From Serinicoccus profundi (lineage in GTDB: Bacteria; Actinomycetota; Actinomycetes; Actinomycetales; Dermatophilaceae), in assembly GCF_008001015.1 (NCBI RefSeq), contig NZ_CP042862.1, positions 2,170,001-2,234,000 on the forward strand: DNA of 64,000 bases, written 5' to 3'. The notes below the pieces were generated by a model. It did no database searches and was not told the DNA's origin. It worked only from the letters and a program-made list of their open reading frames with translations. Both the position numbers and the translations under genes were made by a program. Shown piece after piece: positions 1 to 64,000 of this stretch (positions within the stretch are counted from its first letter, which is position 1; each line of letters starts with the position of its first letter).

Positions 1-537
1 GGTGCGGGCCAGGGCCTCCCGCGCCGCCTCCAGGGCCGCCCCGACGACCTCGGCCACGCTGTCCTGCCCCGGGCAGGCTGCGGCCCGCGCGCCATACGCC
101 GCGGCCCGGGCCACGGTGAGGATGGTCCCCTCCACCGGCGCGGCGAGCGCGTCCCAGGCGCTGCGGGCCGCCTGCTCGAAGGCGGTGGCGACCTCCTGCG
201 GCCCGGCGGCCTCGACGTCCGGGCCGACCGCGTCGGCCAGCCCTGCGGTCAGCTGGGCGAGGATGACGCCGGAGTTGCCGCGGGCCGCCAGCAGCATGCC
301 GCGGGCGATGAGCTGCAGCCCGTCGCGCAGCCGGTCAGTGCCCGCGCCGTTCTCGAACTGCACGCGCACGTGCTCGAGAGCGCCGTCGATCGTGAGGAAC
401 ATGTTGGTGCCGGTGTCGCCGTCGGCCACCGGGAAGACGTTGAGCGCATCGATCCGGTCCCGCGCCGCGGCGAGCGAGAGCCGGGCCGTCATCGCCCACC
501 GGCGGGCGGTCACGAGATCGAGGGCTGGTCCTGGCAC
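1..537 (-). CDS. DAK2/DhaL-domain protein (YloV/FakA-like), 3' part outside window
   Basis: The visible 179 residues form an N-terminal DhaL/DAK2 domain, the ATP-binding half of dihydroxyacetone-kinase-like and fatty-acid-kinase (FakA/YloV) proteins. The signature is LNVFPVADGDTGTNM near residue 37, where the aspartates bind Mg-ATP, followed by LLAARGNSGVILAQL. I chose the GTG at 537 because family members open with an LD..xLRRW segment and an in-frame stop lies four codons upstream; GTG at 513 and ATG at 492 are alternatives. In actinobacteria this gene usually sits between rpmB and recG, which fits the divergent rpmB here. The C-terminal DegV-like half lies outside the window. The substrate in actinobacteria is not settled by sequence. 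Confidence 0.85.
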   Translation of the reverse strand, partial: MPGPALDLVTARRWAMTARLSLAAARDRIDALNVFPVADGDTGTNMFLTIDGALEHVRVQFENGAGTDRLRDGLQLIARGMLLAARGNSGVILAQLTAGLADAVGPDVEAAGPQEVATAFEQAARSAWDALAAPVEGTILTVARAAAYGARAAACPGQDSVAEVVGAALEAAREALART

Positions 538-805
538 GCCCCCAACCTAACGCTGCACCACGTCATACCTGCCGCCCGCACCGCGTGCCGCCACCACACC
601 AGTCCCACCCACCACGACCGGCGGCGAGGAAAGGGGGATGTGCTGGGGATGACGACCCGCGCAGATCCCGTTGTCCTGGCACCGTGGTGTCGATGCGCTG
701 CGTGTGACTCGGTGTCCCGTGCTTGGGCCGTGCCGCACCCGAGGCGGCGGTGGACCCCGGCGGGCGACCCGTGCGGACGCCGGGCCGCGCCCCAGCCCGG
801 GTGAT
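538..805. other. Divergent intergenic spacer, no gene seen
   Basis: This spacer separates the outward-reading DAK2 gene from rpmB. I see no convincing protein, RNA gene or strong repeat in it. The reading frames crossing it are Pro/Arg/Ala-rich and show no start context or recognisable domain. It presumably carries the promoter of the DAK2 gene on the minus strand. Confidence 0.5.
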
Positions 806-835
806 TTGGGTGCCGCCGCGGCCGTCCGGTACGCT
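806..835 (+). promoter_or_regulatory. Candidate sigma70-type promoter for rpmB
   Basis: TTGGGT (806-811) and TACGCT (830-835) are separated by 18 bp. They lie 73 bp upstream of the rpmB start, a reasonable actinobacterial -35/-10 pair. Assigned by eye only. Confidence 0.35.
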
Positions 836-907
836 GGTCCGGTTGCCTGCGCGCCGCGATGCCGTAGGCCCGAGACCTTTTCACCGGACGACCTTCAGGA
901 GTACACC

Positions 908-1093
908 GTGGCTGCCACTTGCGACGTCTGCGGCAAGGGACCGAGCTTCGGTCACAGCATCTCGCACTCGCACCGCCGCACCAAGCGTCGTTGGAACCCC
1001 AACATCCAGCGGGTGCGCACGACCATGGGCGGCACCGCGAAGCGCCTCAATGTCTGCACCTCCTGCCTGAAGGCTGGGAAGGTCACCCGCTGA
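908..1093 (+). CDS. rpmB: 50S ribosomal protein L28
   Basis: Encodes the 61-residue large-subunit protein L28. The sequence carries two CxxC pairs (CDVC at residues 5-8 and CTSC near residues 50-53), so this is the zinc-binding C+ paralogue rather than the zinc-free form that many actinobacteria keep for zinc starvation. The [14 protein letters not shown] segment is typical of L28. It starts with GTG at 908, with AGGAG ending eight bases upstream. It appears monocistronic and is followed by a strong hairpin. The DAK2 neighbour matches the common actinobacterial order. Confidence 0.97.
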
Positions 1094-1113
1094 CCTGCCC
1101 TTCTGCACGAGTC

Positions 1114-1149
1114 GAAGCCGGCGGCACCCACCAGGGTGCCGCCGGCTTC
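1114..1149 (+). terminator. Strong hairpin terminator after rpmB
   Basis: A perfect 16-bp inverted repeat (arms 1114-1129 and 1134-1149) with a 4-base loop starts 21 bp after the rpmB stop. There is no U tract, as is usual for high-GC actinobacteria. It may also serve thiL, which converges from the other side. Confidence 0.75.
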
Positions 1150-1203
1150 GTCATGTGCGGGGGCATGACGTGACCTGCCCTCCGGTCGGCCGCCGTCGTG
1201 CCG

Positions 1204-2214
1204 TCAGCCGCCGTAGTGGTCCCACCCGCCACGCGCCGGATCCAGGCGGTCCGGGCCGAGCCAGACCCCCGTCTCCCCCCGGTTCGGGCAGGGCTCCACG
1301 TCGCCCACGGCGACCCACCCCGGCGGCACGACGGTGGCGGGGAAGGTGGCGAGCAGCACGTGCTCCTCGCCGCCGCTGAGGACCGCCCGTCGGGCTGCCT
1401 CGGGCGGCACGCCGTCGAGGGCATCGGCGAGATCGCCCACCGCTGCCGGGCGCAGGCGCATCCGCACGCCGCTCGCCCGAGCCAGACGGTCCGCGTCGCG
1501 ACCCAGCCCGTCGGACACGTCGATCATCGCGGTGGCGCCGGCCCGCGCGGCCCGGGGGCCTTGACCGAGATCGGTCCAGGGACGACGGTGGTAATCCACC
1601 CAGGGCCCCTCGCGCTCGCCGTCGAGCAGCTGCGTCAGCCCCGCACCGGAGCGCCCCAGCGGCCCGGAGACGGCCAGCACCTCACCCGGGCGGGCGCCGC
1701 TGCGCAGCACGGGCTCCTCCACCCCGTCGGGCAGCTCTCCCAGTGCGGTGACGCTCACCATGACCACGCCGTCGGGGGCCGCGCTGAGGTCTCCCCCGAC
1801 GACCGGCACCCCGCTGTCCCGGGCGGCTCGGGCCAACCCTACCGCCAGGCCCCGCGCCCAGGCCAGCGGCAGCCGGGGGTGCGCGGCGAGCGTGACGAGC
1901 AGGCCCGTCCCGACGCCTCCCATCGCGGCGAGGTCGGCGAGGTTCTGGGTCGTGGCCTTGACACCGACGTCCTGCGGCGTCGACCAGTCGTCGCGCCAGT
2001 CGTGGCCCAGGACCATGGTGTCGGTCGTCGCCAGCACCGCGCCCCGCCACGTCCGGAGGTATGCCGTGTCGTCGCCCGGGCCGACGAGGACGCCGTCCCC
2101 GGGCTGGTCGGCGAGGGCGGCGAAGATCTCGGCCAGCACCCCGCGCTCGCCCACCTCCCCCAGCACCGGTCCGTCGTGCCGCGCCACCGGCGCACCGTCC
2201 TCGCTCGAATCCAC
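1204..2214 (-). CDS. thiL: Thiamine-monophosphate kinase
   Basis: Converts thiamine monophosphate to thiamine diphosphate with ATP, the last step of cofactor synthesis. The 336-residue product has the GPGDDTAYL metal/nucleotide motif near residue 45, the ATTDTM strand and a second acidic motif DVSDGLGRDADRLA, all diagnostic of ThiL in the PurM/HypE superfamily. I chose GTG at 2214 because GGAGG lies 12-13 bases upstream. The ATG at 2265 would overlap the start of the divergent Lrp-domain gene. Length matches the family. It converges on rpmB and shares a short divergent promoter region with the downstream Lrp gene. Confidence 0.93.
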   Translation of the reverse strand: MDSSEDGAPVARHDGPVLGEVGERGVLAEIFAALADQPGDGVLVGPGDDTAYLRTWRGAVLATTDTMVLGHDWRDDWSTPQDVGVKATTQNLADLAAMGGVGTGLLVTLAAHPRLPLAWARGLAVGLARAARDSGVPVVGGDLSAAPDGVVMVSVTALGELPDGVEEPVLRSGARPGEVLAVSGPLGRSGAGLTQLLDGEREGPWVDYHRRPWTDLGQGPRAARAGATAMIDVSDGLGRDADRLARASGVRMRLRPAAVGDLADALDGVPPEAARRAVLSGGEEHVLLATFPATVVPPGWVAVGDVEPCPNRGETGVWLGPDRLDPARGGWDHYGG

Positions 2215-2265
2215 CCCCGCACGGTAGCCTCCCACCACCAGCCGAGCCGGAGGAGGAGGAAGCAC

Positions 2266-2499
2266 GTGGTCAAGGCATACATGCTCGTCCAGACCGAGGT
2301 GGGGGCCTCGGCGCAGGTCACGCGGACCATCCGCGACCTCGGAGGCGTCGTCAGCGCCGAGGACGTCGCGGGCCCCTACGACGTCATCGTCGTCGTCGAG
2401 GCACCCACCGTCCAGGAGCTCGGCCGTGGGGTGATCGCCCGGGTCCTGGAGGTACCCGGCATCACCCGCACCACGACGTGCACGGTCGTCGAGCTCTGA
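2266..2499 (+). CDS. Stand-alone Lrp/AsnC ligand-binding (RAM) domain protein
   Basis: A 77-residue protein consisting only of the RAM (ACT-like) effector domain of Lrp/AsnC regulators, without the N-terminal DNA-binding helix-turn-helix. Visible features are the AYMLVQTEVG opening strand, GPYDVIVVVEA and a C-terminal ITRTTTCTVVEL strand. Such small proteins are thought to sense amino acids and to form oligomers or modulate full-length Lrp proteins. Start is GTG at 2266, preceded by a purine-rich GGAGGAGGAGGA ribosome site. Its 3' end overlaps the next gene by 22 bases in another frame, so the two are probably co-transcribed. Confidence 0.9.
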   Translation: MVKAYMLVQTEVGASAQVTRTIRDLGGVVSAEDVAGPYDVIVVVEAPTVQELGRGVIARVLEVPGITRTTTCTVVEL

Positions 2500-2954
2500 C
2501 CCGGGCGTCCGTCGCCGCGTCCGCCCTCGCCGTCGTCCTCGCTGGGTGTGGCGAGGGAGCCGTGCGCGCCGTCCCCTTCGACGCGACCGACTCCGCCCCC
2601 TGCCAGGAGGTGGCCGAGCTCTGGCCGGACACCATCGGCCCCTACGAGTCCCGCGTCACCGCGGTGCAGTCCGGGGGCGTCGCGGCCTGGGGCGAGCCGC
2701 CGATCGTCGCCCGCTGCGGCAAGCCACCTCCCGGGCCGACGACCGACCCGTGCATCGACGTCAACGGCGTGGACTGGGTCGCCACCCAGCTCGACGACGG
2801 CGGGACGATGTTCACGACCTTCGGGCGGGAGCCGGCGCTGGAGGTCCTCGTCCCGGCCGACTACGACAGCCACCCGATGCTGCTCCCGCCGTTCGGCGAC
2901 GCCGCCGAAGTGGTGCCGCAGACGCTGGGAGAGTGCTCCTCCGCGCCGGGGTGA
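2478..2954 (+). CDS. DUF3515-family lipoprotein
   Basis: A 158-residue predicted lipoprotein. The N-terminus is basic (HGRRALTR), followed by a hydrophobic stretch and the lipobox LAGC, then a DUF3515-like domain with paired cysteines (APCQEV, ARCGKP, TDPCIDV, LGECSS). Function is unknown. DUF3515 genes commonly sit between thiL/Lrp and ddl in actinobacteria, exactly as here. The GTG start at 2478 lies inside the upstream gene; CTG at 2496 overlapping that gene's stop is the only nearer option, so the exact start is uncertain. It converges on ddl. Confidence 0.8.
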   Translation: MHGRRALTRASVAASALAVVLAGCGEGAVRAVPFDATDSAPCQEVAELWPDTIGPYESRVTAVQSGGVAAWGEPPIVARCGKPPPGPTTDPCIDVNGVDWVATQLDDGGTMFTTFGREPALEVLVPADYDSHPMLLPPFGDAAEVVPQTLGECSSAPG

Positions 2955-3024
2955 GTCGGCGCCCCTCCGAGGTGCTCCCTCGTCTCGTGCTCAGCGCGGG
3001 CCGGTGCTCACCTCGCGCCGGTGC

Positions 3025-4158
3025 TCAGCGCAGGCCGAGCGGGCGCTCCAGCGCGAGGGTGATGAGCTCGTCCACCAGTTCGGGATAGCTCACCCCGGAC
3101 GCCGCCCACGCCTGGGGATACATCGAGTAGGGCGTGAAGCCGGGCATGGTGTTGATCTCGTTGAGCACCACCTCACCACGGGGGGTGACGAAGCAGTCGA
3201 CGCGGGAGAGTCCCTCGGCGTCGGCCACCTCGAAGGCGAGCGCGGCGATGCGGTGGATCTCCTCGCGGATGTCGGCCGGGATGTCCGCGGGTGCGGTGAT
3301 CTGCACGCCGGCCTCGTCGAGGTACTTCGCCTCGAAGTCGTAGAAGTCGTGACCGCCGGTGACGACGATCTCGCCGCACTCGCTGATCCGGGGCGGCTCC
3401 GAGCCGTGCCCACCCAGCACTCCGCACTCAATCTCGCGTCCCTCGATCCCCTGCTCCACGAGCACCTTGGGATCGTGGTCACGAGCCTTGTCGATGGCCA
3501 CCTCGAGGTCCTCGGGGCGATCCACCTTGACCACGCCCACCGAGGACCCGGCCCGGGCCGGCTTGACGAACACCGGGAACTGCAGGGCGGAGGCGGCGTC
3601 CAGCGCTGCGGCGCGGTCGCGCTGCCACTGCCGGTCGGTGATGACGGTGTAGGGGCCGACCGGCAGGCCGGCGGAGGCGAAGAGGACCTTCATGACGTGC
3701 TTGTCCATCATGGCCGCCGACGCCATCACCCCGCAGCCGACGTAGGGCAGGTCGGCCAGCTCCAGCAGGCCCTGGATCGTGCCGTCCTCGCCGAACGGCC
3801 CGTGCAGCAGGGGGAAGACGACGTCGACCTCGCCGATCGGGTGCACCTCGCCCGTCGGGTCGACCCACGTCCACTCGTGCTCCACCCCGCCCAGCGGCAC
3901 GATGACCCTGCGCCCGGTGTCCGTCACGGCCGGCAGCATCCCCTCGCGGATGTCGAGGGCCTCCGGGTCGTCCTCGACGAGCACCCAGTGGCCCTCGCGG
4001 GTGATGCCGACCGGCACCACGTCATACCGCTGGCGGTCCAGGGCCCGCAGGACGCTCGCGGCCGTGGCGCAGGAGATGGCGTGCTCGTCGGATCGGCCGC
4101 CGAAGACGAGGGCGACGCGACGACGGGTGCGGGGCGCGGGCGGGGTCACGGTGTCCAT
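3025..4158 (-). CDS. ddl: D-alanine--D-alanine ligase
   Basis: ATP-grasp enzyme that makes D-Ala-D-Ala for peptidoglycan precursors in the cytoplasm. The 377-residue product shows the N-terminal VALVFGGRSDEH motif, the ATP-grasp core VFVKPARAGSSVGVVKV, the metal-binding RVDCFV and NEINTMPGFT near the C-terminus. Length is normal for actinobacterial Ddl. It is followed on the same strand by a 58-bp gap behind gpsA and plsC; this order (plsC-gpsA-ddl) is common in actinobacteria. ATG start at 4158. Confidence 0.96.
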   Translation of the reverse strand: MDTVTPPAPRTRRRVALVFGGRSDEHAISCATAASVLRALDRQRYDVVPVGITREGHWVLVEDDPEALDIREGMLPAVTDTGRRVIVPLGGVEHEWTWVDPTGEVHPIGEVDVVFPLLHGPFGEDGTIQGLLELADLPYVGCGVMASAAMMDKHVMKVLFASAGLPVGPYTVITDRQWQRDRAAALDAASALQFPVFVKPARAGSSVGVVKVDRPEDLEVAIDKARDHDPKVLVEQGIEGREIECGVLGGHGSEPPRISECGEIVVTGGHDFYDFEAKYLDEAGVQITAPADIPADIREEIHRIAALAFEVADAEGLSRVDCFVTPRGEVVLNEINTMPGFTPYSMYPQAWAASGVSYPELVDELITLALERPLGLR

Positions 4159-4216
4159 CGACGTCGAGCCTAACCAAGGAGGTGCGGGAGGCCGGGCAGG
4201 ACGCGCTCCCCGAGGG

Positions 4217-5218
4217 TCAGTGGCGCTCGTGCTTGCGGGCCCGGGTCATGAGCTCACCGGTGAGCCGCTCCGGGGTGATCGCGCCGTCGACCACCGCGGT
4301 GACGCCCTGGCAGATCGGCAGGTCCACCCCGTGCCGGGCGCCGAGCTCGACGACGCTGCGGCACGACTTGACCCCCTCCGCCGTCTGGTGCGGGACCGCC
4401 AGGATCTCCTCGACGGAGCGCCCCTGCCCCAGCGCCACCCCCACCCGGTGGTTGCGGGACAGCGGCGACATGCACGTCGCGATGAGGTCGCCGACCCCGG
4501 CCAACCCCATGAGGGTCGCCGGGTCCGCGCCGAGTGCCTGCCCCAGCCGCGCGGTCTCGGCCAGACCCCGCGTGATGAGGCTGGACTTGGTGTTGTCGCC
4601 GTAGCCCAGGCCCTCGGCCATCCCGACCGCCAGCGCGATGACGTTCTTCACCGCACCGCCGAGCTCCGCCCCGATGACGTCGGTCTGCGTGTAGGGCCGG
4701 AAGTATGCCGTCATCGCGGCGGCCGCGACCCGGTCGGCGGCCGCGTGGTCCGCGCTGGCCACGACGCTGGCGGCCGGTTGACGCGCAGCGATCTCGCGGC
4801 TGAGGTTGGGCCCGGTGACGACGACGATGCGGGACTCCTCGACGCCGGCGGCCGCGATGACCTGACTCATGCGCAGGCCGGTGCCGAGCTCGATGCCCTT
4901 CATGAGCGAGACGACGGGGGCTTCCTGCGGCAGGTGGGCGCCCCACTGGCCGAGGTTGTCGCGCAGGCTCTGGCTGGGCACGGCGAGCACGACGAGATCG
5001 GCACCCGCCGCGGCCTCCTGCGGGTCGGAGGTGGCGGTCACCACCGGGCTCAGCTCGACCTCGGGCAGGTAGTCCGGGTTGTGGTGGCCCTCCTGGATGT
5101 GCCGGGCGATCTCGGGCCTCCTGGCCCACAGTGTCACCCGCTCGGCACCGGCGTCGGCGAGGATCTGGGCGAAGGCGGTGCCCCAGCTGCCCGCGCCGTA
5201 GATGACGGCCCGGGTCAC
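4217..5218 (-). CDS. gpsA: Glycerol-3-phosphate dehydrogenase [NAD(P)+]
   Basis: Reduces dihydroxyacetone phosphate to sn-glycerol-3-phosphate for phospholipid synthesis. The 333-residue product has the Rossmann motif VIYGAGSWGTAFA at the N-terminus, a middle VVVTGPNLSREIA strand and the catalytic-lysine segment GGAVKNVIALAVGMAEGL. GTG start at 5218 overlaps the stop of plsC in a GTGA, so translation is coupled to the acyltransferase that uses its product. The two genes supply consecutive steps of phosphatidic acid synthesis. Confidence 0.96.
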   Translation of the reverse strand: MTRAVIYGAGSWGTAFAQILADAGAERVTLWARRPEIARHIQEGHHNPDYLPEVELSPVVTATSDPQEAAAGADLVVLAVPSQSLRDNLGQWGAHLPQEAPVVSLMKGIELGTGLRMSQVIAAAGVEESRIVVVTGPNLSREIAARQPAASVVASADHAAADRVAAAAMTAYFRPYTQTDVIGAELGGAVKNVIALAVGMAEGLGYGDNTKSSLITRGLAETARLGQALGADPATLMGLAGVGDLIATCMSPLSRNHRVGVALGQGRSVEEILAVPHQTAEGVKSCRSVVELGARHGVDLPICQGVTAVVDGAITPERLTGELMTRARKHERH

Positions 5219-5949
5219 CCGCCACCCTCCTGGTGCTCGTGGGGGCGCTCCGGCGGCTGCTCGCCGCGCAGGATGGCGAGCTGGGCCGTGATGGCCGCCA
5301 TGATGCGGGTGGTCGCCTCCGTGTGCGCGCGCGGGTCGTCCGGCCGGTCCCGCAGGTCCGACAGGTCCACCGCAGGACCGGCCAGGACCTGCTGCACCGG
5401 CCGGGCGAAGAGGTTGCCGGGACGCCGGGCATACCGACCGAGGATCCGCTGGGCGCCCCACTGGGCGACGGGCACCACCGGGGCGCCGGAGCTGAGGGCG
5501 AGGCGGCCGACGCCCGGCTTGGCGCGCATCGGCCACAGGTCGGGATCACGCGTCAGGGTGCCCTCGGGCATGATCGCGATGCACCGGCCGCCCTGCACGG
5601 CCTCGCGGGCCGCCACCAGCGCGTCACCGGCCCGGGAGCTGGCGCGGTAGACGGGGACCTGCTGGAGGTGGTTGAGCGCCGCCCCCAGCACGGGCACCTC
5701 GAAGAGCGAGGACTTGGCCAGGAAGAACGGCGGGTGCCCGTGGTCGACGAGGAAGTGGGCCAGGGTGACCGGGTCGACCTCGGAGTAGTGGTTGGCGGCG
5801 ACGATGAAGCCGCCCTCGGCCGGCAGGTGCTCGCCGCCGGCCCAGTCCCGCCGGGTGACGGCCTGCAGCACGGGGCGGATGGCGCCGATGGCGGCGTGGT
5901 AGGACCACGGCAGGTCGTGGCGGCTGGGCTGGCGTCTCACGACGGTCAT
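5215..5949 (-). CDS. 1-acyl-sn-glycerol-3-phosphate acyltransferase family protein
   Basis: A 244-residue PlsC-type acyltransferase that transfers fatty acyl groups to lysophosphatidate or a related acceptor at the membrane. Motif I is NHYSEVD (NHx4D, near residue 56) and motif III is PEGTLTRD. The start at ATG 5949 gives MTVVRRQPSRHDLPWSYH, a typical opening. A longer frame extends upstream but would run across the divergent cofC start. The last four bases overlap gpsA (GTGA). The 37-bp gap to cofC must hold divergent promoters, which suggests short 5' leaders. Confidence 0.92.
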   Translation of the reverse strand: MTVVRRQPSRHDLPWSYHAAIGAIRPVLQAVTRRDWAGGEHLPAEGGFIVAANHYSEVDPVTLAHFLVDHGHPPFFLAKSSLFEVPVLGAALNHLQQVPVYRASSRAGDALVAAREAVQGGRCIAIMPEGTLTRDPDLWPMRAKPGVGRLALSSGAPVVPVAQWGAQRILGRYARRPGNLFARPVQQVLAGPAVDLSDLRDRPDDPRAHTEATTRIMAAITAQLAILRGEQPPERPHEHQEGGG

Positions 5950-5986
5950 CTTTGCATCCGCGGCCCGTCGTGGCGAAGATTCACCG

Positions 5987-6682
5987 GTGACCTCCGACCC
6001 GCCGATCCCCCGACCTGCCGTGAGCTGGCGGCTGGTGGTGCCGGTCCAGCGCGCCGAGCGGGCCAAGACCCGGCTGGTGGCTCCCGAGGGGGTCTCCCGG
6101 CCCGGGCTGGCCCGGGCCATCGCCGCGGACACCCTGACCGCGGTATGCCGTGCCCTCCCCGCGCCCGAGGTCCTCGTCGTGACCTCGGACCCGGTCGGGG
6201 GCGCCCTCGCCCGCGACCTCGGCGTCCGCGTCGTCCCCGACCCCGGTGAGGGGCTCGACGCCGCCGTCCGTGCGGGCCTGGATTACGCCCACCCGAGAGA
6301 TGCCGCTCGCCCCGGCGCATCGAGCGCCGACGACGCGACGCCGGGGTGGGCGGTGCTGCTGGGTGATCTGCCGTCCCTCCGGCCCTGCGACCTGGTGCAG
6401 GCGCTGTCGGCCTGCGCGCGGCACGAGCGTGCCGTGGTGCCCGACGCCGACGGCACGGGCACGGTGCTGCTGACGTCGCTGGCCGGGCCGCCGGTGCCGC
6501 AGTTCGGTCCGGGCAGCGCGGCACGCCATGGATCGAGGGCCGCCGTCCTCGATCTCGACCTGCCTCACCTGCGCCGTGACGTGGACACCACGGACGACCT
6601 GGCGGCGGCCGTGGCGCTCGGCGTCGGTGCCCGGACGTGCGCCGAGCTCGCGGCCTCCCGACCGGCGCGACCCTCGGCCTAG
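5987..6682 (+). CDS. cofC: 2-phospho-L-lactate/PEP guanylyltransferase (coenzyme F420 synthesis)
   Basis: A 231-residue MobA-like nucleotidyltransferase of the CofC/FbiD family. It activates 2-phospholactate or phosphoenolpyruvate with GTP during F420 assembly. The evidence is the VVPVQRAERAKTRL opening (nucleotide-binding, with the conserved KTRL), VVPDPGEGLDAAVRAGL and GDLPSLRP motifs. A short insertion (near residues 105-120) is rich in Ala/Ser/Asp. GTG start at 5987. The presence of cofC implies that the organism makes F420; the other fbi genes are not in the window. Confidence 0.9.
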   Translation: MTSDPPIPRPAVSWRLVVPVQRAERAKTRLVAPEGVSRPGLARAIAADTLTAVCRALPAPEVLVVTSDPVGGALARDLGVRVVPDPGEGLDAAVRAGLDYAHPRDAARPGASSADDATPGWAVLLGDLPSLRPCDLVQALSACARHERAVVPDADGTGTVLLTSLAGPPVPQFGPGSAARHGSRAAVLDLDLPHLRRDVDTTDDLAAAVALGVGARTCAELAASRPARPSA

Positions 6683-6692
6683 AGTGGGGCCC

Positions 6693-6929
6693 ATGCAGGC
6701 CAGCGTGCACACCTACGACCTCGACGAGCGCACGGGCGAGGTGCTGCTGGACTCCGGACGGGTCCTGCCCTTCCCCGCCTCCGCGATGGAGGCGAACGGC
6801 CTGCGCCACCTGCGGGTGGGGCAGCGGGTGAGCATCGAGGTGGCCGACGACGCCGACCCCGAGGACGTCGGCGCACACGTCTCCCGCGTGTGGATCGTCG
6901 GCATCGGCGAGGGCGAACGGATCCGCTGA
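6693..6929 (+). CDS. Small cold-shock-domain-like protein
   Basis: A 78-residue protein with an OB-fold/cold-shock-like pattern: VHTYDLDERTGEVLLDSGR, then LPFPASAM and LRHLRVGQRVSIEV, which resembles the last strand of cold-shock domains. It lacks the aromatic RNP1 (KGFGFI) and RNP2 motifs, so nucleic acid binding is unproven. It starts with ATG 10 bases after cofC and is probably co-transcribed. Function not known. Confidence 0.7.
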   Translation: MQASVHTYDLDERTGEVLLDSGRVLPFPASAMEANGLRHLRVGQRVSIEVADDADPEDVGAHVSRVWIVGIGEGERIR

Positions 6930-7001
6930 CCGGACTGGTGCCGGCACCGGCACCCCTCCCCCGGTCCGGGGCCGTACCAGGCGTTGATCGACGTCGGACG
7001 T

Positions 7002-7817
<816 letters not shown>

Positions 7818-7953
7818 CTAGCACCCTCCTCGCCGGGGCGTGACTCTGCCGGACACCTGCCGGCCGCACGCGCTCCACACGCTATCGCGGCCACCGCCCG
7901 CACATGCAGAACGGCCCCCATCGCTGCTGCGATGAGGGCCGTTCCGACACGGG

Positions 7954-8026
7954 TAGCCCCGACGGGATTCGAACCCGCGCTACCGCCTTGAGAGGGCGGC
8001 GTGCTAGGCCGCTACACAACGGGGCC
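7954..8026 (-). tRNA. tRNA-Glu (anticodon CTC)
   Basis: A 73-base cloverleaf. The acceptor GGCCCCG pairs with CGGGGCT, the anticodon arm is CCGCC-CTCTCAA-GGCGG, and GGTTCGAATCC forms the T arm. The loop places CTC at positions 34-36, so it reads GAG (Glu). CCA is not encoded. It lies between the HU gene and tRNA-Gln on the same strand, downstream of gltX. Confidence 0.95.
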
Positions 8027-8111
8027 GTGTCCGACGCGTGTGTGCGCCGACCGGAGAGCCTACCCGAAGGGCAGACCTCCACGAAATCGAGAGCGGCGTC
8101 TCGATGTCGCG

Positions 8112-8183
8112 CTGGGGTACCAGGACTCGAACCTAGAACAACTGAACCAGAATCAGCCGTGTTGCCAATTACACCATACCCCA
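8112..8183 (-). tRNA. tRNA-Gln (anticodon CTG)
   Basis: A 72-base cloverleaf with acceptor TGGGGTA pairing with TACCCCA, discriminator G, anticodon loop TTCTGGT (CTG, reads CAG) and T arm CTAGG-TTCGAGT-CCTGG. It lies 86 bp downstream of gltX. In actinobacteria Gln-tRNA is normally made by mischarging with GluRS followed by GatCAB amidation, so the adjacency to gltX is functionally suggestive. Confidence 0.95.
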
Positions 8184-8269
8184 AGGGGTATCTCCGACCC
8201 CGTTCCGGGGCGGCGAACCGAGGAACCACTCTACCGTGCCCCGCACGCCGACCCAAATCCCTGGACGGC

Positions 8270-9823
8270 TCAGAGGGAGGCGCGCAGCCTCCGGAGCCGC
8301 TCCAGCGTCTCCTCCTTGCCCAGGATCTGCATCGACTCGAAGAGCGGCGGGCTGATGCGCTGCCCCGACACGGCCGTGCGCAGGGGGCCGAAGGCGAAGC
8401 GCGGCTTGAGGCCCAGCTGCTCGACCAGCGCCTCGCGCAGGGCGTCCTCGATGCGGTCGTGGGTCCACTCCACGCCGCCACCGAGCGGCTGCGGAGCGGC
8501 GCCGGAGATCGGCTCGAGGGCGGCGATGGCCGCGTCGAGGACCGCCGCGGCGTCGTCCTTGAGCTGGCCCCGGGCGTCCTCGGCGATCTCCAGCTCGTCG
8601 GCCCGCTGGTAGAAGGGGCGCACCATCGGCACCGCCTCGGAGAGCACCTGGATGCGGGTCTGGATGAGGTCGGCGACCGACTCCAGCCGGGCCAGCTCCC
8701 CCATGTCGGACTGCTCACCCAGGACGCCCGCCTCGCGGAGCACGGGCAGCATCCGGGTCGTGAACTCCGCCAGCGGCAGCCGGCGCAGGTGGTCGCCGTT
8801 GATCGACTCGGCCTTCTTCTGGTCCCACCGCGCGGGGTTGGGGTTGACGTCGGCGACGTCGAAGGCCTCGACGAGGTGCTGCGGGTCGAAGATGTCGCGG
8901 TCGGCCCCGATCGACCAGCCCAGCAGCGCGAGGTAGTTGATCATCCCCTCCCGCACGAAGCCGCGCTCGCGGTGGAGGAAGAGGTCGGACTGCGGGTCGC
9001 GCTTGGACAGCTTCTTGCTGCCCTCGCCCAGCACCAGCGGCAGGTGGGCGAAGGCGGGGACGCGCTCCGCGACACCGATCTCGATGAGCGCGCGGTAGAG
9101 CGCGACCTGGCGGGGGGTCGAGGAGAGCAGGTCCTCACCGCGGATGACGTGGGTGATCCGCATCATCGCGTCGTCGACCGGGTTGACCAGCGTGTAGAGC
9201 GGCTGGCCGTTACCGCGCACGATGACGAAGTCGGGCACCGAGCCGGCACCGAAGGTCACCTCGCCGCGGACCAGGTCGGTGAAGGTGATGTCCTCGTCGG
9301 GCATGCGCAGGCGCAGCACCGGCTCCCGGCCCTGTGCGCGGTAGGCCTGCTTCTCCTCCTCGGAGAGCTCCCGGTCGTGGTTGTCGTAGCCGAGCTTGGG
9401 GTCGCGCCCGGCCGCACGGTGGCGCGCCTCGACCTCCTCGGGCGTGCTGAACGACTCGTAGGCCAGGCCGGCCTCGAGCAGCCGACGCGCCACGTCGGCG
9501 TGCAGGTCGGCGCGCTCGCTCTGGCGGTAGGGGGCGTAGGGGCCGCCCTTGCCCGGGCCCTCGTCGTAGTCGAGCCCGAGCCAGTCGAGCGCCTCGACCA
9601 GCTGACCCATCGACTCCTCGGAGTCACGGGCCGCGTCGGTGTCCTCGACCCGGAAGACGAAGGTGCCGCCGTGGTGCCGGGCGTAGGCCCAGTTGAACAG
9701 CGCGGTGCGGGCCATCCCGACGTGCGGGGTCCCGGTGGGGCTGGGGCAGAAGCGGACCCGGACGTCGGCGCCGGTGACCTCGTCGTGCTCTGTGGTCGAT
9801 GCGGGGGCGGAGTGCGTCGTCAT
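8270..9823 (-). CDS. gltX: Glutamyl-tRNA synthetase
   Basis: A class I aminoacyl-tRNA synthetase of 517 residues. The HIGH-like motif is [15 protein letters not shown] near residue 25 and the KMSKS-like motif is KKLSKRD near residue 278. RVEDTD and [15 protein letters not shown] are typical substrate-binding segments. It charges tRNA-Glu, and most likely also tRNA-Gln as a non-discriminating enzyme, since actinobacteria generally lack GlnRS for this purpose (family knowledge). Both candidate substrate tRNAs lie immediately downstream on the same strand. ATG start at 9823. Confidence 0.97.
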
Positions 9824-9869
9824 GATGGGCGCCAGCCTACTTCGCGCTCCGCGCCTCGCGGGGTATGCC

Positions 9870-10454
9870 TCAGCGCCCCATCATCGCGGTCGTCACCGAC
9901 TCCTGCACCCAGGAGAGGAAGTCGTAGTAGGCCATCTTCTGCGCCAGCGCGGGATCCAGCTCGCTCCGCCCCGACAGGGCCGCCTCGAGCTCCTCGTGCA
10001 GCCGCTCGGAGTCCTCGTCGGTGCGCAGCCCGAGCCGCTCCCCCAGGATCAACCGGGCATCGGTCAGCGCGACCGCGAGCGCCCGGCCCTGGTCTAGGTC
10101 CAGCTCGAGCCGTGGTGGCTCGGCCGCCTCCAGCGCGGCGATGGCGGTGCTCAGGGTGGCCGCCTTGCGCTGCCGCAGCCCGTGCTCGGTGAGGCGGCGG
10201 AACTCCGCCGCCTGCTCCTCGTCGTCGCGGGACGCCGACGGCAGGAGACGACGCAGAGCCGGGTCGCTCGGCTCCGTCGGGTCGACCTCGTCACCCAGGC
10301 CCGCGACGAGGTCGAGGAACGGGTCGCCGGTCTCGGGCCGCTCGGGGGCGACGAAGTCACGGGTCAGCCGGAGCACGTGGGTCACGATCATGATCTCCTC
10401 GGCGTCGAAGGAGGCCACCAGCCGCTCACCCTTGCGGCGGAACGCGCGCGCCAT
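9870..10454 (-). CDS. DUF2017 family protein
   Basis: A 194-residue soluble protein of unknown function, rich in acidic and leucine residues, with the DUF2017 pattern: an N-terminal [19 protein letters not shown], a central [12 protein letters not shown] and a C-terminal [12 protein letters not shown]. It lies 3 bp downstream of clpS and is presumably co-transcribed, an arrangement widely conserved in actinobacteria. This suggests, without proving, a link to ClpS/ClpCP proteolysis. ATG start at 10454. Confidence 0.88.
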
Positions 10455-10457
10455 ACC

Positions 10458-10790
10458 TCAGTCGTCCTTCTGGAAGGTCGCCCACAGGCCGTAGCCGTGC
10501 ATCGCCTCGGTGTCGGCCTCCATCTTCTCCCGGCTGCCGGTCGAGACGACGGCGCGACCGACGGTGTGCACGTCCATCATGAGCTTCTCCGCCTTGGACC
10601 TGCTGTAGCCGAAATGGGTCTGGAAGACCCAGGTGACGTAGCTCATGAGGTTGACCGGGTCGTTCCACACCAGGGTGATCCAGGGGGTGTCGGCCTCGGG
10701 CCGGTCCAGGACGGCCACCCCGCCCTGCTCCTGCGGCGTGCTCTGCGGGCCGGTCGGCGGGGGCGGTGGGCTCGTGGTGTCGATCGGCAC
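10458..10790 (-). CDS. clpS: ATP-dependent Clp protease adaptor protein
   Basis: A 110-residue adaptor that delivers N-degron substrates to ClpC/ClpA. The core is [20 protein letters not shown], with the substrate-pocket Asn-Asp near residue 49-50, and [17 protein letters not shown]. The first about 40 residues are a disordered Pro/Thr/Gln-rich extension. The start is uncertain: GTG at 10790 sits directly behind GGGGGA, while the ATG at 10826 would overlap the divergent pncB start at 10813. Followed closely by DUF2017. Confidence 0.92.
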
Positions 10791-10812
10791 TCCCCCACCA
10801 TAGGGTGCGGGG

Positions 10813-12114
10813 GTGAGCCCGAGCACCGCCCTGCTGACCGACCACTACGAGCTGACGATGATCCAGGCCGCCCTGGCCAGCGGTCATGCGGACCGCCGCT
10901 GCGTCTTCGAGGCCTTCGCGCGGCGGCTGCCCGACGGGCGCCGCTACGGCGTGGTCGCCGGCACCGGCCGGGCGCTCGAGGCGTTGCGCGACTTCCGCTT
11001 CGCCGAGGAGGAGATCTCCTTCCTGGCGCAGCGGGAGGTCGTCGACGCACGCACCCTGGACTGGTTGGCGGACTACCGCTTCACCGGCGACATCTGGGGG
11101 TATGCCGAGGGCGAGATCTACTTCCCCGGCTCACCGCTGCTCGTCGTCGAGTCCGGCTTCGCCGAGGGCGTGGTCCTGGAGACGTTGCTGCTCTCGGTGC
11201 TCAACCACGACTCCGCGGTCGCCTCGGCGGCCTCCCGGATGACGGCGGTCGCGCACGGCCGCCCGTGCATCGAGATGGGCTCGCGGCGCACCCACGAGGA
11301 GTCGGCGGTCGCCGCGGCCCGCGCGGCCTACCTCGCCGGCTTCTCCTCCACCTCCAACCTCGAGGCAGGACGCCGCCACGACCTCCCGACGATGGGCACG
11401 GCGGCCCACTCCTTCACCCTGCTCCACGACGACGAGCGGGAGGCCTTCACCAACCAGCTCGCGAGCCTGGGCCCGTCCACGACGCTGCTCGTCGACACCT
11501 ACGACGTGACCGGCGCGGTGGAGCTCGCCGTCGAGCTCGCCGGGCCGGAGCTCGGCGGTGTGCGGCTGGACTCCGGGGACCTCGTGAGCCAGGCCTTCGA
11601 AGTGCGGGCCCAGCTGGACCGCCTCGGCGCGACCGACACCCGGATCGTGGTCACCTCCGACCTCGACGAGCACGCCATCGCCGCGCTGCAGGCCGCGCCG
11701 GTCGACGCCTACGGCGTGGGGACCAAGGTCGTCACCGGGTCGGGGCACCCGGCCGCGGGGATGGTCTACAAGCTGGTCAGCCGGGAGAACGCCGCCGGCG
11801 TGATGGAGGGGGTGGCCAAGGCCAGCAAGGACAAGTCCAGCGTCGGGGGGCGCAAGTATGCCCTCCGCCGCCGCTCGGCCTCGGGGCAGGCGACCGAGGA
11901 GATCGTGGGCATCAACGAGCGCCCGGCCGACGACGGTGACGACCGCGAGCTGCTCGTGCCGCTCGTGACCGCCGGCGAGGTGGTCGCCCCGACCGACGTG
12001 CACACCGCCCGCGCCCACCATGAGCAGGCGCGGGCCGAGCTGCCGCAGCGGGCGCTGCGGCTCTCGCACGGTGAGCCCGTGCTGCCGACGACCTATCTCG
12101 ACGACTGGAGCTGA
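10813..12114 (+). CDS. pncB: Nicotinate phosphoribosyltransferase
   Basis: Converts nicotinate and PRPP to nicotinate mononucleotide for NAD salvage. The 433-residue product carries [15 protein letters not shown] at the N-terminus, [31 protein letters not shown] (with the autophosphorylated-His region) and the phosphate-binding [23 protein letters not shown] start at 10813, 22 bp from the divergent clpS start. The nicotinamidase gene pncA lies 1 kb downstream on the other strand, so both salvage steps are local. Its last 22 bases overlap the end of the convergent ltrA remnant. Confidence 0.95.
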
Positions 12115-13136
12115 GCGACCTCGCCCTGCAGGTGGCGATGGCCCCTCCACTCGTATCCGGCGATGGTCACCGCCGGGGCCAGTGAGGCCACGAGGATGCC
12201 GAGCATCACCGGGGCGCCGAGGGCCACGATCCCGGTCGCGGCCGTGAGCACCGTGAGCGTCCCGACCGCGAGACCGGCGTGGAAGAGGTCGTGCGCGCCG
12301 CTGCTGCGCAGCAGCACCGCATACGCGCCGAACACCAGGGCCACGAAGATCCCCACCGGGAACGCGACCGAGACCACCGTGCCCACCGGCCCGATCTTCA
12401 CCTCGAAGCCCGCGTGCTCGGGATCGAGGAGGTAGGCCACGACGTGCAGCCCGGCGCCGATCGCGGCGATGGCCATGTAGAGCGGGTAGTGCAGCACCGT
12501 GAACAGCGGGGCCGCACCCCGGCGCACGTCCAGCAGCTCCCCGTGCGGCAGGACGAAGTAGACCCACCACATGGCGAAGGTGACGGCCATCCCGGAGATG
12601 AGCAGCAGCACGGTGTCGGTGGTCCAGCCCTGGGCGTCGAGGAGGGCACCGAGGGCGGCGATGGTGCCGGCGACCCCCTCACCGAGGGCGATGATCGCGA
12701 GGAGGCCGTAGCGCTCGGCGATGTGGTGCGGGTGCCAGGGCAGACCACCCTGGCGCTCGGCATACCAGGGCACCCCGAGCTCCAGGACGTAGAGCGGCGC
12801 CATCGCGAGGAACACCCACGGCAACTCCAGCGGCAGGACGATGAGCACGACCCAGCCGACCTGGGCGAGCGACCAACCCATGACGTAGGTCCGCAGGATC
12901 GACCGGCGCTCCGGGTCGCGGTGCGCGGCGCGCAGGAACTGCGCGATGAGCGCGACCCGCATGACGACGTAGCCGGCGACGAGGATCTCGTTGTGCAGGA
13001 CCCCACCCTCCTCGATCGAGTGGAAGATGTCGGGGATCCCCAGGGCGAGCAGCGAGACGCCCATCATCTGCACCATCGCGAGCAACCGGTAGATCCAGTC
13101 GTCGGTGTCGTAGGCCGAGGCGAACCAGGTGAAGTT
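12093..13136 (-). pseudogene. 5'-truncated ltrA (low temperature requirement A family membrane protein)
   Basis: The frame encodes most of a polytopic LtrA-family protein: about eight hydrophobic segments and the family block NFTWFASAYDTDDW, followed by YRLLAMVQMMGVSLLALGIP. Homology starts abruptly at NFTW, exactly inside the stop codon of the upstream pncA. The usual N-terminal about 75-90 residues (the ELFFDLVFVFA transmembrane helix and the next helix) are absent. No start codon exists at the junction; the first in-frame ATG is at 13076 and would give 327 residues. I infer a deletion that removed the intergenic region and the first two helices. Expression of the shorter protein by read-through from pncA is possible, but a pseudogene is more likely. 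Confidence 0.75.
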
Positions 13137-13722
13137 AGGGGGATCCTGACACGCCCACCCCCGCCTCCCGCATCTCGCGGACGGCGCGCTCGGTGGTGTC
13201 GGGGGCGACTCCGGCGCACAGATCGAGCAGCAGCGTCGTGTCGAGCCCCTCGCGGCGGGCGTCCAGCGCCGTGGCACGGACGCAGTGGTCGGTGGCGATC
13301 CCGCAGACGTCCACCTCGGTGATCCCACGCCCGCGCAGCCAGTCCCCGAGGCCCACGAGCTGTCCGTGGACGTAGGCCGTGCCCTCGAAGCCGGAGTAGG
13401 CCGCCTCGTGCTCGCCCTTGCGGAAGACCTCCTGGACGTGCTCCAGGGCCGGGCCCAGCTCCGGTCGGAAGTCCGCCCCCTGCGTGCCGACCTTGCAGTG
13501 CACCGGCCAGGAGGCGGCGAAGTCGGGCTCGCCCTGGGTCGCCCAGTGCTCGCCGGGGTCGACGTGCCAGTCCGCGGTGGCGACGATCGCCGCGTAGTCC
13601 TGACCGTGGGAGGCGACGTAGGCGCTGATCGCCGTCGCCACCGCGATCCCGCCGGTCACCGGCAGGGACCCGCCCTCGCAGAAGTCGTGCTGGACGTCGA
13701 CGATGATCAGGGCGCGGCTCAT
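13135..13722 (-). CDS. pncA: Nicotinamidase
   Basis: Hydrolyses nicotinamide to nicotinate, feeding PncB. The 195-residue isochorismatase-fold protein shows the catalytic Asp in IIVDVQHDFCEGGSLP (residues 6-21), the metal-binding ATADWHVDPGEHW, the FRKGEHEAAYSGFEG segment and the nucleophile Cys in CGIATDHCVRATALDA. Length is normal. The stop codon coincides with the first residue of the truncated ltrA, marking a deletion junction that leaves pncA essentially complete (ending GVSGSP). ATG start at 13722. Confidence 0.95.
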   Translation of the reverse strand: MSRALIIVDVQHDFCEGGSLPVTGGIAVATAISAYVASHGQDYAAIVATADWHVDPGEHWATQGEPDFAASWPVHCKVGTQGADFRPELGPALEHVQEVFRKGEHEAAYSGFEGTAYVHGQLVGLGDWLRGRGITEVDVCGIATDHCVRATALDARREGLDTTLLLDLCAGVAPDTTERAVREMREAGVGVSGSP

Positions 13723-13756
13723 ACGGCTGATCGTGCCACCCCGTGGCACGGGGCGC

Positions 13757-14428
13757 TCAGCCGCGCAGCGCCGCCGAGATCGCCGCGGCCGCCGACTGCA
13801 CGGCGGCGCCCACGCCGGGGGCACCGAGCTCCTGCAGGGCCACCACACCCACGGAGGCCTCGAGGCCGGGCAGGTCCGGTATGGCCACGGCCAGTCCGTG
13901 CGCGCTGGACTGCAGCTCGCCGGAGGTGACGGCGAGTCCGTGCTCCCCGTCCCTGGCCCGCAGGATCGCGAGCCCCGCGGCGCCACGGGAGAGCGGATGG
14001 CGGCTGCCGACCCGGTAGGACACGTGGAAGTCGCTCCAGGTCGGTTCGACGACCGCGACCGCCAACGCCTGCTCCCCCTCGGCGATCGTCAGGTGAGCCG
14101 TGGCCCGGGCCTCGTCGGCGAGCGCCTGCAGCATCGGCGTCGCCACCTCGGCCAGCATGGGCCGCACCGCCAGGTGCAGGCGGGTGACCCCGAGCCCGAG
14201 CCGGACCCGGCCGTCCTCGGTGCGGATGACGTAGTCGCGGGCCTGCAGGGTGGCGACGAGACGGTAGATCACGGCGCGACCGACGCCGAGGGCGGTCGCC
14301 AGCGCCGTCACCGTGAGCCCGCCCGAGGACCGGGAGAGCAGGTGCAGGACCTCCAGCCCGCGGTCGAGGGTCTGCGCGGTCTCCGGGGCGCTCGCGCGCG
14401 GCTCGCCGGACACGGTCGGATCGGACAT
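13757..14428 (-). CDS. IclR-family transcriptional regulator
   Basis: A 223-residue regulator. An N-terminal winged helix-turn-helix (TLDRGLEVLHLLSR, LTVTALATALGVGRAVIYRLVATL) is followed by an IclR effector domain (HPLSRGAAGLAILRA and a C-terminal AAVQSAAAAISAAL). Its ATG overlaps the hmgA stop (TGATG), so it is translationally coupled to hmgA and very likely controls homogentisate catabolism, as HmgR-type IclR proteins do in other bacteria. The effector is probably homogentisate or a related aromatic; this is inference from context. Confidence 0.9.
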   Translation of the reverse strand: MSDPTVSGEPRASAPETAQTLDRGLEVLHLLSRSSGGLTVTALATALGVGRAVIYRLVATLQARDYVIRTEDGRVRLGLGVTRLHLAVRPMLAEVATPMLQALADEARATAHLTIAEGEQALAVAVVEPTWSDFHVSYRVGSRHPLSRGAAGLAILRARDGEHGLAVTSGELQSSAHGLAVAIPDLPGLEASVGVVALQELGAPGVGAAVQSAAAAISAALRG

Positions 14429-15738
14429 CAGCTGGTGGTGAAGACCTCGTCAGGGCCCGACCCGGCGGACCGACCGCCGGCCGCCAGCCCACGGCCCCAG
14501 CTGCCGGCATACGCGCCGTCGTCGCTCGCCCGCCCGGCCTCACCCAGCTCCAGCGGTCGGAAGGTGTCGACCATGACGGCGGTCTCGTCGAAGTACTCCA
14601 CCCCGATCGAGGCCTCGGTCGCGCCGGGTTGCGGCCCGTGGGCGTGCCCGCCCGGGTGCACCGAGATCGACCCCTTGCCGATGCCGCTGCCCTTGCGGGC
14701 CTCGTAGTCGCCGTCGACGTAGAACATGATCTCGTCGGAGTCGACGTTGGAGTGGTAGTAGGGCACCGGGATCGACAGCGGGTGGTAATCGACCTTGCGC
14801 GGGACGAAGTTGCAGACCACGAAGTTGTGGCCCTCCCACACCTGGTGGACCGGCGGCGGCTGGTGGACCCGGCCGGTGATCGGCTCGAAGTCGGCGATGT
14901 TGAAGACGTAGGGGTAGAGGCAACCGTCCCAGCCGACGACGTCGAAGGGGTGGTAGGGGTAGGTGTAGATCGTGCCGACCAGGCCACCGGTCGAGTGCTC
15001 GCCGCCGCCACGGTGCTTGATGTAGACCTCCGTGGGTTCGTCGCGGTCGGCCCCCACGTCCTCGGCCAGCAGCGGCCCCTGCGGGCCGCGGAGGTCGCGC
15101 TCGCAGTAGGGCGCGTGCTCCAGCAGCTGGCCGAACCGGGAGAGGTAGCGCTTGGGCGGGCCGATGTGGCTGTTGCCCTCGATGCAGTAGGCCCGCAACG
15201 GCTCGGTGAAACCGTCTTCGCCGTCCACGAGGGGGATCCAGCGGTGCGTCGTCGCGCGCGGGATCATGACGTAGTCGCCCTGCGCCACGTCGAAGGACCC
15301 GAAGATCGTCTCGACCCGGGCGCCACCGCGCTCGAGGTAGACGCACTCGTCGCCGATCCCGTTGCGGTAGTAGGGACTCGGGGTGTCGGCCACGACGTAG
15401 AGCAGCCGGACGTCGGCATTGCCGAGGACGAGCCGGCGACCCGTGACCACATCGACCCCCGCCTCCAGGCCGGTCGGCGAGGACTCGTCGACGAAGAGGT
15501 CGTGCAACTTGAGGTGCCGCGGCACGAGCGGGTGGTTGGGGACCGTGGCGTGATCACCGAGCTCCCAGACGCGCGCGTCGGCGATGGCCGAGGGGATGTT
15601 GCGGTGGTAGAGCAGCGAGGAGTCGGAGGAGAAGCCCTCCTCCCCCATGAGCTCCTCGTAGTAGAGGTTGCCCTGCTCGTCGCGGTGCTGGGTGTGCCGC
15701 TTGGGGGGCACGAGGCCGGTGCGGGCGTAGTGGACCAC
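14428..15738 (-). CDS. hmgA: Homogentisate 1,2-dioxygenase
   Basis: Opens the aromatic ring of homogentisate to maleylacetoacetate. The 436-residue cupin enzyme has the iron-ligand regions YYHSNVDSDEIMFYVDGD (His and Glu) and HPGGHAHGPQPG (His) near residues 330-380. Its N-terminus MVHYARTGLVPPKRHTQHRD is typical of the actinobacterial branch. It starts at GTG 15738 behind GAGGAG. It forms an operon with the IclR gene and diverges from the fahA pair, the classic layout of a tyrosine-degradation locus. Confidence 0.95.
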   Translation of the reverse strand: MVHYARTGLVPPKRHTQHRDEQGNLYYEELMGEEGFSSDSSLLYHRNIPSAIADARVWELGDHATVPNHPLVPRHLKLHDLFVDESSPTGLEAGVDVVTGRRLVLGNADVRLLYVVADTPSPYYRNGIGDECVYLERGGARVETIFGSFDVAQGDYVMIPRATTHRWIPLVDGEDGFTEPLRAYCIEGNSHIGPPKRYLSRFGQLLEHAPYCERDLRGPQGPLLAEDVGADRDEPTEVYIKHRGGGEHSTGGLVGTIYTYPYHPFDVVGWDGCLYPYVFNIADFEPITGRVHQPPPVHQVWEGHNFVVCNFVPRKVDYHPLSIPVPYYHSNVDSDEIMFYVDGDYEARKGSGIGKGSISVHPGGHAHGPQPGATEASIGVEYFDETAVMVDTFRPLELGEAGRASDDGAYAGSWGRGLAAGGRSAGSGPDEVFTTS

Positions 15739-15775
15739 GGTGGTCTCCTCGTCGAGTCTCGAGTCCTGCCGGTGC

Positions 15776-15801
15776 GGTGGAGCGACCGTTCGGACTCCAC
15801 C
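15776..15801. promoter_or_regulatory. Inverted repeat between hmgA and the fahA operon, candidate IclR operator
   Basis: A 7-bp inverted repeat (GGTGGAG, 12-bp spacer, CTCCACC) sits in the 130-bp divergent control region. Its position suits a regulator acting on both transcription units, but there is no direct evidence that the IclR protein binds it. Confidence 0.3.
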
Positions 15802-15868
15802 TGAGACTCCGTCCGGTTATCGGGCGGAACTGTTCTCTTGTCGTCCACGATCCAGTATGGTGCCGGGC

Positions 15869-16765
15869 ATGTCAACAGTCCGCCCGCCTCCTCGGATCGC
15901 CCTCCGTCGGTGGATCGACGACGCCGCGGTCTTCCCGCCCGGCGAGGCACCGGTGGCGGTCGCCTGGCGACGTCACCTCGAGCTTCTCGACGGGGGCTAC
16001 GGGGACCTCGTCGGCCCGTTGCTGGTGGGGGTCGGTCACGTCGCGGAGCTGACCGAGGTGGCGGCGGCCCACCCCCGAGGGCGTGAGCCGGACGTCGACG
16101 TCAGCGTGGTGGCCCGGGCGGGCACCCCGGTGCCGGACCTGCTCGACGCCGTGCACCGGGTCGTCGGTGCGGGGGTGCCGCTCCTGGGACTGTGGGGGGT
16201 CGAGCTCGCGCACGACGGGACGGACGGCTGGCGCGAGGCGCTGACCTTCGGTCGGCCCCTGGCCGTGGAGCTGCCCCGCGTGGGTCACAAGCCGGCGATG
16301 GCCGACCTGGGCCGCGCCCGGGCCGAGGGCTGCACGGTGCTGGCCAAGCTGCGCACGCAGGCCACGGCGCAGGCCGCACCCCCGTCGGCGGAGGAGCTGG
16401 CCGCCTTCCTCGTGACCGCCCACGAGCACGGCCTGCCGGTCAAGCTCACCGGCGGGCTGCACCACGCCCTTCCGACGGAGGTGGACGGGCACCACGAGCA
16501 CGGGTGCCTCAACGTCCTCGTCGCCGCCGCCCGTGTCGCCGCCGGCGCCGACCTCGACGAGGCGGTGGCCGTCCTGGGCGAGCGCGACCACGAGCCCCTC
16601 GTCGCCGAGGTCCTCGGCTGGAGCGGTGAGCAGATGCAGGTGACCCGAGAGGTCGTCTCCTCCTTCGGCTGCTGCGGCGTCCTCGACCCGATCCGCGACC
16701 TCGTGTCGCTCGGCCTCCTCCCGGAGGCAAGCCCTGGCCCCAGACTCAACAGGATGATGCCGTGA
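15869..16765 (+). CDS. Uncharacterised protein linked to tyrosine catabolism
   Basis: A 298-residue soluble protein without a domain I can name confidently. It opens RRWIDDAAVFPPGEAP and contains GCTVLAKLRTQATAQ, LPVKLTGGLHHALPTEVDGHHEHGCLNVLVAA and FGCCGVLDPI. The alternating strand/helix pattern and the Lys/His-rich KLTGGLHH strand suggest a TIM-barrel-like enzyme. It overlaps fahA by four bases (GTGA) and diverges from hmgA, so it is almost certainly part of homogentisate breakdown. A maleylacetoacetate isomerase gene is otherwise missing from the cluster. The start is ATG 15869 or ATG 15857. Confidence 0.8.
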   Translation: MSTVRPPPRIALRRWIDDAAVFPPGEAPVAVAWRRHLELLDGGYGDLVGPLLVGVGHVAELTEVAAAHPRGREPDVDVSVVARAGTPVPDLLDAVHRVVGAGVPLLGLWGVELAHDGTDGWREALTFGRPLAVELPRVGHKPAMADLGRARAEGCTVLAKLRTQATAQAAPPSAEELAAFLVTAHEHGLPVKLTGGLHHALPTEVDGHHEHGCLNVLVAAARVAAGADLDEAVAVLGERDHEPLVAEVLGWSGEQMQVTREVVSSFGCCGVLDPIRDLVSLGLLPEASPGPRLNRMMP

Positions 16766-17967
16766 CCCACCCCCTGGACCTGCCGACCGACCATCCCTTC
16801 GGGCTGCACCACCTCCCCCTCGGTGCGGTGAGCGAGACCCCGGATGGCACGCCGCGGCTGGCCGTCCGCGTCGGCGACCACGCGCTCGACCTCGCCTCCG
16901 TCACCGCGGGCACCCCGTGGGCGGACGCCCTGACCGGGCCGACGCTCAACGCCTTCCTCGACCTGGGCCCGCAGGCCTGGGCGGGTCTGCGGGCGCACCT
17001 GCAGGACGCCCTCGGTGACGCCGACCGGAGGGAGGAGCTCACGGCATACCTCACGCCGTTGACCGAGCTCACCGAGCACCTGCCGATCGAGGTCGCCGAC
17101 TACGTCGACTTCTATGCCAGCGAGCACCACGCGAGCAACGTCGGCGCGATCTTCCGCCCGGACGGCGAGCCGCTGACGCCGAACTGGAAGCATCTGCCGA
17201 TCGGCTACCACGGGCGCTCCTCCACCGTCGTGGTCTCCGGCACCGACGTCGTGCGCCCGACCGGTCAGCGCAAGGCTCCACAGGACGCCGAGCCCACCTT
17301 CGGGCCGAGCATCAAGCTCGACATCGAGGCCGAGCTGGCCTTCGTCGTCGGCGGCGCCACCGCTCTCGGCAGCCGGCTCACCGTGGACGAGGCGGCCGAC
17401 CACCTCTTCGGCGTCGCCCTCTTCAACGACTGGTCGGCCCGCGACCTGCAGGCCTGGGAGTACGTCCCGCTCGGACCGTTCCTCGGCAAGAGCTTCGCCT
17501 CCTCGATCGCGGCCTGGATCACCCCGATGGCGGCCCTGGCCGCCGCCCGGGTGCCGCTGCCGGCGCAGGACCCGCAGCCGCTGCCGTACCTGCTCGGCGA
17601 GCAGCTCTTCGGGCTCGACCTGAGTCTGGAGGTCCGGCTGCGCGACACCGTCGTGTCCCGTCCCCCCTACCGGACGATGTACTGGTCACCCACCCAGATG
17701 CTGGCGCACCTGTCGGTCAACGGGGCGGTCGTCCGCAGCGGCGACGTCTTCGCCTCCGGCACCGTCTCCGGCGCCGAGCTGGGTGAGCGCGGGTCCCTGC
17801 TCGAGCTGAGCTGGAACGGCACCGAGCCCCTGCGCCTCGACGACGACCGGACCCGCACCTTCCTCGAGGACGGCGACACCGTCACCATCACGGCGACCGC
17901 ACCCGGGCCGGACGGCAGCGTCATCGGCCTCGCCGAGGTCACCGGCACGATCGCGCCGGCGCGCTGA
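16762..17967 (+). CDS. fahA: Fumarylacetoacetase
   Basis: Hydrolyses fumarylacetoacetate to fumarate and acetoacetate, the last step of tyrosine degradation. The 401-residue protein has an N-terminal SH3-like domain and a C-terminal FAH domain. Metal ligands and active-site segments are visible: DYVDFYASEHHASNVG, PIGYHGRSS, KLDIEAELAFVVG and LFNDWSARDLQAWEY. It starts with GTG at 16762, overlapping the upstream uncharacterised gene, so the two are translated together. It converges on the RDD gene with only 3 bp between stops. Confidence 0.95.
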   Translation: MTHPLDLPTDHPFGLHHLPLGAVSETPDGTPRLAVRVGDHALDLASVTAGTPWADALTGPTLNAFLDLGPQAWAGLRAHLQDALGDADRREELTAYLTPLTELTEHLPIEVADYVDFYASEHHASNVGAIFRPDGEPLTPNWKHLPIGYHGRSSTVVVSGTDVVRPTGQRKAPQDAEPTFGPSIKLDIEAELAFVVGGATALGSRLTVDEAADHLFGVALFNDWSARDLQAWEYVPLGPFLGKSFASSIAAWITPMAALAAARVPLPAQDPQPLPYLLGEQLFGLDLSLEVRLRDTVVSRPPYRTMYWSPTQMLAHLSVNGAVVRSGDVFASGTVSGAELGERGSLLELSWNGTEPLRLDDDRTRTFLEDGDTVTITATAPGPDGSVIGLAEVTGTIAPAR

Positions 17968-17977
17968 ACCTCAGCGC
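17961..17977. terminator. Small bidirectional hairpin between fahA and the RDD gene
   Basis: GCGCTGA-acc-TCAGCGC is a perfect 7-bp stem that spans both stop codons of the convergent genes and is followed by TTCTTG on the plus strand. It is short, so termination activity is tentative. Confidence 0.35.
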
Positions 17978-18870
17978 TTCTTGACGACGTTGGTGCCAGC
18001 CGCCTTGTCGTGCAGCGCCTGCTTGTTGCCGTCCCAGAGCGGCCACAGGACGTCGATGAGGGTGAACAGCCCGAGGAAGCCCAGCACGGGCACCAGGCTG
18101 CTCAGGAGATTCGGTCCCTGGTAGACCGCCGAGCGCAGCAGCACCGCCCGCCAGGTGGGCAGCCCCGGCTCGTCGCGGAGCCGGACGCGCAGACCGGTGA
18201 CCAGCTTGCCGACGGTGCCGCCGAAGAACTTGACCAGGAGCACCTCGTAGGCGATGGCCGCGGCGGCGGTCATGAGGCCCAGCCGCAGGATCCAGTCCTC
18301 GACGACCACGGGCACGACGCGCAGCGGGTCGGGGTCGAAGACGAAGTCCTCCAGCTCGGCGCTCAGCTCAGGGGTCACGGTGAGCATGACCAGCACGGTG
18401 GTGAGGACCAGCGCCAGGAGACCGTCGATGAGCCGAGCCAGCACGCGGTGCCACCACCCGGCCAGCGGCTGACCGTCCGGGGTGGCGGGGCCGAGCTGCG
18501 GCTGGTAGCCGCCGGGCACCGGGCCGCCCTGCCACTGGCCCTGGTAGGGGTTCTGGCCCGTCTGGCCCGCATAGGGGTTGGGCTGCTGGTAGCCGCCCTG
18601 ACCCTGCTGCCCCCAGCCCTGCTGCTGACCCCAGCCGGACTGCCCCTGGCCACCCTGCTGGCCGTAGCCCTGCCCCGGTGCCTGCTGGCCCCACCCCTGC
18701 TGCTGACCGGTCTGATCCACGCCGCCGACCTCGGGTGCGCGCGTCTGGCCCGCCTGCTCCAGGTTGGGCTTCTGCTTGGGCGCGGTGTGGTTGGACCACT
18801 GCACGCCGTCCCAGTAGCGGAGGTTCTGCTCGTCCTGGGGGTCGTCGTACCACCCTGCCTGCTGACTCAT
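17971..18870 (-). CDS. DUF2510 and RDD-domain membrane protein
   Basis: A 299-residue protein. An N-terminal DUF2510 motif (AGWYDDPQDEQNLRYWDGVQWSNHT written across residues 5-29; key WYDD and RYWDG) is followed by a Gln/Gly/Tyr-rich low-complexity linker (about residues 50-125) and a C-terminal RDD domain with three to four membrane helices (GWWHRVLARLIDGLLALV, then KFFGGTVGKLVTGLRV). The domain order is common in actinobacteria. The function is unknown; RDD proteins have been linked to ion exchange in other phyla. ATG start at 18870. It sits inside the tyrosine region without obvious relation to it. Confidence 0.88.
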   Translation of the reverse strand: MSQQAGWYDDPQDEQNLRYWDGVQWSNHTAPKQKPNLEQAGQTRAPEVGGVDQTGQQQGWGQQAPGQGYGQQGGQGQSGWGQQQGWGQQGQGGYQQPNPYAGQTGQNPYQGQWQGGPVPGGYQPQLGPATPDGQPLAGWWHRVLARLIDGLLALVLTTVLVMLTVTPELSAELEDFVFDPDPLRVVPVVVEDWILRLGLMTAAAAIAYEVLLVKFFGGTVGKLVTGLRVRLRDEPGLPTWRAVLLRSAVYQGPNLLSSLVPVLGFLGLFTLIDVLWPLWDGNKQALHDKAAGTNVVKKR

Positions 18871-18897
18871 GGGCCTCAGCCTAGCCGCGCGCCCACC

Positions 18898-19518
18898 TCA
18901 GACCGGCACCGCTTCACCGCCCGCCCGACGGGCCACCTCGTGGGCCACGAGCACCTGGTCAGCCCGGAACTCGGCCGCCGGGGCAGCAGGCAGCAGGTTG
19001 TCCCAGTGGGAGAGAAAGGTCCCCCGCAGCTGGAGCATTCCCGTGGGGCGCGCGTAGAGCCACCAGTGCAGGTGCTCGGACCCATCGCCCCACAGCGCCA
19101 CCTGAATCCGGGGCACGTCCAGGACCGCCTGAGCGGACGCGTCGATCGCTGCCAGCAGCTCACCCTGACGAGCGGCCTCCTTCACGGTGAGTGTCGCCAG
19201 CTCGGCGTGGCGTCGCGGCATGAGGAAGAGCGCGAACGGAAGACCTCGCGGCTCGAAGGGCAACCCGAGGAAGAAGAGATCGTCGTGCCACACGACATAC
19301 CCAGGATCCAAAGACGCGGCTCCCGCGCACTGACCGCACTCCACCCCACCGGCCCCTCGCCGCGGCGGCTCGGCGTCGACCGGTGCGTCCAACGCCTTGG
19401 GCGAGAGATCACCGATCCACGGCCAGGAGCTCCACTGCTGCAGGTCGCTCTCGCGGTAGCCCTCACGGGCGACCGCCTCGCTGACCCGCGCGAACCACTG
19501 CTGAGGCGACTCCGGCAT
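18898..19518 (-). CDS. HIT-like hydrolase/transferase family protein
   Basis: A 206-residue protein resembling the histidine-triad superfamily. The central EHLHWWLYARP aligns with the HxHxHxx active site, but the third histidine is a tryptophan. A CGQC pair (near residues 61-64) may bind zinc, and LFFLGLPFEPRGLPFALFLMPRRHAEL resembles the HIT beta-hairpin. The substrate is unknown. It lies 27 bp from the RDD gene and 75 bp downstream of hppD on the same strand, so it may be part of the hppD transcript. Confidence 0.65.
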   Translation of the reverse strand: MPESPQQWFARVSEAVAREGYRESDLQQWSSWPWIGDLSPKALDAPVDAEPPRRGAGGVECGQCAGAASLDPGYVVWHDDLFFLGLPFEPRGLPFALFLMPRRHAELATLTVKEAARQGELLAAIDASAQAVLDVPRIQVALWGDGSEHLHWWLYARPTGMLQLRGTFLSHWDNLLPAAPAAEFRADQVLVAHEVARRAGGEAVPV

Positions 19519-19593
19519 TCTGCGACCCTAACCCGCTCGGACGCAGCTCGGCCCCGGCGCAGGGAGCACCGGGGCCGAGGCGGAGCGAGTCGC

Positions 19594-21400
<1,807 letters not shown>

Positions 21401-21404
<4 letters not shown>

Positions 21405-22762
21405 CCGGCTGCTCTGGGTCCCAGCCGCAACGGCGCGCCGTCGCCGGGCACGTTGGTGATGTTGCGCAGCCGCGTCGGTGCTGGCGCGTCGGCCACGACG
21501 TCCACCCTGAGCAGCACCTCCCGGAGCACGACGACACCCTCCATCAACGCAAAGGCCGCGCCGATGCAGCGGCGGACCCCGCCACCGAAGGGAAGGAAGG
21601 TATGCGGCGCGGGCCCCTCCCCCAGGAAACGCTCGGGGCGGAAGGCGTGCGGGTCCTCGAAGGCATGCTCGTCGTGGTGGGCCAGCAGGATCGCCGGGGC
21701 CACCGTCACCCCGGCCGGGAGGTCGACGCCGCCGACGCGGGCGTCGCTGCGCAGGGTGCGCGCGACGTAGTCGATGATCGGGTGCAGCCGCATGGCCTCC
21801 TGCAGGCAGGCCTCGAGGTAGTCGTCGTCGCCCTCGTCCGCGGCTCGGCGCGCCCGCGCGCGGACCCGTTCGTCACGGCCCAGCTCGTGCAGGGTCCAGG
21901 CGATGGTCGAGGCCGACGTCTCGTAGCCGGCGAGCAGCAGCGTCACGACCTGGTCCCGGATCTCCGCCGCCGTGAGTGGCTCACCGTCCTCGGCACCCAC
22001 CCGGATGAGGCGGTCGAGGAGGTCGGCGGCATCTGCGCCCTCGGCCGCAGCATCGGGCGCCGGTTCGGGCGACCCCGAAGATCTGCGGTCGGCGATCTCG
22101 GCCTCGATGAGGTCGTCGATGGCGGCGAGGTTGCGGGCGTGGCCCCTCCACGGGGGCAGGGCGCGCAGCCGCGGGTAGAGCCACCCACCGACGACCACCG
22201 GGTCGACCTCCACCAGGCGCAGCAACCGTGGTCGGAGCTCGGCCAGGGATCGGGGGTCGCTGGCGCCGAGCACCATCTCGGTCATGACGTCGAGCGTCAG
22301 GCTGCTCATCCGCTCCAGGGCGGACACGGTCTGCCCCGGTCGCCAGGATGCGACCTCCGCGGCGGCGGCCCGCTCAACGATGGGTCGATAGCTGCGCACG
22401 GCCGCTGGGGAGAAGGCCGGCATGAGGTAGCGGCGGATGGCGCGGTGAGCCTCGCCGTCGTTGAGCATGACGGACCTGTCCCCCATCGCGGCCCGCAGCA
22501 TCTCGTTGCCGAGGGCCCCGCTGAACTGCACCGGGTCGCCGGCGAAGATCTCCTTGATCGCAGCCGGCTCGCTGAACATCACCAGCCGTTGAGGTCCCGG
22601 CAGCATCGAGACGGTGAACGGATCGCCATACCGTCGACGGTGCCGCTCGAACGCCGCCTGCCGCCCGGTGAACGCCTGGACCGTCTGCACGAGGGCGGGC
22701 GTGCGCGGCCCCGGCGGGAGCGTCGGTCCCCGACCCACCCCGGGCCGCTTGCTCCTCGCCAT
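21401..22762 (-). CDS. Cytochrome P450
   Basis: A 453-residue haem monooxygenase. Visible motifs are the I-helix LLLAGYETSASTIAW (oxygen activation), the K-helix EAMR (ExxR), the PERF segment HAFRPERFL and the haem loop FLPFGGGVRRCIGAAFAL with the cysteine ligand. No transmembrane anchor is seen, so it is soluble and needs ferredoxin partners, none of which are adjacent. The pattern recalls the CYP110/CYP1xx class of broad-substrate bacterial P450s. The substrate cannot be told from the sequence. ATG start at 22762. Confidence 0.94.
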
Positions 22763-22839
22763 GACCGGAACGCTACCGAGGACCTCGCCCCGGCGCTCTC
22801 CCGGGCCCGTTCACGGGCGGTGCCCTCTCCGCCTGCACC

Positions 22840-22975
22840 TGAGCAAGCCGGCGTTCCTCGTGAGCAACCTGAGCAAGCCTGGTGCTCTGCCTACACCATG
22901 GCCATGGTGCATCCAGCGGAGTCAGCGTGCTCATGTCGGCTGGGGGCAGAGTCAGCGTGCCCCGGTCGGCTGCGC
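22840..22975. repeat. Imperfect direct repeats and a 16-bp palindrome in the P450-helicase spacer
   Basis: The spacer holds two copies of CCTGAGCAAGCC (about 22838-22849 and 22868-22879), two copies of GAGTCAGCGTGC (near 22919 and 22951), each followed by a GTCGGCTG, and the perfect palindrome CACCATGGCCATGGTG at 22894-22909 between the two pairs. No coding potential is apparent. It may be a regulatory array, a transcribed structured element or a decayed repeat. Confidence 0.55.
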
Positions 22976-23021
22976 AGGAGGGTGAGTCCGCTCGCAGAGC
23001 AAGGGCGAGGCGAGGTATGCC

Positions 23022-24770
23022 TCAGCGCCGGCCGACGAACCAGCGCCGGATCGTCTCGATGCGCGACTGGACCTGGTCGGAGGTCGCGGTGGCCAGCTCG
23101 GGGCCGCCGCAGGTGCGGCGCAGCTCGGCGTGGACGACGGCGTGCGGCTGGCCCTTCTTCTGGGCGTAGGCGGAGACCAGCTTGTTGAGCTCCTTGCGGT
23201 GCTCGGCCAGGGCCCGGTGGGCCGAGACCGCCTCGGCACGAGCCCTCCCGCCGTCCCGGCCCACCTGCTTCTTCTGCCGCTCCCGCAGCAGGGTCGCGAC
23301 CTGGTCGGGCTCGAGCAGCCCGGGGAGCCCGAGGTAGTCGTCCTCGTCCTCCGACCCCGGCATCCCCCCGAGGCCGAACTGCTCGGCGTCGAAGAGGACG
23401 TGGTCGAACTCCGCGTCCGAGCCGATGGCCTCATAGCTGCCCTCGAGGTCGTCGGAGGCACCCTCGGCCGCCTGGGCCTGCTCGAGGAGGCCGTCCTCCT
23501 CCGACCAGAGCTGGTCCTCGCCGGTGTCCTTGCGGTTGAGCGCGTGGTCACGCTCTAGCTCCATGCTGCCGGCGTGCCCGAGCAGCAGGGGCACGTTGGG
23601 CAGGAAGATCGAGGCGGTCTCGCCCCGGCGCCGGGCGCGGACGAAGCGCCCCACGGCCTGGGCGAAGAACAGCGGCGTCGAGGTCGACGTGGCGTAGACC
23701 CCGACCGCGAGCCGGGGCACGTCGACACCCTCGGACACCATGCGCACGGCGACCATCCAGCGGGAGTCCCCGGAGGCATACTCCTCGATGCGCGCGGAGG
23801 CGCCGGCGTCGTCGGAGAGCACCACCGTCGCCGCCTCACCGGTGATCTCGCGCAGCTGCTTGGCGTAGGAGCGGGCCGAGCGCTGGTCGGTGGCGATGAC
23901 CAGGCCGCCGGCGTCCTCGACGTGCCGGCGCACCTCGGTGAGCCGCTTGTCGGCGGCCCGTAGCACCGCCGGCACCCAGTCGCCCGCCGGGTCGAGCGCG
24001 GTGCGCCACGCCTGCTTGGTGACGTCCTGCGTGAGGGGCTCACCGAGCCGGGCCTCGAGCTCGTCACCGACCTTGGTCCGCCAGCGCATGGTGCCGCCGT
24101 AGGACAGGAAGAGCACGGGGCGCACGACCCCGTCCCGCAGGGCGTCGGCATACCCGTAGGTGAAGTCCGCGGAAGACCGCAGGATCCCCTCGGCGTCCAT
24201 CTCGTAGCGCACGAACGGGATGGCCGCGGTGTCGGAGCGGAACGGCGTCCCGGTCAGTGCGAGCCGCCGGGTCGCCGGCTCGAAGGCGTCGCGCACCGCC
24301 TCGCCCCAGGAGAGCGCGTCACCGCCGTGGTGCACCTCGTCGAGGATGACGAGGGTGCGCGCGGCCTCGGTGCGCGCCCGGTGCAGCAGCGGCTTGCTCG
24401 CGACCCCGGCGTAGGTCACGGCGACCCCGTCGAAGTCCTGGCTGTGCCGGCCCTGGGCGTTGGCGAAGCGCGGGTCGATCCGGATGCCCACCTTGGCAGC
24501 CGCCTCGGCCCACTGCGTCTTGAGGTGCTCGGTGGGCGCCACGACGGTGATCCGCTGCACCTCGCCGCGGTCCAGCAGCTCGGTCGCGACCCGCAGCGCG
24601 AAGGTCGTCTTGCCCGCGCCGGGTGTCGCCACCGCGAGGAAGTCACGGGGCCGATCGGCGAGGTAGGTCTCCAGCGCCGCCGCCTGCCACGCACGCAGCT
24701 TGCCCGCGGTCCCCCAGGCGGCACGCTCGGGGTAGGCGGGTGGCAGGTGGGAGGCAGCTGAGGTCGACAT
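23022..24770 (-). CDS. DEAD/DEAH-box superfamily 2 helicase
   Basis: A 582-residue helicase. Motif I is VATPGAGKTTFAL near residue 47, motif II is ILDEVHHG (DEVH), motif III is LALTGTPFRSD, and the C-terminal RecA domain ends in AQAVGRFVRARRRGET (motif VI). A C-terminal acidic stretch and a coiled-coil-like region follow. This type occurs next to DUF3039 genes throughout actinobacteria, as here (divergent, 134 bp). It is probably involved in DNA or RNA remodelling. No nuclease domain is visible. ATG start at 24770. Confidence 0.93.
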   Translation of the reverse strand: MSTSAASHLPPAYPERAAWGTAGKLRAWQAAALETYLADRPRDFLAVATPGAGKTTFALRVATELLDRGEVQRITVVAPTEHLKTQWAEAAAKVGIRIDPRFANAQGRHSQDFDGVAVTYAGVASKPLLHRARTEAARTLVILDEVHHGGDALSWGEAVRDAFEPATRRLALTGTPFRSDTAAIPFVRYEMDAEGILRSSADFTYGYADALRDGVVRPVLFLSYGGTMRWRTKVGDELEARLGEPLTQDVTKQAWRTALDPAGDWVPAVLRAADKRLTEVRRHVEDAGGLVIATDQRSARSYAKQLREITGEAATVVLSDDAGASARIEEYASGDSRWMVAVRMVSEGVDVPRLAVGVYATSTSTPLFFAQAVGRFVRARRRGETASIFLPNVPLLLGHAGSMELERDHALNRKDTGEDQLWSEEDGLLEQAQAAEGASDDLEGSYEAIGSDAEFDHVLFDAEQFGLGGMPGSEDEDDYLGLPGLLEPDQVATLLRERQKKQVGRDGGRARAEAVSAHRALAEHRKELNKLVSAYAQKKGQPHAVVHAELRRTCGGPELATATSDQVQSRIETIRRWFVGRR

Positions 24771-24904
24771 CGGCGATTCAGGATAGGCGGTTTTCGGATC
24801 CGACTCACCGCCCCTCCCGCTGCCTGTGGACCGACCCCGGTCGTGGTATGCCGCACCTCCCGCCGGCGGGCAGGGCGGCGCCGGGCGCGCCTAGACTGGG
24901 GCGC

Positions 24905-25249
24905 ATGATCGTGCGCATGTCCCAGCAGCCCCTCGACTCCCCCGAGGCCCCCACGGCGCCGTCCACGCAGACCGCCGTCCTCGAGCGGGAGGACACCCGG
25001 GTCGAGCCCGACCTGTCCGAGCCGGGCGACCACGAGCGCTTCTCGCACTACGTGCGCAAGGAGAAGATCATGGAGTCGGCCCTCAGCGGCAACCCCGTGA
25101 TCGCGCTGTGCGGCAAGGTCTGGATCCCTGGGCGGGACCCGCAGAAGTTCCCGGTATGCCCGCAGTGCAAGGAGATCTACGAGGGTCTCCGCGAGCCGCA
25201 GGACGGCGGCGGCGGCAAGGACGGCGGCAGCAGCGGTAGCGGCGGCTGA
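24905..25249 (+). CDS. DUF3039 family protein
   Basis: A 114-residue small protein. A disordered N-terminus leads to HERFSHYVRKEKIMESALSG, then ALCGKVWIP and FPVCPQCKEIYEG, whose cysteines (C, CxxC) look like a small zinc site. The tail is Gly/Ser/Asp-rich. The function is unknown. Its conserved position beside the helicase gene suggests a shared task. Start ATG 24905 or ATG 24917; the former has GGGG seven bases upstream. Confidence 0.88.
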   Translation: MIVRMSQQPLDSPEAPTAPSTQTAVLEREDTRVEPDLSEPGDHERFSHYVRKEKIMESALSGNPVIALCGKVWIPGRDPQKFPVCPQCKEIYEGLREPQDGGGGKDGGSSGSGG

Positions 25250-25350
25250 GCTTCGCCGCGCAGGAGTGCGCGTGGGGCCGGGCCGCCCAGGCGTCCACCC
25301 ACGACATCGCGGGTCGCGCGAGCCCGGCCGCGAGCGCCGAGCTGGTGACG

Positions 25351-25929
25351 TCAGTTGCGCTCGGGGTGCTCGGTCCAGGTGGTGAGGAAGGACGTCGACG
25401 AGCGCTGGCGCAGCAGCACCTCGCGCCAGAGGTCGGTGGTGTCCTCGTGGAAGGGGTCGCGCGGCTCGCGAGGCACGACCGCCCAGGCCCCGTGGCGGAT
25501 CTCGGAGTCGAGCTGTCCGGCCGACCAGCCGCTGTAGCCGACGAAGATCCGGAACGCCCCGAGCTCGGGCACGACGAGTGGTGCCGGTGCGTCGAGGTCG
25601 ACGAGGCCGATGCCCCCGAAGAGCAGCTGGGTGCCCAGCGGCGCGTCGCCCGGCCGGTGGCCCGGCACGCTGACCAGGCCCATCGCGGTGTCCCGGCCGA
25701 CCGGCCCCCCACGGAAGAGCACGCCGGGGTCGGTCACGAAGGGCTGCCATTCGGGCAGCACGGCGTCGACGCCCGCGTCGAGGGGCTGGTTGAGCACCAG
25801 GCCGTGTGCTCCCTCCTCGTCGTGGTGCAGGACGAGCACGACCGACCCGGAGAACGGGTCGCCCGTCAGCGGGGTCGCCACGAGCAGCTGGCCGGTGATC
25901 TCCCCCTGGTGGTGGCGCGCGCCGCTCAT
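25351..25929 (-). CDS. YqgE/AlgH family protein
   Basis: A 192-residue UPF0301 protein. It opens GQLLVATPLTGDPFSGSVVLVLHHDEEGAHGLVLNQPL (split here for length; key HDEEGAHGLVLN), continues with LFRGGPVGRD and ends with RIFVGYSGWSAGQLDSEI, all hallmarks of the family. Its molecular function is unresolved; the AlgH name comes from alginate regulation in Pseudomonas. ATG start at 25929. The same-strand VanZ-like gene lies 42 bp upstream. Confidence 0.93.
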   Translation of the reverse strand: MSGARHHQGEITGQLLVATPLTGDPFSGSVVLVLHHDEEGAHGLVLNQPLDAGVDAVLPEWQPFVTDPGVLFRGGPVGRDTAMGLVSVPGHRPGDAPLGTQLLFGGIGLVDLDAPAPLVVPELGAFRIFVGYSGWSAGQLDSEIRHGAWAVVPREPRDPFHEDTTDLWREVLLRQRSSTSFLTTWTEHPERN

Positions 25930-25971
25930 GAGGGTGCTCGCGGAGGCGTCGAGATCTCACCCATGTCCCCA

Positions 25972-26346
25972 TCATGACCCCAGCGGCGCCGGGCCGTCGC
26001 GGCGACCCATACCCCCGAGTGCTACCCCGATCAGGTCGACGACGGCGTCGAGCAGCTCGGCCTGCCGGCTCGGCGCGACCAGGTGCTGCAGCGGCTCGCT
26101 CACGAGCGCGTGCAGCACCATGACCGGCACGAGCCACCGAGCCCTCAGCCACCAGGCCAGGGCGGCGGGCACCGCGAAGGCGACGAGGTGGCCGACCTTG
26201 TCCAGGCCCGGGACGCCGTCGGGACCGGGCATCCGTGGGGCATACAGGCCGAATCCCTGGACGAGCAGGGAGACGAGCAGGGCGAACCACCCGAGGACGA
26301 CGACGAGGTCGAGACCGGGCGGTCGAGCGGAGGCGGTGCTGGTCAG
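25972..26346 (-). CDS. VanZ-like membrane protein
   Basis: A 124-residue protein with about three to four hydrophobic segments (LDLVVVLGWFALLVSLLVQG, GHLVAFAVPAALAWWL, LVPVMVLHALVSEPLQ, AVVDLIGVALGG). The pattern DKVGHLVAF...SEPLQHL...D..G resembles VanZ-family proteins. The first helix lies upstream of the only ATG (26232). No ATG, GTG or TTG precedes it in frame, so the likely start is a CTG at 26346 that overlaps the malic enzyme stop (CTGA). That would be an unusual coupled start. Confidence 0.65.
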   Translation of the reverse strand: MTSTASARPPGLDLVVVLGWFALLVSLLVQGFGLYAPRMPGPDGVPGLDKVGHLVAFAVPAALAWWLRARWLVPVMVLHALVSEPLQHLVAPSRQAELLDAVVDLIGVALGGMGRRDGPAPLGS

Positions 26347-27758
26347 TGCGTCGCCTCGCGCGCGGCGCGGGCGGCCTTCTCGACGGCCTGCGCGACCGCC
26401 TTGGTCGCCTGCGGGTTGAAGACGCTGGGGATGATGTAGGTCGGGTTCAGCTCATCGGCCCCGACGACGTCCGCGAGGGCACTCGCCGCCGCGAGCAGCA
26501 TCTCGTCGTCGATGTGGTCGCTCTGCGCATCGAGCAGGCCACGGAAGACCCCGGGGAAGACGAGGACGTTGTTGATCTGGTTGGCGAAGTCGCTGCGGCC
26601 GGTGGCGACGACCGTCGCGTGCATCCCGGCGTCGGCGGGGTCCACCTCGGGCACGGGGTTGGCCATGGCGAAGACGATGGCGTCGGAGTTCATCGTGGCG
26701 ATGTCGTCACCGGTGAGGATGTTGCCCGCCGAGACCCCGATGAAGACGTCGGCCCCGGCCAGCGCCTCTTTGAGGGTGCCGATGCTGCCGGCGCGGTTGG
26801 TGTGCTCCGCGATCCAGGTGAGGTTCTCGTTGTCGCCGCGTACGACGTCGTCGCGCCCCGCGTGGACGAGGCCGTCGACGTCGGCCACGACGACCTCCGC
26901 GGCACCGGCCTTGAGCAGCAGCCGGATGATCGCCGACCCGGCGGCACCCGCGCCGGACATGACGATCTTGACCGCACCGAGCTCCTTGTCGACCACGCGC
27001 AGCGAGTTCTTGAGGGCGGCGAGCGCGACGATGGCGGTGCCGTGCTGGTCGTCGTGGAAGACGGGGATGTCGAGCTCGCGACGCAGCCGGGCCTCGATCT
27101 CGAAGCAGCGCGGGGCGGAGATGTCCTCGAGGTTGATGCCGGCGAAGCCGGGCGAGAGCGCCTTGACGATGCTGACGATCTCGTCGCTGTCGTGGGCGTC
27201 GAGGCAGATCGGGAAGGCGTCGATGTCGGCGAACCGCTTGAACAGCGCCGCCTTGCCCTCCATCACCGGCATCGCGGCGAGCGGGCCGATGTCACCGAGC
27301 CCGAGGACGGCCGACCCGTCGGTGACCACCGCGACGGTGTTGCGCTTGATGGTCAGGCTGCGTGCGTCCTCGGGGTTGTCGGCGATCGCCTGGCAGATCT
27401 TGGCCACCCCGGGGGTGTAGACCAGCGAGAGGTCGTCACGGTTGCGGATCGGCAGCTTGGACTTGACCTCGAGCTTGCCGCCCAGGTGCGCCAGGAAGGT
27501 CCGGTCGCTGACCCGGCCGATCTCGACCCCGTCGACCGAGCCGATGGCCGCGACGACCTCGGCGGCGTGGTCGGTGCCGTAGGTCGCGATCGTCAGGTCG
27601 GCCTGGAGCCGCTCCGGCCCCGAGTCGCTGATGTCGACCGCGGTGACCATGCCGCCGACCTCGGCCACGGCGGTGGTGATCTCGGAGACGGCGGTGACGC
27701 GGGCCGGCAGCTCGAGCCGGACGGTGATGGAGTTCGACACGGACGGGACGGGGCTCAT
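26343..27758 (-). CDS. NAD-dependent malic enzyme with N-terminal ACT domain
   Basis: Oxidatively decarboxylates malate to pyruvate. The 471-residue protein carries an ACT-like regulatory domain (residues about 8-85: SNSITVRLELPARVTAVSEI), then the malic enzyme core with SLVYTPGVAKICQAI, IPVFHDDQHGTAIV and the nucleotide-binding VMSGAGAAGSAIIRLL. The ACT fusion is typical of actinobacterial and Bacillus YtsJ-like forms and suggests allosteric control by a small ligand. ATG start at 27758. A longer open frame extends upstream but lacks domain similarity. Confidence 0.94.
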   Translation of the reverse strand: MSPVPSVSNSITVRLELPARVTAVSEITTAVAEVGGMVTAVDISDSGPERLQADLTIATYGTDHAAEVVAAIGSVDGVEIGRVSDRTFLAHLGGKLEVKSKLPIRNRDDLSLVYTPGVAKICQAIADNPEDARSLTIKRNTVAVVTDGSAVLGLGDIGPLAAMPVMEGKAALFKRFADIDAFPICLDAHDSDEIVSIVKALSPGFAGINLEDISAPRCFEIEARLRRELDIPVFHDDQHGTAIVALAALKNSLRVVDKELGAVKIVMSGAGAAGSAIIRLLLKAGAAEVVVADVDGLVHAGRDDVVRGDNENLTWIAEHTNRAGSIGTLKEALAGADVFIGVSAGNILTGDDIATMNSDAIVFAMANPVPEVDPADAGMHATVVATGRSDFANQINNVLVFPGVFRGLLDAQSDHIDDEMLLAAASALADVVGADELNPTYIIPSVFNPQATKAVAQAVEKAARAAREATH

Positions 27759-27859
27759 GGCCCCATTGTGGCGCGTCCCCGGCAGCGAGCGGGTATGCGG
27801 CCCGCTCACCGGGCGCGCCGCCGCGCGCGAGGGTGGTCGGGAGGTCGGGGCGCCGGAGC

Positions 27860-29428
27860 TCACCACTGGACGACGACGTCGCACCAGGTGCGGAGCAGCT
27901 CCTCGTCGTGGGAGGCCACGAGGACCCCGCACCCCGTGCGGTGCTGGTGCTCGTGGACGGCACGGACGACCGCCCGGGCCGTCGCCGCGTCGACCATCGA
28001 GGTCGGCTCGTCGAGCAGCAGGTAGTCGGCCTCCAGCGCGAGCGCCCGGGCCAGCACCACCCGCTGCAGCTGGCCACCGGACACCTCGTCCGCCCGGCGG
28101 CCAGCCAGCTCGGGCGCGAGCCCCACGCAGTCCAGCAGCTCGGCGGCCGTGGTGTCGTCGACCGGCTGCCCCGCGAGCCGGGCGGGCTCGAGGAGTGTGC
28201 GGGCGAGCGTCCACCGGGGATCGACGCCCTGACGTGGGTCCTGGGGCACGAAGGCGATGCGTCTGCGTACCTCGGGGGGCACGGCATACCCCGTGCCGTG
28301 GATCGGCCGCCCGTCGAGGCGCACCTGGCCGTTCGAGGGGCGATGCAGCAGGGCAAGCGTGCGCAGCAGCGTGGTCTTGCCTGCCCCGGAGGGGGCCATG
28401 AGGCCCGTGGTGCGGTCCGGGCGGACGTGCAGGCTGACATGGTTGCGGACCAGCGTCCCGCGTCCGCGCCGCAGGGTGAGGTCGACCGCGGCGAGGCCGG
28501 GGCCGGGGACGGATTCGGCTTCGGGGCCGGCCGGGCGGTGCTCGGCGCGTACGGAGGCCGGCCGGTGTGAGGTCGGGTGCGGTGCGAGCAGGTGGGTGGC
28601 CCGACGGGCGCGGGCGACGACCTCCTGGACCGGGGCGCCGCCGCCGTCGCCGCGCGCGCGGCCGCCGTCCAGCTCGACGACGCCGTCGGCGACCTGCTCG
28701 GCCAGCCGCAGGTCGTGCGTCACGACGAGCACGGCGCGCCCCTCCTCGTGGGCCAGGGCGGCGAGACCCTCGGCCGCGGCGCGGGCGCGGGGCAGGTCCA
28801 GGCCGGTGGTCGGCTCGTCCGCCAGCACGAGACCCGGGTCACCGAGCAGGGCGAGCGCGTTGGACACCCGCTGCGCCTGCCCGCCGGAGAGCTGGGAGGG
28901 CAGTCGGCCCCACCACTCCCGCTCCACGTCGTGCCGCCGCATGCTCTGCGCCACGGTTCGGGAGACCCGCGACCGGGGCACGTGCACCCGGGCCTTCTCG
29001 GTGAGGTGGTGGCCCACGGTGAGGACCGGGGTGAGGGCGCTCACAGGGGCCTGGGGCAGCCAGGCCGCGACCCGGCCGCGCACCCGCTCGCGCGCAACTC
29101 CGCCGGGGTCCACGAGCTCCAGCGGTTCGGCATCGTCCTCGGTCCACCAGCCGTGACCGCGGACCAGCGACCCGGCGGGCAGCAGGCCCAGCAGCGCCGC
29201 GACGAGCGTCGACTTGCCCGCACCGCTGGGCCCGAGCAGCACGACCAGGCGGCCCCGCGGGACCTCCAGGTCGACCTGCTCCAGCACGGTGTGGTGCGCC
29301 CCGCGACCGTCGGGCAGCGCCACGCCGAGCCCGCTGACCCGCAGCCCCCCAGCGGACGGCGGTGCGCCGGCCGGTCCCGGCTCGGCGCGAGGGGCCGGGG
29401 CGGGGGCGGCATACCCATGGCCGCTCAT
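27860..29428 (-). CDS. Fused two-domain ABC transporter ATPase (peptide/nickel type)
   Basis: A 522-residue protein with two ATP-binding cassettes in tandem, equivalent to OppD/OppF or NikD/NikE. The first has Walker A GPSGAGKSTLV, signature LSGGQAQRV and Walker B LVLADEPTTG. The second has APSGAGKTTLL, signature VSGGQLQRVVLARAL and LLLDEPTSM. An Ala/Arg/Pro-rich linker joins them near residues 270-310. The ATG overlaps the upstream permease stop (ATGA). It powers the importer encoded with the two permeases and the binding protein. The substrate is not determinable from the sequence. Confidence 0.93.
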   Translation of the reverse strand: MSGHGYAAPAPAPRAEPGPAGAPPSAGGLRVSGLGVALPDGRGAHHTVLEQVDLEVPRGRLVVLLGPSGAGKSTLVAALLGLLPAGSLVRGHGWWTEDDAEPLELVDPGGVARERVRGRVAAWLPQAPVSALTPVLTVGHHLTEKARVHVPRSRVSRTVAQSMRRHDVEREWWGRLPSQLSGGQAQRVSNALALLGDPGLVLADEPTTGLDLPRARAAAEGLAALAHEEGRAVLVVTHDLRLAEQVADGVVELDGGRARGDGGGAPVQEVVARARRATHLLAPHPTSHRPASVRAEHRPAGPEAESVPGPGLAAVDLTLRRGRGTLVRNHVSLHVRPDRTTGLMAPSGAGKTTLLRTLALLHRPSNGQVRLDGRPIHGTGYAVPPEVRRRIAFVPQDPRQGVDPRWTLARTLLEPARLAGQPVDDTTAAELLDCVGLAPELAGRRADEVSGGQLQRVVLARALALEADYLLLDEPTSMVDAATARAVVRAVHEHQHRTGCGVLVASHDEELLRTWCDVVVQW

Positions 29429-30300
29429 GCCCGTCCCCTCGACTCCGGCCGCAGCCGCTCGGCGAGGGCGAAGACGACCAGGCTGAGCAGGACGAGCAGG
29501 AGGCCGGGCAGCACCGCCGGCCACCAGTGACCCGCGAGGACCGCCGTGCGCGACTGCTCGATGATCGTGCCGAGCGAGGCCTGGTCGTCGGGCAGCCCGA
29601 GACCGAGGAAGCTCAGGGCCGACTCGTGCATGATCGCGTGCGGCACCATGAGCACCGTCGCCAGCACGACCCTCCCAGCGACGTGCGCGAAGAGGTGCCG
29701 CGAGAGCACCCACCACCGGCCCGCGCCGGCCCCGACGGCCGCCTCGACGAAGCCCGCCCCCTGCAGCGCGAGCAGCTCGGCCCGCACCAGTCGCGCGGTC
29801 GTCGTCCAGTGGGTCAGGGCGACGCTGAGGACGACGCTGCTCAGCGACGGGCCGAGCAGGGCGACGATGACGATGCCGAGCACGAGGTGCGGCAACGCGT
29901 TGACGGCGTCCACCAGCCGCATGAGGGCGCCGTCGACGAGACCGCCGGCGCGGGAGGCGAGCGAGCCGGCGAGGCTGCCGACGACGACGCCGACCACGCT
30001 GGAGACCAGCGCCGCGACGAGCCCGACGAGCAGCGACACCCGCGCCCCGGCAAGGCTGCGGGCGAGCAGGTCCCGGCCGGCCTGGTCGGTGCCGAAGGGG
30101 TGGTGGGCGGAGGGCGGGAGGAAGGCCCGGGTGAAGTCGGCGCGCTGCGACTCGGCCCCAGCCCCGAGCAGCAGCACGACGACGGCCACGGCGAGCAGGG
30201 CGATCCACCATCGGCTCGCCGGCCGCCGCCCGGCCCGACGATCGGTCCCAGCCCAGGGGCGGGAGCGCTCAGCGCCGACGGTGCGCCACGGCTCAGCCAT
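29425..30300 (-). CDS. ABC transporter permease (DppC/NikC type)
   Basis: A 291-residue inner-membrane permease with five to six helices. The N-terminal segment is ALLAVAVVVLLLGAGAES, followed by the HPFGTDQAGRDLLARSLAGARVSL signature of OppC/DppC proteins and the EAA loop EAAVGAGAGRWWVLSRHLF. ATG at 30300 starts inside the upstream permease gene (8-base overlap), and the stop overlaps the ATPase start. It pairs with the preceding permease to form the channel. Confidence 0.93.
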   Translation of the reverse strand: MAEPWRTVGAERSRPWAGTDRRAGRRPASRWWIALLAVAVVVLLLGAGAESQRADFTRAFLPPSAHHPFGTDQAGRDLLARSLAGARVSLLVGLVAALVSSVVGVVVGSLAGSLASRAGGLVDGALMRLVDAVNALPHLVLGIVIVALLGPSLSSVVLSVALTHWTTTARLVRAELLALQGAGFVEAAVGAGAGRWWVLSRHLFAHVAGRVVLATVLMVPHAIMHESALSFLGLGLPDDQASLGTIIEQSRTAVLAGHWWPAVLPGLLLVLLSLVVFALAERLRPESRGRA

Positions 30301-31297
30301 CGCGCTCCCCCACCCTCGGGTCGATGACGCGGTAGGCCACGTCGGCGGCGAGGTTGCCGAGCACGACGATGACGGTGGTGAGCACGGTGAGCGCGGCGAG
30401 CAGCGGGAAGTCGAGCCGCAGGGCGGAGTCGACCGTGGCGCTCGCGACGCCGGGCCAGGAGAAGACCGTCTCCACGAGGACGGCACCGGTGATGAGCTCG
30501 GGCACCCGCACCCCGAGCACCGTCACCAGGGGCAGCAGCGCGGGGCGCACCGCGTGCTGACGCAGCAGCGGTGCGGTGGGTATGCCGCGGGCCCAGGCCG
30601 CGCGGACCGGGAGCCCGGCGAGGGCGTCCCGGGTGGCGTCGCGGACCACGAGCCCGAACCACGGCAGCTGGGACAGCGCGAGCACGCAGACCGGCAGGAC
30701 GGCGTGGCGCACCACGTCCGCCGCCTCGACCGCATCGGTCTCCGGTGCGGTCGCCCCGCCGGTCGGCAACCACTCGAGCCAGACGGCGAAGACCCACACG
30801 GCCACCAGCCCCAGCCAGAAGGGCGGCGCCGACTGGACCCCGAGCAGCCCGCCGCCCACCAGCCGGTCGGCCCACGATCCGGGTCGGGTGCCGGCGAGGC
30901 CACCGAGCACGATGCCGCCCACCACCGCGAGCACCAGGGCCACGGACATGAGGCCCAGGGTCCACGGGAGCCGCTGGCCGATGACGGCGGCGACGGGCAG
31001 TCGCTGGCTCGAGGAGACACCGAGGTCACCCTGCAGCGCGTTGCCCCACCAGGCGGCCCACTGCTGGACCGGACCGACCTCGGAGACCCGCGCACGCATG
31101 GCCTCCAGCGTCGGGCCATCCATCGTCAGCGCCCGCTCCCCCAGGGCGGCGAGCACCGGGTCGAAGGGGGTGCGCTGCGCGAGCGCGAACATCACCAGCG
31201 TGACGACCGCGACGAGCAGCGGCAGGAGCAGCAGCCGCCCCAGGACCAGGCGGCCGAGCGGGGCCGACACGTGGCGTGACCGAGCGGCGATGCTCAT
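30293..31297 (-). CDS. ABC transporter permease (DppB/NikB type)
   Basis: A 334-residue membrane permease with about six helices. An N-terminal LVLGRLLLLPLLVAVVTLVMFALAQRTPFDP (key RTPFDP after helix 1) leads to a periplasmic segment with QQWAAWWGNALQGDLGVS, typical of OppB/DppB, and an EAA-like loop RAAWARGIPTAPLLRQHAVRPALLP. ATG at 31297 overlaps the binding-protein stop (ATGA). The operon is tightly coupled from the binding protein to the ATPase. Confidence 0.93.
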   Translation of the reverse strand: MSIAARSRHVSAPLGRLVLGRLLLLPLLVAVVTLVMFALAQRTPFDPVLAALGERALTMDGPTLEAMRARVSEVGPVQQWAAWWGNALQGDLGVSSSQRLPVAAVIGQRLPWTLGLMSVALVLAVVGGIVLGGLAGTRPGSWADRLVGGGLLGVQSAPPFWLGLVAVWVFAVWLEWLPTGGATAPETDAVEAADVVRHAVLPVCVLALSQLPWFGLVVRDATRDALAGLPVRAAWARGIPTAPLLRQHAVRPALLPLVTVLGVRVPELITGAVLVETVFSWPGVASATVDSALRLDFPLLAALTVLTTVIVVLGNLAADVAYRVIDPRVGERDG

Positions 31298-32898
31298 CCC
31301 GGGTCGGTCGTCCACGCCGGGAGGTTCCACCAGGGCCCGCCCTGGAGTCCGTGCTCGTGCGGTTCGACGAGCGGCACGTCATACCCCGACCACGTGTCTG
31401 CCCGGATGACGTAGTCGTGCTCGACGTAGGCGAGGAAGACCCAGGGCAGGTCCTGCGCCAGCTGCTCCTGGACCCGCGCATAGGCCGCCACCTGCGCCGC
31501 CTCCTCCTGCGCGGCGCGACCCTCCTCGAGGGCGGCGTCCATCTCCGGGGAGGAGTAGCCGCCCGGGTTGTCGAAACCCTGGAAGGCGCGGGAGGAGTGG
31601 AAGAGGGGGTAGGTCGACAGGTCGGCGTTGTAGGGGTTGCCGGTGCCGTAGACGAGGGCGTCGGTCGCCATGCGCGGCTCGATCGCCTCCCAGCTGAGCC
31701 CCTCCGGCTCGACCTCGATGCCGAGCTCGGCGGCCTGGGCCTGCACCTCGAGGGCGATGTTCTGGCGCAGCGTGTCGCCGGCGGGGTACATGAGCGTCAG
31801 GCTGGCGCGCTGCCCGTCCTGGACCCGTATGCCGTCGCTGCCGACGACCCAGCCGGCCTCGTCGAGGGCCTGCTCGGCGGCGCGCGGGTCGGCCTCGACC
31901 TCCAGGACGTCGGAGTACTCGGGCGCCTCCGGTGGGATCGGCCCGAAGGCCGGTCGTCCGGCCCCGGCCAGCGCGCCCTCCACGAGGGCCTCGCGGTCGA
32001 GCCCGGTATGCAGTGCAGCCCGGATGGCAGGATCGCCGCTCACCGGCCCCTCCTCCGGGAGCACGAGGGCGCGGAAGTCGGCGGTGTCGCGGCGGAGCAC
32101 GTCGAAGGCCGGGTCTTCCGCGAAGCGCCCGAGCGCCTGGGTCGGCAGCAACGCGGCGTCGACCTCGCCAGAGGCGAGCCGGGCGGCACGCGCCGCGTCG
32201 TCGTCGACGAAAAGGAAGGTCGCGCTCGTGACCTCCGGCTGCGTCCCCCAGTAGTCGGGGTGGGACGTCAGGGTCAGCCGCTCCCCCGCCCGGTAGCTCT
32301 CGACCTCGTAGGGCCCGGTGCCGACGACGTCCTGCGGCGAGGTCGCGTCCACCGCGTCCGCGGGGAGGATGCCGAGGGTCGTGGCCGTCACGAAGGCGGA
32401 CTGCGGGTGCTCCAGGGTGAAGCGCACCGCCAGGTCGTCCACCGCCTCGACCGTGTCGAGGGCCGTGAGGTCGGCGGCCACGGGCGAGGCGTTGCTGGGG
32501 TCGAGGGCGGCCTCGTAGGTCGCCACCACGTCCTCGGCGCGCAGGGGCTGCCCGTCGTGGAAGCGCACGCCCTCACGGAGGGTGAAGTCATACGTCAGTC
32601 CGTCGTCGGAGACCTCGGGCAGGTCCGCGGCGAGACCGGCCTCGGGCTCGAGGTCGACGCCCAGCCGGATCAGTCCCTCGACGACCTTGCCGTCGCCCCA
32701 GCGGGCATACCCGAGCACCGGGTTGAAGCTGTCGGGCTCCCCGCCGGTCGCGATGAGCACCTCCGACACCTCCCCCGAGGACTGCGCCCCTGCGTCACCG
32801 CCGGGCGTCGCCGTGGGATCCGTGCAGCCGACGAGGACGAGACCCGCGACCACCGCGGAGGAGGCCAGGACACCGGTTTTGTTGCGAAGCGTTCGCAT
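31294..32898 (-). CDS. ABC transporter substrate-binding lipoprotein (SBP family 5)
   Basis: A 534-residue extracytoplasmic binding protein for peptides, nickel chelates or similar solutes. The N-terminus MRTLRNKTGVLASS leads to a hydrophobic stretch ending in the lipobox LVGC, so it is lipid-anchored. The SBP_bac_5 pattern is clear: EPDSFNPVLGYARWGDGKVVEGL, LREGVRFHDGQPLRAEDVVATYEA and VGTGPYEVESY. The first gene of a four-gene operon; no metal or siderophore genes are adjacent. ATG start at 32898 with a weak ribosome site. Confidence 0.93.
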   Translation of the reverse strand: MRTLRNKTGVLASSAVVAGLVLVGCTDPTATPGGDAGAQSSGEVSEVLIATGGEPDSFNPVLGYARWGDGKVVEGLIRLGVDLEPEAGLAADLPEVSDDGLTYDFTLREGVRFHDGQPLRAEDVVATYEAALDPSNASPVAADLTALDTVEAVDDLAVRFTLEHPQSAFVTATTLGILPADAVDATSPQDVVGTGPYEVESYRAGERLTLTSHPDYWGTQPEVTSATFLFVDDDAARAARLASGEVDAALLPTQALGRFAEDPAFDVLRRDTADFRALVLPEEGPVSGDPAIRAALHTGLDREALVEGALAGAGRPAFGPIPPEAPEYSDVLEVEADPRAAEQALDEAGWVVGSDGIRVQDGQRASLTLMYPAGDTLRQNIALEVQAQAAELGIEVEPEGLSWEAIEPRMATDALVYGTGNPYNADLSTYPLFHSSRAFQGFDNPGGYSSPEMDAALEEGRAAQEEAAQVAAYARVQEQLAQDLPWVFLAYVEHDYVIRADTWSGYDVPLVEPHEHGLQGGPWWNLPAWTTDPG

Positions 32899-32963
32899 GA
32901 AAGGACGGTAGCAGCCGCGTCGGGGGCAGGAAGAAGCCAGCACCGACCGGTGTTACACCGACC

Positions 32964-33347
32964 ATGAGCACCGTAGACCTGACCGCCGACACCTTCGAGC
33001 AGACCGTCACCGGCAACGACATCGTGCTGGTCGACTGGTGGGCCGAGTGGTGCGGTCCGTGCAAGATGTTCGCGCCCAACTACGAGAAGGCCTCGGAGAA
33101 GTACGACGACGTCGTCTTCGGCAAGGTCGACACCGAGGACCAGCAGGCCCTCGCCGCGGGCGCCGGCATCTCCTCCATCCCGACGATCATGGCCTTCAAG
33201 GAGGGCGTGCTCGTCTTCCGCCAGTCCGGCGCCCTGCCGGCCCGCGACCTGGAGTCCGTCGTCGACCAGGTGCGCGACCTGGACATGGACGAGGTGCGCG
33301 CCAAGCTGGCCGCCGCCGAGCAGGAGCAGCCCGCCCAGCAGTCCTGA
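32964..33347 (+). CDS. trxA: Thioredoxin
   Basis: A 127-residue thioredoxin. The active site WCGPCK is at residues 29-34, with the cis-proline SIPTIMAF and a normal thioredoxin fold (DIVLVDWWAEWCGPCKMFAP). It reduces protein disulfides in the cytoplasm. A C-terminal acidic/Gln-rich extension (AAAEQEQPAQQS) is a little longer than usual. ATG start at 32964, divergent from the transporter operon over 65 bp. A palindromic terminator follows. Confidence 0.96.
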   Translation: MSTVDLTADTFEQTVTGNDIVLVDWWAEWCGPCKMFAPNYEKASEKYDDVVFGKVDTEDQQALAAGAGISSIPTIMAFKEGVLVFRQSGALPARDLESVVDQVRDLDMDEVRAKLAAAEQEQPAQQS

Positions 33348-33363
33348 CCCGCCCCACCGATCC

Positions 33364-33393
33364 GGCCCCGGCGTCCACGTGGACGCCGGGGCC
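33364..33393. terminator. 30-bp perfect palindrome after trxA
   Basis: Perfect self-complementary 30-bp sequence centred on CCACGTGG, 16 bp after the trxA stop and 27 bp from the end of the convergent SRPBCC gene. It probably acts as a bidirectional terminator. Confidence 0.7.
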
Positions 33394-33419
33394 GTCGCTG
33401 TGCACGAGCCCGCGTGGGG

Positions 33420-33854
33420 TTACGCCGCGCCGACGACCCTTCCGAGGTTGCCGAGGACGAACTCCCAGCCCGCTCGGTAGTCCGCGTGCCCACTGCCCGG
33501 CGTCCGGTGCCGGACCGTGACCCGGGTCCCGCTGCCGTGCTCGACCAGCTCGACCCGCACGGCGTCCTCGGTCCCCTCGCCGTCCCAGCGCCAGGTGAGC
33601 TCGAGGAGGTGCGGCTCGTCCAGCCGGACGACCTCACCCTCAACCCCCGTGCCGCCCTCCGCGCTGCGGGCCGACCACCGTCCTCCCCCTGCGGCCTCCA
33701 TGACATAGACGGTGTCCGGCCAGTGCGGCCACCACCAGCGCGCCAGGCCCTCGGCAGTCGTCCACGCCACCCACACGTCGGCGATCGAGGCCGGCACGTC
33801 CTGGGTCACGACGAGCTCGGGGACGTCATGGGCTGCGGTGCGGTTCGTGGTCAT
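33420..33854 (-). CDS. SRPBCC-domain (AHSA1-like) protein
   Basis: A 144-residue START/Bet v1-like ligand-binding protein of the AHSA1 class. It has VTQDVPASIADVWVAWTTAEGLARWWWPHW, the GGRWSARS strand and a C-terminal helix YRAGWEFVLGNLGRVV. These proteins are commonly the partner of small ArsR regulators. Its ATG overlaps the ArsR stop (ATGA), so both are made together. The ligand is unknown. Confidence 0.9.
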   Translation of the reverse strand: MTTNRTAAHDVPELVVTQDVPASIADVWVAWTTAEGLARWWWPHWPDTVYVMEAAGGGRWSARSAEGGTGVEGEVVRLDEPHLLELTWRWDGEGTEDAVRVELVEHGSGTRVTVRHRTPGSGHADYRAGWEFVLGNLGRVVGAA

Positions 33855-34192
33855 GGTGAGTCCTCCGGTGTCGGTGATGGCGGTGGTGCCTCGAAGCTGT
33901 CGGCCAGGTGTCCCAGCTGGGACGTCCAGAACGTCCTCGTGCGATGGAGCCAGGCCTCGGTCTGCTCGAGGGCCTCCGGGCACAGGCTCACCGTGACGAC
34001 CCTCCCGTGCTTGACCCGACGGACCAGACCCGCTTCCTCCAACACGCCGAGGTGCTTGAGCGTGGCCGGGAGACTGATCGAGATCTCCCGGGCCAGCTGG
34101 GAGACGGTGGCGTCGGTGGCGGACAACCGGCTGACCAGGTGCGCACGGTTGGCATCCCCGAGCGCCGCACAGACGGCCACATGGTTAACCAT
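33851..34192 (-). CDS. ArsR-family transcriptional regulator
   Basis: A 113-residue winged-helix repressor. The helix-turn-helix is ATVSQLAREISISLPATLKHLGVLEEAGLV (key SLPATLKHL), followed by the wing KHGRVVTVSL. No conserved metal-binding cysteine box (CVCD) is present, which suits the SRPBCC-linked subgroup rather than a metal sensor. The start ATG at 34192 lies seven bases after a likely -10 box, so the mRNA is probably leaderless. It is the first gene of a two-gene operon. Confidence 0.92.
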   Translation of the reverse strand: MVNHVAVCAALGDANRAHLVSRLSATDATVSQLAREISISLPATLKHLGVLEEAGLVRRVKHGRVVTVSLCPEALEQTEAWLHRTRTFWTSQLGHLADSFEAPPPSPTPEDSP

Positions 34193-34205
34193 ACAGATAA
34201 GTATA
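34191..34205 (-). promoter_or_regulatory. Leaderless promoter and operator of the ArsR operon
   Basis: On the minus strand TATACT (34205-34200) is an excellent -10 element and the ATG begins eight bases later, so transcription should start at or next to the A of ATG. The half-sites ATAC and GTAT separated by six bases (34191-34204) overlap this element, as expected for an autorepressor operator. Confidence 0.5.
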
Positions 34206-34265
34206 TGGCTTCCCTTCGCGGCCCGCCACGGTCACGAGGTCGGTGGGCCGCGTCGGATCCAGACG

Positions 34266-34315
34266 ACATCGACCCCCAGGTCCCGTGCTGCTGAACGGAT
34301 CCTGGGGGTCGATGT
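34266..34315. terminator. 15-bp perfect inverted repeat beyond the island, possible original ssrA terminator
   Basis: Arms at 34266-34280 and 34301-34315 are perfectly complementary, with a 20-base loop. Read on the minus strand, it follows the displaced ssrA 3' end by about 12 bases (counting from the repeat), so it may be the ancestral tmRNA terminator now 6.7 kb away from ssrA. Confidence 0.5.
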
Positions 34316-34326
34316 GGCGACAACGC

Positions 34327-34362
34327 GCACAGTGTGAGACACGGTGGTGGAGGTGGCGGGAA
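34327..34362. repeat. attR-like direct repeat: copy of the ssrA 3' end
   Basis: Identical to 40987-41022 except one base (T at 34332 against C at 40992). It includes the tmRNA 3' terminus (complement of CCACCTCCACCA) and 16 flanking bases. The T makes its flank, GCACAGTGTGAGACAC, a perfect complement of the ssrA 5' flank, so this copy looks like the ancestral chromosomal end. Confidence 0.8.
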
Positions 34363-34661
34363 ACGCACCTAAACCGCCCTGACCTGGGAAGATGCGCGCC
34401 CGGTGCAGCGTGTGCCAGTTCTGTGACAGGCTCCGTGCGTGGATCTGGTCACTCCTGCACAGAGGCCCCGCAAGCCCGTACCAGTTATCCGCGAAATGGC
34501 GGGAGCACCCGTCCCGCTCCACCTTCTCGAGCACATCGTAGGTCAGTCGGCAGATCGTTGCCCTGTTGGTGGACCCCCCGAAAACTTGTTGGAACCGCGC
34601 AGGCTTACGCCGACATCAAGGCCTCCCCCTCAGGTTGACAACGACCGCGTCCTGACCTTCG
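34363..34661. other. Island left end without recognisable gene
   Basis: About 300 bases with no frame that I can match to a protein family. The frames present are short and lack ribosome sites. This is where an integrase gene would be expected beside the attachment site, but none is visible, so the region may be a scar of its loss. The segment GGTTGACAAC at 34633-34642 also occurs upstream of ssrA. Confidence 0.45.
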
Positions 34662-35540
34662 CTACACGGAGGTGTTGGTCCCGTCCTCGCTCATGAGGGC
34701 TGCGTTCCGCCCTGCCGGGACCGTGTTGCGTGCCCGCCTGAGGTGCCGGCTGATGGCGGCGGCGAGGGCGGTGAGGCTGTAGGCGCTGAGCGCGGTGAGG
34801 GCGGTGGAGGAGCCGGTGGGAACGGCGGCGTGGTAGGCGATGAGGATGCCCGTGACGGCGCTGGCGGCGCCGATGGCGGAGGACACCCACAGCATGGACC
34901 GGTAGGAGTTCGTGACCTGAGCGGCCGTCGCGACCGGGATGACCATCATCGCGGAGATCAGCAGGAGCCCGATGGTGGACATCCCGGCGACCACCACGAG
35001 GGCTACCAGCACGGTCAACGCCATGACCAGTCCGGTGGTGGACACGCCGGAGGCGCGGGCCGCGGCCTCGTCGAAGGCCAGGGCCACGAGCTGCCTGTAG
35101 AGCAGCGCCAGCACGCCCGCGACCGCGATCGCGAGGGCGGCGACCGACCCGACCTGGCCCCAGGTCAGGTTGAGCGGGCTGCCGAAGAGCAGTCCGAGGA
35201 TCTGGTTCTGCCCTCCGCCGCCGCGGGAGGCGAACAGGTAGCCGGCCGCGATGCCGCCGTAGAAGACCAGGGCGAGGGAGAGGTCCCCGCCGGCGGGACC
35301 GCGGGAGAGGCGCACCAGCGCGAGCTCGGCCAGCGCGGTGAGCACGAGGGCACCGATGAGAGGGTTCAGGCCGGCGAGAAAGGCAAGGCCCACCCCGGCG
35401 AAGGCGACGAGTCCCATCCCGTCGCCGATGAGCGCCTGGCGGCGCTGGACGATGAAGGCGCCGACCAGCGGGGCCACGGCGGCGATGATCGTCGAGGCGA
35501 CCGGGGCGCGCTGCGTGAAACCGAACTCCAGGGCCTCCAT
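34662..35540 (-). CDS. Metal ABC transporter permease (ABC-3 family, Zn/Mn type)
   Basis: A 292-residue permease with about eight hydrophobic helices of the ZnuB/MntB/TroC family. Typical features are the N-terminal MEALEFGFTQRAPVASTII, RRQALIGDGMGLVAFAGVGLAFL and the coupling segment LAFDEAAARASGVSTTGL, then GMSTIGLLLISAMMVIPVATAAQ. It would need an ATPase and a binding protein; only a stump of the ATPase remains directly upstream, joined by TGATG coupling (ATG 35540). Inside the ssrA island. Probably orphaned unless it borrows components from elsewhere. Confidence 0.88.
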   Translation of the reverse strand: MEALEFGFTQRAPVASTIIAAVAPLVGAFIVQRRQALIGDGMGLVAFAGVGLAFLAGLNPLIGALVLTALAELALVRLSRGPAGGDLSLALVFYGGIAAGYLFASRGGGGQNQILGLLFGSPLNLTWGQVGSVAALAIAVAGVLALLYRQLVALAFDEAAARASGVSTTGLVMALTVLVALVVVAGMSTIGLLLISAMMVIPVATAAQVTNSYRSMLWVSSAIGAASAVTGILIAYHAAVPTGSSTALTALSAYSLTALAAAISRHLRRARNTVPAGRNAALMSEDGTNTSV

Positions 35541-35635
35541 CACACGCCCTCCGCAAGTTGTTGGGGCCCGGCCCGGTGGTGCAGCCGCCCGGCAGCGACC
35601 TCGACGACGTCGGTGGCCAGCTCAGCCCGAGGACT
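35540..35635 (-). pseudogene. C-terminal stump of a metal-ABC ATPase gene
   Basis: A 31-codon open stretch ends in TGA overlapping the permease ATG (TGATG). Its residues, including ELATDVVEVAAGRLHHRAGP, resemble the tail that follows the ATPase core in ZnuC-like proteins. No Walker A, signature or Walker B motif exists upstream; the sequence is instead the promoter region of the divergent secreted protein. I infer loss of the ATPase body by deletion. Moderate to low certainty, because C-terminal tails are poorly conserved. Confidence 0.4.
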
Positions 35636-35727
35636 AGGCAGATCAGATGTCACCCATCGGTGCAGCAGTCCCCCACGAGCAGCCCAGGGGTCTTCTTGCC
35701 CGAGTCACCACGTGGTGGACCGATCGT

Positions 35728-35749
35728 GTTCACTTCGGCGTCACCTGGT
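35728..35749 (+). promoter_or_regulatory. PHO-box-like tandem 11-bp repeats
   Basis: GTTCACTTCGG followed directly by CGTCACCTGGT. These are two 11-bp units matching most positions of the actinobacterial PhoP direct-repeat unit (G[GT]TCAYYYR[GC]G). They end 29 bp before the start of the secreted protein gene, a position suited to PhoP/RegX3 activation under phosphate limitation. Pattern matched by eye. Confidence 0.5.
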
Positions 35750-35778
35750 GTGGGTGCGCGCCTCCTACCGTCCGTGGC

Positions 35779-37560
35779 GTGACTTCCACCTCCTCCCGCA
35801 ACCTCCGCAACCGTGTTGTCCGCTCGACGCTCGTCGTCTGTCTTGCCTGCGGGCTGGCTGCTGCCCCGGCCATGGCCGGGGTCGTGCCCGAGCCGGTACG
35901 CCACTCCGCACCGGACGCCGCCTTCACCCTCGACCCGGTCGGCACCTTCGAGACCGGTGTGTTCGACGAGTCCGCGGCCGAGATCGTGGCCTGGTACCCC
36001 GGCGGGCAGCGCGCCCTGGTCGTGAACGCCCAGGGCGGCATGGTCGACGTGCTGGACGCCGCCGACGCGACAAGCCCGGTCAAGGTCGCTGAGATCTCCG
36101 CCGCAGGGCTCGTGGCCGCCGACGGATCCGTGGTGCCGAACGGCACCGTCGCCAACTCGGTCGCCGTCCGTCCCGACGGGCTCGCGGTCGTGGCCCTGGA
36201 GGCGCCGCAGAAGAGCGGAGACGGCTGGTTGTTGGTCGTGGACGTGCGGTCGCCAGAGCCGCGGGCAGTGGGGGCCTACCGAGTGGGGGCTCTGCCGGAC
36301 ATGGTGACCCTGACCCCGCGCGGTGACCGTGCGCTCGTCGCCAACGAGGGTGAGCCGACGGACGACTACAGCGTCGACCCGGAGGGCACCATCTCCGTCG
36401 TGACCCTCCCGAAGCAGCTGACCGAGCGCGGCCGCTCGGCGCAGCACGGGACGGCCGCGATCATCCAGGACGCGGTGGCCACCGCCGACTTCCGCGCCTT
36501 CGAGGGCGACGCCCTCCCCGAGGGTGTCCGCGTCTTCGGCGGACGGGATGACGCCGGCACCGGTTCCCCGGAGTTCCCCGTGTCGGAGAACCTAGAGCCG
36601 GAGTACGTCACCGTCTCCAAGGACGGCCGTACCGCGTGGGTGTCGCTGCAGGAGGCCAACGCCCTGGCCGTCCTGGACGTACAAAGCGCGACCGTGACCG
36701 ACCTGCTGCCGCTGGGAACGGTAGACCGCAGGGAGGTCGCCTTCGACCCCTCCGACCGCGACGGCGGCATCAACCTCGGCACCTGGCCGGTCCAGGGCTT
36801 CCGGCTGCCGGATGCGATCGACTCCTACCGGGTGCGCGGCACCGACTACGTCGTCACCGCCAACGAAGGCGACGCCCGCGACTACGACGCCTACTCCGAA
36901 GAGGCGCGGGTCAAGGACCTGGGCCAGGACGGCATACCCCCCATCTGCGACGGCGTCGCTGAGCAGGCGGGCATGAGTGTGGAGCAGCTGCAGGCCGACG
37001 AGAACCTCGGACGTCTCAACATCACCCTGGCCCAGGGCCTGGACGAGGGGGCCGGCTGCTACGCCGAGCTGTTCACCTACGGGACCCGTGGCTTCTCGAT
37101 CGTCGACGGTGAGGGTGCGCTCGTGTTCGACTCCGGTTCCCAGTTCGAGCAGATCATCGCCGAGGCGGTCCCGGACTTCTTCAACTCCAACCACTCCGAG
37201 ACCAACCTCGAGGGCCGTTCCGATGACAAGGGCCCCGAGCCCGAGGGCGTCGTCCTGGGTGAGGTCGACGGTCGGACCTACGCGTTCATCGGCCTGGAGC
37301 GCATCGGCGGTGTCATGGTCTACGACGTCACCGAGCCCGCGCAGGCCGCCTTCGTCACCTACGCCAACAACCGCGACTTCTCGGTCTCGGTCGAGGACGC
37401 CGAGGACGTCGACACTGCGCTGGCCGCGGCCGGTGACCTCGGCGCCGAGGGCCTGGCCTTCGTCCCGGCTGATCAGTCGCCCACAGGGGCACCCCTGGTC
37501 ATCGTCGGCAACGAGGTGTCCGGGACGACGACCTTCTTCGAGGTCACCGACCTGCGGTGA
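35779..37560 (+). CDS. Secreted choice-of-anchor-I-type beta-propeller protein
   Basis: A 593-residue exported protein. The N-terminal signal peptide is a basic RNLRNRVVRSTLVVCLACG stretch followed by AAAPAMAG. The mature part shows repeated beta-propeller patterns (GTFETGVFDESAAEIVAWYP, LVANEGEPTDDY, YVTVSKDGRTAWVSLQEANA, VTANEGDARDYDAY) typical of choice-of-anchor-I proteins, a family often annotated as alkaline-phosphatase-like. ANEGE/ANEGDARDYD repeats could bind calcium. GTG start at 35779. Preceded by PHO-box-like repeats, so a role in phosphate acquisition outside the cell is plausible. Catalytic activity is not evident from the sequence. Confidence 0.85.
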   Translation: MTSTSSRNLRNRVVRSTLVVCLACGLAAAPAMAGVVPEPVRHSAPDAAFTLDPVGTFETGVFDESAAEIVAWYPGGQRALVVNAQGGMVDVLDAADATSPVKVAEISAAGLVAADGSVVPNGTVANSVAVRPDGLAVVALEAPQKSGDGWLLVVDVRSPEPRAVGAYRVGALPDMVTLTPRGDRALVANEGEPTDDYSVDPEGTISVVTLPKQLTERGRSAQHGTAAIIQDAVATADFRAFEGDALPEGVRVFGGRDDAGTGSPEFPVSENLEPEYVTVSKDGRTAWVSLQEANALAVLDVQSATVTDLLPLGTVDRREVAFDPSDRDGGINLGTWPVQGFRLPDAIDSYRVRGTDYVVTANEGDARDYDAYSEEARVKDLGQDGIPPICDGVAEQAGMSVEQLQADENLGRLNITLAQGLDEGAGCYAELFTYGTRGFSIVDGEGALVFDSGSQFEQIIAEAVPDFFNSNHSETNLEGRSDDKGPEPEGVVLGEVDGRTYAFIGLERIGGVMVYDVTEPAQAAFVTYANNRDFSVSVEDAEDVDTALAAAGDLGAEGLAFVPADQSPTGAPLVIVGNEVSGTTTFFEVTDLR

Positions 37561-37733
37561 GCCCTGGCGGTGGGCCAGGCCGCGCCCCCTTGTCCGGGTG
37601 GCCTGGCCCGCCGGGGACGGTGCTGACCGAGACGATCGGGGCTGCCGCACCGGATCGCCACCTGTTCTCTTCCCGCCCCAGGGAACGGTGGCTCGCGCCT
37701 CTGGTCGGAGAAGGACGCTTTCCGGTGCTTCTT

Positions 37734-38415
37734 TCAGTGGCTGGCGAACGTGTAGCCCGGGCCCCGCACGGTGACGATGTGCCGCGGTGCGGCGGGGTCG
37801 GGCTCGATCTTGGCGCGCAGGCGCTTGATGTGGACGTCGAGGGTCTTGGTGTCGCCGACGTAGTCGCTGCCCCATACCGGTCGATGAGCTGGCTGCGGGT
37901 GAGCACCCGATCGGCGTTGCGCAGCAGCGTCTCCAGCAGGTGGAACTCTCGCAACGGCATCAACACCTGCTCCCCGTGGACGTGCACGGTGTGGCCTTCG
38001 ACGTCGATCCGCACCGGGCCGGCCTCGATGGTTGCGGGGCTGAGGTCCTCGGGCTCGGCCAGCCGGCGCAGCACCGCCTTGACCCGTGCGGGCAGCTCGC
38101 GGGCTGAGTAGGGCTTGGTGACGTAGTCATCCGCCCCCAGCTCCAGCGCGACAACCTTCTCGATCCCGGAGTCCTCGGCCGTGAGCATGATGACGGGCAC
38201 GCCCGAACGCTGCCGCAGGCCGCGGAGGACGTCCACGCCGGGCAATCCAGGCAGCATCAGGTCCAGCAGCACCAGGTCCGCCCGTTGCGGTCGAACCGGG
38301 CCAGGGCCTCGGGACCGGTGGCGGCGACGTCGACGTCATACCCCTCCCGCCGGAGGACATAGGACAGGGGGTCCGAGAAGGACTCCTCGTCCTCCACGAC
38401 GAGAAGCCGGGTCAC
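37734..38415 (-). pseudogene. PhoP/RegX3-type response regulator with two frameshifts
   Basis: In three frames the segment encodes a complete OmpR-class response regulator. The receiver is MTRLLVVEDEESFSDPLSYV and VLLDLMLPGLPGVDVL (phosphoacceptor Asp), then MLTAEDSG and DDYVTKPYS; the DNA-binding winged helix has LREFHLLETLLRNADRVLTR, KTLDVHIKRLRAKIE and VTVRGPGYTF. A one-base loss near 38276 (before the receiver Asp) and another near 37878 (before WGSDYVGDTKT) break the frame. Both fall in GC-rich runs, so sequencing error is possible, but two in one gene favours decay. The GTG start at 38415 and stop at 37734 are inferred. No sensor kinase is adjacent. Confidence 0.8.
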
Positions 38416-38594
38416 AGCTGTCGCCAACGTCGAAGAGCCCTTGCTGCACCCTGCGATGCTCGAGCCCCACCCCTTCAGCGGTGTAACCACCGGTTGGGTC
38501 CTGGCCTCTGCCACGGCCCCTCGGCCCACCCGTTCCTCGCGCCAGCAGACGTCCGCGCCCGGAGGCCAAGCGAGCACCCGGGCTGCCGCGGACC

Positions 38595-38616
38595 GTTCAC
38601 GCCTGGTTGACCTGCA
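38595..38616 (+). promoter_or_regulatory. PHO-box-like tandem repeats upstream of the phosphoesterase
   Basis: GTTCACGCCTG and GTTGACCTGCA are contiguous 11-bp units, with a weaker third (GGTTCCGGGGT) directly after. They match the PhoP direct-repeat pattern about as well as the set at 35728 and lie 70 bp before the metallophosphoesterase start. Confidence 0.45.
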
Positions 38617-38686
38617 GGTTCCGGGGTGTCCATCCCGCCGGCGCACAGTGACGCCGCAAGCCTCTCCCCTGCTCAAGGAGTCACTC

Positions 38687-40606
38687 GTGCCACGTCCGCT
38701 CGCTCCTGCCCTGGCCGCCCTGGCCGCCGCCACGACGCTTGGCGCTCTGGCCGCAGCTCCCGCCGGTGCGCTGGCGCCCATGACGCCGCTGCCCTCGGCG
38801 GGCAGCTCGCCCGTCGCTGCCCAGCCCGGCTTCCGGGTGCTGCCCTACCTGCAGAACCCCTCCTCGGACTCGATGACGATCGTGTGGGTCGGTGAGCTCG
38901 ACACCGCCGGGACCGTCACGGTGCGCGGCCCCGGCATCGGGACGCGGACGCTGACCAGCGACCCGCGTCACCTGGACCTGATGGAGTACTCCGACGCCGA
39001 GCTGGCCCAGTCGATCCCCGGTCTGGAGCAGGGCTCCTGGCTGCTCTCCGACAACAACTACCAGCACGTCGTCGAAGTCGAGGGCCTCAAGGCCGGCAAG
39101 ACCTACAAGTACACCGTCACCCAAGACGGGGTCGAGCACGAGGCCACCTTCTCCACCGCCCCCGACGCCCAGCGGTGGCAGGACGTGCGCATCGTCGCCT
39201 TCTCCGACACCGAGACCGAGCCCTACGGCCGCATCGAGCACCGCGAGTGGGAGATCGCCCACGCCGGCTACGCCGACGGCTCGGTGCAGCGGCCCGGGAC
39301 CGACTCGGTCTGGGCGGACAAGTACGGCACCGCGGTGCGGTACGGGCAGGAGCTGGTGCGCTATCCGATGAACCAGGCGCAGGCGCTGGACGCCAACCTC
39401 GACACGATCGCCGCGCAGGACCCCGACCTGCTCATGATCGCCGGCGACCTGGCCCAGGGATCCGGCTACCAGCCGGCATGGGACGAGTTCTGGCGCCACT
39501 TCGCCGGCGAGTTCGGCACCCTGGCCTCCACCGTCCCGCTGGTCACCGCCCTGGGCAACTGGGAGACCTACGCCGGGATCAGCGGCGGCTACGGCACCCC
39601 CACCGACCGCACCCCGCCCGTGGTGGCCCGCAACCGCTACCACGACTACATGATCACCCCCGGGGACCCGCACAACACCCGTTTCAAGGACTCCTACTAC
39701 CGCCTCGACCACGGCCCGGTCACCATCCTGACCCTGGACTCCACCAACGGGGTGCCGGACGAGAATACCCGCACCGGGCAGCTCTCCGGCGAGGTCTTCT
39801 CCGGCGACGACACCAACCTCACCCCCGAGCGGATGTCCACCGACACCCAGGGAGAGATCGCGGCACCGGAGTACGACGCCACGTTCGCCGACGTGTTCGG
39901 CACCGACCCCGCGCAGAGCGACCTGCCCAACCTCACCCCCGGCGGTGAGCAGTGGGACTGGGCTCGCGAGCAGCTTGCCAACGCCCGCGCTCAGGGGCAG
40001 GTGATCCTGGTGCAGTTCCACCACGCCGCCTACTCCAGCGGCGTGCACGGCACCCCGCCCAACCACGAGCACGCCGACAACCAGTCCGGTGTGGCGATGC
40101 GCGCCTACACCCCGATGTTCGAGGAGTACGGCGTCGCCGCCGTGATCAGCGGCCACGACGAGATGTTCGAACGCTCCCTCGTCGACAGCGACGGTGACGG
40201 GGTTGGGGTGCAGGTCTACGACGTCGGCGTGGCCGCCGACGGGCTGCGCGGCGAGCAGCTCTACCGGACCCAGGACGGACAGTGGGAGCCGATCCGCTTC
40301 AACACCCACTCACAGTGGATGGCCGCCAAGGATGAGCCCGAGCTCTGGGAGAACGACGAGAACGGCCAACCCCGCCTCCTCGACGGCGGCCTGCACTACG
40401 GACACCTGCAGATGGACCTGCGACGCACCCGCTGCGGCTCCGAGCTGACCTTCACCCCGGTCTACCTCTTCCCCCTCATGGACCAGGACTACGAGGTGAC
40501 CGGCACCGAGCGCCGCGTCTACGACGACGTCCTCACCCTCGACATTGACGCCGACGGCCGCGTCGTGCAGGACAACAGCTGCACCGGAAACGCCCACCGG
40601 CCCTGA
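38687..40606 (+). CDS. Secreted purple-acid-phosphatase-like metallophosphoesterase
   Basis: A 639-residue exported phosphoesterase. A signal peptide (ALAALAAATTLGALAAAPAGA) precedes a fibronectin-like N-domain (FRVLPYLQNPSSDSMTIVWV) and a calcineurin-like phosphoesterase domain. The metal motifs are recognisable but diverged: FSDTETEP (usually DxH), IAGDLAQGS, LGNWETY (usually GNHE), VQFHHAAYSS and ISGHDEMFERS (usually GHxHxYER). This hints at altered metal use. GTG start at 38687 with AAGGAG six bases upstream. PHO-box-like repeats precede it. It probably releases phosphate from organic phosphoesters outside the cell. Confidence 0.88.
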   Translation: MPRPLAPALAALAAATTLGALAAAPAGALAPMTPLPSAGSSPVAAQPGFRVLPYLQNPSSDSMTIVWVGELDTAGTVTVRGPGIGTRTLTSDPRHLDLMEYSDAELAQSIPGLEQGSWLLSDNNYQHVVEVEGLKAGKTYKYTVTQDGVEHEATFSTAPDAQRWQDVRIVAFSDTETEPYGRIEHREWEIAHAGYADGSVQRPGTDSVWADKYGTAVRYGQELVRYPMNQAQALDANLDTIAAQDPDLLMIAGDLAQGSGYQPAWDEFWRHFAGEFGTLASTVPLVTALGNWETYAGISGGYGTPTDRTPPVVARNRYHDYMITPGDPHNTRFKDSYYRLDHGPVTILTLDSTNGVPDENTRTGQLSGEVFSGDDTNLTPERMSTDTQGEIAAPEYDATFADVFGTDPAQSDLPNLTPGGEQWDWAREQLANARAQGQVILVQFHHAAYSSGVHGTPPNHEHADNQSGVAMRAYTPMFEEYGVAAVISGHDEMFERSLVDSDGDGVGVQVYDVGVAADGLRGEQLYRTQDGQWEPIRFNTHSQWMAAKDEPELWENDENGQPRLLDGGLHYGHLQMDLRRTRCGSELTFTPVYLFPLMDQDYEVTGTERRVYDDVLTLDIDADGRVVQDNSCTGNAHRP

Positions 40607-40986
40607 CCTCAGGGCCGCTCGGCGGTCAACTGGCGAGACAAGCCACGCTCCGGCCGCATAGGCGCCCACCGTCCCGTCCGGGATGGTGGGCGCTCCGGTC
40701 CGCAACAGATCTACACCATCCGCGACGTCAGGGCCTTGTGTCGTCGGTACGCGCGAACGCCCTCCTTGTCGCTGCGATCCACGCCGGCAGCGCGTGCACG
40801 GGCCCGTCGGGTTCTATGACGCGCGAGTTACCCACCGCGCCCAGAGCATGATCCTGTGACAGCTGCGTGCCAGATCCGTCAGTGGGAACCTGCGCTTTGG
40901 TCTCTTTAGCCACATCCACGCGACCCCTGCGCATGGCCCAGGATCCGCGTCGTTGCACGGATTGTCGGCGCCGCCGAGGCGGTACT
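40607..40986. other. Island right end, non-coding apart from a terminator
   Basis: 380 bases between the phosphoesterase and the ssrA-proximal repeat. Apart from the hairpin at 40662-40693 I see no gene: frames are short, without ribosome sites or family motifs. Because tmRNA is transcribed toward this region, some of it is the present 3' flank of ssrA; no strong hairpin follows the tmRNA end here. Confidence 0.45.
40662..40693 (+). terminator. Hairpin terminator after the phosphoesterase
   Basis: A 14-bp stem (arms 40662-40675 and 40680-40693, one G-U pair) with a 4-base loop, 56 bp after the stop codon. Confidence 0.7.
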
Positions 40987-41022
40987 GCACAGCGTGAGAC
41001 ACGGTGGTGGAGGTGGCGGGAA
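40987..41022. repeat. attL-like direct repeat overlapping the ssrA 3' end
   Basis: Second copy of the 36-bp repeat, including the last 18 bases of functional ssrA and 18 bases of 3' flank. It differs from 34327-34362 by one base. Its flank pairs with the ssrA 5' flank with one C-A mismatch, as expected if this copy was brought in by the island. Confidence 0.8.
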
Positions 41023-41372
41023 TCGAACCCGCGTCCGTTGCCGGGAAACCAGGGCTTCTCCGGGTGCAGTGCGCTAGGGATTTTCTCGGCCCCAGGGCTC
41101 GCGCGCACACGTTCCCTGACAGGCCCAGTCGAGTTGGAGTCCCACGTGATCCCCCGACACAGATCACGCAGCAAGTCATCTAGATGATGCCAGGATCTGA
41201 GCCGATGACGAGCTCAGGCTGACAGACTTCGGGCTCGCTCAGGCGGCGAGGGCGAAGTCGCTGCGCTTGGAATTGGCAGCTATTGGTTTCGCAAGGAGCG
41301 TTGACGAGATGACCTTGCATCCTCGACCCGCTTCCCCTGAAGTGCCGAACAACGTCGAAACCGATCACCCCC
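41005..41372 (-). ncRNA. ssrA: tmRNA (transfer-messenger RNA)
   Basis: A 368-base tmRNA that rescues stalled ribosomes and tags nascent proteins. The 5' end GGGGGTGATCGGTTTCGAC pairs as acceptor (GGGGGUG with CACCUCC, including the G3-U70 pair that identifies alanine), the T arm is GCGGGTTCGATTCCCGC, and CCA is encoded. The tag frame at 41278-41240 reads ANSKRSDFALAA then TGA, an actinobacterial-type tag. smpB lies 0.55 kb upstream on the same strand. The 3' end doubles as an island attachment site. Confidence 0.97.
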
Positions 41373-41378
41373 ATGGGG

Positions 41379-41394
41379 GTGTCTCACACTGTGC
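41379..41394 (-). promoter_or_regulatory. 5' flank of ssrA complementary to its 3' flank
   Basis: Read on the minus strand, GCACAGTGTGAGACAC lies six bases before the tmRNA 5' end. The 3' flank carries GTGTCTCACGCTGTGC, so the precursor can extend its acceptor helix by 15 of 16 pairs. This probably guides 5' and 3' processing. Confidence 0.6.
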
Positions 41395-41435
41395 AGTTGT
41401 CAACCAGCCCCACGAGGTGCGGGGCCACTCATCTG

Positions 41436-41441
41436 AGTCTA
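41436..41441 (-). promoter_or_regulatory. Candidate -10 element of ssrA
   Basis: TAGACT on the minus strand, about 64 bases upstream of mature tmRNA. A transcript from here would include a GCCCC/GGGGC hairpin and the 16-base flank described at 41379. A nearer TTGACA (around 41399-41404) lacks a good -10 partner. Confidence 0.3.
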
Positions 41442-41499
41442 CGTGGTCAACGGCTCGGCCACCACGGAGATTCCCGACCCGTGTGACAGGCTGCCGCCC

Positions 41500-41940
41500 A
41501 TGAGCTACCCCGGTGCCCCCACCCACGACCCGAACGACGCGGCGGCGCTGCGCCCGTTGACGATCCTCGTGTCCGCGATGGCCGGCGGCCTGGTGATGCT
41601 GGCGGTCGTCCTGGCCCTGGTCGGCGCTCAGCTGGAGACCCCGGAGACCTGGATGCTGCTCGTCGTGGGCGTCACGACGATCGGCGCCTGGGCGTTGGCG
41701 CTGGGTTCCCCGGTGCCGAAGGTGGCGCAGAGTATGCCGCTGGCCGCGCAGGTGCGGCCGCTCGTCGTGCTGCGCGCCGCGGCGCTGGAGGCCCCCGCGA
41801 TCATCGGCCTGGTCCTGGCCTTCATGAGCCAGCCGATCAACCTGCTCGTCTACGTGCTGCCCGCGCTCTTCTCCGTTGCCGGGCTGCTGCTCTTCGCGCG
41901 CCCGTCGGTCGTGGCCCAGCGGGTCAGCCGTGGCGCTTGA
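41500..41940 (+). CDS. Hypothetical four-helix membrane protein
   Basis: A 146-residue protein with about four hydrophobic segments ([76 protein letters not shown]). I recognise no family. The ATG at 41500 is preferred; a longer frame begins upstream at 41443 but lies in the ssrA promoter region. It diverges from ssrA and converges on smpB with a 17-base overlap. It separates smpB from ssrA, which are more often adjacent. Confidence 0.75.
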
Positions 41941-42400
41941 GGTGGGCTGACATCGCCCGGTCGGCCTCGCGCCGGTCCTGCCGCTCGCGCAGCGTCTGCC
42001 GCTTGTCGTGCAGCTTCTTGCCCTTGGCGAGCGCGATCTCGACCTTGGCCCGTCCGTCGACGAAGTAGAGCGACAACGGCACGATCGTGTGCCCGGCCTG
42101 CTCGGCCTTGGCGACCATCTTCTCGATCTGCTCACGGTGCAGGAGCAGCTTGCGACGGCGACGGGCGGTGTGGTTGGTCCACGTCCCCTGGGTGTACTCC
42201 GGGATGTGCACCCCTTCGAGGTACAGCTCCCCGCCGTACTCCACGGCATACCCGTCGGTGAGGGTCGCGCGACCCATCCGCAGCGACTTCACCTCGGTCC
42301 CGGTCAGCACGAGGCCGGCCTCGACGGTGTCCTCGATGAGGTATTCGTGTCGGGCCTTCTTGTTGCTGGCGATGAGCTTGCGTCCGGTCTCCTTGGGCAT
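41924..42400 (-). CDS. smpB: SsrA-binding protein
   Basis: A 158-residue OB-fold protein required for tmRNA function in trans-translation. It has [20 protein letters not shown], the GTEVKSLR motif, [18 protein letters not shown] and the basic C-terminal tail [20 protein letters not shown], which mimics mRNA in the decoding site. ATG start at 42400. Its tmRNA partner lies downstream on the same strand, separated only by the small membrane protein gene on the other strand. Confidence 0.97.
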
Positions 42401-42530
42401 GGCCGGTCAAGTCTAGGCGAGAGATCGACGAAGCTCACACGGGTTTGCTCCCGCGCCCCCTGAGTTGCCGCCCCAGAGGACCCGGGGCAGGGTGGGGGCG
42501 ATCCATCCACGAGAGCTCGAGGAGTGAGAG

Positions 42531-42950
42531 ATGACCACAGCGCGCGAGATCATGACCCCCCAGGCCTACACGGTGAGCGACAGCGCCTCCCTGGTGGAGG
42601 CCGCCACCCTGATGCGCGACCACGGTGTCGGAGCCCTGCCGGTGGTGTCCTCCGACGGGGCGCTGACCGGCATCATCACCGACCGCGACATCGTCGTCAG
42701 CGGCGTCGCCGCATCGCACGACGTCGGCGCCGTCGCGGTCGGCACGGTCACCCAGGGCATCGTGTCGACGGTCTCCCCTGACGAGGACGTCGACCGGGTG
42801 GTCCGCGTCATGGGCGACCAGCAGATCAAGCGCCTCGTGGTCGTCGAGGGTCACGAGATCCTCGGCATGATCAGCGAGTCCGACCTCGCGCGCACGGTCG
42901 AGGAGGACAAGATCGTCGACTTCGTCAAGCAGGTCTACGGCCGCAGCTGA
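42531..42950 (+). CDS. Two-CBS-domain protein
   Basis: A 139-residue protein made of a tandem CBS pair (Bateman module), which typically binds adenosine nucleotides. CBS1 is ATLMRDHGVGALPVVSSDGALTGIITDRDIV and CBS2 is VRVMGDQQIKRLVVVEGHEILGMISESDLA (each written within its limits; key GIITDRDI and GMISESDL). The N-terminal TAREIMTP is typical. A strong GAGGAGTGAGAG ribosome site precedes ATG 42531. Stand-alone CBS proteins of this type are often stress or hypoxia induced in actinobacteria (family knowledge). Confidence 0.92.
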   Translation: MTTAREIMTPQAYTVSDSASLVEAATLMRDHGVGALPVVSSDGALTGIITDRDIVVSGVAASHDVGAVAVGTVTQGIVSTVSPDEDVDRVVRVMGDQQIKRLVVVEGHEILGMISESDLARTVEEDKIVDFVKQVYGRS

Positions 42951-42967
42951 CCGGCGGCTTCACGACG

Positions 42968-43010
42968 CGACGGCGCCCGGTGCCCCTTCTCGGGTCACCG
43001 GGCGCCGTCG
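42968..43010. terminator. Hairpin terminator between the CBS gene and the M23 peptidase
   Basis: A perfect 15-bp stem (42968-42982 with 42996-43010) and 13-base loop in the 86-bp gap between convergent genes, likely serving both. Confidence 0.75.
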
Positions 43011-43036
43011 TGACAGGGTGAGGCCTCAGACCGTCG

Positions 43037-44761
43037 TCACAGCCACGTCCGCGGGTTGACCGGCGTGCCGTTCTCCCGCGTCTCGAAGTGCAGGTGGCAG
43101 CCGGTCGAGGCGCCCGTCGTGCCGACATACCCGAGCAGCTGACCCCGGCTCACCGACTGCCCGGGTGACACCACGGCAGGGCTCTGGAAGTGCAGGTAGC
43201 TCGTGGTGAGGTTGACGCCGCGCTGCACCCCGTGGTCGACGATGACCATGTTGCCGCCGCCGGCGTCGAAGCCTGCGCTGTAGACGACCCCGTCGGCCGC
43301 CGCGACGACCGGCGTGCCGCACCCGGGCCCGTAGTCCATCCCCGCGTGCAGGCGCCACGTCTGGAAGACGGGATGGAAGCGGTTGCCGAACTCGCTGGTG
43401 ATGGGGCCGCTCGTCGGGGCGGAGAGGATGCCGGTGGACGCCTCCTCCGCGGCTCGCTGCTCCCGCTCTGCCTCTCGGGAGGCGCGCTCCTGCTCGGCCT
43501 CCCGCGCCGCGGCCTCACGTGCAGCGGCGTCACGGGCGGCCTGGGCGGCTGCCGCGGCCTCGGCCTCCGCAGCCTCCGCACGTCGGGCCGCCTCCGCAGC
43601 CGCCGCCTCGTCCCGCAGTCGCTGGGCCTCGGCCTCTGCGGCCCGCTGCCGTTGGGCCTCCCGCTCGGCAGCCCGCTGACGTGCGGCCTCCTCCTCGGCC
43701 GCGCGCTGGGCGGCGGCCTCGGCCGCAGCCTGCCGACGGGCCTCCTCCTCCGCCTTGCGGCGAGCCTCCTCCTCGGCCTTGCGGCGCGCCTCCTCGATCC
43801 GCTCGAGCTCGGCCTGCTCCGCGGCCTTGAGGCCCTTCTTGGTCTGGGCGAGCTCAGCCAGCTCGGCCTCGAGCGCCTCGGAGCGCTCCTGCTCGGCCGC
43901 GAGCGAGGTCTCGATCTTGGCCTTCTCGGTCTCGAGGTCGGCCTTGGCCTGCTGCTGCTGCGCCTCCAGGTCCTCGAGCTCGACCTTAGCGGCGTCGGCC
44001 GCGGCCCGCGCCTGCTCCTTGGCGACGACGTTGGCCTCGGCCTTGGCGAGCAGGTAGTCGATGTCCGAGCGCACCCCCACCAGCCGGTCCTGCTCGGCCA
44101 CCTGCTCGGCCTCCTGGGTCGCGAGCTGGCGCATCTGCTGGTCCTGCACGCGCAGCACCGTGCGCGCCATCGACATCTGGTCGACGGCGTCCGCCTCGCC
44201 CGAGAGGAGCTCGAGCGTCGTGGCGAGCGAGCCCATACCCCCGTGCTTGTAGCTCTGTCGCGCGATGGCGCCGACGGTGGCCGCGGTGTCCTCCTGGTCG
44301 GCGGAGACCTGGTCGAGCGACTCCTCGATCTGCGCCTCGTTCTCCCGGGCGAGGGCGAGCTCGCCGTCGATCCGCTCAGTCTCCGCCTCGGCGTCCGCGA
44401 GGTCGAGCTCGGCCTCCTCGAGCACGATGCGTGCCTGGTTGACCTGAGCCGTGGTCTCCCGCAGCCGCTCGTCCGCGGCGACCAGCTCGGCGCTGGTGTG
44501 CTCCAGGTGCTCGCCCAGCTCCTGCGCCTGCTGCTCCGAGCTCTCGCGGTCCGCGCTGGTCCGCTTCTGCTCGTCATCGACGCTGCTCAGCCGGTCCCGG
44601 ATGTCGTCGAGCTCGCCGGAGGCCAGCGCCGGGGTCGCCACGCCGATCGCACCGACGAGGGCCAGCGCCAGGGCACGGCGCAGGCGTGGACGGTATGCCG
44701 GCCCTGACCTCGCGCCGTCCGTCTCGCCTCGCCCGGTGCCGGGTCGGGGGTTTCTCACCAT
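43037..44761 (-). CDS. Secreted M23 peptidase with long coiled coil (EnvC/PcsB-like)
   Basis: A 574-residue cell-wall hydrolase or hydrolase activator. A signal sequence (RALALALVGAIGVATPALA) precedes a very long coiled coil (residues about 50-440, with Ala/Glu/Arg repeats such as ARRKAEEEARRKAEEEARR) and a C-terminal LytM/M23 domain (SEFGNRFHPVF, RLHAGMDYGPGCGTPV, CHLHFETREN) that retains the zinc ligands. It lies 12 bp downstream of ftsX. FtsEX is known to activate coiled-coil peptidoglycan hydrolases at division sites, so this is the probable partner. Confidence 0.93.
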   Translation of the reverse strand: MVRNPRPGTGRGETDGARSGPAYRPRLRRALALALVGAIGVATPALASGELDDIRDRLSSVDDEQKRTSADRESSEQQAQELGEHLEHTSAELVAADERLRETTAQVNQARIVLEEAELDLADAEAETERIDGELALARENEAQIEESLDQVSADQEDTAATVGAIARQSYKHGGMGSLATTLELLSGEADAVDQMSMARTVLRVQDQQMRQLATQEAEQVAEQDRLVGVRSDIDYLLAKAEANVVAKEQARAAADAAKVELEDLEAQQQQAKADLETEKAKIETSLAAEQERSEALEAELAELAQTKKGLKAAEQAELERIEEARRKAEEEARRKAEEEARRQAAAEAAAQRAAEEEAARQRAAEREAQRQRAAEAEAQRLRDEAAAAEAARRAEAAEAEAAAAAQAARDAAAREAAAREAEQERASREAEREQRAAEEASTGILSAPTSGPITSEFGNRFHPVFQTWRLHAGMDYGPGCGTPVVAAADGVVYSAGFDAGGGNMVIVDHGVQRGVNLTTSYLHFQSPAVVSPGQSVSRGQLLGYVGTTGASTGCHLHFETRENGTPVNPRTWL

Positions 44762-44773
44762 GGTGTCTCCTTC

Positions 44774-45697
44774 TCAGACCCTGACGTGGCGCCGCAGCGC
44801 GGTCCAGGCGGTCACGACGGCGAGCAGGACTGCTCCGCCGACGAGGAACGGGGTGATGAGCCACAGGTCGCGCTCGCCGACCAGGCTCACCAGGCCGCTC
44901 TCCCCCGCGAGCAGCTCGGACAGGAAGCCGCTGATCCCGAAGCGCACCGTGGCCCAGAGCAGGGCGACGGCGAGGGCCGCGCCGAGCAGGGCAGCCACCA
45001 CGGTCTCGAGGATGAACGGCAGACGGATGGAGAAGGCCGAGGCGCCCACCATGCGCTGGATCGCGGTCTCCCTGCGCCGCGTCCACGCGGTGAGCCGGAT
45101 CGTCGTGGAGATGAGCAGGATGGCGCAGACCACCATGGCGACCGCGAGGGCGAGCGCGCCCCAGCTGAGGGCGCCGAGGAAGGCGAAGAGCTTGTCGACG
45201 ACCTCACGCTGGTCCTCCACGCTGTCGACGCCGGGTGCCTGCTCGAAGGCGGCGCGGATGACGTCGTACTTCGCGGGGTCGGAGAGGTTGACGCGGAAGG
45301 AGGCCGGGATCGACTCCTGCGGGACCGACTCCAGTGCCGAGGAGTTACGGAACTGCTCGGTGAACCGCTCGTAGGCCTGCTCGTTGGACTCGTAGAAGTA
45401 TTCGGTGACCAGCGGCTGCAGACCGTCGAGGTCGCTCTCGATCTGGTCGCGCTGCTCGGGAGTGACAGCGCCGGCGGCGCAGCCGGGCGCGTCGGTCGAG
45501 TCGGGGGTGCAGAGGAAGATCGACACCTGCACCCGGTCATACCACTCGCCCTTGGCCGTGTTGACCTGCGCCTGCGCGAGGAGCCCGACCCCGAGGAAGA
45601 AGAGCGAGACCATCGTCACCAGCACGACGGAGACGAACATCGAGAAGTTGCGCCGCAGGCCGTTGCCGACCTCGCCGAGCAGGAAGCCGGGCCTCAC
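44774..45697 (-). CDS. ftsX: Cell division protein FtsX
   Basis: A 307-residue ABC-type membrane protein. It has an N-terminal cytoplasmic segment, helix 1 (MFVSVVLVTMVSLFFLGVGL), a large extracellular loop (with a CTPDSTDAPGCAAG cysteine pair) and three C-terminal helices of the FtsX/MacB permease fold (RLTAWTRRRETAIQRMVGAS is the coupling loop). GTG at 45697 overlaps the ftsE stop (GTGA). The extracellular loop should engage the adjacent M23 protein. Confidence 0.95.
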   Translation of the reverse strand: MRPGFLLGEVGNGLRRNFSMFVSVVLVTMVSLFFLGVGLLAQAQVNTAKGEWYDRVQVSIFLCTPDSTDAPGCAAGAVTPEQRDQIESDLDGLQPLVTEYFYESNEQAYERFTEQFRNSSALESVPQESIPASFRVNLSDPAKYDVIRAAFEQAPGVDSVEDQREVVDKLFAFLGALSWGALALAVAMVVCAILLISTTIRLTAWTRRRETAIQRMVGASAFSIRLPFILETVVAALLGAALAVALLWATVRFGISGFLSELLAGESGLVSLVGERDLWLITPFLVGGAVLLAVVTAWTALRRHVRV

Positions 45698-46386
45698 CGG
45701 TGGACCTCGCGGTAGCCGCCCTCGGCCTGGTCGCGCACGACCTGCCCGTCGCGCAGCTGCACGACCCGCTTGCGGAACTGGTCGACGATCGTCGTGTCGT
45801 GGGTCGCCATGACGACCGTGGTCCCGGCCCGGTTGATCCGGTCGAGGATCGCCACGATCTCCTCGCTGGTGTCGGGGTCGAGGTTGCCGGTGGGCTCGTC
45901 GGCGAGCAGGATCGGCGGCTTGTTGACCATCGCGCGGGCGATCGCGACCCGCTGCTGCTCCCCGCCGGAGAGCTCGTGCGGAAGCCGCTTGCCCTTGCCC
46001 TGCAGCCCCACGAGGTCGAGGGTCTCGGGGACGCGCTGCTTGATCTCGTGCCGCCCGGCCCCCAGCACCTGGAGCACGTAGGCGACGTTCTGGTGCACGG
46101 TCTTGCCGCTGAGCAGCCGGAAGTCCTGGAAGACGGTGCCGATCTGCCGGCGCATGAGGTGGACCCGGCGGGGGGCCAGCTGGCCGAGGTCGTGCCCGGC
46201 CACGAGGACCCGACCGCTCGTCGGTCGCTGCTCGAGGATGACCATGCGCAGCAGCGAGGACTTGCCCGAGCCCGACTCCCCCACGACGAAGCAGAACTCC
46301 CCCCGCGTCACGTCGAGGTCGACGTCCTGCAGCGCCCAAGGATCGGCCTTGGCGTAGCGCAGGCTGACGCGATCCATGGTGATCAT
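45694..46386 (-). CDS. ftsE: Cell division ATP-binding protein FtsE
   Basis: A 230-residue ABC ATPase. Walker A is VVGESGSGKSSLLRM, the Q-loop is GTVFQDFRLL, the signature is LSGGEQQRVAIARAM and Walker B is ILLADEPTGNLDP. It drives FtsX conformational changes that switch on wall hydrolysis during division. ATG at 46386 has GGAG about 12 bases upstream; ATG at 46377 is an alternative. First gene of the ftsE-ftsX-M23 operon. Confidence 0.96.
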   Translation of the reverse strand: MITMDRVSLRYAKADPWALQDVDLDVTRGEFCFVVGESGSGKSSLLRMVILEQRPTSGRVLVAGHDLGQLAPRRVHLMRRQIGTVFQDFRLLSGKTVHQNVAYVLQVLGAGRHEIKQRVPETLDLVGLQGKGKRLPHELSGGEQQRVAIARAMVNKPPILLADEPTGNLDPDTSEEIVAILDRINRAGTTVVMATHDTTIVDQFRKRVVQLRDGQVVRDQAEGGYREVHR

Positions 46387-46651
46387 CCGGACGGGACTCC
46401 AGAGGTATGTGGGACGGATGTGGCAGGTGTGTGGGGAGTTTCGGCCGCGACACACGGTAGCGGATGTGAGGGTGGGGTCAAGGGCTCCCACGCCGGGTCG
46501 CGGCGAACGCACAGCCACCGGGCGAACACCTGGTGACAACTGCCCTGACCGAGCGGGTCGGGAGGGCGAGTGTCGGTGTCTCGGGCTACGGTCGGCAGAG
46601 CCGTTCCCCGCGGCATACCCATCTGTCCCTTGCCCCTTGGAGTGCAACCAC

Positions 46652-49075
46652 ATGCAGAACCTCCCCAGACGCGCCCTGGCCGCCGTCTCGACGGCCGCGG
46701 TGGCCGTCTCCGGCCTCGTCGCGATCGCTCCGGCCAGCCAGGCCGCCGGCCCCGGCCTCGTCCTCAACGAGGTCTACGGCGGCGGCGGCAACAGCGGAGC
46801 CGAGCTCACCCACGACTTCGTCGAGCTGCTGAACTCGACGGACGCCCCGATCAGCCTCGACGGGTATGCCGTCGCCTACTCCTCCGCCGGCGGCACCCTG
46901 GGCAACCGGTGCTCGCTGTCCGGGACCGTGGCGCCCGGCAGCACCTTCCTCATCCAGCAGGCCGCCGGCGCCGGGGGCACCACCCCGCTGCCGGACCCTG
47001 ACGCCGAGTGCGCGGCCTCGATGGCCGGGTCCAACGGCATCGTCGAGCTCACCCTCGACGGTGCGGTCGTGGACCTCGTCGGCTACGGCACCGCCTCCCG
47101 CTTCGAGGGCAGCGCCGCCGCGCCCGGCCTGTCCAACACCACCTCGGCGACCCGCACCGACGCGGTCGACACCGACGACAACGCCGCCGACTTCACCCGC
47201 GGCGAGCCGACGCCCACCCCCGGTGGCGGCGGGACCGACCCCGATCCCGACCCGGAGCCGGAGGAGCCGACCGAGGCGAGCATCGCGCAGATCCAGGGCA
47301 CCGGGGCCACCTCCCCGCTGGAGGGCCGGGAGGTCATCACGACCGGTGTCGTCACCGCGACCTATCCCACCGGTGGCTTCGCCGGCGTCTACCTCCAGAC
47401 CTCCGGTACCGGCGGCACGCCCAAGGTGCCCGGTGACGCGTCCGACGGCATCTTCCTCTACAGCTCCTGGGCCGCCGACAACCTGCAGATCGGCGACTGC
47501 GTCACGGTCGACGGCACCGAGGTGGTGGAGTACAACGGCCTGACCGAACTCTCGGGAGGCTTCGTCGACCCCATCGACGGTTGCGAGGCGGTCGCTCCGA
47601 CGCCCTTGGCGACGCTGCCGGTGAGCGAGGCGGAGAAGGAGGTCTACGAGGGGATGCTGGTCCAGCCAGAGGGCACCTACACCATCACCAACAACTACCA
47701 GCTCAACCAGTACGGCCAGCTCGGCCTGGCGATCGGCGAGGAGCCGCTCTACCAGGCGACCGACCAGGTCCTGCCCGGCGCCGAGGCCGAGGCCTACGAG
47801 GCGGCCAACCAGGCGAAGTACATCACCCTGGACGACGGCTCGAGCTGGGACTACCTGCGCAACGCGACCGCGCAGGACTCCCCGCTGCCCTACCTCTCGG
47901 CGCAGGAGCCGCACCGCACGGGATCGCAGGTGGGCTTCGACTCGCCGGTGATCCTGGACTACCGCTTCCAGTGGAACTACCAGCCGGTCGGTCAGGTCGT
48001 CGGCGCGCAGAGCGCGGTCGACCCGATCATCAGCGAGAACGACCGTGAGGCCGAGGCGCCCGAGGTCGGGGGCAACGTCCAGATCGGCGCGTTCAACGTG
48101 CTCAACTACTTCTCCGACCTCGGCATGGACGAGCCCGGCTGCGACTTCTACGCCGACCGTTTCGGCGACCCGGTCGCGACCGACTTCTGCGAGGTCCGCG
48201 GTGCGTGGTCGGAGCAGGCGTTCGCCGACCAGCAGGCCAAGCTCGTGACCGCGATCAACGGCACCGACGCCGAGGTCCTGGCTCTCATGGAGATCGAGAA
48301 CGCCGCAGCGCTGACCTACAAGGACCGTCCGCGCGACGCCGCGCTCGCCGACCTGGTCGAGGCGCTCAACGCCGACGCCGGCGAGGAGCGGTGGGCCTAC
48401 GCCCCGTCTCCGGTGGTCACCCCGCCGAGCGAGGACGTCATCCGCACCGCGTTCATCTACGACCCGAGCGCGGTGCAGCTGCTCGGCCCCTCGCTGATCC
48501 AGCTCGACGACGCTTTCGCCAACGCGCGCTACCCGCTGGCGCAGAAGTTCAAGGCGAAGGGCTCGGGCAAGCCGTTCGTGGCGGTCGCCAACCACTTCAA
48601 GTCCAAGGGCTCGGGTGAGGACGACGGCACCGGTCAGGGCAACGCCAACCCCTCGCGCATCGCGCAGGCGCAGGCGCTGACGAGCTGGACCGAGGAGATG
48701 TTCGCCGACGACGCGGTCTTCCTCATGGGCGACTTCAATGCCTACAGCCGTGAGGACCCGGTCCGGATCATCGAGGACGAGGGCTACACCAACCTGGCCC
48801 GTGCCTACGAGCCGGACTCGATGACCTACCAGTTCAGCGGCCGCCTCGGCTCGCTCGACCACGTCTTCGCCAATGAGCAGGCCCAGCGCCTGGTCACCGG
48901 CGCCGGCGTGTGGGACATCAACGCCGATGAGTCGATCGCGTTCCAGTACAGCCGGCGCAACTACAACGTGACCGACTTCCACAGCGACGACCAGTTCGCC
49001 AGCTCCGACCACGACCCGGTCCTGGTCGGCCTGGACACCGGCAACCGTGGCAAGGGCAAGGGCGGCAAGGGCTGA
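46652..49075 (+). CDS. Secreted ExeM/NucH-type extracellular endonuclease
   Basis: An 807-residue exported nuclease. A signal peptide (residues 1-31) precedes a lamin-tail domain (LVLNEVYGGGGNSGAELTHDFVELLN), a Pro/Asp/Glu linker, an OB-fold (ATSPLEGREVITTGVVTATY) and an endonuclease/exonuclease/phosphatase domain (IGAFNVLNYF, LALMEIENAA, VAVANHFKSKGSG, FLMGDFNAYSREDP, SSDHDPVLVGL). The C-terminus is a short basic tail (GNRGKGKGGKG). It degrades extracellular DNA, supplying phosphate or nutrients. ATG start with GGAG upstream. It sits between ftsE and prfB, which are often adjacent in actinobacteria, so it may be an insertion. Confidence 0.92.
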   Translation: MQNLPRRALAAVSTAAVAVSGLVAIAPASQAAGPGLVLNEVYGGGGNSGAELTHDFVELLNSTDAPISLDGYAVAYSSAGGTLGNRCSLSGTVAPGSTFLIQQAAGAGGTTPLPDPDAECAASMAGSNGIVELTLDGAVVDLVGYGTASRFEGSAAAPGLSNTTSATRTDAVDTDDNAADFTRGEPTPTPGGGGTDPDPDPEPEEPTEASIAQIQGTGATSPLEGREVITTGVVTATYPTGGFAGVYLQTSGTGGTPKVPGDASDGIFLYSSWAADNLQIGDCVTVDGTEVVEYNGLTELSGGFVDPIDGCEAVAPTPLATLPVSEAEKEVYEGMLVQPEGTYTITNNYQLNQYGQLGLAIGEEPLYQATDQVLPGAEAEAYEAANQAKYITLDDGSSWDYLRNATAQDSPLPYLSAQEPHRTGSQVGFDSPVILDYRFQWNYQPVGQVVGAQSAVDPIISENDREAEAPEVGGNVQIGAFNVLNYFSDLGMDEPGCDFYADRFGDPVATDFCEVRGAWSEQAFADQQAKLVTAINGTDAEVLALMEIENAAALTYKDRPRDAALADLVEALNADAGEERWAYAPSPVVTPPSEDVIRTAFIYDPSAVQLLGPSLIQLDDAFANARYPLAQKFKAKGSGKPFVAVANHFKSKGSGEDDGTGQGNANPSRIAQAQALTSWTEEMFADDAVFLMGDFNAYSREDPVRIIEDEGYTNLARAYEPDSMTYQFSGRLGSLDHVFANEQAQRLVTGAGVWDINADESIAFQYSRRNYNVTDFHSDDQFASSDHDPVLVGLDTGNRGKGKGGKG

Positions 49076-49100
49076 CCCCCACACCGCCCCTGACGTGAGC

Positions 49101-49135
49101 GGGCGGCATACCTCGATCGATGAGGTATGCCGCCC
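49101..49135. terminator. Hairpin terminator between the nuclease gene and prfB
   Basis: A perfect 14-bp stem (49101-49114 with 49122-49135) with loop GATCGAT, 25 bp after the nuclease stop and 33 bp from the convergent prfB stop. Both arms contain the locally frequent word GGCATACC/GGTATGCC. Confidence 0.8.
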
Positions 49136-49168
49136 GTTGCGCGTGCGGAGGGCGCTGCGGTCGAGGGC

Positions 49169-50281
49169 TCAGTCCTCCGCGCGGTCGGCGGAGCGCTTCC
49201 AGCGGATCCCGGCGTCGATGAAGTCGTCGATGTCGCCGTCGAGCACCGCGGCGGTCGAGCCCACCTCGTGGCCGGTCCGCAGGTCCTTGACCATCTGGTA
49301 GGGGTGGAGCACGTAGGAACGCATCTGGTCACCCCACGAGGCCTTGACGTCGCCGGCCATCTCCTTGCGGGCGGCGTCCTCCTCGGCCTTCTTGAGCAGC
49401 AGGAGGCGGGACTGCAGCACCCGGAGCGCGGCGGCGCGGTTCTGGATCTGGCTCTTCTCGTTCTGCATCGAGACGACGGTGCCGGTCGGCAGGTGGGTCA
49501 TGCGGACGGCGGAGTCGGTGGTGTTGACCGACTGACCGCCCGGCCCGCTGGAGCGGAAGACGTCGATCTTGAGGTCGCCCTCGGGGATCTCGATGGTGTC
49601 GGTGCTCTCGATGAGCGGCACGACCTCGACCGCGGCGAAGCTGGTCTGGCGACGACCCTGGTTGTCGAAGGGGCTGATGCGGACCAGGCGGTGCGTGCCT
49701 GCCTCGACCGCGAGGGTGCCGAAGGCATACGGCACCTTGACCTCGAAGGTCGCCGACTTCAGCCCCGCCTCCTCGGCGTAGGACGTGTCGAGCACGGAGG
49801 TCGGGTAGTCGTGCCGCTCGGCCCAGCGGAGATACATCCGCATGAGCATCTCGGCGAAGTCGGCGGCGTCCACGCCACCGGCCCCGGAGCGGATCGTGAC
49901 GACCGCCTCCCGGATGTCGTAATCCCCGTTGAGCAGCGTGCGGACCTCAAGCAGCTGCACCGCCTTCTTGAGGCCGGCCAGCTCACGCTCGGCCTCCACG
50001 AGGGTGTCGGCGTCGTTCTCCTCCCGACCGAGCTCGACGAGGGCCTCCAGGTCGTCGATCCGCGCATCCATCCCGACGACCTTGTCGTGCTCGGCCTTGG
50101 CGCGGGAGAGCGCGGAGGTGACCTTCTGGGCGTTGTCGACGTCGTCCCAGAGGTCCGGGGTGCTGGCCTGGGTCTCCAGCTCGGTGATCTGCGCGCTCAG
50201 CCGGTCGAGGTCGGTGACCTCCCGCACCGACGCCATGGTCGTGCGGAGCTGCTTGATCTCGGTCTCGAAGTCGACTGCCAC
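49169..50281 (-). CDS. prfB: Peptide chain release factor 2
   Basis: A 370-residue factor that terminates translation at UGA and UAA. The recognition tripeptide SPF is in [16 protein letters not shown], and the catalytic GGQ is in [17 protein letters not shown]. There is no internal stop near the N-terminus, so the programmed +1 frameshift of many prfB genes is absent, as in other high-GC actinobacteria. GTG start at 50281; a longer frame upstream has no similarity. Confidence 0.96.
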
Positions 50282-50323
50282 GATCCACCAGCCTACGCCA
50301 CACGAACAGAGCAGGATGAGCCT

Positions 50324-51057
50324 ATGCAGACGCGCTACGGATAGAACTGGTGGCACAAGACTCGGGGCTTCGAGGGTCCGCAGATGTCCCAGGACGACGC
50401 CGTCGCTCTCATGTCCTCGCCGGAGACGGTCCACATCGAGGTCACCGACGGCGAGCGCACCACCGTGGTCTACGCCATCGGGCCCGATGCCGGCACCGTC
50501 TCCTGGTGGCGAGCCGGCGTCCTGGTGCAGGAGCACTCGTTGCGCCCTTCAGCGCACCACGCAGACGAGCTCTACGCGCACAAGATCAGCGTCCACCACG
50601 ACGGCGGAGCCCGCGTCATGGAGTGGGACCTCTTCCCGGCCTACGGGGTGGTGTCCCGGCAGGAGCACCACTACCCCGCGGGCGAGCACGACGAGCGCAC
50701 CTGGCACACGATGGCCTCGGCCGACCTGGACCTGCTCGCGGTCCCCGGCCCGATCGACCCTCGCGACGTGAGACAACCGCGCAGAAGGCCCGACTGTCCT
50801 GGATCGAGGAGACCCGATGGGGCGACTCGGTTCAGCTCCGTCCTCCCCTGTGGGTCCCCCGACGCGACTCGTCACAGGCCACGAGTCTCTTCATCCCCAC
50901 TGCTGGCCCTCCGGAGATCGACCGCACCGGCGACGAGGACTGGACGCCCGTGTCCCCCCTCCCCCCGAGCATCCCCCACGTAGCGTCCGTCGACGACGTC
51001 GCGTCGCTCGCGCTCGCCGCCCAGGATCTGACCATCGACGGACTGCTGGAGGACTGA
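50324..51057 (+). pseudogene. Hypothetical gene broken by a nonsense codon and a frameshift
   Basis: The reading starts well at ATG 50324 (AGGATGAG just upstream), reaches an in-frame TAG at 50342 after six codons, and continues open with [19 protein letters not shown] and onward. ATG at 50384 restarts the frame ([16 protein letters not shown]...). Near 50766 the sensible protein jumps by -1 into the frame giving LSWIEETRWGDSVQLRP and ending at 51057 with LTIDGLLED, while the original frame degenerates into Arg/Pro/Ser-rich sequence. I recognise no family. A decayed gene is the simplest reading; a short product from 50384 remains possible. Confidence 0.6.
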
Positions 51058-51109
51058 AGGCACCTCGCCTCAGGGTGGACCGCCGCGACCGAGACGCTCG
51101 CGACGCCGA

Positions 51110-51655
51110 CTACTCCCCCGTCTGCCCGTCGACCAACTCGCGCAACAGGTCGGCGTGACCGTTGTGCCGGGCATACTCCTCGACCATGTGGGTGAGGATC
51201 CATCGCACGGAGACCTCACCCCGCCCACCCCAGGCCGGGTGCGTCGTGCCGAGCGAGTCGATCCCGGCCGAGGCGAGCGCGGCACGTGACCGGTCGACCG
51301 AGGCAGCCCAGACCGCCCGCACCGCCTCGGGGTGCTCGGTCGTCGCACTCGACCACTCCCAGTTCTCGTCGGCCTTCCAGTCGACGCCGTCCCAGGGCTC
51401 CGGCATGGGTGCGCGGCTGAGAACCTCGGTGAACCAGTAGTCCTCGACCCAGGCGAGGTGCTTGAGCAGCCCGGCCAGCGTCATGGTGCTGGGGTGTCCG
51501 GGCAGCCGTCGCCGCAGCCCGTCGGCGTCCAGGTCGCGGGTCTTCCACTCCAGGGTGGCCCGCTGGAAGTCGAGGAACCCGACGAGGGTGGCCGCCTCCC
51601 CCTTCGCCAGGGGTGGCTCGGGTCGTCCGACGTCGTCGATGGTGGGCTCGCTCAT
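51110..51655 (-). CDS. DinB-family (DUF664) protein
   Basis: A 181-residue four-helix-bundle protein of the DinB/YfiT superfamily. The metal-binding histidines are visible in LLKHLAWVEDYWF and in ILTHMVEEYARHNGHADLLRE. Many actinobacterial members are mycothiol-dependent transferases or isomerases (family knowledge). The substrate here is unknown. ATG start at 51655. It is not obviously linked to its neighbours. Confidence 0.88.
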   Translation of the reverse strand: MSEPTIDDVGRPEPPLAKGEAATLVGFLDFQRATLEWKTRDLDADGLRRRLPGHPSTMTLAGLLKHLAWVEDYWFTEVLSRAPMPEPWDGVDWKADENWEWSSATTEHPEAVRAVWAASVDRSRAALASAGIDSLGTTHPAWGGRGEVSVRWILTHMVEEYARHNGHADLLRELVDGQTGE

Positions 51656-51720
51656 GTCGAGCCACCCTAGGGCGACCTGCGGACACCTGGCGACCGCATA
51701 TCGGCCCGGGGCGCGTGACG

Positions 51721-53229
51721 TCAGGCGGTGTGCCGCAGACCGACCTGCGCCGGGACCGCCTCGGTGAGGTAGCCCAGCGCCTCGAGCGCGCTCCAGCCCT
51801 CCGGGTGGCGACCGATGAGCTCGGTGGCACCCGCGAGGTCCTGGCCCAGGGTGACGAGGGTGTCCTCGGCATACCCGTCCTTGCGCTCCTGGCCCAGGCC
51901 GATGTTGGCCATGAGCCCGTTGCACAGGCACTTGCGACCGACGGTGTCGGCCTCGTCGCCGCCCTTCTTGAGATACATGTGGACCGGCTCGGAGGCGCAG
52001 CGGTAGCCGATCTCGCCGTCCTCACGCTCGTAGGGCTGGCGCAGGTAGGACAGGTCGCACAGCCGCGGGCGGGCCTCGTAGACCTCGACCTGGCTGGCAG
52101 TGCCCTCCAGGGTGGCGACCTTGAAGGGGAAGCCGGTCGGGCTGGCGCGCGGGTCGTTGCGGACGCTCAGCTCGCCGCTGCGCAGCTGGGAGACGAGCTG
52201 GGCGCGCGGGCCGTCGGCGAGGCCGGACTCGTGGCTGAGCGCGAAGAGCGTGCCGACCTGCACCCCGACGGCGCCGGCGGCGAGCGCCTCGGCGACCTTG
52301 TCGGGGGTGGAGTAGGCGCCGGCCATCCAGAACGGCAGGCCGATCTCGGCCATCTTGGCCAGGTTGGCCTCGTCGCGGTCGCCGTAGATCGGCTCGCCCG
52401 CGTCGTCGAGCTGCATCTTGCCGCGCGGCGGAGCGGAGTGGCCGCCGGCCGGCGGCCGCTCCACGACGAAGCCGTCGGGGCGGATCTCAGGGTCGCGGTG
52501 GAGGTAGTTGGCCAGCTGGTCGACCGAGATGATCGCGAGGAAGTCGGGCTTGACCAGGGCGGGCAGGTCGTCGCCGAGCAGGTCGGCCGGGTCGACGGTG
52601 ATGCGTCGCCGCAGCGAGCCGCCAGCGACATCGGCCGAGATGCTGCCGGGCTCACCCGCGGTGAGCGAGCGCAGCAGGGCCGGGATCTCGCGCGGGATGC
52701 CGGCACCCATGAGGACGTAGTCGACCCCGGCGAGCATCGCGCCGAGGATGGCGGTCGGGTTGGCCATCTGGATCTTCTCGAGGCAATTGATGCCGACGGC
52801 ACCCTCACCGCCGTGCTCGGCCAGGCCCTCCTTGGCCAGCCAGACCTCGGCGAAGTTGCCGACGACCCCGAGCTCCTGGCCAGCGCGGGCGGTCTCCAGC
52901 GTCAGCTTGGGGATCGGCTTGTAGGGGGTGCCGGGGTCACGGCCGCCCTCGATGAAGTGCTTGTCGAGCACCCGCTCGGCCATCGCCTGGCTCGGGAACG
53001 CCTTGAGGGCCCGGCGGTAGTGGCCGCCCGGGTCGCCGTCCTGGAGCACGCGGCTGATGACCGCGTCCATGGCCGTGCCCGACACGACGCCGAGATGTCC
53101 GGCGCGGGCGACCTCGCGGGCGAGGCGCCAGCCGGAGACGGCCACCCCCATACCGCCCTGGATGATCGTGGGGCGGGGGCGGTCGGTCGTGGTGGGCAGG
53201 TCGATCGGCTCGGTGGCGAGTGCGGCCAT
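51721..53229 (-). CDS. Nitronate monooxygenase/2-nitropropane dioxygenase-like flavoprotein
   Basis: A 502-residue FMN-binding TIM-barrel protein. It opens PTIIQGGMGVAVSGWRLA (flavin contact), contains GVDYVLMGAGIPREIP and EALAAGAVGVQVGTLFALSHESG (phosphate-binding), and adds a C-terminal extension with three cysteines (YRCASEP, RKCLCNGLMANIGL). The extension and length resemble the PfaD-like branch more than short nitronate monooxygenases. The substrate is uncertain. Its promoter region holds four CGTAGGTT half-sites. ATG at 53229 with GAGGTG upstream. Confidence 0.88.
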   Translation of the reverse strand: MAALATEPIDLPTTTDRPRPTIIQGGMGVAVSGWRLAREVARAGHLGVVSGTAMDAVISRVLQDGDPGGHYRRALKAFPSQAMAERVLDKHFIEGGRDPGTPYKPIPKLTLETARAGQELGVVGNFAEVWLAKEGLAEHGGEGAVGINCLEKIQMANPTAILGAMLAGVDYVLMGAGIPREIPALLRSLTAGEPGSISADVAGGSLRRRITVDPADLLGDDLPALVKPDFLAIISVDQLANYLHRDPEIRPDGFVVERPPAGGHSAPPRGKMQLDDAGEPIYGDRDEANLAKMAEIGLPFWMAGAYSTPDKVAEALAAGAVGVQVGTLFALSHESGLADGPRAQLVSQLRSGELSVRNDPRASPTGFPFKVATLEGTASQVEVYEARPRLCDLSYLRQPYEREDGEIGYRCASEPVHMYLKKGGDEADTVGRKCLCNGLMANIGLGQERKDGYAEDTLVTLGQDLAGATELIGRHPEGWSALEALGYLTEAVPAQVGLRHTA

Positions 53230-53257
53230 ACGAGGGGGCACCTCTCTGGTCAGGGTC

Positions 53258-53307
53258 AACCTACGCAAACGTAGGTTTCGGGCGCGTAGGTTACGGTAAC
53301 GTAGGTT
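53258..53307. promoter_or_regulatory. CGTAGGTT operator array upstream of the nitronate-monooxygenase-like gene
   Basis: Four copies of the 8-mer: AACCTACG at 53258, then CGTAGGTT at 53270, 53285 and 53300. The first two form an inverted repeat with a 4-base spacer; the last three are direct repeats with an exact 15-bp period. The array ends 29 bases before the start codon of the downstream gene, as expected for a repressor (TetR/MarR-like) or activator site. The regulator is not in the window. Confidence 0.75.
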
Positions 53308-53383
53308 GCCCCCTGTTGTCAGGCTCGACCGACTCCTCGCAGGTCACAGGGCGGGCCGCCGGCCCCCCTCACCCTCGCCACGA

Positions 53384-54103
53384 TCATCCTCCCCCGGCCT
53401 CTCTGCACGTCACTCGCGCAGCACCCCGGCTGCGGGACGCGACTCGGCGGGTGCGCAGGCTGACGCGGACGCCCTCGTCGGTCAGCGAGAACTCCACGTC
53501 CGCGAGCGAGGTGACGACGAGGTCGGCGTAGAGCTCCACCTCCTCGCGGGTGCTCGTGGTGAGCACGGCGAGGGTGGCCGCGCCTGCGGCCCGTCCCGCC
53601 TGCAGCCCGGCGACGGCGTCCTCGACGACGAGGCAGCGCGCAGGGTCGGCGTCGAGGCGGGAGGCGCCGGTGAGGTAGGGCTCCGGGTCGGGCTTGCCGG
53701 AGGTGATGTCGTCGGCGGTGACGACCACGGCGGGCAGCGCCAGACCGGCGGCGTCCAGCCGGAGCCTGGCGAGCTCGCGCCCGGCGGAGGTGACGATGGC
53801 GGCCCGGGCGCCGGTCGCCGCCAGCGCGTCGACCGCGCCGGGGAGCGCGACGATGCCGTCGAGGTCCTCCAGCTCCAGCCGGTCGATGCGGGAGGTGGCG
53901 GCGTCGGCGTCCAGGTGCGGCGCGACCCGCTGGACGATGCCGCGGCTGGTCACCCCGTGGAAGTTGCCGAAGCTCTCGAACTCCACGTCGTGCTCGCGTG
54001 CCCAGGCCCGCCAGGACCGCTCGACCGGGCCACGGGAGTCGGCCAGGGTGCCGTCGTTGTCGAAGAGGACGGCCTCGAAGGTCTCAGCAGGGATGTCGCG
54101 CAT
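53384..54103 (-). CDS. HAD-superfamily phosphatase (beta-phosphoglucomutase-like)
   Basis: A 239-residue haloacid-dehalogenase hydrolase. Motif I is VLFDNDGTLADS (nucleophile Asp), motif II is AIVTSAG, and motifs III/IV are GKPDPEPYL and CLVVEDAVAGLQAG. The helical cap between motif I and II places it in subfamily IA with sugar-phosphate phosphatases. The substrate is unknown. The C-terminus carries about 20 extra Arg-rich residues. ATG start at 54103. Confidence 0.93.
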   Translation of the reverse strand: MRDIPAETFEAVLFDNDGTLADSRGPVERSWRAWAREHDVEFESFGNFHGVTSRGIVQRVAPHLDADAATSRIDRLELEDLDGIVALPGAVDALAATGARAAIVTSAGRELARLRLDAAGLALPAVVVTADDITSGKPDPEPYLTGASRLDADPARCLVVEDAVAGLQAGRAAGAATLAVLTTSTREEVELYADLVVTSLADVEFSLTDEGVRVSLRTRRVASRSRGAARVTCREAGGG

Positions 54104-54177
54104 CGACCCATCGTGTCAGGCGTGGGTGGCGGCTGCCCGACAGGTATGCCGCCGCGCGCCTCCTCGAGGACGGACAC

Positions 54178-54630
54178 CTAGAGATCGATCTCGGAGCGGG
54201 CGGTCGAGGTGACGGTGATGCTCACCCCTCCACCGAAGGCGCCCAGCACCGGGCTCAGCACGGGCACCTCCGCCTGCCCGGTCACGGTGACGACAGCGGT
54301 GCGGCCGTCAGGGGTGCCGGTGCCAGACCCGACGACCCAGGACCGGACCCTGGGCGGCATCGGGCGACGGTCGAGGTGGGCCGCGGCCGCCTCGACCACC
54401 GTGTCGTTGCTCACCGGTGGTCCCGAGCCCACGCCCGCGTCGTAGACCTGCTCCTGCGCGAGGGCGTCGCTGGCGTCCAGGGACGCGGCGTCGGCGGCAT
54501 CGAGCAGCTGGATGCGGCTCAGCTGCACGGAGGTGACCCCCACGACCGCCATGATGATCGTCAGCGTGAGGGCGACCATGCCGATCAGCAGGATGCTGAT
54601 CTGCCCGGCCTCCCGGTCCGAAGGGCTCAC
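54178..54630 (-). CDS. TadG-like pilus-associated protein
   Basis: A 150-residue protein with an N-terminal membrane helix (GQISILLIGMVALTLTIIMAVVG) followed by ASVQLSRIQLLDAADAASLDASDALA-type sequence (key LLDAADAAALDA-like), typical of TadG/Flp-pilus proteins of actinobacteria. The remainder is an extracytoplasmic beta-rich domain. GTG at 54630 overlaps the upstream TadE stop (GTGA). Last gene of the tad operon. Confidence 0.85.
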   Translation of the reverse strand: MSPSDREAGQISILLIGMVALTLTIIMAVVGVTSVQLSRIQLLDAADAASLDASDALAQEQVYDAGVGSGPPVSNDTVVEAAAAHLDRRPMPPRVRSWVVGSGTGTPDGRTAVVTVTGQAEVPVLSPVLGAFGGGVSITVTSTARSEIDL

Positions 54631-55064
54631 CGGCGGCCTCCGCGGAACTCGTCCACCGTTTCCAGGTGGGTCGAGGTGAGGATCACCGAGGTGGGCAGGT
54701 GATCGCGCATGAAGTCGGGCACGAGAGGCAGCTCCACCGACACCTCGGAGTCCACCCGCACCGTCGTGCCGGGGCCGAGGCACGCGCCGTCCGCGCAGGT
54801 CACCTGCACCGTGCCTGCTCCGGCCTCGAACCCATGGGCACCGTAGACGAGACCGGCGGCGACCTGGGCGCGGGCGGAGGCCGCCTCGACCTCCTCCGCC
54901 GTGACGAACGCCCTGCCCGCCTCCCGGGCCGCGGCGGTCACGGCATACGCGCCAGCCTGTACTCGGCCCACGGTGCCGACGAGGTAGAACATCGGGACGA
55001 CGAGGAGCACGAGCAGGAAGGCCACCTCCACGGTCATCGACCCCCGGTCCGCGCGTGAGGTCAT
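54627..55064 (-). CDS. TadE-like pseudopilin
   Basis: A 145-residue protein with the pseudopilin N-terminus RGSMTVEVAFLLVLLVVPMFYLV, in which the Glu at position five after the cleavage region and the following hydrophobic helix match TadE. The extracytoplasmic part holds VTCADGACLGP (a disulfide candidate). It should be processed by a prepilin peptidase, which is not in the window. Overlaps the neighbours on both sides. Confidence 0.85.
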   Translation of the reverse strand: MTSRADRGSMTVEVAFLLVLLVVPMFYLVGTVGRVQAGAYAVTAAAREAGRAFVTAEEVEAASARAQVAAGLVYGAHGFEAGAGTVQVTCADGACLGPGTTVRVDSEVSVELPLVPDFMRDHLPTSVILTSTHLETVDEFRGGRR

Positions 55065-55444
55065 TGGTCCTCCGCGTAGGCGTGACCGACGACCGTCATC
55101 GACTCCCCCGGCCCGAGCGGTCCGACGATGGGCAGCGGCATGGTGGCGGTGACCTCGACGACTGCCACACCGTCGACGACGGTACGCCGGGAGGACACGC
55201 TGAGCCCGCCACCGCCCGAGAGGCTGCGGGAGATGAGCTCCTGGGCTCGTCGAGCGCCGTCCTCTGGGGTGGCGTCGGCCCGTGCACCGGCTCGCGCGCC
55301 CTCGACGACGTGGGCTGTCGCCGTGTTGTGCAGGTGCAGCCCGAAGGCGAGCTGCATGACAGCCAGCATGAGGATGCTCACCAGGCCGGCGAGCATCGCG
55401 AACTCGGCGGCGGCCGCTCCCCGCTCAGGTGAGCCGCCGGCCAT
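55061..55444 (-). CDS. TadE-like pseudopilin (second copy)
   Basis: A 127-residue protein with the N-terminus ERGAAAAEFAMLAGLVSILMLAV, the AAEFA...hydrophobic pattern of TadE. A soluble beta-rich domain follows (VVDGVAVVEVTATMPLPIVG). ATG at 55444; its last bases overlap the next tadE-like gene (ATGA). The two TadE-type proteins may act as minor pilins, as TadE and TadF do. Confidence 0.87.
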   Translation of the reverse strand: MAGGSPERGAAAAEFAMLAGLVSILMLAVMQLAFGLHLHNTATAHVVEGARAGARADATPEDGARRAQELISRSLSGGGGLSVSSRRTVVDGVAVVEVTATMPLPIVGPLGPGESMTVVGHAYAEDQ

Positions 55445-55445
55445 G

Positions 55446-55649
55446 TCAGGGACCGGTCACCGTGCTGACGGCGTTGGTGAACAGGTTGGTCAGCAGGGGC
55501 TCGGCCACGATCCACAGCGCGGCGACCAGGCCGGCCGTCATGATCGTGATGAGCACCCAGCCGGGCACGTCGCCGCGCTCGGGCTCGCGGCTCCACCGCC
55601 GCACCTGGTCGGCCAGGACTGCCGGGGCAGTGAGAAATCGTCGGGTCAT
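55446..55649 (-). CDS. Small Flp-like pilin candidate
   Basis: A 67-residue protein placed between tadC and the tadE genes, where the major Flp pilin gene is found in actinobacterial tad operons. It has an N-terminal basic segment, GDVPGWVLITIMTAGLVAALW and a short C-terminal tail ending TNLFTNAVSTVTGP. The Glu-Tyr motif of classic Flp is not seen; GDVPGW is the likely processing region. ATG 55649 with GGAGAG upstream. Confidence 0.7.
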   Translation of the reverse strand: MTRRFLTAPAVLADQVRRWSREPERGDVPGWVLITIMTAGLVAALWIVAEPLLTNLFTNAVSTVTGP

Positions 55650-55674
55650 GGGACTCTCCTTCGTGAGTGGATCT

Positions 55675-56604
55675 TCACATCGCCAGGCGCAGCATGGTCG
55701 CGCCGGGAAAGACGGCGAACAGCACCGTCACGGGCAGGATGAGGAAGACGACGGGGACCATCATGCTGATCTCCCGTTTGCCGCCCTCCTCGATGAGTTC
55801 TTGGCGCGCGGCCTCACGTGCGTCCGCCGCTTGCGCGCGCAGCACCTCGCCCAGGGGTGTGCCCCGCTGCAGCGCGACGACGAGGCCGTCGACGAACCGG
55901 ATGATGGGTCCGATGCCGGTGCGGCGGCTCAGTCCGTGCAGAGCCTCGGGCAGGCTGGCACCGGTGCGGGCCTGCGCCAGACACAGATCGAGCTCGGCGG
56001 CGAGCTCGCCGCGCGACAACCGGGCCACGCGTTCCAGCGCCTGGGCCGTGCCCTCCCCCGCCGTGACCGACAGGGCGAGCAGCTCGGCCACGGCAGGGAA
56101 CTCGGCCATGATCTGCCGCTCGCGGCGTCCTGCCGCCCTACTCAGGAGGCTGTCGCGGATCATCACCCCCGCGAGGAAGGCACAGCCGACGAGGAGCAGC
56201 ACGACTCCTGGGCTCGTGCCGCGGGTGAACCACAGCACCATCCCCAGCAGCACCGCGAGGGCTGAGCACAGCACGCCCCAGACCACCTGCTGGACACGGA
56301 AGGCCTCGACGTCTCCGGCCATCCCCGCGCGGTGCAGCCGGGCGCGCACGGACTCGGCGCCGCCGAGCAGGCGGTCCAGGAGGCGGGCCGCGCGGGCGGC
56401 GACGGGGGTCAGCAGCTCGCCGGCGCTCCACGGACGCGGATCGTCGAGGGCGAGCAGGCTGGAGCGACGGGCGGGCCGGTCGAGATAGGGCTCGACGCGG
56501 TCAGCCAGCTTGACGCGACGCGACACCGGCAGACCCGCCCAGGTCAGGACGCCTCCGAGCGCCAGCATCAGGCCGAGCACCGCTCCCCACCACGCACCGG
56601 TCAC
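55675..56604 (-). CDS. tadC: Tad pilus assembly membrane protein TadC
   Basis: A 309-residue GspF-type inner-membrane platform protein. It has an N-terminal helix, paired central helices (VLCSALAVLLGMVLWFTRG, VVLLLVGCAFLAGVMI), the cytoplasmic GspF domain FPAVAELLALSVTAGEGTAQALERV and a final hydrophobic segment MMVPVVFLILPVTVLFAVFPG. GTG at 56604 overlaps the tadB stop (GTGA). Works with TadB and the TadA ATPase to build the pilus. Confidence 0.9.
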   Translation of the reverse strand: MTGAWWGAVLGLMLALGGVLTWAGLPVSRRVKLADRVEPYLDRPARRSSLLALDDPRPWSAGELLTPVAARAARLLDRLLGGAESVRARLHRAGMAGDVEAFRVQQVVWGVLCSALAVLLGMVLWFTRGTSPGVVLLLVGCAFLAGVMIRDSLLSRAAGRRERQIMAEFPAVAELLALSVTAGEGTAQALERVARLSRGELAAELDLCLAQARTGASLPEALHGLSRRTGIGPIIRFVDGLVVALQRGTPLGEVLRAQAADAREAARQELIEEGGKREISMMVPVVFLILPVTVLFAVFPGATMLRLAM

Positions 56605-57470
56605 CGCAGCACCCTGCTCTCTTCCGGCAGCCGACCGATGGCGACCATGACGCGGTAGGCGACGAGGGTCAGGCCGGCGCCGATCGCGAGCACCAGCGCT
56701 CCGGCCGGGGTGCCGTAGGCCTGCAACGTGCTCCCTCGGGTCGCCAGCAGGAGCAGGACCGCCCACGGGGCCGCCATGGCCAGCCGGGCCGCGTTGACCG
56801 TCCAGGACTGGCGGGCCTCGAGCTCGGCGCGAGCCCTGGCGTCGTCGCGGAGGAAGGACGACAGGGTCCTCAGCACGCGGCCCAGGTCAGTGCCGCCCAC
56901 GTCACGGGCGATGCGCAGCGCCTCGATGAGCCGGTCGGCGACGGGATCGGCCATCCGCTCCTTGAGGCGGTCCAGGCTCTCCGAGAAGCGACCGGTGGCG
57001 CGGTAGTCGTGCGCGAACTCCTCGAAGGCCGGGCGCAGCTCCTCCGGACCCCGGTCCGCGAGCTGCACCAGCGCCTCGGGCAGGGCCAGGCCCGCCCGCA
57101 CCGCCGACTGGACGTGGTCGACCGCATCCGGCCAGACGCCGCGCAACTTGCTGCGACGCCGACGGGCACGGGAGGCGACCACGGCCAGCGGGAGCCACGA
57201 CGCCATGACGCCGAAGCACAGACTCACGGTCCACACCCGGGTGACGGCATACAGCAGCAGCAGGACGATCAGTCCGGCCGTGACCGACAGGAACAGCAGG
57301 GTTCGCGCGCCCAGCCCCCGAACCCCGGCGAGCACGATCTGGTCCTGCAAACGCTCGAGCCGTCGGGCTCCCCGACGTGGCCCCACCCGCGTGGCGCGGG
57401 GCCAGAACGACCACCAGATGCCGGCCAGGCCGAGTCCCAGCACGAGCCCCCACCCGGCCCCCTGCATCAC
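56601..57470 (-). CDS. tadB: Tad pilus assembly membrane protein TadB
   Basis: A 289-residue GspF-type membrane protein. Its cytoplasmic domain WPDAVDHVQSAVRAGLALPEALVQLADRGPEELRPAF (key DHVQSAVRAGLALPEAL) is typical. An N-terminal pair of helices and a C-terminal pair (LAMAAPWAVLLLLATRG, ALVLAIGAGLTLVAYRVM) flank it. ATG start at 57470 overlaps the tadA stop (ATGA). Acts with TadC. Confidence 0.92.
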   Translation of the reverse strand: MMQGAGWGLVLGLGLAGIWWSFWPRATRVGPRRGARRLERLQDQIVLAGVRGLGARTLLFLSVTAGLIVLLLLYAVTRVWTVSLCFGVMASWLPLAVVASRARRRRSKLRGVWPDAVDHVQSAVRAGLALPEALVQLADRGPEELRPAFEEFAHDYRATGRFSESLDRLKERMADPVADRLIEALRIARDVGGTDLGRVLRTLSSFLRDDARARAELEARQSWTVNAARLAMAAPWAVLLLLATRGSTLQAYGTPAGALVLAIGAGLTLVAYRVMVAIGRLPEESRVLR

Positions 57471-58699
57471 GACGGCCTCCCGAGCAGACGTCCAAGGTCG
57501 AAACCGGCGCGGGTGAAGCGCTCGACGTGCGGCGGGAACCCGTCGGCGCGGACGAGGTCTGGTCCGGATCGCACGAAGAGGTCGGCGATCTCGACGATCT
57601 CACCCTCGGTGCGGCCGGGGATCGCGACGATCTCCCGCACCTGTCGCGCGCCCTGCGCCTCCAGGGCCAGGTGGACCACGATGTCCACCGAGCTCGCGAC
57701 CGTGGGCACGACGAAACTGCTACTGACGTTGGACCCCGCGAGCAGGGGCAAGGTGCACATCTTGGTCACGGCCTCACGCGCGGAGTTGGCGTGGATGGTG
57801 CACATCCCGGGCAGCCCGCTGTTGAGGGCGATGAGCAGGTCGAGGCTCTCCTCCTGACGCACCTCGCCGACGATGATGCGGCCCGGCCGCATCCGCAGGG
57901 CCTCCTTGACGAGGCGCCGCAGTGGGATCTCACCGGTGCCCTCCAGGCTCGGCTGCCGACACTGCATGGACGCGACGTCGCGCAGGTTGACCTTGAGCTC
58001 GAAGACCTCCTCACAGGTGACGACCCTCTCGCTGGCGGGGATCGCCGCCGCGAGGCAGTTGAGCAAGGTGGTCTTGCCCGCCTGGGTGCCTCCCGCGACC
58101 AGGACGTTGAGCCCCGAGACCACCGCGGCCTCGAGGAACCTCGCGGCCTGCTCGGTCAGGGAGCCGAGACGCACCAGGTCGGCGAGCTCGTCGGCGGCGA
58201 CGACGAACTTGCGGATGTTGACCGCCCAGTGCCGCCGTGTGATGTCCGGGATCGCGACATGGAGCCGACTGCCGTCGGGCAGGCTGGCGTCCACGAACGG
58301 GCTGCTGAGGTCCACGCGTCGCCCCGAACTGCGCAGCATCCGCTCCACCAGGTCATGGACCTGTTGCTCGGTGAGCAGGGTCGGCGTGAGCTCTGATCGC
58401 CCGTGGCGTGCCACGAAGACCTTGCTGGGCTCGTTGATCCAGATCTCCTCGACCGACGGGTCGTCGAGGTAGGGCTGCAGGGGGCCGAACCCGGCGACCG
58501 ACTCCAGCAGCGCCCGGTGGGTCTCCTTGCGGTCTGCGAGGGGCACGAGCCCACCGACGAGCGAACGATCGTCGTAGTCGTCGAGCACCTCACCGATGAG
58601 GTCGCGCACCGCGACGTCGTCGCGGGAGGGGTCGAGGCGGCGTCGGCGGATGAGTTCGCGGACGTCGTCCTCGAGCAACTGCAGCGCTGTCGCAGACAT
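57467..58699 (-). CDS. tadA: Tad/CpaF-family pilus assembly ATPase
   Basis: A 410-residue secretion ATPase of the CpaF/TadA type (VirB11-like). It has an N-terminal helical domain, LVAGGTQAGKTTLLNCLAA (Walker A near residue 210), VTCEEVFELKVN (Asp/His box position), MRPGRIIVGEVRQEESLDLL (Walker B region) and the arginine-containing SLEGTGEIPLRRLVKEALRM. It powers Flp pilus assembly. ATG at 58699 with GGGGAGAG upstream. First gene of a seven-gene operon. Confidence 0.94.
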   Translation of the reverse strand: MSATALQLLEDDVRELIRRRRLDPSRDDVAVRDLIGEVLDDYDDRSLVGGLVPLADRKETHRALLESVAGFGPLQPYLDDPSVEEIWINEPSKVFVARHGRSELTPTLLTEQQVHDLVERMLRSSGRRVDLSSPFVDASLPDGSRLHVAIPDITRRHWAVNIRKFVVAADELADLVRLGSLTEQAARFLEAAVVSGLNVLVAGGTQAGKTTLLNCLAAAIPASERVVTCEEVFELKVNLRDVASMQCRQPSLEGTGEIPLRRLVKEALRMRPGRIIVGEVRQEESLDLLIALNSGLPGMCTIHANSAREAVTKMCTLPLLAGSNVSSSFVVPTVASSVDIVVHLALEAQGARQVREIVAIPGRTEGEIVEIADLFVRSGPDLVRADGFPPHVERFTRAGFDLGRLLGRPS

Positions 58700-58908
58700 C
58701 TCTCCCCTACTCCCCTGTCGAGGTCGCGAGCGCCCACCCGGCACCCGCGAACCTCATCGTCCTGATCGATCCTGAACCTGGGTCCCCCGACGAGGCCCCG
58801 ATCCTCTGCGCCTCACTGTATGCCGTCCACCCCCGTTGACGGAACAGCGCGGACGAAGGCTGTGGATAACTTCTGGGACTGTCGGCTGCGGCGAGCACCA
58901 TGGGCCCC

Positions 58909-61900
58909 ATGAGAGTCATCGTGACGCGACCGGTCGCCGGAGGGGTCGAACACCTGGCCGTGCTCGCTCCCGACGGTGCGACGGTGGATGAGCTCTCCCG
59001 CCGCGCTGGCCACCAGAGCCCTGACGACGGCGCGGGGGTTCCCGCCACACCTTCGCGGCAGGTGCCTCTGGAGCACGGCGCCGAGATCGGCCACCTCCCG
59101 ACGGGCAGCCCGGTGGGCGCCGAGGCCCGGGCCGGTGTGCCGCGGGTCGTCGTGGCGACGGGGCCCGACGCCGGCGGCTCCGCCCCGCTTCCTCCGGGGC
59201 GGTGGGTGACGTTGGGCCGCGACCCGCGGTGCGACCTCACCATCGCCGACCCGGGGTTGTCCCGCCGCCACGTCCGCGTCCGCCAGGACCGCGACGGCGT
59301 CCGGGTCGAGGACCTGGGGTCGACCAACGGCATGACGTGGGAGAGCGGACGCGAGGACGACACCCTCTGGTCGTCGGGTGACCGGCTGCTCATCGGTGGG
59401 TCCGGCATCGTCCTCGTGCCCCGCCCACCCGCGCCGACCCGCCTGGTGTCACGAGCAGGGTGCCGGGAGATCGTCCCGTGGCCACGGCATACCTCGATGG
59501 TGGAGGTGCGGGAGTTCGCCACACCTTCCGCGCCCGAACGGAGAAAGGTGCGGGCACCGAGCGCATGGACCTGGACCCTCCCGTTGGTCGTCGCGCTGGC
59601 CGTCGCCGTCCTGCTGCGGATGCCGTGGCTCCTGCTCTTCGGCCTGCTCGGCCCGGCGATGGTCCTGGGCCATCATCTCGGCGACCGGCGGGCGGCCCGG
59701 CTGGAGTTCGAGGACGGGGTCGCGGCGAACGACGCCGCCCGCGCGAGGCACCAGGTGGAGGCCGAGGTATGCCTGCGGGAGGAGCTGGACCTGCTGCGCC
59801 ACCGACATCCGGGCCTCGTGGGGGTTGTCACCAGCCTCCTCCCGCACCCGTCGGTCTCGCTGTGGCAGTGCGCCGCCGAGCCGATGACCGTCACCCTCGG
59901 CGAGCACGCGTGCCACTCCCAGGTCCGGCTCGAGGGCGAGCTCCTGCAGCACGACGCCGCCCCGCTGTCCCTAGCCCTGGACGGCACTCTCGTCATCGCC
60001 GGCGATCGCGAGACCCGGGACGGTCTCGCGCGGGCGATCCTGCTGCAGCTCGCCACGGCATACCCACCGACCTCCTGGACGCTGGTGGTCGACCCGGACC
60101 GGCCACCGGGCGAGCGCTGGGACCTGCTGGCCTGGCTCCCGCAGACCGATACCTCTGGCCGGCGCACGGACGGCGTCGCCGTGCGCTGGGGGCAGGACCT
60201 GGTCCTCGTCGATGACCTGGCGAGCGCTCCACCGGGCACCACCCGGATCCAGGTGACCGGGCCCGGCCTGGCCGTCCTGCAGGTGCCTGGTCGGCCGGAT
60301 CTGGCCTTCCGGCCGACCACCCTCGGCCCCGGGCGGGCGCGCAGCCTGGCCCGGGCTCTTGCTCCCCTGAGGAGTCGGGAGGGCGTGCGGGAGGAGGGGG
60401 GCGGCCCTGCCCTGCCGACGGGCTCCCCACCTCTCGGCGCCCTCTGCCCCTGGCCGAGCACGCCGGAGGAGGCGGCCAGCAGGTGGGCCCGCCCCAGTCT
60501 GGCGGTCCCGCTGGGCACCGACGCCGGCGGAGAACCGGTCACCCTCGACCTCGTGCGCGACGGCCCGCACGCCCTCGTGGCGGGCACCACCGGCTCGGGC
60601 AAGTCCGAGCTCCTGCGCACCCTCATCACCGGTCTGGCCCTGCAGTCCTCTCCCGCAGACCTCGCACTCCTGCTGGTCGACTTCAAGGGCGGCTCCTCCC
60701 TCGGCGACTGCGCCCGGCTCCCGCACGTGACCGGGCTGGTCACCGATCTCGACCCGCACCTGGCGGCCCGGGTCCTCACCTCGCTCCAGGCCGAGCTCAC
60801 CCGTCGCGAGGCGACCCTGGCCGACGCCGGCGCCAAGGACGCCCGAGATCTGCCTGGCCTGCCCCGCCTCGTCGTGGTGATCGACGAGTTCCGGGTGCTG
60901 GCCGAGGAGGTGCCGGAGGTGATGTCAGGTCTGGTGCGGCTCGCTGCGGTGGGCCGCAGCCTCGGGGTGCATCTCGTGCTCGCCACGCAGCGGCCCGCCG
61001 GGGTGGTGAGCGCCGACCTGCGCGCCAACGTCAACCTGCGCATCGCGCTGCGCGTGCGCGACAGCGCCGACTCCCAGGACGTCATCGAGACCCCGGCTGC
61101 GTCGCTGCTGCCCCAGGGGCGTCCCGGCCTGGCTCTGTGGCGCACCGGCGCCGAGGCACCCCAGGCTCTCCAGGTGGCCCGGGCGGGGCCCCCGCTGGCA
61201 GGGGCGGCAGGGGCGTGGGAGGTCCGGGTCACCGGCGACGTCTGGGCCGCGCGGCGGATCCTCGACCAGCCCGCCGAGGCGGACGAGCCGCAGGACGACC
61301 TCGGGCCGCTGGCAGACGTCCTCACCCGGGCCGCCGCCGAGAAGGCCCTGGAGCCCCCGGTCGTCTGGCACCCTCCGCTGCCCGACAGCCTCCCCCCGCT
61401 GGCCGACAGTCCTGCCGCCTGGGCCCTGGCCGACCTCCCGGCCCAGCAGCGGCGCCAGCCGCTCGTCTGGGGTGCTGACGAGCACCTCGCCGTCCTGGGG
61501 TCGGCCCGGTCGGGCCGCACCACCGCTCTGCGCTCCGTCCTCTCCCGCGTCGCGGGCGCTTGGGTCGTCGTGCTCGACCTCGGCCGCGCCCTCGAGGGCA
61601 CCGAGGCCCAGTCCCACCCCGGGTTGGTGGCCTGGGTCGAGCCGGACGACCTCGCCCACGGCCTGCGGGTCCTCGACCGGCTCGAGGAACTGGTCCGCTC
61701 CCGCCAAGCCACCGGCACGACCGGCCCGCCGGTGCTCCTGGTGGTCGACGGGTGGGACCGTTTCGTGGATCTCTTCGAGACGGTGGAGCGAGGCCGGGCG
61801 GAGGAGGTGGCGCTACGACTCCTGCGGGAGGGGCCCGCCGTCGGCGTGGTCGGGCTCGTCACGGGCGACCGCACCCTGCTCTTCGGCAAGATCGCCTCGC

Positions 61901-62949
61901 TGCTGCCGCGCACCTGGGCGCTCCGGCTCAACGACCCGGCCGACCTGCTGATGACGGGGCTGCGGGCCTCTCAGATCCCGACCGCCCAGCCACCAGGGCG
62001 ACTCGTCGGGATGCGCGACGGCATCGAGGCCCACGTCGTGCTCCCCGCCCACCCTTCACCTGCCGGCGCGCCCCCCGGCCCACCCCCGCTGGTCTGCCGT
62101 CCCCTCCCCCGCGTCTGGGCGCCGGAGGCGGCGCAGGAGGGCGCCGGATGGCCCGACGCAGCCCTGGAGGACGAGGGACCTGGCGCCGGGCACCAGACCG
62201 CGCGGCCCGTGGGCGGCGACGCAGCCGCGCGGCCCGTGGGCGGTGACGAGGCCGCGCCGATGGCCGACGCATCCCAGGAGGGCGAGGTGCCCGACCTCGG
62301 GCGCGGGGCCGCGTGGGCCGTAGGTGGTGACGAGGCCGCGCCGATGCAGCGTCCCGCTGGATCCATCCTGGTGCTCGGGCCACCCGGGTCGGGGCGCACG
62401 ACTGCTCTGCAGTGGCTGCGGGCGGGGCGCGATGCGGTCGTGGTGGACCCCGCCGAGGATCACCGCCTGGAGGACCTCGAGGAGGAGTGCGCCCGGCTCG
62501 GCCCCGGTGGGCTGCTCGTCGTGGACGACGCCCACCTGCTCTCAGGCAACCCGCTGGAGGAGGCCGTGGCCCAGCTGGCGACGGCATACCGGATGGAGCT
62601 GCTCGTCGCCGCCGACCTGGACGCCGGCACGTCGTTCCGCGGGCTGGTGCCGTTGGCGGCCCGGGGGCGGACCGGTCTCGTGCTCAACGCGCACAGTCCG
62701 AGCGATGGCGGCGTCCTGGGCGTGAGCCTGCCCGTCGGGGACCTGGCCATCCCCGGTCGCGGACTGCTCGTGCACCGTGGCCGGTGCACCCGGGTGCAGG
62801 TCGCGGCGCCACCGCGACGGGACTCTCGTCCGGTTGGTCATCTCTCGGCCTCCTCGAGGGGGTTGAAAGATGACGAGCCGGACGAGAGTCGACCCGGTGT
62901 GGCGACCACTGGGCGGCCGTCGGTCAGCGCTCCTCGAGCCGCCCCATGA
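58909..62949 (+). CDS. FHA-domain FtsK/EccC-type multi-ATPase
   Basis: A giant protein of 1346 residues (1349 from ATG 58900). A forkhead-associated domain (about residues 85-170: TLGRDPRCDLTIADPGLSRR, EDLGSTNGMTW) is followed by two membrane helices (about 225-260) and three P-loop domains. Walker A motifs are VAGTTGSGKSELLRTL (about 563), LGSARSGRTTALRSV (about 866) and LGPPGSGRTTALQWL (about 1160); Walker B acidic pairs VVIDEFRVL and LVVDDAHLL. This is the EssC/EccC architecture of type VII secretion ATPases. No WXG100 substrate or other ESX gene is nearby. It diverges from the tad operon. Confidence 0.9.
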   Translation: MRVIVTRPVAGGVEHLAVLAPDGATVDELSRRAGHQSPDDGAGVPATPSRQVPLEHGAEIGHLPTGSPVGAEARAGVPRVVVATGPDAGGSAPLPPGRWVTLGRDPRCDLTIADPGLSRRHVRVRQDRDGVRVEDLGSTNGMTWESGREDDTLWSSGDRLLIGGSGIVLVPRPPAPTRLVSRAGCREIVPWPRHTSMVEVREFATPSAPERRKVRAPSAWTWTLPLVVALAVAVLLRMPWLLLFGLLGPAMVLGHHLGDRRAARLEFEDGVAANDAARARHQVEAEVCLREELDLLRHRHPGLVGVVTSLLPHPSVSLWQCAAEPMTVTLGEHACHSQVRLEGELLQHDAAPLSLALDGTLVIAGDRETRDGLARAILLQLATAYPPTSWTLVVDPDRPPGERWDLLAWLPQTDTSGRRTDGVAVRWGQDLVLVDDLASAPPGTTRIQVTGPGLAVLQVPGRPDLAFRPTTLGPGRARSLARALAPLRSREGVREEGGGPALPTGSPPLGALCPWPSTPEEAASRWARPSLAVPLGTDAGGEPVTLDLVRDGPHALVAGTTGSGKSELLRTLITGLALQSSPADLALLLVDFKGGSSLGDCARLPHVTGLVTDLDPHLAARVLTSLQAELTRREATLADAGAKDARDLPGLPRLVVVIDEFRVLAEEVPEVMSGLVRLAAVGRSLGVHLVLATQRPAGVVSADLRANVNLRIALRVRDSADSQDVIETPAASLLPQGRPGLALWRTGAEAPQALQVARAGPPLAGAAGAWEVRVTGDVWAARRILDQPAEADEPQDDLGPLADVLTRAAAEKALEPPVVWHPPLPDSLPPLADSPAAWALADLPAQQRRQPLVWGADEHLAVLGSARSGRTTALRSVLSRVAGAWVVVLDLGRALEGTEAQSHPGLVAWVEPDDLAHGLRVLDRLEELVRSRQATGTTGPPVLLVVDGWDRFVDLFETVERGRAEEVALRLLREGPAVGVVGLVTGDRTLLFGKIASLLPRTWALRLNDPADLLMTGLRASQIPTAQPPGRLVGMRDGIEAHVVLPAHPSPAGAPPGPPPLVCRPLPRVWAPEAAQEGAGWPDAALEDEGPGAGHQTARPVGGDAAARPVGGDEAAPMADASQEGEVPDLGRGAAWAVGGDEAAPMQRPAGSILVLGPPGSGRTTALQWLRAGRDAVVVDPAEDHRLEDLEEECARLGPGGLLVVDDAHLLSGNPLEEAVAQLATAYRMELLVAADLDAGTSFRGLVPLAARGRTGLVLNAHSPSDGGVLGVSLPVGDLAIPGRGLLVHRGRCTRVQVAAPPRRDSRPVGHLSASSRGLKDDEPDESRPGVATTGRPSVSAPRAAP

Positions 62950-63349
62950 GGAAGGTGGCGACGACGGTGCTGACGCCCAGCACCAGCACCCCGGCGCCGA
63001 TCCACCCCGGCACCAAGGGGAACAACGCGATGCCGAGCGGCACCATGAGGAAGTTGAAGGCGATCGCGGGCGCCTGGGCGCGAGGATGGCGCCGGCGCAG
63101 ACCGAGTGCGGTATAGCTCAGCGCGATGACGAAGACCACCATGGTCACGACCGACATGATGACGACCAGCAGGTCCTGGCCCTGGCCGAGAGCGAGCTCG
63201 ACAAGGTAGAACACGGCGAAGCCCGCGACGATCAGCGCCTCCAGCGCGACCAGCGCCGCCGCCACCCGACCGGCGGTGTGCTGACGAGGGGTCGGCGGGC
63301 CGAGGGGCTCGGGCTGAGGGTCCGGGGAGGCCGGGGGCGACGCGCTCAC
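62924..63349 (-). CDS. Hypothetical membrane protein
   Basis: A 141-residue protein. A Pro/Ser-rich N-terminus (about residues 1-25) precedes four hydrophobic helices (ALVALEALIVAGFAVFYLVEL, VIMSVVTMVVFVIALSYTAL, IAFNFLMVPLGIALFPLVPG, AGVLVLGVSTVVATFLM). I recognise no family. GTG start at 63349. It converges on the FtsK-like gene, and their ends overlap by 26 bases. Confidence 0.75.
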   Translation of the reverse strand: MSASPPASPDPQPEPLGPPTPRQHTAGRVAAALVALEALIVAGFAVFYLVELALGQGQDLLVVIMSVVTMVVFVIALSYTALGLRRRHPRAQAPAIAFNFLMVPLGIALFPLVPGWIGAGVLVLGVSTVVATFLMGRLEER

Positions 63350-63404
63350 CGCACCATCGTAGGTTCGGCCCGGCTCAGACCTTCCCGAGCCCGCAGGTCA
63401 GAAG

Positions 63405-63600
63405 CGGGGACGGCAGGAGGCCGGGCAAGCGGAAAGCCAGGCGAGAAGCCGGGCCGGCAGGAAGCCAGACAAGCGGAAAGGCAGGCCGGCAGGAAGCCAC
63501 GCAAGCATGAAGCGCCGCGAAAGACAGGTGGGCAGAAACCCACGCGGCCGCCCGCAGAAGCCCAGGCGGCCGGCGGCAGGAACCCAGGCGGCAGGCGGCC
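63405..63600. repeat. GGCAGGAAGCC-rich imperfect repeat spacer
   Basis: The spacer carries many variants of GCAGGAAGCCA and AAGCGGAAAG, for example GGCCGGCAGGAAGCC near 63456 and 63486, and CAAGCGGAAAG near 63426 and 63471. They appear at uneven spacing, so this is not a CRISPR array. Frames across it are low complexity and probably non-coding. Confidence 0.5.
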
Positions 63601-63647
63601 AACGCCGGGCCTCTCCCCCGCGACGCTGTCTTCCCGTGCGCGCCCGG

Positions 63648-64000
63648 CTAGACCAGGTGCCCGGCGGGAGCCAGCTCGCGGGTGTGGAAGCGGTGGGCGA
63701 CGGCATACCCCAACCGCTCGTAGAGCGCGATCGCGCCCGCGTTGTCGGTGAACACGCTGAGCGTCGACACCCCGGCCTCCTCCACCGCGCGCGCGGTGAG
63801 CTCCTGCGTGAGCAGGCCGCCGAGTCCGTGGCCGCGCAGGTCCGGGCGGACGATGATGCCGGCGAGGTGCGGCATACCCGAGGCCAGCTCGTGCAAGGCA
63901 CCGACGGCGACGATGTCGTCCGCGCGGTCGCGGACCGCGAGCCATGCGGTGGCGAAGCCGAAGCCCGGGAAGCCCATGTAGCGGCCGTCGCTGTGCGCCG
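63648..64000 (-). CDS. GNAT-family N-acetyltransferase, 5' part outside window
   Basis: The last about 117 residues of a GNAT acetyltransferase. The acetyl-CoA motif A is AGIIVRPDLRGHGLGGLLTQEL, and the C-terminal motif B is TLSVFTDNAGAIALYERLGYAV. The open frame continues upstream past the ATG at 63977 to the window edge (ending HSDGRYMGFPGF), so the start is not visible. The substrate is unknown. Confidence 0.9.
   Translation of the reverse strand, partial: AHSDGRYMGFPGFGFATAWLAVRDRADDIVAVGALHELASGMPHLAGIIVRPDLRGHGLGGLLTQELTARAVEEAGVSTLSVFTDNAGAIALYERLGYAVAHRFHTRELAPAGHLV

Follow-up and report, generated by a model that had tools for sequence, protein, structure and literature searches.

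An integrase-less island at the tmRNA gene of Serinicoccus profundi, very probably the remnant of an integrated mobile element

An island of about 6.7 kb with recombination-type sites at both edges lies at the end of the tmRNA gene of Serinicoccus profundi, and the question it raises is how such a segment came to be there. The window analyzed is a stretch of 64,000 nucleotides (contig NZ_CP042862.1, positions 2,170,001 to 2,234,000), and all coordinates below refer to it. The insertion target, the tmRNA gene (ssrA), occupies 41005-41372 on the minus strand (Rfam RF00023, E 1.3e-60; tag ANSKRSDFALAA). A direct repeat of 43 nt, 93% identical and spaced by 6660 bp, lies at 34327-34369 and 40987-41029, and its first 36 nt, starting at 34327 and 40987, recover the pair with one mismatch reported in the preliminary description of this DNA. 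The last 18 bases of that pair (41005-41022) are the 3′ end of tmRNA, as had been claimed, and this 3′ end is directly repeated at both island edges. Both copies are on the plus strand; the distal att copy has the core GCACAGTGTGAGACAC-GGTG-GTGGAGGTGGCGGGAA, and the tmRNA-side copy carries the same GGTG at 41003-41006. A common dispersed repeat, the possibility raised against the island reading, is ruled out, as a 34-mer of the repeat with up to three mismatches has two copies on the plus strand and none on the other strand of the 3.48-Mb genome, and its reversed-sequence control gave no matches in the whole genome.

Additional sites lie inside these repeats. A phased doublet, YGTGNCAG-N3-YGTGNCAG, is found at both island ends and nowhere else in the genome, with a chance expectation of 0.02 per window. 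The left arm-like doublet, TGTGCCAG-TTC-TGTGACAG (34411-34429, plus strand, 11-bp period), would be the P′ arm if lambda-type integrases are taken as the model, and the right one, TGTGACAG-CTG-CGTGCCAG (40855-40873, same strand and period), to the P arm. The relatives compared are congeners from Ornithinimicrobium and Serinicoccus. Of 17 distal copies, 15 have a doublet whose distance from the core is +82 to +85, and those of genomes G024 and G026 have a single member. A slightly looser doublet precedes the tmRNA-end motif by 115-141 bp in 16 of 31 genus genomes and in 2 of 155 other genomes of the family, and the reversed control of this search matched in none of the 186 genomes. The functional att unit is probably longer than the repeat pair first described and includes the doublets, and both attL and attR, each with core and doublet, appear to have been kept.

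The right end also contains a 25-bp dyad-like block (40809-40833, no strand assigned) of the form GGGT-N3-TTG-N5-CAA-N3-ACCC with two mismatches. This block is found at three or fewer mismatches in 5 of 18 tmRNA-side copies, is missing from the ends typified by G002 and G017, and overlaps the start of the integrase in some of the congeners that carry one. The idea that the right end preserves the first codons of an integrase is weakened by O. cerasi, in which the same block contains an in-frame stop and integrase-like sequence, read by eye from the DNA, continues after it; this makes a DNA site the more likely role of the block.

In its outer half, the att core coincides with the 3′ strand of a precursor-tmRNA stem (40984-41002), whose 5′ strand lies at 41379-41397, both on the minus strand; the stem covaries, the flank pairing having been read without a shuffle control. 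Four bases of the core are variable, and in a comparison of one pair per genome in 14 genomes they are identical at both ends in seven, against 1.8 in shuffles (P 9.5e-5), and differ in the other seven; without two near-duplicates, identity is seen in 5 of 12 genomes (P 7e-4). The pair from O. pekingense (G001) used the distal copy nearest tmRNA (ATTC versus GTGA), where the next copy (GTGA) would match; the distal spacer of G004 is uncertain owing to an extra base; G027, with its second copy 1.57 Mb away, was excluded; and the two core copies of G003, G024, G026, G028, G029, and G030 lie on different contigs. The GGTG spacer at both edges in the source genome (G000) also occurs beside tmRNA in G012 and G034, so it is not private to S. 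profundi. The four variable bases most likely fall within the strand-exchange region.

Beyond the distal repeat, a terminator-like hairpin with a 21-bp inverted repeat (34266-34315, minus strand) is oriented along tmRNA transcription. A 62-nt fold at this site has a z-score of -5.8, compared with -1.0 beside tmRNA (100 mononucleotide shuffles each), and 34258-34362 aligns at 82.6% with tmRNA-adjacent DNA of G004. The hairpin is interpreted as former downstream DNA of tmRNA that may have been displaced. It does not mark old downstream DNA in every case, because the island-free genome G021 has none beside its tmRNA (z 0.0).

Elements with the island's kind of ends occur at the same site in relatives, and a tyrosine integrase adjoins tmRNA in 10 of 31 genus genomes. 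Over approximately residues 77-389, the congener integrase is 42.6% identical to the integrase of Actinomyces phage xhp1 and 30.4% identical to that of mycobacteriophage L5, related sequences that are phage proteins. The element at tmRNA in G017 contains a TrwC relaxase. Truncated integrase remnants at tmRNA, comprising 36 codons in G004, 23 codons in G024, and fragments in G025, show what reads as loss in place. Tandem arrays are present as four core copies in O. pekingense and two elements in G013. In the latter genome, a choice-of-anchor gene, a regulator piece, and a matching right terminus all lie outside the newer integrase-bearing element; this right-hand cargo corresponds to that of the island at 86% over 1.9 kb, and a left-hand repeat for the older, displaced remnant was sought and not found.

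The genome closest by tmRNA, G021, is island-free; it has thioredoxin and an NlpC/P60-like ORF (a visual identification), a single copy of the repeat, and the tmRNA and smpB genes. Together with the integrase-bearing elements of like termini, it supports the island reading in the comparison with relatives that had been suggested; the expected single repeat copy without an island was found, but the exact junction of 34326 to ssrA was not, and indirect evidence on it comes from the G004 alignment of 34258-34362 given above. A search of 40 loci, drawn from 30 relatives, for the arsR/AHSA1 flank gave no match at E 1e-8; several of these loci stop short of thioredoxin. The opposite arrangement, the same genes between ssrA and arsR with no repeat copy, was not encountered in the fetched loci, where an island gene occurs in G013 alone, beside a repeat copy.

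The earlier statement that no integrase is left was confirmed, with all 12 PF00589 matches in the genome falling outside the window. The congener-type integrase family has no relative at E≤1e-40 in S. profundi or O. pekingense, and the S. profundi genome has no piece resembling three tested congener integrases. No relaxase domain was found among the five island ORFs scanned, and no match to the G017 TrwC relaxase was found. With the integrase gene (PF00589 tyrosine type) and transfer genes absent, the island fits the features of a cis-mobilizable element (CIME) as far as these can be read from DNA, and it contains neither its own integrase nor the mobilization or conjugation functions of an IME or ICE.

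The cargo had been described as coherent, devoted to phosphate and metal acquisition, which is half right: a phosphatase-like enzyme is encoded, but the ABC permease stands alone, the regulator is frameshifted, and the exported protein is of unclear role. The metal-type ABC-3 permease (34662-35543, minus strand; PF00950, E 4.3e-45; NCBIfam AztB/ZnuB-like, below cut-offs) has no adjoining ATPase or binding protein, and its best match in 21 other genus genomes is approximately 42%. The choice-of-anchor I family protein (35647-37560, plus strand; PF22494, E 6.2e-95; NF038117 above cut-off) is matched, among 21 other genus genomes, by a copy of 85% identity in G013, by fragments in G015 (54-80%), and by weaker relatives in G010 and G019, and gave one weak match in the PDB, the surface layer protein 1l0q (E 0.0033). 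The PhoB-like response regulator (37703-38412, minus strand) is broken, its N-terminal, middle, and C-terminal parts each lying in different frames. The purple-acid-phosphatase-like metallophosphoesterase (38441-40606, plus strand; PF00149, E 1.4e-12; PF16656, E 1.2e-5, below cut-off) probably starts inside this ORF. Among the 31 genus genomes it is present in its own alone, and it had no match among 72,556 plasmid records and matched no solved structure at E 0.001.

The interval 34327-41004 is thus very probably an element that was integrated at the tmRNA 3′ end by a tyrosine integrase, later lost that integrase, and survives as a CIME remnant. Entry would have been by site-specific recombination catalyzed by an enzyme like those of congeners at the same place, through an att core spanning the tmRNA 3′ end, the four variable bases, and the 3′ strand of the precursor stem, with phased arm-like sites inside both ends of the element. 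Insertion would have restored the tmRNA 3′ end and the stem with sequence supplied by the element and shifted what had lain downstream, including the hairpin, to its present position; the integrase gene would have been lost afterwards, and the cargo would have partly decayed. Such a remnant would be fixed today, yet excisable in principle on arrival of a cognate integrase.

Integrase loss within the S. profundi copy itself is weakened by the right terminus, which resembles three other ends lacking an integrase more than it does the integrase-type ends compared. Mutual scores among the ends of G000, G001_328, G001_382, and the old G013 remnant are 142-195, against 68-100 with three integrase-type ends, the only ones compared, among them G024 with its truncated integrase. 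This grouping hints at a non-autonomous lineage, a tentative reading in which islands long without an integrase, their ends conserved and their cargo exchangeable, spread by borrowing integrases in trans from resident elements. Such passengers, marked by a conserved right end of some 180 bp that comprises the dyad, a pair of phased arm-like sites, the hairpin, and the core, and by a left end of approximately 100 bp, might conceivably insert at tmRNA in Ornithinimicrobium and Serinicoccus and swap cargo, though we consider this rather unlikely. The dyad-to-core block is common to six integrase-less right ends (G000, old G013, and four in O. pekingense), all eight PF00589 matches in O. pekingense lie outside 299-383 kb of contig C7, the sole nearby match of five in G013 belongs to the newer element, and cargo varies from phosphatase genes in S. 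profundi to a LacI/ABC/phosphotriesterase operon in one O. pekingense element. However, the other two integrase-less ends, G001_tm and G001_337, show no clear grouping with these four, and the old G013 end resembles the integrase-bearing end of that genome outside the dyad (0 of 200 shuffles, z 3.4), as if an integrase had once been there. For this lineage, neither a recent transfer nor identical copies were observed, and the absence of the congener integrase family from S. profundi and O. pekingense at E≤1e-40 leaves both now without such a helper.

An improbable alternative is that the left end of one element was fused to the right end of a tandem neighbor when an internal deletion took out the genes for integrase and transfer. 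The tandem arrays of O. pekingense and G013 provide a setting for such an event, and the right-hand cargo recurs in G013 while the left-end permease does not; however, the same GGTG at both edges, in no other listed core copy apart from the tmRNA-side occurrences noted above, is as expected from a single integration event. That the interval is ordinary chromosome and the second repeat merely duplicates the tmRNA end, by chance or through homologous recombination, as the absence of a G+C signature relative to the surroundings might suggest, is rejected as highly improbable given doublets confined to the two edges, integrase-bearing elements with like ends in relatives, and the absence of these genes from G021.

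Comparable systems are known. McMurdie et al. (2011, PMC3146451) describe tandem ssrA islands of Dehalococcoides downstream of tmRNA and bounded by copies of its 3′ end, 16 with an integration module and 15 without, the latter suggested as possible cis-mobilizable elements, and an integrase that is a CcrB-like serine recombinase overlapping attL. The S. profundi island shares with these the tmRNA 3′-end copies at its borders and the occurrence of integrase-less members; it differs in the tyrosine integrase (of congeners), the phased arm-like sites, the actinobacterial host, and unrelated cargo. CIMEs, as outlined in PMC5704250, keep attL and attR and have lost integration and transfer genes, with accretion as the model; the retained att sites, missing genes, and tandem accretion with a newer element appear similar here, in another lineage and at another target than those treated there. 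For AICEs, PMC3218068 gives tyrosine integrases at tRNA 3′ ends and MobF (TrwC) relaxases as a means of finding T4SS-type ICEs; the integrase superfamily, the RNA-gene 3′-end target, and the MobF relaxases of some congener elements agree with this, whereas the island in the window has neither integrase nor relaxase. A literature search found no account of an att core that takes in, as its outer half, one strand (the 3′ one) of a covarying precursor-tmRNA stem, or of the four integrase-less right ends grouping together.

The island is one of a locally common insertion family and a mobile-element remnant of an already known kind. Ornithinimicrobium and Serinicoccus have a hot spot of insertion at the tmRNA 3′ end, where a likely att anatomy of core, four-base spacer, and phased arm-like sites can be read by comparison alone, and where integrase-bearing elements, truncated integrases, and integrase-less islands form a natural series. 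As the att core brings along one strand of the host stem, the 3′ one, each insertion would have to provide anew a strand able to pair with the host 5′ flank, and this overlap predicts entry only into hosts whose flank pairs with the incoming strand. If true, this requirement could restrict the host range to lineages in which the stem matches.

The island of Serinicoccus profundi (genome G000; window at G000:C1:2170001-2234000) spans 6.7 kb (34327-41004) and, judged from its sequence, is an integrase-less, partly decayed element that has recombination-type sites at each edge and lies beside the tmRNA gene (ssrA; 41005-41372, minus strand). The direct repeat that the preliminary description placed at its edges was confirmed as 43 nt with 93% identity (distal copy, 34327-34369; tmRNA-side copy, 40987-41029), with starts 6660 bp apart and a single mismatch in the first 36 nt. 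The repeat is not a dispersed element, as a 34-mer search of the whole 3,475,711-bp genome, allowing up to three mismatches, found exactly two copies, both at the island edges. The absence of an integrase was also borne out: all 12 matches to PF00589 in the genome lie outside the window, no member of the integrase family carried by congeners' tmRNA elements was found in the genome at E≤1e-40, and nothing there resembled any of three integrases tested. Elsewhere in the genome, an adjacent pair of integrase-like genes occurs in three copies with identical scores (G000:C1:90748-92345, 1310737-1312331, and 1545174-1546768), probably a multi-copy transposon.

The island encodes an ABC-3 permease with neither an ATPase nor a binding protein, a choice-of-anchor I protein, a PhoB-like regulator in broken frames, and a metallophosphoesterase resembling purple acid phosphatase. 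The phosphatase occurs in one of 31 genomes of the genus, that of S. profundi itself; a search of 21 other genus genomes found the choice-of-anchor gene at 85% identity in G013, as pieces with 54-80% identity in G015, and as more remote relatives in G010 and G019. Of the phosphate and metal acquisition first proposed for this cargo, a role in phosphate scavenging is plausible, and the metal part has a single orphan permease as its basis.

The tmRNA region was recovered in 57 of 58 genomes, and many congeners have a second repeat copy; loci were fetched from 29 of 30 congeners (G005 left out) and one further genome of the family. Among named records, the repeat core occurs in 11 stretches, which come from Ornithinimicrobium pekingense, O. 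cerasi, and several Serinicoccus. A tyrosine integrase of 400 aa (PF00589 and PF14659) adjoins tmRNA, oriented away from it, in 10 of 31 genus genomes (G002, G003, G006, G011, G013, G017, G019, G028, G029, and G030); its aligned portion starts 177-389 bp from the tmRNA match, and in G006 and G029 residues 1 to 56-65 are unaligned. In G017, the element has a TrwC relaxase gene as well, and relatives of this relaxase at 44-45% identity occur in G011 and G002. Among the nearest phage kin of the integrase in tblastn searches are those of Actinomyces phage xhp1 (42.6%) and mycobacteriophage L5 (30.4%), and relatives 70-73% identical lie elsewhere at G002:C1:872363, G003:C55:7084, G004:C1:873291, G015:C7:319582, and G027:C1:1710407. 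The island is absent from G021, the nearest genome by tmRNA identity. Neither arsR nor AHSA1, the genes that separate thioredoxin from the distal repeat (33420-34192), had a match in 40 loci from 30 relatives, and this stretch is possibly an older insertion; G021 has an NlpC/P60-like ORF in their place.

Aligned copies define the core as GCACAGYGTGAGACAC-NNNN-GTGGAGGYGGCGGGAA, and the element starts directly after it at every distal copy. The four-base spacer varies among genomes, and both ends agree in 7 of 14 genomes versus 1.8 expected from shuffles (P 9.5e-5), or 5 of 12 without two near-duplicate genomes (P 7e-4), which fits a strand-exchange region at this position. Among the seven disagreeing pairs are members of tandem arrays and pairs whose copies are split between contigs. 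Spacers of G000 (GGTG), G002, G003, and G007 were unmatched by the other tmRNA-side copies lined up; GGTG also adjoins tmRNA in G012 and G034, both of other clades.

Both edges also carry phased doublets of the motif YGTGNCAG, read as putative integrase arm-type sites by their likeness to those of lambda-type integrases. In 15 of 17 distal copies, one motif lies at +82 to +85 and a second follows 11 bp later (G024 and G026 have a single member). Of the 18 tmRNA-side copies, 11 show a doublet with 11-bp phasing 112-136 bp ahead of the core; the pair in G025 is spaced 10 bp, G001 has one strict member, and no member was found by this pattern in G007, G016, G021, G026, or G027. The S. profundi genome holds exactly two strict doublets, one per island edge, with an expectation of 0.02 per window. 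Of 186 family genomes, 18 have a slightly looser doublet ahead of the tmRNA-end motif (reversed control, 0/186): 16 of 31 within the genus, every one at tmRNA, and 2 of 155 outside it, placed by the tmRNA-end motif alone; one of the latter has an integrase-like ORF alongside, judged by eye from its translation. In G027, a decayed core flanked on both sides by arm-like sites (L095, about 2150-2460; G027:C1:1595176) and a further copy 36 kb on (L073, 11559) both lie far from tmRNA, and are perhaps leftovers of a tandem array at a remote place.

Integrase remnants persist in G004 (36 codons), G024 (23 codons), and G025 (two fragments). Beyond the distal copy, G013 retains the choice-of-anchor gene, 86% identical at the DNA level, together with a piece of the regulator and the matching right end; a newer integrase-bearing element separates this older remnant from tmRNA, and a search for the remnant's left-hand repeat did not find one. 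G001 has four core copies within about 83 kb, with its 8 integrase matches all outside the array; a LacI/ABC/phosphotriesterase operon is the cargo of one element there. Two species have, close to their arrays at tmRNA, a gene cluster that looks phage-tail-like (contractile-structure-like) by eye from ORF translations (L053-L055, in the outermost G001 element, and L077). In G004, a HepT-like/nucleotidyltransferase toxin-antitoxin pair adjoins the element's left end (L041, 3280-3917), with ORFs similar by eye at the corresponding place in G011 and G017.

Near the right end, the stretch from a 25-bp dyad to the core is related among all nine ends compared (36/36 pairs; 0/200 shuffles reach the score), and the dyad was found in 5 of 18 tmRNA-side copies. 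Four integrase-less ends score 142-195 mutually versus 68-100 against three integrase-type ends. The other two integrase-less ends, G001_tm and G001_337, score 131 mutually, 79-111 against the four, and 64-106 against the three, and so fall clearly on neither side. Outside the dyad, scores exceed shuffles only for some pairs: G000/G001_382, G001_328/G001_382, and G000 with the older G013 remnant, which also does so with the integrase-bearing end of G013. This comparison would allow, short of proof, a long-standing non-autonomous lineage of islands.

The target itself is structured. In all 30 parsed genus genomes, G000 among them, the 5′ flank of tmRNA is complementary to its 3′ flank, with duplex energies of -31 to -49 kcal/mol (raw values without shuffle control), and the paired sequences change together across clades, as with GAGACAC in one clade and GACGTGCC in a second. 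In S. profundi, 40984-41002 pairs with 41379-41397 (461-nt fold, z = -4.3), and in the att core the outer half coincides with the 3′ strand of this stem. The long covarying stem is apparently conserved as part of the tmRNA precursor. A strong hairpin (z -3.6 or lower) follows it in 14 of 18 tmRNA-side copies and is weak beside tmRNA in G000 (z -1.0), G001, G016, and island-free G021 (z 0.0). In S. profundi, a strong hairpin (34266-34315, z -5.8) lies immediately outside the distal copy, which fits insertion displacing the old downstream DNA; G021 indicates that the hairpin is not universal.

Literature searches on islands, integrative elements, and integrases of Ornithinimicrobium or Serinicoccus found nothing on the tmRNA site, and separate ones found no pertinent title on precursor-tmRNA stems or on integrase-less islands mobilized in trans; subscription journals were thinly covered, making this weak evidence. 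Actinobacterial AICEs with tyrosine integrases are mostly at tRNA 3′ ends (PMC3218068), 15 Dehalococcoides ssrA islands have no integration module and are suggested to be possible cis-mobilizable elements (PMC3146451), and such elements (CIMEs) are defined together with an accretion model (PMC5704250). The S. profundi island has the sequence features of a CIME and may be mobilizable; it can be regarded as CIME-like and as belonging to an element family that is locally common.
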